Assembly: GCA_005880075.1 (NCBI GenBank)
Contig: VBJT01000122.1
Span: 1 to 33,025, forward strand
Length of the DNA stretch: 33,025 nt
Reading direction: 5' to 3'
Source of the DNA: Chloroflexota bacterium
GTDB lineage: Bacteria; Chloroflexota; Dehalococcoidia; SM23-28-2; RBG-16-64-32
In this document: positions 1-33,025 of the stretch, piece by piece
Layout of the letters: every line of letters begins with the position of its first letter
How positions within the stretch are numbered: the first letter of the stretch is position 1
Position numbers and translations under genes: made by a program
Notes under the pieces: model-generated
What the model was told of the DNA's origin: nothing
Seen by the model: the letters and a program-made list of their open reading frames with translations, nothing else
Databases searched by the model: none

Positions 1-1179
1 CGGCTCGGTCTGGATGTCGGCCACAAGTACCGGTTGTGGATCAGTCGCATCTGCCGGCCAGGGCGAGTGGCCGTCTACAGCCGCTCGGTAGCCCTCTGAA
101 AGTCCCCGCCATGCCTTGAAGCGCAGAATCCCGTCTGGGTCGAAGAGCAACAGTGACGATCTCTCCACCCTCAGGGAAAGTTGGATTGCGTCGAGCGCCT
201 TCTGGTAGACCGTTTCGATATCATCAGCACGGGCTACGGCGTCGGCGAGAATATATATGCTCTGCGATTGCTCGGCGTGTGACCGCACTTGGCGTTCGAG
301 CTGCTTGCGACTCGTTAGGTCACGGGTGAAGCAGCGCGTGTGGACAAACTTGTCGTCCTCAACTAAGGCGCTCGAATTGATCGCCACATCCTTGATCGAG
401 CCGTCCTTGGCCCGCATTTGCGCCTCATATTCGTCGACCGTTTCGCCTCTTTGTAACCGGGCGAGCAGGTCTTCGATGGCCTGTTGATCAACGTGGAACT
501 CAGCTATGTTCCTTCCGATGTACTCCTCGGCTTGATAGCCGAGAAGATGCAGTTCGGCGCTGTTTGCCCAGAGGATCGTGCCGTCGGGACCCACCCAGTG
601 AAGACCGATGTTGGCGTTCTCGACGAAATCTGAGAGGCGGTGCTCGCTGCGGCGCAGCTCATGTTCGATACGCTTGCGTTCCACGAACTGTCCGATCTGA
701 CTGCCCAGATTGTCGAACATACTGAGGATGTCGGGATCCGGCTCACGGATCCTCCGGCTGAAGAACTCGGCGACCCCGATCGTCTCCCCGGCGAAGCTGA
801 TCGGAAAACCGAAGGCCCCGTGTAACCCTTCTTCTTCTGCGGCCGGGGAGCGCGGGAAATTATCGTCCGCTACAACGTCCGGGACCCAGAGCGGCTGGCC
901 GCTCTGCCAGACTCGGCCCGGCAGACCGACTCCCCTGGGAAATGCAACCTCACGGCTCAACGCCTCGAACCTGGACGCTGCCCGGCCGGAACGCCAGACT
1001 TCTTGGCATACGAGCAGGTCGAGCTCCTTGTCCACGGTCCAGAGCGCTCCGAGCTCCCAGTCAAGTGTCTCGCAAACGGAGCGCAGAATCCGCGGCGCCG
1101 CCTCGCTCAGCGTTTCGCATTCTGCCAGCGCCTTTGTTACGGCGTACTGAGTGAGCAAGCGCGACTCGGCTGAGATCAC
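1..1179 (-). CDS. GAF-PAS-GAF multidomain sensor protein (probable sensor histidine kinase, N-terminal part), truncated by window edge
   Basis: Reverse-strand reading is open from about 1267 to position 1: ...VTKALAECETLSEAAPRILRSVCETLDWELGALWTVDKELDLLVCQEVW... (GAF), ...SDFVENANIGLHWVGPDGTILWANSAELHLLGYQAEEYIGRNIAEFHVD... (PAS), then ...VYQKALDAIQLSLRVERSSLLLFDPDGILRFKAWRGLSEGYRAAV... (second GAF). Absent from the ORF track because it has no stop inside the window. Likely GTG start at 1179 or 1233. Confidence 0.85.
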   Translation of the reverse strand, partial: MISAESRLLTQYAVTKALAECETLSEAAPRILRSVCETLDWELGALWTVDKELDLLVCQEVWRSGRAASRFEALSREVAFPRGVGLPGRVWQSGQPLWVPDVVADDNFPRSPAAEEEGLHGAFGFPISFAGETIGVAEFFSRRIREPDPDILSMFDNLGSQIGQFVERKRIEHELRRSEHRLSDFVENANIGLHWVGPDGTILWANSAELHLLGYQAEEYIGRNIAEFHVDQQAIEDLLARLQRGETVDEYEAQMRAKDGSIKDVAINSSALVEDDKFVHTRCFTRDLTSRKQLERQVRSHAEQSQSIYILADAVARADDIETVYQKALDAIQLSLRVERSSLLLFDPDGILRFKAWRGLSEGYRAAVDGHSPWPADATDPQPVLVADIQTEP

Positions 1180-1374
1180 GCTACCTGGAGTCGGGCCGGA
1201 TTGCGAAAGCTCGGCTTGGGAAAGCCGATTCACACTCGGCCCAAACGAAGACTTGGACGGCAATGTCACAGGAGTATGCGGCTATCGGTCGCGTCGGCAC
1301 GCAGCATAAGACCAACCGTCGAGGAAGAGATCTAAATCTTGCCCCAGCGGCTCTACGCTGCCGTGACCGCACCT

Positions 1375-1395
1375 CCTACATTTCGCCAATGTAGG
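1375..1395. promoter_or_regulatory. Perfect 8-bp inverted repeat CCTACATT-TCGCC-AATGTAGG between the divergent sensor and response regulator
   Basis: Arms 1375-1382 and 1388-1395 are exact reverse complements, in the intergenic region upstream of both genes. Confidence 0.4.
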
Positions 1396-1533
1396 GAAAG
1401 CTTACACCGTCTTAGGTGGCGAGTCCTTGCATTGGCCGGAGTGGAGATGCCATTGATACGCATTTGAAACGCCTTACCCGTCTCCCCTTGAGCCCTTCCG
1501 TTTTACGGTGGCGTTAAGCTTTTGTGGGGTGAA

Positions 1534-1908
1534 ATGCGTATGTCTCTCGCGGATAACGGGAACTTGGCTACCTGCTTGGTGATCGATGACGAGCCGGCGA
1601 TTCTCCGGCTCGTTGCCGTAGTTCTGGAGGATCTTGGTTGTGAGGCGTTGACCGCTCGTGACGCCGAGTCGGGGCTAGAGGTCATCGAGAAGCAGGACCC
1701 TGATTTCGTCATCAGCGATGTCAAGCTTCCGGGAATGGACGGCCTCGAACTCGCTCGGCGCATAAAGTCGGAGCAAAAGCAGACGCCCGTCCTGCTGATG
1801 AGTGCCTTCGGCGAGCCACGGAATCACCCGGGCGACGGCTTTCTCGCCAAGCCCTTCGACATCGACGGCCTCGTGGACTTCGTCAGTCCTTACCTCGACT
1901 CACAATAG
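1534..1908 (+). CDS. Single-domain response regulator receiver (CheY-like)
   Basis: CLVIDDEPAILRLVAVVLEDLGCEALTARDAESGLEVI...PDFVISDVKLPGMDGLELARRI...VLLMSAFGE...FLAKPFDIDGLVDFV: acidic DD pair, phospho-acceptor D in ISDVKLPGMDG, conserved K in AKPF. Start ambiguous (1522 TTG, 1534 or 1540 ATG). Confidence 0.9.
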   Translation: MRMSLADNGNLATCLVIDDEPAILRLVAVVLEDLGCEALTARDAESGLEVIEKQDPDFVISDVKLPGMDGLELARRIKSEQKQTPVLLMSAFGEPRNHPGDGFLAKPFDIDGLVDFVSPYLDSQ

Positions 1909-1956
1909 GTACCTGGCCCACCCACGCCGATTTCGATCAGACGATGACCGGCGTTT

Positions 1957-2951
1957 CTACGCTCTCTGTGGTTCAGCTGTTCTAATGCGGGCGCCAGCAC
2001 GCATCGCAGGCAACACCTCTCGCTCGTAGAATCGGAAGAAGCCTTCCTGGTCCGGTCCCACCTGGTGGATGTACACGTGATCGAAGCCGGCCTCGCTGAA
2101 CTTTCGAATCGCCTCGATGTGCTGGTCGGGATCAGGACCACAGATGATCTGTTCCGCAACCTGCTCCTCGGTCGCATCCGCCGTCGCCTGCTCGAAATGC
2201 GCGGGCAGCCTTAGCTCTTGACCGAGTTCCCCTTTGAGCACCGCGGTCGGCCAACATTCACGCGCCCTTCGGCGAGCGGCCGACTCGTCCTCGGCCCAGC
2301 AGACGGTCAGCTTACCGTAGCGGGGCTTGCCGGCACCCCGTTTCCCTCGAATTCCTCTACTGTCTCCTTGACCGGGGCCGTCGCGATGAGACCCTCGCCG
2401 ATGCGCCCGGCCAGACTCGCCGATTTCGTCCCGCCCGCCGCAACGTATATCGGCGGGAGTTCCTGCGGCAGCGTGTAAATCCGTGCGTTATCTACGCTGT
2501 AGTAGCGGCCGCGATGGCTTTCCGTGCCGCCCTGCCAGAGAAGCCGGATGACCTCAACGGCTTCCTCGAGCATCTCGAGCCTGACGTCGGTTGGCGGCCA
2601 GTACGTAGCGATGATGTGTTCATTAAGGTTCTCCCCGCTGCCGACACCCAGAAAGAAGCGGCCGGGCATCATGGCCGCACAGGTCGCGGCGGCTTGTGCG
2701 ATGATCGCCGGGTGGGTCCTCATCATGGGACAGGTGACGCCTGTACCTAGGCGCAGCCCTTCGGTCGCCTCGGCAATCCCGCCGATCACGCTCCAGACGA
2801 ACGGGCTCTGGCCCTGCCGGTCGATCCAGGGATGGAAGTGGTCCGAAATGAGCGCAAACGTGAACCCGGCTTCCTCCGCCCGCCGGGCATTCCGGATTAG
2901 TACATCGGGCGCGTGTTCTTCGCTCGAAAGCGCGTAACCGAATTCAGTCAT
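1957..2951 (-). pseudogene. LLM-class F420-dependent oxidoreductase (resembles the TIGR03557 F420/G6P-type family), interrupted by a single-base frameshift
   Basis: The N-terminal part (2307-2951: MTEFGYALSSEEHAPDVLIRNARRAEEAGFTFALISDHFHPW...) continues in another frame as AGKPRYGKLTVCWAEDESAARRARECWPTAVLKGELGQELRLPAHFEQATADATEEQVAEQIICGPDPDQHIEAIRKFSEAGFDHVYIHQVGPDQEGFFRFYEREVLPAMRAGA. Frame break at the 4-base C run (G on coding strand) 2336-2339. Confidence 0.85.
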
Positions 2952-3154
2952 GTGGCCCTCCGACGTAGAGGCGCGGCATGTCGGCGAGCTTCGGAAACCT
3001 TCCTCGCCGGCTTAATCAGAGCGGTCTCCAGCCGCGATATGTAAGCGCCGCCGATCGGTGCTTCTATCGCGTCTATTTCGAGACCCATTGCGTAGAAGAC
3101 AGGAAACCAGATCGCCCTATGTACCGCCAACATCCATTCGCTTGCGAGACTCAT
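2948..3154 (-). CDS. Hypothetical short protein, possibly coupled to the downstream LLM gene
   Basis: 68-aa ORF whose stop overlaps the LLM ATG (ATGA-type overlap). No recognised domain; could be spurious. Confidence 0.25.
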   Translation of the reverse strand: MSLASEWMLAVHRAIWFPVFYAMGLEIDAIEAPIGGAYISRLETALIKPARKVSEARRHAAPLRRRAT

Positions 3155-3366
3155 TCCGTATCACGCTCCCTTCAACGGATGAAGCGATTCAAGCGTAGGC
3201 CAGCTTGTTCGCTTGCGGGGTAAAAGCTTAAGGCGCGCTGCTTTCAAACGCATTGCATCAACGAGGCGCGCGTATCGAAATCCGCCCGTAGGCCAACATT
3301 GACCCGCTGATCGCTCCTGCCTATATTCGTCCGTATGAAAAGCGCGTCTGCCACTAACGGGAGAAT

Positions 3367-3858
3367 ATGACCACAAAAAGTAAATTATTACGGATGGACA
3401 ACGTTCTCATCGTTGTCGACGACCTCGAGGCTGCCAAAGCGTTCTTCGCCGAACTCGGTATGGAGCTGGAAGGCGAGGCGCCGGTCGAGGGGCGTTGGGT
3501 GGACCGCGTCGTCGGGCTCAATGACGTCCGTGCCGACATCGCCATGATGCGGACCCCGGACGGCCACAACCGGGTTGAGCTGACGAAGTTCCACACGCCG
3601 CCGGCTGTCAGAGCCGAGCCGGAAAGCGCGCCGGCGAACACGCTGGGCATACGCCGCCTCATGTTCGCTGTCGACGACATCGACCACGTCGTTGCCCGCC
3701 TGCGCAGCCACGGTGCCGAACTCGTCGGCGAGATCGCGCAGTACGAGGACATCTACCGGCTCTGCTTCCTGCGTGGCCCTGAGGGCATCATCATCGGACT
3801 GGCCGAGCAGCTCAGTAAGAAATCAGTAACGGACTCCTACAGGGAGACCGCCCGCTGA
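3367..3858 (+). CDS. VOC (glyoxalase/bleomycin resistance/dioxygenase) superfamily protein
   Basis: MDNVLIVVDDLEAAKAFFAELGMELEGEAPVEGRWVDRVVGL...RVELTKFHTP...GIRRLMFAVDDIDHVVARLRSHGAELVGEIAQYEDIYRLCFLRGPEGIIIGLAEQL: two beta-alpha-beta-beta-beta modules. Confidence 0.85.
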   Translation: MTTKSKLLRMDNVLIVVDDLEAAKAFFAELGMELEGEAPVEGRWVDRVVGLNDVRADIAMMRTPDGHNRVELTKFHTPPAVRAEPESAPANTLGIRRLMFAVDDIDHVVARLRSHGAELVGEIAQYEDIYRLCFLRGPEGIIIGLAEQLSKKSVTDSYRETAR

Positions 3859-4602
3859 AGATAGGCGTCAAGATCGGCCCGGCCAGCGAGCGCACGCTCA
3901 AGCGGGTCGCTGAAGAGGCAGAGAGAGCAGGCTTCGATTCCGTCTGGCTCAGCGAGCGCGTTGCGGTCCCGCTGGATAGACCACATCCTTATCAGCCGCT
4001 CGTCGACCCCTGGATCGGGCTGTCGTTCGTCGCCGCCGTTACGGAGAGGGTCACCCTCGGTACGAGTGTGAGCCAGATCGCCTTGCGACCGCCGGTCCTG
4101 ATGGCACGCGAGCTTGCGACGCTGGACCGCCTTTCGGAGGGCAGGCTCATCGTCGGAGCAGGGGCCGGCTGGGTGGAAGAAGAATTCACCTCGACAGCAG
4201 TCCCGTTCGAAACGCGTGGCGGCCGTCTGAACGAGTTCATCCCCCTCCTGCGGCATCTTTGGACGAGGCCCGAGGAGTCGTGGCACGGCAAGTTCTTTAG
4301 CATCCCGGCCGTTGGCCTGATCAAGCCGGCAACGCCGGGCGGCCCGCCGATTTACGTCGGCGCGGCCAGTACAGCCGGCCTCCGCCGGGCCGCACGCTAC
4401 GCGGACGGCTTCATCGCCACGGCGCTTCCGGTCACGACACTCACCAATATCAAACAAAGGCTGGAAGAGATGCGCTCACAGGGCGATGGTGAAGGACCAC
4501 GCAGCCGCCGGCGTGGACGGCCTGATCCTGACATATCCCGGAGAGCTACCAAATGCGTTCTTGGACAGCCGCGAAGTCGTCAAAGCGCTCATCGAAAGCT
4601 GA
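3855..4602 (+). pseudogene. LLM-class F420-dependent oxidoreductase with out-of-frame break near 4475-4490 and no ATG/GTG/TTG start before 4068
   Basis: From CTG 3855: LKIGVKIGPASERTLKRVAEEAERAGFDSVWLSERVAVPLDRPHPYQPLVDPWIGLSFVAAVTERVTLGTSVSQIALRPPVLMARELATLDRLSEGRLIVGAGAGWVEEEF... The C-terminus DHAAAGVDGLILTYPGELPNAFLDSREVVKALIES* is in a different frame. A family-typical segment appears absent between the two parts. Confidence 0.75.
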
Positions 4603-4638
4603 CATCCGACTCTGGACCGCGTTTGCTACACTTCAGCC

Positions 4639-5725
4639 ATGCAGCTCACTGACGCCCAGCGCATGGTGTATACGACTGCACGCCGCTTCGCCGAACGCGA
4701 AATCAAGCCGCATATCCGCGAACGCGCGAACGACGAGTGCTTTCCGGTGGATATCATGCGGAAACTCGCCGACTCGGGTCTGCTCGGAGGCGCGTTTCCA
4801 GAGCAGTACGGCGGCGCCGGCATAGACAACGTTTCCTACGTTCTCATCTGCGAAGCGATCGGCGGCGCGAGTCCCTCGGTCTTCACCGCCGCGCTCACTG
4901 TGCAGCTTTCGCTCGTAGGAACAGCGATGTACGCGTTCGGGACGGAGGACCAGAGGAAGGACTACCTTCCGGACTTATTTTCGGATCACCGTGTTGGAGC
5001 GTGACGGGGATGACTGGGTCCTTAATGGAAGCAAGTTCTGGATATCGAACGGTTCCATCGCCGACGTCATAGTCGTCTTCGCGCAGACGCAGCCCGGAGC
5101 CCGCCACAAGGGCATGGCCGCTTTCATCGTCGATGGCGACTCGCCCGGCCTGGAGCGGCAGGTCATTACTGAGAAGCTGGGACTCCATGCCTCGAACACC
5201 GCAGCCCTGTTCTTCGATTCTGTTCGGGTGAGCGGCGATCGCCTCCTCGGCGGTACCGGAGATGGCTTCAAGATCGCGCAGACCTCCCTCGAGAGCGGCC
5301 GAACCTCGACCGCTGCCTGCGCCGTCGGCATCATCCAGGCGTGCCTCGACGCCTGTATCGCGTACGCCGGTCAGCGTAAGCAGTGGGGCAAGACTATCGG
5401 CAACCACCAGCTCATCCAGGAGATGGTTGCCGACATGGCGACGGACTGCGAGGCGGCTCGCCTGTTGACGATTGAGGCCGCACGTCTACGAGACGCCGGA
5501 GAGCCGGCCATGAAGAATGTCGTCATGGCGAAGCAGTTCGCGACGGAGGCCGCCGTGCGGGCGGCGCGCTCGGCGATCGCGCTGCATGGCGGCATCGGCT
5601 ACCTGGGCGAGTACCCCATCGAAGCGCTCTTACGAGATGCGATCGGCCTCAGTCTCTACGAGGGCACGACCCAGATCCAGAAGCTCATCCTCGGCCGCGA
5701 GCTGCTGGGCGTCCCGGCGTTTTAG
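4639..5725 (+). pseudogene. Acyl-CoA dehydrogenase, with internal out-of-frame deletion removing the LTEPxxGSD-type FAD-binding segment
   Basis: N-part MQLTDAQRMVYTTARRFAEREIKPHIRERANDECFPVDIMRKLADSGLLGGAFPEQYGGAGIDNVSYVLICEAIGGAS...FGTEDQRKDYLPDLFS; C-part in another frame RITVLERDGDDWVLNGSKFWISNGSIADVIVVFAQT...LGLHASNTAALFFDSVRVSGDRLLGGTGDGFKIAQTSLESGRTSTAACAVGIIQACLDACIAYAGQRKQWGKTI...LHGGIGYLGEYPIEALLRDAIGLSLYEGTTQIQKLILGRELLGVPAF*. The usual motif between YLP.L and RDGDDWVLNGSK is missing. Confidence 0.85.
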
Positions 5726-5749
5726 CGTCGGCACAGGCGAACGTCCTCG

Positions 5750-6193
5750 ATGACGGGTTCAGGACCAGTGGTCGGGCCGGGGAGTGGATACAAGCCATCA
5801 CTCCGAATCGCCGGCCTCGCAACCGCCCTCGGCTTGATAGCGACACTTGCGGGCTGCAGGTTCTTATATTCATCCGCGCCTACGGATTGGGTTCTGGCGG
5901 AGGAGCCGAAGGGAAACCGGCTCTCTCTCGACATCGCGATTGGCGATTCGTGCACGTCGCTGGATCAAATCGGCGTTTATGAATCTCCGACCGAAGTAAA
6001 CATCCAAGCGTTCGTTGACAGGCAAGGCGCCAGGCAAGGTGCCTCGGGTTGTAATTCAATTTTGAAAACCGAGCGGCATGAGATTGACCTCGCTCGGCCT
6101 CTTGGGGCTCGGGACCTGAGGGGATGCGATGCATCTGGCAACAAACATCTGCTCAGGGACGCGCTTAAAGACTGCCACAGCCTGCGTAGGTAG
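5750..6193 (+). CDS. Predicted lipoprotein of unknown function
   Basis: N-terminal hydrophobic stretch ending in a lipobox: RIAGLATALGLIATLAGCRFLYSS. The rest (VNIQAFVDRQGARQGASGCNSILKTERHEIDLARPLGARDLRGCD) looks like a small extracytoplasmic domain. Confidence 0.6.
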   Translation: MTGSGPVVGPGSGYKPSLRIAGLATALGLIATLAGCRFLYSSAPTDWVLAEEPKGNRLSLDIAIGDSCTSLDQIGVYESPTEVNIQAFVDRQGARQGASGCNSILKTERHEIDLARPLGARDLRGCDASGNKHLLRDALKDCHSLRR

Positions 6194-6209
6194 ATCAGGT
6201 CTCGCCGCG

Positions 6210-6254
6210 AAGTTGATCCTCGGCCGCGAGCTGCTCGGCGTCCCCGCCTTCTGA
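6210..6254 (+). pseudogene. C-terminal remnant of a second acyl-CoA dehydrogenase (KLILGRELLGVPAF*)
   Basis: AAGTTGATCCTCGGCCGCGAGCTGCTCGGCGTCCCCGCCTTCTGA encodes the same 14 residues as the acyl-CoA dehydrogenase 3' end at 5681-5725, with synonymous differences and a different stop codon. Confidence 0.7.
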
Positions 6255-6259
6255 ATAAG

Positions 6260-6286
6260 CAAACGAGGCGCCTTGCGCCTCGTTTG
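6260..6286 (+). terminator. Strong hairpin terminator CAAACGAGGCGC-CTT-GCGCCTCGTTTG
   Basis: 12-bp perfect inverted repeat immediately after the acyl-CoA dehydrogenase tail. No long downstream U-tract. Confidence 0.75.
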
Positions 6287-6462
6287 TCCCCTCCCTTAGG
6301 CCCCACGAGCGGGCTTTCGGGTTACCGCACGCGTAGGCAAATTCTGTTTGGTTGCGGAATGTGTGTCAACCCGCTTTCAGCCGGGCACTCGGGATCTCGC
6401 TGGTTGGCTGAAATTTTGTCGGTCGTATCGAGCTCCCGATGGTCTACAATACAGAAAAGAGC

Positions 6463-6706
6463 ATGGTTACCGAAGACGTCATCATCGAGGGCCTGCGGGA
6501 AGTTTACGACCCGGAGTTGCATTACAACATCTACGACCTCGGCCTCGTCTACGACATCAACGTCAAGGACGGTCACGGAGCAGATCAACGAGAGCATCGG
6601 CCTGATTCCCGGCGTGAAGAACGTCGGCGTAGAGTTTACGTTCGATCCCCCCTGGACGCCCGACCAGATGAGTGACGAGGCGAGGGCTGACCTCGGCCTC
6701 GACTAG
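6463..6706 (+). pseudogene. MIP18/DUF59-family (SufT/PaaD-like) protein, internally deleted and out of frame
   Basis: MVTEDVIIEGLREVYDPELHYNIYDLGLVYDINVKDG followed in another frame by VTEQINESIGLIPGVKNVGVEFTFDPPWTPDQMSDEARADLGLD*. The family's central beta segment with the conserved Cys (MTLT.P.CP-type) is missing at the junction near 6570-6574. Confidence 0.8.
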
Positions 6707-6718
6707 CCGAAAGAAGCC

Positions 6719-7009
6719 ATGGAATCCAAGATCGCTGAGCGCTACCCGGGCCGCCTCACCATCGAAATCACCTACTGTATAGAGTGAGGATACCTGCCCC
6801 TGGCCGCCTGGATGGCGACCGAAATCTGGCACGACTTCGGTGAAGACGCGCCCGTCACCCTGATTCCGGTTGGCTCCGGCCGCCTCGAAGTGATCGCCAA
6901 CGGCGAAGTCCTTTTCGACCGCAAGGCAGAGGGCGGAGCCTACCCCGATATGAAGCGCATCCGGGCGATCAAGGCGGAGATCCGGAAGCGGTTAGAAACC
7001 GGCTCTTAG
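6719..7009 (+). CDS. SelW-like Rdx-family protein, candidate selenoprotein with Sec encoded by TGA at 6785-6787 (CxxU motif)
   Basis: Reading through one TGA: MESKIAERYPGRLTIEITYCIEUGYLPLAAWMATEIWHDFGEDAPVTLIPVGSGRLEVIANGEVLFDRKAEGGAYPDMKRIRAIKAEIRKRLETGS*. C-I-E-U-GYLP and VxLIPxGSGxLEVxxxGEVLFxRK match the SelT/SelW/SelH (Rdx) pattern. The ORF track shows only the part after the TGA (6812-7009). Confidence 0.8.
6801..6821 (+). promoter_or_regulatory. Candidate bacterial SECIS stem-loop downstream of the TGA
   Basis: GGCCGCC (6802-6808) / TGGAT loop / GGCGACC (6814-6820), one C-A mismatch plus a flanking U-G pair. Loop begins 21 nt after the TGA and has G as its second nucleotide. Confidence 0.5.
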
Positions 7010-8031
7010 AATTCCCGCTCGAGCAAGAACTCGGCGATCTGTACGATCTCTTCGCGCGGCCCGGGCACCAGATCGAGCCGGCCGAGTTCGGCGATCGCAT
7101 TCCCTTTGAGCTCTGCCGCTTGCCTTTCGCAGTACCCCCGAGCACCAACCTCGTCGAGATGCTGCCGCACCTGCGCCACGTCGTCAGCATCAAGCGCCGG
7201 CTTGTCGTAGATCGCTCGCAATTCCTCCCGCGTCCCGGCCTTACCCTCGCTGAGCGCGTAAACGACGGGCAGTGACTTCTTGCGGCGGTAGACGTCCGCG
7301 CCTGCTGCCTTACCGGTCTTGCTCTCGTCGCCCCAGACGCCCAGCATGTCGTCTCGGACTTGGAATGCCGTCCCAAGCGTCCGCCCGACCCGGCCAAGCC
7401 GCTCGGCAAGTTCCCAATCACCGTCGGCCGTCAGTACCCCCAAGCGAAACGCAGAGTCGAACAGCGCGCCGCTCTTCTGCCGAACCATCTGCAGATATGC
7501 CGGCAAATCGACGTCCGTCTTCTCTTCAAAGGCGAGATCAAGCGTTTGCCCTGCCACCATCTCAAGCGTGGACTCGTCGAGGACGCGCGCTGCTTCTATG
7601 ACCGTGGCAGCCGCCACGCCTTCGTCCGCCAACCTCAATACCACCGGCCGGGCCAGCGCGAGAAGGCCATCGCCAGCGTTTATCGCCTGCGCCTCGCCCC
7701 AGATGCTCCACACGGTGGGCCGGTGGTGCCGCTCCTGGTCACGGTCCTGGACATCATCGTGGATCAGCGAAAAGTTGTGTACCAGCTCTACTGCCGCGGC
7801 CGCGGGCAGCGCGCGGTGCCATTCGCCGCCCGCCGCTTCGCAGGACAGCAAGCAGAGCGTCGGACGCAGCCCCTTGCCACCGGCATCTTGCGGCTGCCCC
7901 GCGGCGTCCTCCCAACCGAGGTGATAGCGAATCATACGGTTGAGCAACAGCGGCTGATGGTCGCTTATGAGGGAGCGCAGGTACGCATTGAACTCCCGCC
8001 GATGACGGGCGACCGGAAGGACGGACAGCAA
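7006..8031 (-). CDS. Polyprenyl synthetase family protein (trans-isoprenyl diphosphate synthase)
   Basis: GGKGLRPTLCLLSCEAAGG, LVHNFSLIHDDVQDRDQERHHRPTVW (first Asp-rich motif DDxxD) and AFQVRDDMLGVWGDESKTGKAAGADVYRRKKSLPVVYAL (second Asp-rich region). Confidence 0.92.
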   Translation of the reverse strand: MLSVLPVARHRREFNAYLRSLISDHQPLLLNRMIRYHLGWEDAAGQPQDAGGKGLRPTLCLLSCEAAGGEWHRALPAAAAVELVHNFSLIHDDVQDRDQERHHRPTVWSIWGEAQAINAGDGLLALARPVVLRLADEGVAAATVIEAARVLDESTLEMVAGQTLDLAFEEKTDVDLPAYLQMVRQKSGALFDSAFRLGVLTADGDWELAERLGRVGRTLGTAFQVRDDMLGVWGDESKTGKAAGADVYRRKKSLPVVYALSEGKAGTREELRAIYDKPALDADDVAQVRQHLDEVGARGYCERQAAELKGNAIAELGRLDLVPGPREEIVQIAEFLLEREF

Positions 8032-8469
8032 CTACTCTCCGACGAGGTGGACGACGACCTCGCGGTCCCGGCCGTGGTCAAGCTCCACAAGAAAGAGGCG
8101 CTGCCACGGCCCGAAGGTAAGCCGGCCATTGACGATAGGCACGGATTCACTCGCGCCCAACAGCAGCTGCTGGCAATGCGAATGGCCGTTCGGCCGCTCC
8201 CCGTTGTTTGACAGCGCGTGGGCATATTTGTTGTGTGCGTAGTCGTTGCCGGCCGGCACAACTTCGCCAAGCATCTGCTCCATGTCGCGGAGGAGATGCG
8301 GCTCGGCTTCATTGATGCGAATAGCAGCAGTCGTGTGCTTGGAAAAGACCACTGCGAACCCGTTGAGCAGTCCACACTCGCGGGCCGCCTCCTCAACGTA
8401 GTCGGTTATGTCGACGAATTGAGGGCCGCGCTCAGTCTTGACCTCCAATGTGCGTGAGAGGAATTTCAT
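8032..8469 (-). CDS. YjbQ family (UPF0047) protein
   Basis: MKFLSRTLEVKTERGPQFVDITDYVEEAARECGLLNGFAVVFSKHTTAAIRINEAEPHLLRDMEQMLGEVVPAGNDYAHN...ALSNNGERPNGHSHCQQLLLGASESVPIVNGRLTFGPWQRLFLVELDHGRDREVVVHLVGE: hallmark HTTAAI.INE and ER.NGHSH motifs. Confidence 0.92.
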   Translation of the reverse strand: MKFLSRTLEVKTERGPQFVDITDYVEEAARECGLLNGFAVVFSKHTTAAIRINEAEPHLLRDMEQMLGEVVPAGNDYAHNKYAHALSNNGERPNGHSHCQQLLLGASESVPIVNGRLTFGPWQRLFLVELDHGRDREVVVHLVGE

Positions 8470-8498
8470 GCGGGATTCCTCCTTCTTGCCGGTATCCC

Positions 8499-8526
8499 CG
8501 CGTGGTTTCAGTATTGAAACCACGCG
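8499..8526. promoter_or_regulatory. Perfect 12-bp inverted repeat CGCGTGGTTTCA-GTAT-TGAAACCACGCG upstream of yjbQ
   Basis: Arms 8499-8510 and 8515-8526 are exact reverse complements, about 30 nt 5' of the yjbQ ATG (8469). Could be an operator or a leader hairpin. Confidence 0.55.
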
Positions 8527-8686
8527 CGGGCGGCGCGGGCCGTTCGCCGAAACGCGATGCCTCATTTGCCTCCGGCTTAGATTATCGCGCGAAAACCTCT
8601 TACAAGATAGACTTTGTGCGATTTTCACAATGCCTCCCTTGAAAACGAGGGCCTCGGGCGCTAAAGTTTCTCTTGCCATTCAGAAG

Positions 8687-8878
8687 ATGGAGGTTGAAGT
8701 GGGAAAGGTAGTTGATTGCGCGAAGGTCGACCCCAGCACCGGTTGTAGTCACGTCGTTCGAGGCGAGACCGAAGAAGATCTCATGAAGAACGCCCAGGAA
8801 CACGCGCAAGAGCATGGCCTAGTCGAGGTTACTCCCGAATTGATGGAGCGCGTCCGGGCGAACATCAGAGACGAATAG
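8687..8878 (+). CDS. DUF1059 domain protein
   Basis: GKVVDCAKVDPSTGCSHVVRGETEEDLMKNAQEHAQEHGLVEVTPELMERVRANIRDE: typical DUF1059 Cys/His pattern. Start at ATG 8687 or GTG 8699. Confidence 0.85.
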   Translation: MEVEVGKVVDCAKVDPSTGCSHVVRGETEEDLMKNAQEHAQEHGLVEVTPELMERVRANIRDE

Positions 8879-8880
8879 GC

Positions 8881-9300
8881 TCATTCGCCGTTTCGCTCTT
8901 TCGCCGACGGATGCCGCCAAGGCGATAACCGTCCGGCTGCTCGCCCCTTTTTCCTCTGTACGCCCGACAGGATCTTGAACGTCCGCTCGATGTAGTCCTG
9001 ATCCCGCAAGATCTCGACTTCGTAGTCGAGTGGCACGACGCGGCTCTCCGCGTCTAGCGTGGCGCTGTGCCAGCCGCCCGGGTACTCGCGAACTATGGCA
9101 TCGTGAAATTCATAGCTCTTGGCTTCCTGAACCCTTGCTTCGCCTATCTCCACACGGGTCAGCGCCGAATCATCGCCGACGAGGCACATGCGGAGGCCAC
9201 CAACATCCCACAACCGTAGAACACGCGCTTGGAAACTCACGCGCTGTCCGGCAGAGCAGTCCTTCAGCGCCCGCAGGTTTTCCAGCGCTGGCGCGCTCAT
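8881..9300 (-). CDS. Hypothetical protein, possible OB-fold
   Basis: 139-aa ORF; ENLRALKDCSAGQRVSFQARVLRLWDVGGLRMCLVGDDSALTRVEIGE resembles an OB-fold nucleic-acid-binding entry. Its start overlaps the upstream gene (9297). Confidence 0.6.
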   Translation of the reverse strand: MSAPALENLRALKDCSAGQRVSFQARVLRLWDVGGLRMCLVGDDSALTRVEIGEARVQEAKSYEFHDAIVREYPGGWHSATLDAESRVVPLDYEVEILRDQDYIERTFKILSGVQRKKGRAAGRLSPWRHPSAKERNGE

Positions 9301-9602
9301 CTGCCCTCCAGCCAGCGTGCGATGGCATCAACATTTTCCCGAAGGCTCGCCCTCGCCTCTTTGACTAGCCAGCGATAGCAGTGCATGCGGCTGGACTTAT
9401 CAGGCGCGTAGTCCTCCCAGGACAGGACGTAGGCGCGGCCCTGCGCCCTGTGAGGCCAGCTCTCCTTCGGCAGGAGGTGGACGTAGATAGTCCCGCCGTC
9501 ATCCGTGAACGTAATCGCGCCGACCGCGGCATCAGTTAGTGACTGGTGGCCGGTATCCACCAGCAACCGCCTCAGCTCCCGCTCTAGGAAACGTAGCGCC
9601 AT
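9297..9602 (-). CDS. Hypothetical protein
   Basis: 101-aa ORF co-oriented and overlapping by 4 nt with the following gene; coherent composition, no recognised domain. Confidence 0.6.
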   Translation of the reverse strand: MALRFLERELRRLLVDTGHQSLTDAAVGAITFTDDGGTIYVHLLPKESWPHRAQGRAYVLSWEDYAPDKSSRMHCYRWLVKEARASLRENVDAIARWLEGR

Positions 9603-9626
9603 CGCTGACTTAAGCCGAAGGCAAGG

Positions 9627-10655
9627 CTATCCGTAGAACGTACTCGCGATGGCGCCTCCATAAGCGAGTACCTTCTGAGCCGGTAGCCCATACGGCGCCG
9701 GCACCGGACAAAGAGAATCGGCGATGTCCCACAGGGGTTCGATTCTCTTTCTCACATCGTCCGCCGGGCCACATGTAACGAACGCCTCCACCATCTCATC
9801 GGGGACGAGGTGCGCCACGCCCAAGTAATCTCCCCGCTTGACGCCCTCCTGCAGCCGCTGCGCCTCCTTCCGAAAACCGTGGGCAGCGAAATACTCTTCG
9901 TACTGGGTCATGCCGGCATAGAAGGCGATCGTCGCGCGGGAGTCGTTGATGGCTTCGGCGCGGTCGTTGTTGATCATTATCAGCGGCCAGAGGTTGATCT
10001 CAATATCGCTGCGTTGCTTGCCGGCACGAGCCAGGCCGCGCTTGATGGCCTCCGGACCGTCATTCGTCGCCCAGCGGAGCGACCAGATGGCGTGCCCCAT
10101 CACCCCGTCGGCGATTTCGGCCGCGAGGCTGACGAGAGGCCCGCGCAGACCCGCGATCCAGATCGGGAGGTCCGTGCGAAGGGGCGGCGACGGAGGCTGG
10201 AGCTCGCTGAAATCGTGCCGGTGGTAGCTCCCCTCGAAAGCCGCGAGCTCACCAGTATGCGCCTTCGCGATGATGAGCCGGATAAGCTCGACAACCTCTC
10301 GCAGATGCTCGAGCGGCTTGCCGTATGGCATTCCGAAGAATCCCTCGCTCCACGAGCGTATGCTGCAGCCGAGCCCGAGCGTGAAGCGCCCGCCGCTAAG
10401 CCGATCGAGGTCTATCGCCGCCATTGCCGTCTCGAAGGGGCTGCGCGCGAACGCCAGAGCGATTCCGGAGGTAAGCTTCACCCGCGTCGTTACAGCCGCC
10501 GCAGCCGCCAGCGGCACAAATGGCGGCCCATAGACCTGCGGGGCGAACAGCCCATCGAGACCCGCTTGCTCGTACATCTTCGCCTGGCCGGTCAGCACCC
10601 CGGGCGGCAGAGTAGGCGTAATCACACCCCAGATCGGCCTCTTTCCATCCCGCAC
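9627..10655 (-). CDS. LLM-class F420-dependent oxidoreductase, intact
   Basis: MYEQAGLDGLFAPQVYGPPFVPLAAAAAVTTRVKLTSGIALAFARSPFETAMAAIDLDRLSGGRFTLGLGCSIRSWSEGFFG...LPIWIAGLRGPLVSLAAEIADGVMGH: luciferase-like TIM barrel. Confidence 0.9.
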   Translation of the reverse strand: MRDGKRPIWGVITPTLPPGVLTGQAKMYEQAGLDGLFAPQVYGPPFVPLAAAAAVTTRVKLTSGIALAFARSPFETAMAAIDLDRLSGGRFTLGLGCSIRSWSEGFFGMPYGKPLEHLREVVELIRLIIAKAHTGELAAFEGSYHRHDFSELQPPSPPLRTDLPIWIAGLRGPLVSLAAEIADGVMGHAIWSLRWATNDGPEAIKRGLARAGKQRSDIEINLWPLIMINNDRAEAINDSRATIAFYAGMTQYEEYFAAHGFRKEAQRLQEGVKRGDYLGVAHLVPDEMVEAFVTCGPADDVRKRIEPLWDIADSLCPVPAPYGLPAQKVLAYGGAIASTFYG

Positions 10656-10706
10656 CAGCAGCCTCCTTCAAATGGTGGCGGTACTACGCACACGATACGC
10701 GGTCCT

Positions 10707-10727
10707 AATGCGCATTGATGACGTCAT
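10707..10727. promoter_or_regulatory. Two adjacent perfect 10-bp palindromes AATGCGCATT-G-ATGACGTCAT in a divergent intergenic region
   Basis: 10707-10716 and 10718-10727 are each self-complementary, between the LLM oxidoreductase (-) and glpK (+). Confidence 0.5.
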
Positions 10728-10832
10728 TACACTTGGGAACTGTGGGGTGCCGGTGGCGCTAATATGGCATCCCTCGTGCCACCGGTCAACGATATCGACA
10801 GTCTCCAACGCCGATGCTAACCTTGCCGCAAT

Positions 10833-12326
10833 ATGGCGGACTTGGTGCTCGCTCTAGACCAAGGGACATCTTCCAGTCGGGCCATCCTGTTTGACCATTC
10901 GGGGAACGCCGTTGCCTCCGCCCAGCAGCCGTTCGAGCAGATATACCCGCAGCCTGGCTGGGTTGAACACGACCCGGAGGACGTCTGGCAAACGCAGCTG
11001 GCGACCGCTCAGGAAGCGCTGAAGCAGGCAAAGGCAACCGCGGACGATGTAGCCGCGATCGGCATCACGAATCAGCGCGAGACCACGCTCCTCTGGGACC
11101 ACAACGGCCGCCCAATCGCCAACGCCATCGTCTGGCAAGACAGACGTACCGCACCGATCTGCGACGAAATGCGAGACAAGGGCTTGGAGCCTCTGTTCCG
11201 CGAGCGGACGGGCCTGCTGCTTGACCCGTACTTCTCTGGAACAAAGGTGAAATGGCTCCTCGATAATGTCAGCAGCGCCCGTGCCCTTGCCGAAGCCGGC
11301 GACCTGAGGTTCGGCACGGTCGATTCCTGGTTGCTCTATCGCCTGACGGGCCTCCACGCGACGGACTATACGAACGCCTCGCGCACCCTGCTCTACAACA
11401 TCTTCGACCTGGGCTGGGATGATGAATTGCTATCAGCCCTCGAAGTTCCTCGAGGCATCTTGCCTCCCGTGCGGGCATCCTCCGGCGTCTTCGCTGAGAC
11501 GAGCTTGTTTGGCAAATCCGTGCCCGTCGCCGGAATCGGAGGCGACCAGCAGGCAGCCCTCTTCGGGCAAGCGGCATTCGAGCCGGGCATGGCGAAGAAC
11601 ACATATGGCACCGGCGCGTTCTGCCTGATGAACATCGGCGAGCGGAAGGTCGCCTCAAAGAATCTGCTGACCACAATCGCCTGGGGGATATCCGGTGCGG
11701 AGCGCGACGAAGTCGTATACGCGCTCGAAGGCTCCATCTTCATCGCAGGCGCGGCCGTCCAATGGCTACGGGACGAGTTGGGCATCATTTCGACCGCCGC
11801 CGAATCCCAGGAGCTTGCGCTGAGCGTGCCCGACTCGAACGGGGTTTATGTCGTGCCAGCGTTCGTCGGCCTGGCGGCGCCACACTGGGACCCGAGCGCG
11901 CGCGGTGCCATCTTCGGGCTCACGCGCGGTGCCAACCGGGCGCATCTCGCCCGCGCGACGCTGGAAGCGATCGCGTTTCAGACTTGCGATGTAATTGATG
12001 CTATCGAAGCTGACTCTGGCGTGACGCTTTCCGAGCTGCGCGTCGACGGCGGCGCCGCGGCGAACGACCTGCTTCTCCAGATTCAGGCTGACCTGCTCGG
12101 CCGGGACGTCGTGAGGCCGGCGGTGCTCGAGACGACCGCGCTTGGAGCAGCTTATCTGGCCGGCCTGGCGACCGGGTTCTGGAGGGATGCGTCGGACGTT
12201 TCCAAGAACTGGCGCATCGACCGCCGCTTCAGCCCGCAAATGGCTGCTGACAGGCGGGCCGAGATGTATGCCGGCTGGAAGCGCGCGGTTGAGCGCGTAA
12301 AGGGATGGAGCACGGCCGGGGCCTGA
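10833..12326 (+). CDS. glpK: Glycerol kinase (FGGY family)
   Basis: [125 protein letters not shown]. Confidence 0.95.
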
Positions 12327-12338
12327 GCCGAGGCGCGC

Positions 12339-13604
12339 CTAGTGAGGCCTTGGCGTCCGTGTTGTGGGCGGGATCGGGCTCGGAGTGACGTTCGGCGTTG
12401 GCGTGTCACTCGGTGCCGGCGTGAGTGCGGGCGTCGGTTCAGGGGTTGCGGGCGGCGTCGGTTCCGGAGTGGGCGGCTGCCAGAGGCCATACTTGCCCAC
12501 CATCCAGTCCCAAACGTCTCTCGAGAGCCGGGCGCCGAATGAATAACCATCCTTCTCGCTGTTCGCCAACTGGGACAAATACGTGATCGCGTAAGCCTTC
12601 TGCTTTCCATCCACCCCCTGGAACGTCACGATTCCAACGTCGTTGTTCACCCACCCGTCCCAGTCCGCGTAATAGCCAATCTTATGGCCGACAGTAGCTT
12701 CCGATGGGAGACGCTTGGGGATGATGTAGTCGACATACGAATAGCTGTCACGTAGTACCCGGAGCGTGTAGACGGTCCATTCATAGTTGAAGAGTTGCTC
12801 GTTCCAGAGCTTGGCCAGGATGTCGTTTGTTTCGAGGGCAGTCAAGATGTTGGGGGACGGATAATCGCCCCCGTAGAACGGAATGTGATCAAAGTACGAG
12901 GTGGTCATTCCCCAGGAGTTCATAAGAGACCGCGCGTAATACGTGCCCTCCCAATACGATCCGAAAATCTCCTGCGTGAAATTCTTGACCTCCGGCGGAT
13001 AGCTGCCGCCAATGCCCTTCTTGATGCTATAACCGAGGCCGTCCGGGCTGGCGTTACCTGCCTGAAACTGATCGACGGCGCCCAGTAGAGCGAACAAGTT
13101 AATCACGCAGCCCGTGCGGTGCAGAACGTTGCCACCGACTGATATCGTTTCCCCGTTCTGGAGGTCAGTGACGGCTACGGCTACATCGATGCCGCCGACG
13201 TCCGCATCATAGTCAACGATCGAGCTTTCAAGCTGGTCGCGCAGCGCCAGAAAATCAGGCGAGGCGTTGACGTTTTCGGGCATGTTCCCGGATGTCTGAG
13301 GGAGCGGCGCTGAGGTCTGATCGCCGCCGGTGCCCTCTTGCGGTGAAGGGGCGGGCGTCTCCGACGGCGCGGGAGAGGCCGACGATCTATTCCAGTCGAC
13401 TACCCCATCGACTGTGACGCCCGGATACGATTGCCCGCCTTCGCGCCTCACGGCCGCTGCTGACCGCGCCGGGCTTTCTGAGCCAGCATCTTTCGCGCTT
13501 CCGTCAAGCGATGCCAGTACTATGACGACGCCGAGGGCAACCGGCGCCGAAGCCAGCCCGACGCCGGAGGCAATCCTTATCATTCTCCGGTCTAGACGAA
13601 ACAC
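12339..13604 (-). CDS. Class A beta-lactamase-fold protein, probably non-canonical (SxxK replaced by CxxN), membrane-anchored, with Pro/Thr-rich C-terminal tail
   Basis: N-terminal TM region; IDVAVAVTDLQNGETISVGGNVLHRTGCVINLFALLGAV at the active-site region; GHKIGYYADWDGWVNNDVGIVTF at the KTG-like region; tail PPTPEPTPPATPEPTPALTPAPSDTPTPNVTPSPIPPTTRTPRPH. Confidence 0.7.
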   Translation of the reverse strand: MFRLDRRMIRIASGVGLASAPVALGVVIVLASLDGSAKDAGSESPARSAAAVRREGGQSYPGVTVDGVVDWNRSSASPAPSETPAPSPQEGTGGDQTSAPLPQTSGNMPENVNASPDFLALRDQLESSIVDYDADVGGIDVAVAVTDLQNGETISVGGNVLHRTGCVINLFALLGAVDQFQAGNASPDGLGYSIKKGIGGSYPPEVKNFTQEIFGSYWEGTYYARSLMNSWGMTTSYFDHIPFYGGDYPSPNILTALETNDILAKLWNEQLFNYEWTVYTLRVLRDSYSYVDYIIPKRLPSEATVGHKIGYYADWDGWVNNDVGIVTFQGVDGKQKAYAITYLSQLANSEKDGYSFGARLSRDVWDWMVGKYGLWQPPTPEPTPPATPEPTPALTPAPSDTPTPNVTPSPIPPTTRTPRPH

Positions 13605-13786
13605 GGTTCCCCTTCTGACCGCCTATTCAAGCGCTGTGATACTGATAACGCCGTATAGTGCTGCAAGGATACCAAAAGCAGGCTAAGGCGCACGACCCAC
13701 TTGTGGCTTCGCTAGAATGACGCCTCGATGTGCGGCGGCGTTGCAACCGCTTCTGTTTCCCAGAAGGGCACTGCTAGACTTAGCGC

Positions 13787-15235
13787 GTGAAGCGCAGCAG
13801 CCTCATCCGAGACCTTCAGGGCGCAATCGGCCGCCGCTGGGTGCTCCACGCGCCCGAAGATCTCCTCGTGTATGAATACGACGCGACGATCGATCGCGGG
13901 CTACCGGAGGCCGTCGTGCTGCCAGACGACGCGGAGGGCGTCGCCAGCGCTGTGTGCATTGCAAGCAATCACGGAGTGCCGGTGACCGCGCGAGGCGCCG
14001 GGACGGGCCTCTCAGGCGGCGCCATCCCGTGCGAGGGCGGCGTCGTTATCGTTACGACGCGCATGAACCGCATCCTCGAACTCGATCCAGAGAACCGAAT
14101 CGCGGTCGTCGAGCCGGGCGTCATCAATCTCGACATCTCGCGCTCCACCGCGCCTTATGGCCTCTATTACGCGCCCGATCCGTCGAGCCAGAAGGCGTGC
14201 AGCATCGGCGGCAATGTAGCCGAGAACGCCGGCGGGCCCCACTGCCTGCGCTACGGCACGACGACCAACCACGTTCTGGGCCTCGAAATCGTGACCGCCG
14301 ACGGTGTGGTCGTATGGCTTGGCGGCAAGACGGCTGATACGCCCGGCTACGACCTCACCGGCGTTGTAGTCGGGTCCGAGGGCACTCTCGCAATCGTGAC
14401 GAAGGTCATCGTGCGGCTGCTGCACAAGCCCGAAGCGACCGTTACTCTGCTGGCGATTTTCGATACAGTCACGCAGGCGTCTCGCGTCGTTTCGTCAATC
14501 ATCGGCAAGGGAATGGTCCCCGCCGCGCTCGAGATGATGGACAAGAACACGATGGACGCAGTCGAGCCTTTTGTACATGCGGGCTACCCGCCCGACGCGG
14601 GCGCCGTGCTGCTAATCGAGGTCGAAGGCCTGAAGGAAGATGCTCAAGAACAGGCGGACGCTGTCGCCTCGATCTGCCGCGAGTTGGAGGCCCGTGAGAT
14701 TCGCATTGGTCTCTCGCAGGAAGACAGAGACAGGCTCTGGGCCGGCCGCAAGGGCGCGCTAGGCGCGTTGGGACGGCTGGCGCCCTCTTATTACATCCTT
14801 GACGGCGTCATACCGCGCACCCGGCTCCCAACCGTGCTGGACGGCGTTTACGAGGCCTGTGACCGTTTTGGCTTCCGTGTAGCGAACGTGTTCCACGCCG
14901 GCGACGGCAACCTCCACCCGAACGTGATGTTCGATGAGCGTGTGCAGGGCGCCACGAAAAAGGTCCTGGATTTGGGCGAGGAAATCATGCGCCTGTGCGT
15001 AGACGCCGGCGGATCGATCACCGGGGAACACGGCGTGGGATACGAAAAGCGCAACTATATGAGCTGGATCTTCTCGCCGGACGATCTCGAGGTGATGTCC
15101 AGACTCAAGGCAGCCTTTGGAGCCTCGGAGATCTTTAACCCGGGAAAGGTCTTCCCGACCTCGAAAGGCTGCGGCGAGGTCTCCTCGAGAATGAGAGCGG
15201 CGATCGCCAGGGTTGGCGCGGATGCCTTCGTCTAG
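13787..15235 (+). CDS. glcD: FAD-linked oxidase, glycolate oxidase subunit GlcD-like
   Basis: GVPVTARGAGTGLSGGAIPCEGGVVIVTTRMNRILELDPENRIAVVEPGV, YYAPDPSSQKACSIGGNVAENAGGPHCLRYGTT, NVFHAGDGNLHPNVMFD, GEHGVGYEKRNYM. GTG start at 13787. Confidence 0.93.
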   Translation: MKRSSLIRDLQGAIGRRWVLHAPEDLLVYEYDATIDRGLPEAVVLPDDAEGVASAVCIASNHGVPVTARGAGTGLSGGAIPCEGGVVIVTTRMNRILELDPENRIAVVEPGVINLDISRSTAPYGLYYAPDPSSQKACSIGGNVAENAGGPHCLRYGTTTNHVLGLEIVTADGVVVWLGGKTADTPGYDLTGVVVGSEGTLAIVTKVIVRLLHKPEATVTLLAIFDTVTQASRVVSSIIGKGMVPAALEMMDKNTMDAVEPFVHAGYPPDAGAVLLIEVEGLKEDAQEQADAVASICRELEAREIRIGLSQEDRDRLWAGRKGALGALGRLAPSYYILDGVIPRTRLPTVLDGVYEACDRFGFRVANVFHAGDGNLHPNVMFDERVQGATKKVLDLGEEIMRLCVDAGGSITGEHGVGYEKRNYMSWIFSPDDLEVMSRLKAAFGASEIFNPGKVFPTSKGCGEVSSRMRAAIARVGADAFV

Positions 15236-16508
15236 GACGCCAACCGTGATCGCCCAGGCAACCATTCTCGACGACCTGAGTGCCATCGTGGGCGGCGAGC
15301 ACGCTTACCCAGCGGACGAATCGCAGAGGTTCGTGGTCGATGGCATGACCCCGCGGGCTGTAGTCGAGCCGGGCAGTTATGAAGAGGTCGCAGGCGTCAT
15401 GCGCTACGCAAGCGAGCAAGGGCTGGCCGCCATCCCGCTCGGCGGCGGGACTAAACGGCACATCGGCAACCTGCCCTCGCGCTACGATTTGGCATTGAGC
15501 CTCTCGCACATCCACCAGATCATCGAGCATGAGCCGGCCGATCTGACCGTGACCTGCCAAGCGGGGATTAGCGTTGCCGAGCTGGACCGGCGCCTTCGCG
15601 TCCACGGCCAAAGAGTGCCCTTCGATGTCTCGCACGGGCAGCAGGCGTCGGTCGGCGGGGTTCTTGCGGCGAACACTAATGGCCCATCACGTCCCGCTTA
15701 CGGCGCGCTCCGCGACTTTACAATCGGAATACGAATGGTCACGGGAGATGGTCGAATCACCCGCGCCGGCGGCAAAGTCGTTAAAAATGTCGCTGGCTTC
15801 GATTTGTGCAAGCTGTACATCGGGTCGCTGGGCACGCTTGGCGTGATCGTCGAGGCAACCTTCAAGGTAATGCCGGTCGCCCGACTTGAGCGAAGCGTCC
15901 TACTCTCCCTAGACACGCCCGGCGGTGCCTGCGCGCTCTCTGCGGAGTTGCATCGGCGCGGCCTCGCGCTGAGTCATGTCCAGCTTTCGGGCAGAGGAGA
16001 CGCAACGGGATACAGCTGGCTCCTTGAGACAAGGCTCGCGGGCAGCGAAGGAGCGGTCGAGCGCTCAGAGAACGAAGTCGTGGGCCTCGCGCCTGGTTCG
16101 CACGCGCAGCCTGCAGGCTCAGACGTAAGCTCGACTGATCGATTTAGCGGCGAGCATTTCGACGACAGTTCGCTCCTTTGCCGGTTCAGTACTCTCCCAT
16201 CGCGGCTCGCAGCATTCATCGGCGCCGTTCAGCGCCTGGAATCGCCGGACATTTTGGCCGAGCCGGCGACCGGCATCCTTCGCGTATCTTGGCATGAGAT
16301 CGACGGAGCCACGGTCTTAGAACGCGCCCGCCAGATCGCCGCAAGTCACTCGGCCACAGCGGTCGTCGAGCGTTGTCCACCCGAGCTCAAGCAACATATC
16401 GACGTCTTCGGCGACCCGCCGCCCGCTTTCCAGCTCATGCGGAGCGTCAAGCAGCAGTTCGACCCGAAAGGCATTCTCAGCCCGGGGCGCTTCGTGGGGA
16501 GGCTCTGA
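15222..16508 (+). CDS. glcE: FAD-binding oxidase subunit GlcE-like
   Basis: VVEPGSYEEVAGVMRYASEQGLAAIPLGGGTKRHIGNLPSRYDLALSLSHIHQIIEHEPADLTVTCQAGISVAELDRRL, GGVLAANTNGPSRPAYGALRDFTIGIRMVTGDGRITRAGGKVVKNVAGFDLCKL. Start ambiguous (15213-15246), overlapping the glcD end. Confidence 0.9.
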   Translation: MPSSRTPTVIAQATILDDLSAIVGGEHAYPADESQRFVVDGMTPRAVVEPGSYEEVAGVMRYASEQGLAAIPLGGGTKRHIGNLPSRYDLALSLSHIHQIIEHEPADLTVTCQAGISVAELDRRLRVHGQRVPFDVSHGQQASVGGVLAANTNGPSRPAYGALRDFTIGIRMVTGDGRITRAGGKVVKNVAGFDLCKLYIGSLGTLGVIVEATFKVMPVARLERSVLLSLDTPGGACALSAELHRRGLALSHVQLSGRGDATGYSWLLETRLAGSEGAVERSENEVVGLAPGSHAQPAGSDVSSTDRFSGEHFDDSSLLCRFSTLPSRLAAFIGAVQRLESPDILAEPATGILRVSWHEIDGATVLERARQIAASHSATAVVERCPPELKQHIDVFGDPPPAFQLMRSVKQQFDPKGILSPGRFVGRL

Positions 16509-17792
16509 TTGGGTAAACAACCGGCGTTTACCAAACGGTTCGCTCCGTCCGAAGCCGACCTCGCCCAGTGCGTGCGTTGCGGCCTCTGCCTGCAACACTG
16601 CCCGACGTACGTGGCAACGGGCCTTGAGGCCGAGTCACCACGCGGACGGCTGTATCTGATCAAGGCGATGTCCGAGGGCCTGATCGAGCCGACGGTGAAC
16701 GTCACCGGCCACATGGACAGGTGCCTCCAGTGCCGAAACTGCGAGGCGGTCTGCCCTTCCGGCGTGCCCTACGGGCGCATCATGGAACATGGCCGAGCGC
16801 ACGTCCTTCACACCGGCCGCGCGCCGTTCGCCTGGCGCCTGCGGGCGCTCTTCCTGCGCGAGGTAATCGCGCGGCCAGGCCGCCTCGCGCTCCTCGCCTC
16901 GGCCTTACGCGTATACCGCGCGTCCGGGCTGCGGGCGCTCGCCGAGCGAACGCCGATGCTGCGTGACCGCGTCGCCCTGGCGCCGACTATTGCCGGGAAG
17001 GAGTTCAAGCGCCGCGGGGTTCTCGCCCGGCCGAAGGGCGCGACGAAGTATCGCGTCGCGCTACTAACCGGGTGCATCATGCCCCTGGCTTACGGCCGGG
17101 TGCATGCCGCAACTGTCAGGGTGCTCGCCCGCAACGGCTGCGAAGTGATCGCTCCGGCGACGCAGGTATGCTGCGGGGCGCTGCACGGCCACAACGGCGA
17201 TCTTCCCACCGCGATCGAGCTCGCGCGCCGCAACATCGATGCCTTTCTGGCGGAGGATTTCGACGCCGTTATCGTGAACTCAGCCGGCTGTGGATCAGCG
17301 ATCAAGGAGTACGGCCAGTTGCTTGCGGAGGACGGCGAGTACCTCGACCGCGCTCGGCTCCTCGCTTCGAGGGTAAGGGATGTGACCGAGTTCCTCGCCT
17401 CGCTGCCGTTTGAACCGCCCAAGCGGCTGTTGGACGCGCGCGTCACATACCAGGACTCCTGCCATCTGGGCCATGCGCAGCGAATTACGCGGGCGCCGCG
17501 CGAGATCATCGCCTCGATTCCCGGCGTTCGCTTCATCGAGTTGCCGCATGGCGACCGATGTTGCGGCAGCGCCGGTGTCTATGGGCTAACTCAGGGAGAT
17601 ATGTCGCTCCGCTTACTTGATGAGAAGATGCGATATATCAGGGAGACCGGCGCGGACGTCATCGCAACCGCGAACCCGGGCTGCATGACGCAGCTGGAAG
17701 CGGGCCTGCGGCGTCACGGCGTGAACGGACGCGTCGTTCACGTCATCGAGCTGCTAGACGAGTCATACCGGCGCGCCACCGCGCACGTTTAG
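16509..17792 (+). CDS. glcF: Glycolate oxidase iron-sulfur subunit GlcF-like
   Basis: Two 4Fe-4S motifs (CVRCGLCLQHCPTYVATGLE; CLQCRNCEAVCPSGVPYG) and CCG-domain motifs (CCGALHGHNGD; YQDSCHLGHAQRI; DRCCGSAGVYGL). TTG start directly after the glcE stop. Confidence 0.93.
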   Translation: MGKQPAFTKRFAPSEADLAQCVRCGLCLQHCPTYVATGLEAESPRGRLYLIKAMSEGLIEPTVNVTGHMDRCLQCRNCEAVCPSGVPYGRIMEHGRAHVLHTGRAPFAWRLRALFLREVIARPGRLALLASALRVYRASGLRALAERTPMLRDRVALAPTIAGKEFKRRGVLARPKGATKYRVALLTGCIMPLAYGRVHAATVRVLARNGCEVIAPATQVCCGALHGHNGDLPTAIELARRNIDAFLAEDFDAVIVNSAGCGSAIKEYGQLLAEDGEYLDRARLLASRVRDVTEFLASLPFEPPKRLLDARVTYQDSCHLGHAQRITRAPREIIASIPGVRFIELPHGDRCCGSAGVYGLTQGDMSLRLLDEKMRYIRETGADVIATANPGCMTQLEAGLRRHGVNGRVVHVIELLDESYRRATAHV

Positions 17793-17824
17793 CAGACCTT
17801 TCCTTTACACCGAATTCACCGGGT

Positions 17825-17851
17825 GTTAACCGCTTAAGCGGTCGCGTTAAC
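17825..17851. promoter_or_regulatory. Nested palindromic region GTTAACCGCTTAAGCGGTCGCGTTAAC upstream of the sigma factor gene
   Basis: Perfect 12-bp palindrome CCGCTTAAGCGG (17830-17841) flanked by two GTTAAC hexamers (17825-17830, 17846-17851). Confidence 0.4.
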
Positions 17852-18071
17852 CGTATTCGCGCACGGCCGATGCCATAATTCGCGATGAAGGACGTTGACC
17901 CGAAAGTTTCCGTGTTATGAGTCGCGCGAGAAACAGCACAGCTAAGTTCGAATATAGAAACGTGTAACAGGGTGGCCGGAGGGGCGTCTATTGTTCATCC
18001 CAAGAGTTGAGGGTTCGCAAGAACCGTCAGTAGCCCGTGTCTTAGACACGGTGGATGACGAGGGCCGGAAT

Positions 18072-18692
18072 ATGACAACGATGCGCGTGGCGATGGCAGA
18101 AGCCTTGAAACAGCAACCGTCAGTCAAGGCCGAACAAGCGCAGACTGCGACCGAAGTGCCGCAGACGGAAGCCGGCACGAAGCCGGTGGAATTCACAGAC
18201 CTCTACCACCAGTACTTCCCCAAGGTCTTCGCCTACGTATACGGCCGGGTGCAAGACAAGGAAATCTCTCTCGATATCGTCTCGGACGTATTCGAGAAGG
18301 CATTCATCAAGATGCGGTCGTTACGCTCGCCGGACTCCTTCGGGTCATGGCTGTTCACGATCGCGCGGAATGAAGTTTCATCGCACTGGCGAAAGACAAA
18401 GCCCGCCGCCCGAGCTGCCCAGGAAGCCGCCTGGGAAACCGAGCTGCACTCGCAGCCGCGGGGCCCGGAAGAAACCGTGCTGCACAAAGAGAGGCTCGCC
18501 TCACTTTCGCAGCTCGTGCGCCAGTTGCCTCGGCGGGAGCAGGAAATCATCGCTCTGAAGTTCGATGCCGAGCTCACGAACCGTGAGATCGCGAATGTGC
18601 TGAGCACAAGCGAAGTGAACGTGCGGGTCACGGTCTTTCGCGCGCTGCGCAAGCTGCGGGAGCGCCTCCAGACCAGCGGCGACCGTACATGA
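18072..18692 (+). CDS. ECF-type sigma-70 family RNA polymerase sigma factor
   Basis: FTDLYHQYFPKVFAYVYGRVQDKEISLDIVSDVFEKAFIKMRSLRSPDSFGSWLFTIARNEVSSHWRK (region 2) and LSQLVRQLPRREQEIIALKFDAELTNREIANVLSTSEVNVRVTVFRALRKLRERL (region 4). ATG 18072 or TTG 17991. Confidence 0.92.
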   Translation: MTTMRVAMAEALKQQPSVKAEQAQTATEVPQTEAGTKPVEFTDLYHQYFPKVFAYVYGRVQDKEISLDIVSDVFEKAFIKMRSLRSPDSFGSWLFTIARNEVSSHWRKTKPAARAAQEAAWETELHSQPRGPEETVLHKERLASLSQLVRQLPRREQEIIALKFDAELTNREIANVLSTSEVNVRVTVFRALRKLRERLQTSGDRT

Positions 18693-19939
18693 ACGAAGAG
18701 GAGCGGGCCGAATGGCTGGCCCGCGCCATCGACGATCTGCTTAACAAGGATCGTTCACGCCCCCAAGAACCCGCACCACCAAAATTCGAGCGACAGGAAC
18801 TCAACGCGCTGCTGCGCATCGCGAACGCGCGCGCTGAGCAGGGCGATGCGTCGATACAGACGGGCGTCCAGTACGAAGGCGCGGTCTGGCGACGAGTCCT
18901 CGAACGGCTGGACAGGCGCCGCACTTCGCGCGAGGTCCGGCCCCTCGACGCCAGCGAGCCGGCAAACCCGGAAGAAGCGATGGCTGCGAGGGCTCTCGAG
19001 GAAATGGAAATCGATGAGCTACGGGAAATCGCCCGCCTGCGCAGGATGATGGCCGAGCGGGCCGCCTCGATCGGAGAGTCGCAGCGGGACCGTGTCTGGG
19101 AGAGAGTTCAGTCACGTATTCAGGCGCAGCCCCGGAAGAGATGGCCGTTTACATTCTTTGTCCCGAGGACAAACAAGGCGCCTCTAGCCGGGGGCACGGA
19201 TGATCGCGCCGCTTCGGCAAGCCATTCGCTTCGTGAAGGGGAAAGGCGAGCGGCAGAGCGAAGCACGGAAGGTGCATACGCGGAAGAGGCCCATCCCGGC
19301 TTGGCCGGCGGCTGGCAGAAGACGGCAGCCGCGGCTGCGCTGGTCGTGTTGATCGCTGTCGCCCTTGCGCCCTTGCCGGTGACCGGCTTCGCCGAGCATC
19401 CCATTGCAGGCGTCCTGCGTTCCATCGGCGAGCACCTCGGCGTCAGAGAAGCCGGCGCGCCTCCCGCACCGCCACCCGTCACAGCCGTGGTCCGGGGCAG
19501 CGAGATTACGGCCGCCGAAGCGTCGGACCGGCTGGGCGTGCGGGTGGGAGTCCCGGTCACGCCCCCGTCGGGATTCGAGCTGACGTCGGCACGGTTCTTC
19601 GACCAGGCGCTCACTGCGGACGAGGGCGGTACATACGCGCTCACGTATTCGCGGGCAGGTGGATCGAGCGTGGTCATCTACCAGGAACGCGCGTCCGGAA
19701 AAGAGTTGAGCGTTGAGGGCGGCTCCGCGACTGACGTTGCTCTTTCGGACGGGACCGCGGGGACGTACGTCGAGGGGATGTGGCAGCCGGTGGACGGCAA
19801 GCTGGTCTGGAGCGCGGGCGGCGCGCAGACTCTCGTCTTCGAGCGCGGCGGGCTGCGGACGACAATCCAGTACACGGGCCCGCAGGCCGAAGCGCCCTCG
19901 CTGTTCGCGCTCGCGGACAGCATGTCATCCGCCCCCTGA
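18689..19939 (+). CDS. Putative membrane-spanning anti-sigma factor with extracytoplasmic C-terminal domain
   Basis: ATGA overlap with the sigma gene; single TM helix TAAAAALVVLIAVALAPLPV; C-terminal DUF4367-like region (GVRVGVPVTPPSGFELTSARFFDQAL...YALTYSRAGGSSVVIYQERASG...TYVEGMWQPVDGKLVWSAGGAQTLVFERGGLRTTIQYTG). Confidence 0.75.
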   Translation: MNEEERAEWLARAIDDLLNKDRSRPQEPAPPKFERQELNALLRIANARAEQGDASIQTGVQYEGAVWRRVLERLDRRRTSREVRPLDASEPANPEEAMAARALEEMEIDELREIARLRRMMAERAASIGESQRDRVWERVQSRIQAQPRKRWPFTFFVPRTNKAPLAGGTDDRAASASHSLREGERRAAERSTEGAYAEEAHPGLAGGWQKTAAAAALVVLIAVALAPLPVTGFAEHPIAGVLRSIGEHLGVREAGAPPAPPPVTAVVRGSEITAAEASDRLGVRVGVPVTPPSGFELTSARFFDQALTADEGGTYALTYSRAGGSSVVIYQERASGKELSVEGGSATDVALSDGTAGTYVEGMWQPVDGKLVWSAGGAQTLVFERGGLRTTIQYTGPQAEAPSLFALADSMSSAP

Positions 19940-20003
19940 AAGCCGAAGCCCCTCCACAGCACTCCTTTACTCTGGCTACAATTAAAGCGACCGGAGGCTC
20001 GCC

Positions 20004-20468
20004 ATCAGAAAGCTACCCAGATTCTCAGGCCGTGTTACATTCGGCGCCCTTGCCCTGTCGGCCCTGATAATTACTGGCTTTCTGCTGCTATCCGGCTGGC
20101 TTAGCTCTGACGATAACTCAGGGGATCGGACGGCTGAGGCAGACGCCACGGGCCGAGTTCCTATGGTCGAGCCGGAAGGTACGGTACTGCCGGAAGTCAT
20201 GCCGACGTCGCCACCGCACATTATCATTAAGGGCCAGCAGGTGATGCTAGCGCCGGGGATGAGGTACTGGCGTTCGAGTCCAGAGGTGGACCCGGCCCCA
20301 CCATCGCCAATCCCCGAGCGCTGGATGGTGACGTATGACTCGGATCTCACCACGCTCGGAGACTCCTGGATTACATTCGATCTCGACTACAACCTACTGG
20401 CGAGCCATATACGCCCTGAGGATCAAGACGAATTCCAGCCGATTCTCGACGCGCTCGCGGCGCCGTAA
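20004..20468 (+). CDS. Hypothetical membrane-anchored protein, possible ATC start
   Basis: Frame open from 19986: IRKLPRFSGRVTFGALALSALIITGFLLLSGWLSSDDNSGDRTAEADATGRVPMVEPEGTVLPEVM... with a TM helix. GGAGG lies 6 nt before ATC 20004. The first ATG/GTG/TTG (20163) would lose the TM helix. Confidence 0.5.
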   Translation: MRKLPRFSGRVTFGALALSALIITGFLLLSGWLSSDDNSGDRTAEADATGRVPMVEPEGTVLPEVMPTSPPHIIIKGQQVMLAPGMRYWRSSPEVDPAPPSPIPERWMVTYDSDLTTLGDSWITFDLDYNLLASHIRPEDQDEFQPILDALAAP

Positions 20469-20544
20469 GCGCGTGCTCGATGTGGGTCGCAGGGGTAGCG
20501 TGGAGGCCTGAAAGGTGCGCCGCACAGGTGTCGCCGGACGGGGG

Positions 20545-20724
20545 TTATTCGATGTCTTCACGCGCGCGGCGTTCGCGCATCATCTCGTAGAGGAGGTTCT
20601 CTACAATCATGAGGAGGAGGAGGACCTGGCGCTGCTGGCGGCGGGACATGCGCCCCAGCATCTGGAGTAGTTCAGGGTCAATCTTTTCGGCGAGAGCGAG
20701 GCGGTCGTCCGGCAGGTCGGCCAT
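20545..20724 (-). CDS. 59-aa small protein sharing the C-terminal module of the two upstream XRE regulators
   Basis: MADLPDDRLALAEKIDPELLQMLGRMSRRQQRQVLLLLMIVENLLYEMMRERRARED IE* (last residues EDIE). TAATG overlap with the stop of the upstream XRE gene. Missing from the ORF track because it is under 60 aa. Confidence 0.7.
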   Translation of the reverse strand: MADLPDDRLALAEKIDPELLQMLGRMSRRQQRQVLLLLMIVENLLYEMMRERRAREDIE

Positions 20725-21206
20725 TAGCGACGGGCCCGCCTGAGCTCCGGATGTCCCTTCGAGACGGTCGTTACCGGCGAACGCTTCAGGGCGAGCGGGC
20801 CGGTGGTCACGCCGTCCGGGGTCGCCCAGTCAGGCCCGTTGGCGGTTACGGAGTAGCCGTTGAGCACTTGCTCCATACCCTGGAGGATGAGGAGCAAGCG
20901 GCGCTGGCGGTCCCGCGGCATTTTGCCGAGATAGCCAAGCAGGCCGGCATCTACCGTCGATTCGTAGTCCTGGTAGACCTGGCGGAGCATGCGCACGGTC
21001 GGATAGCCCGCAGCTTCGAAGAGCTCATCGGGATCGATCTGCATCGCCTGAGCGACGCGCAGCAAGACAGCCGCCGAGGGGTTCTTCACCTCGCCGTTTT
21101 CGAGTTGCGAGAGGTAGCCCTGGCTCACCGAGGAGCCGCTGGCGAGCTGTCCCTGGGTGAGACCGAGCTCATCGCGTATTTGCCTGATCCTGTCTCCTAA
21201 TCGCAT
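20724..21206 (-). CDS. XRE-family HTH transcriptional regulator (paralogue 2)
   Basis: MRLGDRIRQIRDELGLTQGQLASGSSVSQGYLSQLENGEVKNPSAAVLLRVAQAMQIDPDELFEAAG (HTH_3) plus C-terminal VDAGLLGYLGKMPRDRQRRLLLILQGMEQVL. Confidence 0.9.
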   Translation of the reverse strand: MRLGDRIRQIRDELGLTQGQLASGSSVSQGYLSQLENGEVKNPSAAVLLRVAQAMQIDPDELFEAAGYPTVRMLRQVYQDYESTVDAGLLGYLGKMPRDRQRRLLLILQGMEQVLNGYSVTANGPDWATPDGVTTGPLALKRSPVTTVSKGHPELRRARR

Positions 21207-21317
21207 CTTGTCGCTCCGCCTAACTGAGAGTCGCAAAAATTGTCGATGCTCCTCGCCAGCTTGTCAATAATTCCTCTTGCCGCTGCCCCGAATCGATGGA
21301 CGGGGATCGGGTGCTCC

Positions 21318-21698
21318 CTAACTAGCGCTGGGCCTGGCGGCCGCTGTGGCTCCGCGCTCCATCCCCTTGAACAGCTTGAGCAGGCGTGCCTGCTGCTCTC
21401 TCGGAATTCGCGCCAGAAACGATAAGAGATCAGGGTCGACAGAGACCTCGTAGCGGCCCGCGTTCCCCTCCTCCTGCCCGATCTCCGCGTAGCCGGCCGC
21501 TTGCATGAGAACGCGGGGGTCGATATGGAGCGAGCGGGCCAGCCGAAAGATGACGGCCGCGCTCGGGTTCTGGACATCGTCGTTCTCGAGCTGCGATAGG
21601 TAGCCCTGGCTGAGCTCCGCCTGGGCAGCAAGCTGCGCCTGGCTCATACTGAGCTCGTCCCGAAGACCCCGGATTTTCTTTCCCAGCGACACCCGCAT
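21318..21698 (-). CDS. XRE-family HTH transcriptional regulator (paralogue 1)
   Basis: LGKKIRGLRDELSMSQAQLAAQAELSQGYLSQLENDDVQNPSAAVIFRLARSLHIDPRVLMQAAG plus C-terminal VDPDLLSFLARIPREQQARLLKLFKGMERG. Immediately downstream of tadC. Confidence 0.9.
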   Translation of the reverse strand: MRVSLGKKIRGLRDELSMSQAQLAAQAELSQGYLSQLENDDVQNPSAAVIFRLARSLHIDPRVLMQAAGYAEIGQEEGNAGRYEVSVDPDLLSFLARIPREQQARLLKLFKGMERGATAAARPSAS

Positions 21699-21704
21699 AT
21701 CTCC

Positions 21705-22589
21705 TTACGAGAGGGACTGAGCGATGCGGATGGCAGCCGGCCCGAGAATAACGAGCAGGAAAGCCGGGAAAATGAACAGCACGAGCGGGAAAAGCATCTT
21801 GATCGGCGCCTCGTGGGCAGACTTCTCGGCCCGCTGCCGGCGCTTGGTACGAAGCTGATCAGACTGCACGCGAAGCACCTGCGCGATGCCGACACCAAGC
21901 TGCTCGGCCTGAATGATCGAGGTGATGAACGTGGTGAGCTCCTCAACACCAATGCGCTGTTCCAGTTCGGTCATCGCCTCCCTACGCATCTTACCCATCG
22001 CGACGTCGCGCAACATGCGAGAAACAACGCGGGCGAGAGCGGCGTCCAGACCGAGGCCGGCCTCCACACAGGTGGTGATCAGGTCCATCGCGTCGGGCAT
22101 GGCCCGGATCACCAGCTTCTGACGGGCCTTTACTTTGCCCTTGAGCCAGATGCGCGGGAACACGAAGCCAAGGGCCGCGAACATTACAACAAAGAGCAGT
22201 TTCTGAATGAGCAGGCTGCCGGGAAGGACGACGAAGAAGACGAGGCCCAGTCCGGTAAACGTTGAGAAGAGTACCCCCCAGAAAGTGAGATACGTTTGAA
22301 GGGTCATAGGATGGCCCGCCATCATCAGCTGTTTCTGTATGTCGGACAAGACCGAAGCTGGAAGCACCGAACTGATGGTGCGGGAGAACCCTTCGATGGT
22401 CGGCCTGAGTACTCGCTCGCCGAAGGGAAGTTCCAGGTTTACCTCATCCTCTTCCATAGAGACCGCGCGAGTGCGAAAGTCCTGAATTCGGGATTCCATG
22501 CTGGTGCCGCGCTTAGCGCCGCCGAACATGGCGTAGACGATGGACATTATCGCCCCAAAGACAGATACAGCTGCGAATGCGATGATCAT
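21705..22589 (-). CDS. tadC: Tad pilus inner-membrane platform protein TadC (type II secretion F domain)
   Basis: T2SSF features: AMPDAMDLITTCVEAGLGLDAALARVVSRML...MGKMRREAMTELEQRIGVEELTTFITSIIQAEQLGVGIAQVLRVQSDQLRTKRRQRAEKSAHEAPIKMLFPLVLFIFPAFLLVILGPA. Confidence 0.93.
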   Translation of the reverse strand: MIIAFAAVSVFGAIMSIVYAMFGGAKRGTSMESRIQDFRTRAVSMEEDEVNLELPFGERVLRPTIEGFSRTISSVLPASVLSDIQKQLMMAGHPMTLQTYLTFWGVLFSTFTGLGLVFFVVLPGSLLIQKLLFVVMFAALGFVFPRIWLKGKVKARQKLVIRAMPDAMDLITTCVEAGLGLDAALARVVSRMLRDVAMGKMRREAMTELEQRIGVEELTTFITSIIQAEQLGVGIAQVLRVQSDQLRTKRRQRAEKSAHEAPIKMLFPLVLFIFPAFLLVILGPAAIRIAQSLS

Positions 22590-22598
22590 TTGTGGCTC

Positions 22599-23588
22599 CT
22601 AAATCTCAATCGCCATGATTCGCTTCATGGAGAAGTAGCCCATGAGCTGGAGGCCGATTGCCGCGACCAGCATGCCCTTGCCGATCGTCTAGGTGATGAG
22701 GAGGCTCATGTAACCCGGGTTCATAACCATGAAGATCGCGAACATGAACACCGGGAGGCCGCCGATAACGATACCCGTCATCTTCTGCTGGGCCACCAGC
22801 GTATTGATCTCGCCCCGGATGCGCTCCCGCTCGCGCATGGTACTCGCAACCTTGTCCAGAATCTCGGCCAGGTTGCCGCCGACCGTGCGCTGTATATTGA
22901 TCGCGGTGAGGACCATATCGAGGTCGCTGCTGTCGATGCGCTCGCCGACGGCGTTCAGAGCATCCTCAGCGCCCATGCCCAGGTTGGAGTCGCGAAGCAT
23001 CCTGCGGATCTCCAGGGAGATTGGGGGCTGCATTTGCCTCGAGGCGAACTCGAAACTCTGCATAAGGCCGTAACCGGACTTAAGCGAGTTCGAGACTAAG
23101 CCAAGAAGGTCGACGAGTTGCTGGTTGATTTTGTTTAGCCGCGACTTCTTCTTGTTGTTCACCCACATAGCGGGCAGCATATAGCCGACCACCGAAAGGC
23201 CAATGCCGAGAAACAGGTTGAAGGCGGCGAAGCCGAAAACGAAAGGAATGACGAGAAAGAGCGCCGCCATACCCCAACGAATCAGGTAGAATTCGCCGAC
23301 GCGCAGGGGGACGGCCGCACGCTCGAGGTGAATGGCCATCGCCTCCGAGCCGCCAAACTGGGCAAGGAATGTGCTGAGCACGGGTAGGCCGCTGTAAGAG
23401 CGCTTCTCTCGGAAGGTGGCTTTGCCCGGCGCGGCAGTGCTCTGCGGAAGCGGCCCTCCTCCGGAACGAAAAGCTTCCAGCCGCGAGCTCATCGGGTCGT
23501 CCTGCCCGCCCCGGCTTGTAAGGCCAACAGCTGCCAGGATGAACGCGAAGAAGATGGTGATAGCAATGCCGATAATAAGTGGGTCCAT
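22599..23588 (-). CDS. tadB: Tad pilus inner-membrane platform protein TadB (T2SSF), carrying an in-frame TAG at 22689-22691
   Basis: VDLLGLVSNSLKSGYGLMQSFEFASRQMQPPISLEIRRMLRDSNLGMGAEDALNAVGERIDSSDLDMVLTAINIQRTVGGNLAEILDKVASTMRERERIRGEINTLVAQQKMTGIVIGGLPVFMFAIFMVMNPGYMSLLIT[TAG]TIGKGMLVAAIGLQLMGYFSMKRIMAIEI*. The post-stop residues match the usual TadB C-terminal helix. Confidence 0.9.
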
Positions 23589-23590
23589 GA

Positions 23591-24943
23591 TTACCTCGCG
23601 CGGGCCAGGAACAGCCCGTCCGGGAGTTTGATCCCGGACTGTTCGAACTGCTCGGTAAATGTGGGCCGGATGCCCGTAGGCGACATCAGCCCTTCGATCT
23701 TGCCCTCAGGGCTGACGCCGGTCTGCTGGAATCGGAAAAGGTCCTGCAGGGTGATGATCTGCCCTTCCATTCCGCTGACCTCAGTGACGTGAGTAACGCG
23801 CCGGACACCGTCCGTGAACCGCGAGAGCTGGACAATGAGGTGCAGGGCCGAAGCAACCTGCTCGCGGATCGCCCTGTCCGGCAGCTCGAGGCCGGCCATG
23901 AGGACCATGTTCTCGACACGGGCGAGCCCGTCTCGCGGAGAGTTGGCGTGGACGGTGGACATAGAGCCTTCGTGGCCGGTGTTCATGGCGTTGAGCATGT
24001 CGAACGCCTCCTGGCCTCGGATCTCGCCGATGATGATCCTGTCAGGCCGCATGCGCAGTGTGTTGCGCAGGAGGTCTCTCTGGGATACCTCGCCGCGGCC
24101 GTCTATATTGGCCGGCCGCGCCTCCAGACTGACGATGTGCGGCTGCTGCATCTTGATTTCGACCGGGTCCTCGATGGTGATAATGCGCTCTGTTTCAGGG
24201 ATATACGCCGAGAGCGCATTGAGGAACGTGGTCTTGCCGGTACCCGTACCGCCCGAGATGAGGATGTTCAGTTTGACCTGCACGCAGGCCTTCAGGAACT
24301 CCACCATGTCTTCGGTGATGGTGCTGGCGTTGACGAGGTCGTTCATCTGGAGCTTGTCGGCGCGGAATTTTCGGATGGTAATAGTCGGGCTCTTCGGCGC
24401 GACGGGTGGAATCACGACGTTGACACGCGACCCGTCCGGCAGGCGCGCGTCCACCATTGGAGACGACTCATCGACACGCCGTCCAATCGGCGCGATGATC
24501 CGCTCAATGACGCGCGCGATGTGCTGGTCGTCGCGGAAGCGGACGTCGCTCAGGTAGAGGATACCCTCGCGCTCGAAGTAGACCTCGTCGGGCCGGTTGA
24601 CCATGACCTCTGAAATCGAGGGGTCGCGCATGAGAGCGTCGATCGGCCCCAGGCCGACGACCTCGTCGACGACGCGCGACACGATCTGGTCGCGGGTGAT
24701 GCCACCGACGCCGGGCATCTCACGCCGCAGCAGCGTCTCGGCCGCCTGCTCGACGACTTTGCGGCGCTCATCTGCGGGCATGGCGCTGATCTGGTCCGCA
24801 TCCAGCTCATCGATGAGCATCTGGTGCATGCGGAAGATAAGCTGCTCCATATCCTCGTTGTAGCGGCCAGGCGTCGTCCGGCTCGGGCCCATGGCCGGCC
24901 GTAGAGTGGGTGCCTGGGGTCTGCCTGATTGAAAGCTTGTCAT
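23591..24943 (-). CDS. cpaF: Tad pilus assembly ATPase CpaF/TadA (VirB11-like)
   Basis: NILISGGTGTGKTTFLNALSAYIPETERIITIEDPVEIKMQQPHIVSLEARPANIDGRGEVSQRDLLRNTLRMRPDRIIIGEIRGQEAFDMLNAMNTGHEGSMSTVHANSPRDGLARVENMVLMAG. Confidence 0.95.
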   Translation of the reverse strand: MTSFQSGRPQAPTLRPAMGPSRTTPGRYNEDMEQLIFRMHQMLIDELDADQISAMPADERRKVVEQAAETLLRREMPGVGGITRDQIVSRVVDEVVGLGPIDALMRDPSISEVMVNRPDEVYFEREGILYLSDVRFRDDQHIARVIERIIAPIGRRVDESSPMVDARLPDGSRVNVVIPPVAPKSPTITIRKFRADKLQMNDLVNASTITEDMVEFLKACVQVKLNILISGGTGTGKTTFLNALSAYIPETERIITIEDPVEIKMQQPHIVSLEARPANIDGRGEVSQRDLLRNTLRMRPDRIIIGEIRGQEAFDMLNAMNTGHEGSMSTVHANSPRDGLARVENMVLMAGLELPDRAIREQVASALHLIVQLSRFTDGVRRVTHVTEVSGMEGQIITLQDLFRFQQTGVSPEGKIEGLMSPTGIRPTFTEQFEQSGIKLPDGLFLARAR

Positions 24944-24947
24944 CTTG

Positions 24948-26198
24948 TCACTCCACACTTACTTCAGTTTTGTCTTCAGGGACCGATCCAAGGATCCGGC
25001 TAAGCAGGCCGCCCTTCTGCACTTCTCTTGGCTTGGGCGCCTGTTGCTGCCGCCGGACCCCGCTTAGCGCGTAAGCCATTTCCGTCAGGCTCTCGGACGC
25101 CTTGGACTGGGGCTTCGCGACCACCACCGGCATGCCCAGCTGCGTGGCGGCGCTAATGTTGCGGTCGTAAGGCACCGCCCAGAAGACGTCGCGGCCCAGC
25201 ATTCGCCGGATTTCGTGGGGCTGGACATTACTGGCCTCGTTGGTCGAATTAATTACGAGTTTGATCTTGTCCTGCGGAAAGTTCCAGGAGCGCAGCATGT
25301 CGATGGCGAGCAGGGTGTCCTTCAGGCTCGCCATATCGACCGTGCAGATGAGGACAACCATAGTTGCCATCTCCAGCGCCCGGGCGACGATGTCGTTGAA
25401 GGTGCCGGGCGTGTCCAGGATGACGTAGTCGTGGGTCTGCATGAGCAGGGTGACAACGCGCTCGATGTGGCCGGCGTGGACGTTGCGCCAGTCCGTGGGC
25501 CGGATCGGCGCAGGAAGGATCGTGACGCCGGTGTTGTGCGTGTACGTGCACTCCTCGACGATCTCGCGCGTAATATCTTCCTCTGGCATCGCCAGGTCCG
25601 CGATGCTCCGCTCGACCGGGATGTCCATGAGAATCGCGACGTCACCGAACCGCGTGTCGAGGTCAACGACGACGACCGACTGTTTGGTCTTCTGAACGAG
25701 CGCGGTCGCGAGGTTGGTGGCGATCGTCGTCTTGCCGATGCCGCCCTTGGCGCCGAATACGGTGACGACCGTGCCCGCGGCGATCGGTTCGTCCGTTTCG
25801 CCTGCGAGCCTGGCCCGGCGCCGTTCCTCCTGTGCGAGGACCGCGTGGATGGAGTTGATTAGCTCCTCTTCCTTCACGGGGCTGCCGAGGTAGTCCTTGA
25901 CACCCGCCACCATCGCCTTACGCATCGGCCCGGAGCCCTTGATCGAGGAGTGGCCGATGATTGGGGACTGCGGCAGGAGGTCCGCCAGGGCCTCGACCGT
26001 TTGTAGCGCCCGGATCTGGGGCTCTTCGATGGCGATTACGACCACATCCGGCTCGGTCTTCTTGGCCAGCGAGACGGCCTCGATGCCGTAGCCCGCCTCT
26101 CCGAGGACGCTGAACCCGGAAAGGGCGAGCATCTTCTGCACCTCGTCCCGGCTTACGGGTTCGGGGCCAATCACAATCACGCGTGGATTACGTGCCAT
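24948..26198 (-). CDS. cpaE: CpaE/TadZ-like protein: receiver-like domain fused to a ParA/MinD ATPase
   Basis: N-terminal receiver-like VIVIGPEPVSRDEVQKMLALSGFSVLGEAGYGIEAVSLAKKTEPDVVVIAIEEP; ATPase VTVFGAKGGIGKTTIATNLATALVQKTKQSVVVVDLDTRFGDVAILMDIPVERSIADLA. Confidence 0.93.
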   Translation of the reverse strand: MARNPRVIVIGPEPVSRDEVQKMLALSGFSVLGEAGYGIEAVSLAKKTEPDVVVIAIEEPQIRALQTVEALADLLPQSPIIGHSSIKGSGPMRKAMVAGVKDYLGSPVKEEELINSIHAVLAQEERRRARLAGETDEPIAAGTVVTVFGAKGGIGKTTIATNLATALVQKTKQSVVVVDLDTRFGDVAILMDIPVERSIADLAMPEEDITREIVEECTYTHNTGVTILPAPIRPTDWRNVHAGHIERVVTLLMQTHDYVILDTPGTFNDIVARALEMATMVVLICTVDMASLKDTLLAIDMLRSWNFPQDKIKLVINSTNEASNVQPHEIRRMLGRDVFWAVPYDRNISAATQLGMPVVVAKPQSKASESLTEMAYALSGVRRQQQAPKPREVQKGGLLSRILGSVPEDKTEVSVE

Positions 26199-26237
26199 CG
26201 CCTTCCTTAGCTCCCTTCAGACTCTGCCGCCTGGCTC

Positions 26238-27095
26238 CTATTGGCCGAGGGCCGAAACACCCAGGACTTTGGCACAGGTCGGAGGCGGACCGTCGGCCGG
26301 CCACTGCGTGCGGTTGGAGAGCGCTTGACCGTCTCCGACGCCGCGCAGCGAGACGGACAAGCGGCCGCCGTGGTTGTGCGCACATGTTTCGGCCATCGCC
26401 ACAGTCTCACCCTGTATCGGCGATACACCAAGGGTCATGCTCGTGGCCGCCTGGTTAGCCTGCGTGGATTTACTGGGATCGCTGCTAGCCTCGGCATTTG
26501 GGTTGGTCGTCGTCTGGTCAACGGCCAGGACTTTTGCGTTCTGGATGATGGTGGCCGCCAACTGGTCCGATGTGCCCTGCGTGTCCCCTTCGGGCTTGAC
26601 CTGCACGATCAGAATCACGTCCACGAAGTCGCCGGGCCGGATGTTTCCGCCGGCGCCGATGACGCTGCTCAGCTCAATTGAGACCGCGCGCTGGCCCGGG
26701 TCGATGATGAGTGCCAGCGGCGGCTTGTCGCCAAATGCACTGATATTCGTAGTGCCGGTGACCTTGGTCTGGATGATCTGTTCGCCCGCAACAAGAGGCA
26801 CTCGCGTCACCTGACCGGACAGCCCCTCGACGCTCGAGAAAGCGCCGGCGAGCTGGGTGCCCTGGGGGATGCTTTCGACTCGGAGCATGGCGGCAGTCAG
26901 GCGCGTGCCGGCGGGAATCTCCTGTGCCGCGACAACTGTCGGCGCACCTTCACCGTTGCTGCTCGTGGAGCCGCCTTCGTCCTTGGCGCTGGTCAGGTAG
27001 ACCACCACGAGGACCGCTGCGACGAGGCCCAGGATGAGCCCGAGGATAAGCGGGAGTCTGCTGCCGCCCTTGGAAAGGGCCATACCTTTAATCAT
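26238..27095 (-). CDS. cpaB: Flp pilus assembly protein CpaB (SAF domain)
   Basis: LILGLILGLVAAVLVVVYL TM segment; VVAAQEIPAGTRLTAAMLRVESIPQGTQLAGAFSSVEGLSGQVTRVPLVAGEQIIQTKV; LALIIDPGQRAVSIELSSVIGAGGNIRPGDFVDVILIVQ. Confidence 0.9.
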   Translation of the reverse strand: MIKGMALSKGGSRLPLILGLILGLVAAVLVVVYLTSAKDEGGSTSSNGEGAPTVVAAQEIPAGTRLTAAMLRVESIPQGTQLAGAFSSVEGLSGQVTRVPLVAGEQIIQTKVTGTTNISAFGDKPPLALIIDPGQRAVSIELSSVIGAGGNIRPGDFVDVILIVQVKPEGDTQGTSDQLAATIIQNAKVLAVDQTTTNPNAEASSDPSKSTQANQAATSMTLGVSPIQGETVAMAETCAHNHGGRLSVSLRGVGDGQALSNRTQWPADGPPPTCAKVLGVSALGQ

Positions 27096-27310
27096 GCGTA
27101 CACCTCGACATAGAGAAATGTGCTGCTTGGTTCAGAAAGAAAGATGGTTTGCTCTCCAGTGGCGTTACAATGTTTACCGATTAATCCGGTCATTTTTCTT
27201 AAGTCCGGCCGGCTGGCAATCCGGCGCTCCCGACCGAGGGACCGATTGCCGGCGACGCCCTGCGGGGCTCCCGACATTGAGGTCCAGGCGGGCGGGCAAG
27301 GTGTTCCTCT

Positions 27311-27340
27311 AAAGAAAGAGCGGGCGCGTTGTGCGCCCGC
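27311..27340 (-). terminator. Rho-independent terminator downstream of tadE (minus strand)
   Basis: GCGGGCGC (27320-27327) / GTTGT / GCGCCCGC (27333-27340); on the minus strand the hairpin is followed by TCTTTCTTT. Confidence 0.7.
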
Positions 27341-27402
27341 GTGTTGTCGTTTTGTTTCCGCCGGCAATTTATTCCGCCGGCTCGGACCTCCGCTGTATGG
27401 GT

Positions 27403-27864
27403 TCACTCCAACCGCATATCAGCCGTCGAAGTGAACTTCAGCGTCGGGCCGATTTTACCGCCGCTTATTAAGCCGAGCATGTTGTCAAGAGGGGTGATCA
27501 GGTCGTAGTCGTAATCAACCTTCACCACAACCGACGAGCCCGGCGTGCCCTGTGCGTTAGTGACGGTCGAGGTGAGCTTCGCCTGGTTCAGCGACTCGGC
27601 CGTTTCCTTGACGCGGCAGGTGATATTCGTGGCTTTCGTGCTGGGATCGTTATCGCAGGCGCCGGAAGCAGGAGCTCTGACCGCCCCAAGCCGAGCACCC
27701 TCGCGGGCTGAGTTAGTTACTGTGAGCCAGGCGTGGAAGCCGAGACCGAAGTCGATGATGGCGAAGACCAAAATGAGGAAGATCGGCAAGACGAGGACGA
27801 ATTCGGCCAGGCTCTGGCCCTTTTCGCCCTTTCGCAAGAGTCCCTTTGTGCGCTTGGTAGTCAT
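27403..27864 (-). CDS. tadE: TadE-like pseudopilin
   Basis: GEKGQSLAEFVLVLPIFLILVFAIIDFGLGFHAWLTVTNSAREGARLGAV: TadE N-terminal signature. Confidence 0.9.
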   Translation of the reverse strand: MTTKRTKGLLRKGEKGQSLAEFVLVLPIFLILVFAIIDFGLGFHAWLTVTNSAREGARLGAVRAPASGACDNDPSTKATNITCRVKETAESLNQAKLTSTVTNAQGTPGSSVVVKVDYDYDLITPLDNMLGLISGGKIGPTLKFTSTADMRLE

Positions 27865-28023
27865 TCTGATCCGTCCCTTCCGTCCGGCCCGCGGACGAGC
27901 CGCAGAGTCTTGATAAGAGAGCGCAGGGGTCACGGCCTATCGGCGCGCGACCCCCGAGCTACCTTGTTATCAACAACAGCGGTCTGTTGCCGACGTTTGA
28001 GCCCTGAAGGCTCCGGATCGATC

Positions 28024-28206
28024 TTAGAGCGAGCCCGTGATGCTGGACAGGGTGCCCGCGATCGCCAGACCCAGGGCAGTCAGCGCGAGGATGCAAACGA
28101 CCGCGATGAGGGCCAGAAGCAGACCGTACTCGGCCAGCGCCTGTCCGTCCTCACGCTCGTGGCGCGACGCGAACCACACCAGGGCTTCGTTGATCTTGGA
28201 GAGCAT
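28024..28206 (-). CDS. flp: Flp/Fap pilin subunit (copy 1)
   Basis: MLSKINEALVWFASRHEREDGQALAEYGLLLALIAVVCILALTALGLAIAGTLSSITGSL; AAGGAGGAG ribosome binding site immediately upstream. Confidence 0.93.
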   Translation of the reverse strand: MLSKINEALVWFASRHEREDGQALAEYGLLLALIAVVCILALTALGLAIAGTLSSITGSL

Positions 28207-28381
28207 TCGTCTCCTCCTTTCCAAACTAATTGATCGCTTGGTTGAGAACCTTCTCCGCCAAGTTAGATGGGAGTGGTGGTTCGCCCGTTACACCTTATCC
28301 GCCCGGTTCACGAAGATTTCACCGTCGGCAGTGAGCGAGCGAGCGGCGTGTTTGCAGGGCGAGAGCCGGCAAATAAGAAGA

Positions 28382-28411
28382 GCGGCCCGCAGCGAATACG
28401 CAGCGGGCCGC
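28382..28411 (-). terminator. Rho-independent terminator between the two flp genes
   Basis: GCGGCCCGC (28382-28390) / GCGGGCCGC (28403-28411), 9-bp perfect arms; on the minus strand followed by TCTTCTTATTTG. Confidence 0.7.
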
Positions 28412-28434
28412 ATAAGTTCCCCGGTGCAGTTTCT

Positions 28435-28617
28435 TTAGAAAGCGCCGGTGATGCTGGACAGCGTGCCAGCGATCGCCAGACCCAGGGCGGTCAGCGCGAG
28501 GATGCAAACGACCGCGATGAGGGCCAGAAGCAGACCGTACTCGGCCAGCGCCTGTCCGTCCTCGCGCTCGACGCGCGTCGCGAGCCGCGTCAGAGTCTCG
28601 TTGATCTTGGAGAGCAT
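28435..28617 (-). CDS. flp: Flp/Fap pilin subunit (copy 2)
   Basis: MLSKINETLTRLATRVEREDGQALAEYGLLLALIAVVCILALTALGLAIAGTLSSITGAF: near-identical to copy 1 from DGQALAEYG onward. Confidence 0.93.
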   Translation of the reverse strand: MLSKINETLTRLATRVEREDGQALAEYGLLLALIAVVCILALTALGLAIAGTLSSITGAF

Positions 28618-28838
28618 TCGTCTCCTCCTTTCCAAAAAATTGATCGCTTGGTAAGGACCGTCTCCGTGAAGTTAGATGGGGTTGGCCGTACAGCCGTTAC
28701 AGCTTATGCACTCGGTAAACGAAGATTTCACCTTTGATTACTAAAGTCGGCGAGCGGTAAAGGAAGCGGCACAAGCAGCGGCTGGTTGGATTGCGACGAG
28801 CAACGTGAATTTCTGGCCGGTACCTGACTCTCTTACCT

Positions 28839-29804
28839 TTAGAAAGCCAGCGCGAGCTTGATTGAAACCAGCAGAATCAGTGCGCCCGTTAGGAGGAATA
28901 TAGCGCTGGGCCGGCTCGTAAACCCCGGTGGGACCCTGACGGGGCCAATCCTCTCGGGGCCCGGGCGCGCAGCGGGCCCAAAGGCAGGCGCGGGCTGCGA
29001 AACCGGATCCGGAGATGAGCGGCGCGGCCACGCCAGGCTGATCTGCGCTGCAAGCGCGATTGTTACGGCAACCACAACGCCGCCTAACACATCCACAACA
29101 TAGTGCTCGCCGGAGAGGACCACCTCAAAGCCAATCAGAACCGAGTAGGCAAGCATTGCCAGGGCAGGAAGCCTCCAGCGCTCGCGGAATAACCAGAGGC
29201 TGATGAGGAGAGGAAGCGCGACATGCAGGCTGGGCATCGCCGCCAGCGGGTTGTTGTCCGGAATCTCGCGGGCTGCGTGCAATGCCACAAGTCGTGTGAC
29301 CTCCGCGTTCGCCATCCACGGCGGTTGCAGTGGAAAGAGCGCGAACATCGGATTAACGACAAAGTGTAATGTGATCCAGCACAGAAAGAACGAGCCGATC
29401 CGCTCGGGCCTCTTCCACGAGACAAGGAGACCAACCAACCACGGCACGACGAACCAGGAACCGTGGACGGCCCTCACCGCCCACGAAAAGAACGTGGGCG
29501 AGAGCGGGTAGACGTGGTTTTGTAACCACATGGTCGGAAGCGAGCCGAACACGGCCTCCTCTGTGGCTGCGCCGTGGACGGGCAAACCAAAATCGTCCAT
29601 GTACCCTCGGATCACTGCGCAGACCGCGAGGGCGAGCCAGGCCAGTACCCACCAAAAGAAGAGTTGTCTGTGTTGCGGTTCTCGCAGTAGACCTCTCGCC
29701 CATGCGAGCGTGAACCCTCTTCTCGGCCTAACAGTGCCTGAAATTGTGGACATGGGTCGTTGGGTCGCCTTCCGCGGAAAACTGCTTCGCTGCAAAGTCT
29801 GCAA
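28839..29804 (-). CDS. PAP2-superfamily membrane phosphatase/inositolphosphotransferase-like protein
   Basis: NNPLAAMPSLHVALPLLISLWLFRERWRLPALAMLAYSVLIGFEVVLSGEHYVVDVLGGVVVAVTIAL: PAP2 motifs (PSLH; GEHYVVDVLGG) with multiple TM helices. Confidence 0.85.
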   Translation of the reverse strand: MQTLQRSSFPRKATQRPMSTISGTVRPRRGFTLAWARGLLREPQHRQLFFWWVLAWLALAVCAVIRGYMDDFGLPVHGAATEEAVFGSLPTMWLQNHVYPLSPTFFSWAVRAVHGSWFVVPWLVGLLVSWKRPERIGSFFLCWITLHFVVNPMFALFPLQPPWMANAEVTRLVALHAAREIPDNNPLAAMPSLHVALPLLISLWLFRERWRLPALAMLAYSVLIGFEVVLSGEHYVVDVLGGVVVAVTIALAAQISLAWPRRSSPDPVSQPAPAFGPAARPGPERIGPVRVPPGFTSRPSAIFLLTGALILLVSIKLALAF

Positions 29805-30031
29805 GCGAGCAGCCGGTCAGAAATGAGCAGCAATCGCCTGCGGTCATCAGTACTGACGTAGCCCGAAAGAAGGCCGTTACAGATCGAAGCAGCCGCCGAG
29901 TAGACGCAAAAACGCGGGCGAGGACGTCGGAGACGGGACACCCCGCGGACGGTCGACATGGTTGCCAACCTTTCATTGAACCGTCGCGTTCCAACTCATT
30001 AGATGCGGCGTTCTTTTCCGAGTAACCGGCA

Positions 30032-30760
30032 GTGATATTTTTTGCAGCTCTGATCGGTTTCGCCGTGGGCCACCTCGTCCACCTCCTCTTCGACCGCTTC
30101 TTCAGCGGAGAGCCAGTGCGCGGGCCGCTCTACGAATGTCCGGCCTGCCGTTCACCTGTTAGACCGGTCGCGGCCATACCCTACGCCACCGTGGTCCTTT
30201 CCGGCGGCCGCTGTCCCAACTGCCGCGAGAAACTGCCCTGGCGCGCGGTGATACTTCCAGCCGGCGCAGCGGGCCTTTTCGCCCTGTCGTACCTGGCGTT
30301 CGATGAATTGGCCGCCGGCCTCCTGGGTGGGTTGTTCGCAACCGTCTTCTTGACCCTCACTCTTACCGACCTAGAACGCCGGCTGCTTCCGAACCGCATC
30401 GTCTACCCTTCGATTCTGCTGGCGATTGCCTTCTGTTGGGCCTGGCCGGACACGACCTGGGTGCAGATCCTGGCGGGCGGCGCCGTTGCGATAGCGATCG
30501 CCGTGCTCATCTACCTCTTCTCACTGTTGTTCGGCCCGGAAGCCTTCGGGATGGGCGACGTCAAAATGATCGTCCTCATCGGGTTTGTCGTCGGATTCCC
30601 GGCCGTGATTGTTGCCGTATTGCTCGGGACCGTCGCTGCGGGGATTGTCGCCGCTGTTCTGGTTGTTACCCGCCTGCGCGGGCTACGAGACTACGTGGCT
30701 CATGGGCCCTTTCTGGCCCTGGGCGCCGTCCTGGCGCTGTTGGCCCAGCATAGTCATTGA
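30032..30760 (+). CDS. Prepilin peptidase (type IV leader peptidase, A24 family)
   Basis: CPACRSPVRPVAAIPYATVVLSGGRCPNCREKLPWR (Cys4 zinc motif), LTLTDLERRLLPNRIVYPS and FGMGDVKMIVLIG (catalytic Asp motifs). Confidence 0.93.
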   Translation: MIFFAALIGFAVGHLVHLLFDRFFSGEPVRGPLYECPACRSPVRPVAAIPYATVVLSGGRCPNCREKLPWRAVILPAGAAGLFALSYLAFDELAAGLLGGLFATVFLTLTLTDLERRLLPNRIVYPSILLAIAFCWAWPDTTWVQILAGGAVAIAIAVLIYLFSLLFGPEAFGMGDVKMIVLIGFVVGFPAVIVAVLLGTVAAGIVAAVLVVTRLRGLRDYVAHGPFLALGAVLALLAQHSH

Positions 30761-30868
30761 ATGCTAATCGAATAAGCGAATCGGGTGCGCTTCGTGTAAC
30801 GGCCGGCGATAGGGGCCAGTCCTACTCAGCGTGAGGGCGCCATTGGTTGCGCCACACTAGGAGGACTA

Positions 30869-31446
30869 ATGGCGACGGTACAGACCGCGCTCCCGCTGCG
30901 TAGACAACTGATCCGAGCTCTGACCAAGCTCGAGAACACTTTCCCAGCGCTCGTCTGGTTCTTCCTTGTGGTCTTCCAGCTCGCCAAAGCCTACGAAACC
31001 CCCTGGGTTTCCACCATCGGCCTCCTAATGATCAACTCGGTTGCGATGGTCCTCTTCCTGACTCGTCGAGATGCGTCGCGGATCGGGAACGTCTGGGAAG
31101 GCTTGCTGGCGGTTTCAGGCACCTTCGTGGTTACTCTGCTGCTCATCGTCTCGGATGACGACGAGGCGACGCTCGGGCCCGGGGCATCACCTCTCGCGAC
31201 CTTCCTCCAGTGCATCGGTATCGCCGGATGGGCGGCCTCGCTCTTCGCGCTCGGTCGGAGCCTGGGGATAGCTCCTGCGGACCGAGGGCTTGTCCGGCAC
31301 GGGCCTTATCGCTTTATCAGGCATCCCCTCTACGCCTTTGGGCAGCGCTCCAGATCGGCCGGATCGTCCGCGAGGAGAGGATCATCGGCGGCTACGAGCA
31401 GTACCGGCAGCAAGTTCGCTGGCGCCTGATCCCGTTCGTCTGGTAG
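30869..31446 (+). pseudogene. Isoprenylcysteine carboxyl methyltransferase-like (ICMT/PEMT-type) membrane protein, internally deleted and out of frame
   Basis: First part ends ...GLVRHGPYRFIRHPLYA; in another frame LQIGRIVREERIIGGYEQYRQQVRWRLIPFVW*. The intervening TM region usual for the family is absent; junction near 31335-31350. Confidence 0.75.
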
Positions 31447-31484
31447 GCAGTGGCTCGCGGCTTCCCGTCTTCCCGTTTTCGCCG

Positions 31485-31503
31485 CTGCGGGTTGAACCCG
31501 CAG
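31485..31503. repeat. Perfect inverted repeat CTGCGGGTT-G-AACCCGCAG followed by ACTGAC-rich short direct repeats
   Basis: 9-bp arms with a 1-nt centre; next 30 nt contain CACTGAC, AACTGAC and AACTGAC. Confidence 0.5.
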
Positions 31504-31557
31504 GTCACTGACAACTGACCACGGATAACTGACGACGAATCGCGCTATCATACGGCC

Positions 31558-32130
31558 ATGTCGCCGGCCGTCTCGGACACCATCTATCTTGCCGATTACG
31601 ATCCCCGCTGGCCGCAGCTTTTCGAAGACGAGCGAGCGCGCTTGCAAGCTGCCATCGGCGAATGGGCAGCGGACATCCAGCACGTTGGCAGCACGTCGAT
31701 ACCGGGCATCGCGGCCAAACCGATCATCGACATCGCGGTCCACCTGAGATCGCTCGTCGACGCGCTCTACTGCATCACCCCGCTCATGGAACTCGGATAC
31801 GAGTGCCTCGGCGAGTTCGGCATCCCCGGCCGCATCTACTTCCGCAAACGGACTCACCAGCCGGTCCGCGGCCAGAGTCACGACGGCATCGGGCGCACAC
31901 ACCAGATCCACATGTACGAGCGCACCAACGATCAGTACGAGAAGCAGATCGTCTTCCGCGACTACCTTCGCTCCCATGCGGACGCCCGAGAGGCCTACGA
32001 AGCCCTCAAGCGCCAGCTGGCGGAGCGGCACGCGGGCGATGTGGAGGCGTACGCGTTGGCGAAGAGCGATTTCGTCATCGAGGTCCTCGCACGGGCCCGC
32101 AGCGAACGCGATGGGGCTCCGGCCGGCTAA
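31558..32130 (+). CDS. GrpB family (UPF0157) protein
   Basis: YDPRWPQLFEDERARLQAAIGEWAADIQHVGSTSIPGIAAKPIIDIAVHL...GRTHQIHMYERTNDQYEKQIVFRDYLRSHADAREAYEALKRQLAERHAGDVEAYALAKSDFV. Confidence 0.92.
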   Translation: MSPAVSDTIYLADYDPRWPQLFEDERARLQAAIGEWAADIQHVGSTSIPGIAAKPIIDIAVHLRSLVDALYCITPLMELGYECLGEFGIPGRIYFRKRTHQPVRGQSHDGIGRTHQIHMYERTNDQYEKQIVFRDYLRSHADAREAYEALKRQLAERHAGDVEAYALAKSDFVIEVLARARSERDGAPAG

Positions 32131-33001
32131 TGGCCGTGCATCGCTTCAAGCAAGTCGACGTCTTCACCGCCCGGCCGTTCTTCGGGAACCCGGTCGCCGT
32201 CGTGCTCGACGCAGACGATATCGCGGACGAAGAGATGCAGCGGATCGCCGCCTGGACGAACCTCTCGGAGACGACGTTCGTGCTCAAGCCGACGATCACG
32301 CAACCCGCTTACCGTCTGCGGATCTTCACGCCTGCCCACGAACTGCCCTTCGCGGGCCACCCAACGATCGGCTCGTGCCACGCAGTCATCGAGGGCGGTA
32401 TCGTTACGCCGAAAGATGGGCGACTGGTCCAGGAGTGCGGCGCCGGCAACCTGCCACTTCGCATCGAGGGCGCGGGGGCGCAACGCAGAAATTGGGTGGA
32501 GGCGCCCGAGGCGAAGCTGATGGGTGAGCACCCGGAGTTGTCCTCGACCCTTTCTGACGTGCTTGGAAGCCCAATCGCTGAATCGCCGGCCCCGACGGCA
32601 TTCCGCAACGGCCCCACCTGGCTCTTCGTCCGATTCGAGACCGAGCCCGCGGTGGCGGCGCTCAAGCCGGACATATCCGCACTTGCGAAGCTCAGCCCGG
32701 CCGTCACCGGCGTCGCTGCATTTGCCTTCGTCAACGGCGAGCAATTTGCCGTCCACATACGCTGTTCGCGCCGGCAGCTGGTGTGCCGGAGGACCCGGTC
32801 ACGGGCAGCGCCAACGCGGCTCTGCCGGCGTATCTCGTCCACCACGGCCTCCTGGAAAAAACGGGCCGCGAGTACATCGCGACGCAGGCGACAGAGATGG
32901 GCCGCGATGGCCGCGTCCACGTCCGCATCCTCGACGACACTGGTCGCGCGGAGATCGGCGGCCAGGCGGTGACGGTGATCGATGGTGAGATACGGCTGTG
33001 A
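32130..33001 (+). pseudogene. PhzF family phenazine-biosynthesis-like isomerase with a single-base frameshift
   Basis: FKQVDVFTARPFFGNPVAVVLDADDIADEEMQRIAAWTNLSETTFVLKP...RIFTPAHELPFAGHPTIGSCHAV...VNGEQFAVHIR, then in a second frame FAPAAGVPEDPVTGSANAALPAYLVHHGLLEKTGREYIATQATEMGRDGRVHVRILDDTGRAEIGGQAVTVIDGEIRL*. One base missing at 32763-32764. TAATG overlap with GrpB. Confidence 0.88.
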
Positions 33002-33025
33002 CGGAGTACGCTCTCTATCTCGAGT

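Follow-up and report, generated by a model that had tools for sequence, protein, structure and literature searches.

The DNA analyzed here, a stretch of 33,025 nucleotides from a Chloroflexota bacterium (the window), carries a Flp/Tad pilus locus of which tadC is the last machinery gene. Pfam matches were obtained for TadE, RcpC/CpaB, a CpaE-like ATPase, a T2SSE-family ATPase of the TadA/CpaF type and tadC, and a prepilin peptidase gene lies near the locus. The two Flp pilins have weak Pfam matches, under the curated cut-off; their genes (28024-28224 and 28435-28635, minus strand) are in tandem and nearly identical. On the minus strand, tadC is followed by two genes encoding Cro/C1-type XRE regulators (XRE1 and XRE2), each with an HTH_3 domain (E 6.6e-15 for XRE2), and then by a 59-aa ORF (Table 1). 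XRE1 starts 6 nt past the tadC stop, while the XRE2 stop and the start of the small gene overlap as TAATG. The original prediction, made from the window alone, held that the small ORF lacks an HTH and is coupled to XRE2 by this overlap; indeed, searches of Pfam, NCBIfam and PHROGs gave no HTH family match to the small protein, nor any other credible match.

Table 1. Features of the XRE regulators, the small gene and their surroundings in the window
Feature	Position	Strand	Basis
tadC (T2SSF family)	21705..22589	-	Pfam T2SSF E 7.6e-13, and synteny in relatives
XRE1, 126 aa, HTH regulator with C-terminal module	21318..21698	-	HTH_3 E 1.3e-11
C-terminal module of XRE1	21351..21452	-	A3 match E 2.5e-19 (row used in A3)
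Promoter-like site, sigma-70 type, TTGACA-N17-GACAAT, upstream of XRE2	21239..21267	-	
XRE2, 160 aa from ATG, HTH regulator with C-terminal module and variable tail	20724..21206	-	
C-terminal module of XRE2	20859..20966	-	A3 match E 1.4e-18 (row used in A3)
Small protein, 59 aa, HTH-less	20545..20724	-	Orthologues in 18 genomes, 69-97% identity, omega 0.14
Shared module within the small protein	20596..20685	-	A3 match E 3.3e-7; hhalign A3-A1 E 9e-13

The 59-aa ORF is a genuine gene. A protein search yielded relatives at 69-97% identity, and a small-protein profile (A1; 16 rows, mean column identity 82%) detected the gene in 18 of the 25 genomes of the order. No further genomes were added by this profile from a class sample of 393 genomes, which takes in all 25 genomes of the order, or from a phylum sample of 400. 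A contig scan of 84,980 species gave 17 loci, all of them in MAGs labelled Chloroflexi, Chloroflexota or Dehalococcoidia; that there are no relatives outside Chloroflexota is the outcome of this single pattern-based scan, and the genomes compared are mostly fragmented MAGs. Several genera of one family retain the gene, as do two other families, and 25 residues are invariant across 16 sequences. With an omega of 0.14, against 0.26 for XRE1 and 0.24 for XRE2, and a mean identity of 76%, against 62% and 65%, the small gene is under stronger purifying selection than either regulator. The host order consists of soil and groundwater Chloroflexota, and XRE1, XRE2 and the small gene (the unit) are known from this one order.

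Sequence comparison indicates that the small protein is homologous to the C-terminal module of the neighbouring XREs. A whole-genome search with A1 found both XRE C-termini in the window's genome (XRE1, 21372-21443, E 4.5e-5; XRE2, 20862-20957, E 1.3e-4), matches that are independent of those in Table 1, and in each genome the two XRE C-termini were the only other matches at E <= 0.001. Conversely, a profile made from the XRE modules only (A3) recovers the small ORF in 18/18 genomes, with E-values from 1.6e-6 to 5e-11 (3.3e-7 in the window's genome). Elsewhere in the class A3 gave only weak, partial matches (E 3e-4 or worse), and in the phylum sample one weak match besides the window's genome; neither profile had a convincing match outside the order. 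Alignment of the two profiles with hhalign gave an E-value of 9e-13, and the module of the small protein is 46-49% identical to those of the XREs, compared to 12-13% for shuffled modules. The common module had been proposed on the strength of three short strings, all of which are present, and the HMM search suggested at the time bears it out: the small ORF and the XRE C-termini find each other, and do so within the order. The checks named beforehand as able to overturn the proposal (a small ORF lacking homologues or coding conservation, or modules that do not align in related genomes) were all carried out, and none of them spoke against it.

A hydrophobic pattern is common to the XRE modules and the small protein, h...hh.hh..h in helix 1 and hh.hh..h in helix 2. 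For XRE2 and for the small protein alike, the module is predicted to fold as a hairpin of two helices. AlphaFold was applied to a readthrough of XRE2 and the small gene in a relative (L062): helices span residues 87-95 and 98-121 in the XRE2 module and 173-181 and 184-214 in the small part, and the stretch linking the two parts is disordered; the small protein modelled alone has helices at 5-13, 17-25 and 28-58 (pLDDT 84.8). These models are of single chains, and their input alignments are shallow (7 and 17 rows). As an in-frame TAG separates the two genes in only 7/18 genomes, the other spacings breaking the frame, a readthrough fusion was rejected as biology and used as a modelling device only. 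Foldseek found no matches in the PDB to the model of the small protein, and a PDB sequence search with this protein gave chance helical matches only. For the XRE2-small fusion model, DdrO, RghR, Stl and SinR were near, mainly through the HTH.

XRE1 and XRE2 form two groups in the tree, XRE2 being an orthologous group, and the topology points to a single old duplication (support 94/92; branches are long). They have in common the recognition segment SQGYL[SC]Q[LI]E, so they probably read similar sites. XRE1 lies 6-30 nt 3' of tadC in 18/18 loci. The promoter-like site before XRE2 is the sole match to its pattern in the window, with 0 in 100 shuffles, and a like site occupies the same place in 15/19 loci, genus g5 being without it. 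The small gene comes directly after XRE2 in all 18 genomes that have it, starting -1, 2, 3, 4, 5 or 14 nt from the XRE2 stop, and no separate promoter-like site was found before it in the window. Given this close linkage in every genome having the small gene, both genes are probably expressed from one mRNA.

A GTCAA-N8/9/10-TTGAC dyad lies across the -35 box of the XRE2 promoter-like site in eight loci of three lineages and is a possible operator. By eye, no clear dyad is visible at the XRE2 promoter in the window's genome (G000) or in G001, G005 and G008, and no regulatory site was identified before the flp or cpaB genes. A genome-wide dyad search for a regulon returned few sites per genome, and their targets were not coherent. 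In one relative (L131; G015 near 333428), a GTCAA-TTGACA dyad falls inside the frame of a SipW-like signal peptidase whose neighbours look, by eye, like TasA/CalY. Genes of the sipW/TasA type are SinR targets in Bacillus; we set this site aside as probably due to chance.

The unit is inherited together with this type of tad locus. The order cpaB-cpaE-tadA-tadB-tadC-XRE1-XRE2-small is conserved wherever contigs permit, and the recurrence of tadC-XRE1-XRE2-small in relatives is what the synteny survey proposed earlier was to look for. Sixteen genomes whose tadC exceeds 50% identity have the unit, and so do G001 and G023, in which contigs end close to tadC. It is absent where only a diverged tadC (<50%) exists (G007 and family f4), and absent from G002 and G016, both without a tadC match. 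Several genomes have a second tadC copy without the unit, among them the window's (G000:C211:52763-53641, 42% identical). G016 has a lone XRE with the module (L056:8106-8552), with no small gene and no tadC; by eye, it adjoins a gene for an RNA-recognition-motif-like protein. The original prediction of a three-gene cassette after tadC is correct as regards a conserved unit at the tad locus, but its strict form is only one version: in several relatives (L043, L046, L055, L057-L060) a DUF192 gene of about 120 aa stands between XRE1 and XRE2 (in G006 and G019, the two tested, the Pfam E-value is 8e-20 or lower). In the window, XRE1 and XRE2 are just 111 nt apart, which implies that the DUF192 gene was lost there or relocated. 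Beyond the unit, most relatives have a convergent ECF sigma factor gene with an anti-sigma-like gene, and also three convergent FAD/FeS oxidase genes that look like glcDEF. In the window, an ECF sigma factor (Sigma70_r2, r4) and an anti-sigma-like partner of 416 aa are encoded at 17991-19939 on the plus strand and run towards the cassette.

Since the small protein is little more than the part by which the regulators probably pair, its probable role is that of a built-in partner adjusting the XREs, as SinI does with SinR. We consider it somewhat probable that it serves the XRE regulators of the tad locus as a partner subunit without an HTH; by analogy, it would most likely pair with XRE2, perhaps with XRE1 too, and set the oligomeric state on pilus-locus operators. 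In the manner of SinR-SinI, the hairpins of different chains would come together as a four-helix bundle, in which the small protein could take the place of one XRE chain. Such a complex would have a single DNA-binding head, and its binding to an inverted-repeat operator would be poor or altered. Expression of XRE1 is probably tied to that of the pilus machinery, whereas a promoter of their own probably serves XRE2 and the small protein. Because the recognition helices are nearly the same, expression of XRE2 and of the pilus genes could be set by the amount of XRE1 relative to XRE2-small, and XRE1, being made with the machinery, would shift the balance and give feedback. The complete scheme would be a three-part Tad pilus switch, in which XRE1, made with the machinery, and XRE2, made from its own promoter, use the same DNA site while the HTH-less subunit decides which pairs form, with an origin separate from that of SinR/SinI; we offer it tentatively, as possible rather than probable.

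Alternatively, the small protein could be a SinI-like antirepressor that strips XRE2 or XRE1 off the DNA and thereby turns the pilus genes on. It is, like SinI (57 aa), an HTH-less module protein adjoining a regulator, and the mechanism is described (PMC3163267). Yet its gene is always directly behind XRE2, which makes separate induction of the SinI kind unlikely, and an extra control step would be required, for example proteolysis or competition by XRE1; we regard this reading as rather unlikely. Since the small protein would be made together with XRE2, we prefer to see in it a fixed partner setting the oligomeric state, rather than an antagonist that is induced. Of the roles first envisaged, that of the module as a pairing helix and the formation of heterodimers by the small protein are plausible. 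The dominant-negative role is less well supported, as linkage to XRE2 and a probable single mRNA fit an obligate subunit at least as well.

The small protein had also been described as consisting only of the module. The module is there, but so is a conserved C-terminal extension: residues 45-59, without counterpart in the XREs, have a mean pairwise identity of 75%, against 82% for the module. This tail may bind something else. One can envisage an adapter, docked on the XREs by the module and holding a second partner with its C-terminal helix, through which the regulators would read the state of the pilus; candidate partners are a Tad protein such as CpaE, the neighbouring ECF sigma/anti-sigma pair, or RNA polymerase. 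The additional hydrophobic positions of the small protein in helix 2, relative to the XRE modules, and the convergent sigma and anti-sigma-like genes next door in most relatives are consistent with such a role, but the tail could merely lengthen the helix bundle, and the adapter seems to us a somewhat doubtful proposition. It is quite improbable that the small protein serves the Tad machinery and not the XREs, with common ancestry only behind the likeness: the gene is found only with this tad type, but it is fixed to XRE2 and not to the tad genes, no signal or membrane segment is evident by eye, and core module positions are kept in common with both XREs. Finally, a decayed, functionless third XRE gene would account for the missing HTH, but is ruled out by the low omega, the invariant residues and the retention across genera and families given above.

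Returning to the partner subunit that we favour, the unit is a conserved and compact candidate Tad pilus regulator for one order. To our knowledge, no dedicated Tad pilus regulator has been described in Chloroflexota, and a literature search for one found none.

Among known systems, DdrO, a Deinococcus XRE repressor for which we know of no HTH-less partner, resembles the XREs in having an HTH and a C-terminal domain. In the structural search with the XRE2-small fusion model, its structures (PDB 6jq1, 6rnx) were among the top matches; the similarity lies mainly in the HTH, and TM-scores are about 0.3 by query and about 0.5 by target. DdrO is controlled by PprI/IrrE cleavage (PMC10904395).

Another likeness is that to SinR/SlrR with SinI/SlrA of Bacillus subtilis (PMC3163267, PMC4238804), a described system of like logic, although the original prediction recognised no described system of this layout. 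In both cases an XRE regulator with a C-terminal module, theirs a two-helix hook, is accompanied by a second XRE paralogue and by an HTH-less protein of similar size, about 57 aa for the SinI-type hook protein and 59 aa here. SinR and SinI interact through their two-helix hooks, which have conserved core residues in common (PMC3163267), and the Bacillus system controls a surface or biofilm trait (PMC3163267, PMC4238804); the unit here sits in a tad pilus locus, the pilus being a surface structure as well. The systems differ in that SinI is separately induced, whereas the small gene, downstream of and coupled to XRE2, is probably not under separate control. Membership of the SinR/SinI family (PF08671) was ruled out: the SinI hook profile was above cut-off in 0/25 genomes, with no match listed at any cassette gene, and hhalign to SinI and SinR gave probabilities below 1%. 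Where a hook would be expected, AlphaFold places two helices in XRE2 and in the small protein, but the Foldseek search with the small model had no PDB match. By analogy, the unit would work like SinR/SlrR/SinI without belonging to that family. If the small protein does pair with the XREs, HTH-less antagonists or partners derived from a regulator's own pairing module also arose outside Bacillus, from a different module, and the SinI principle would be general and easy to search for.
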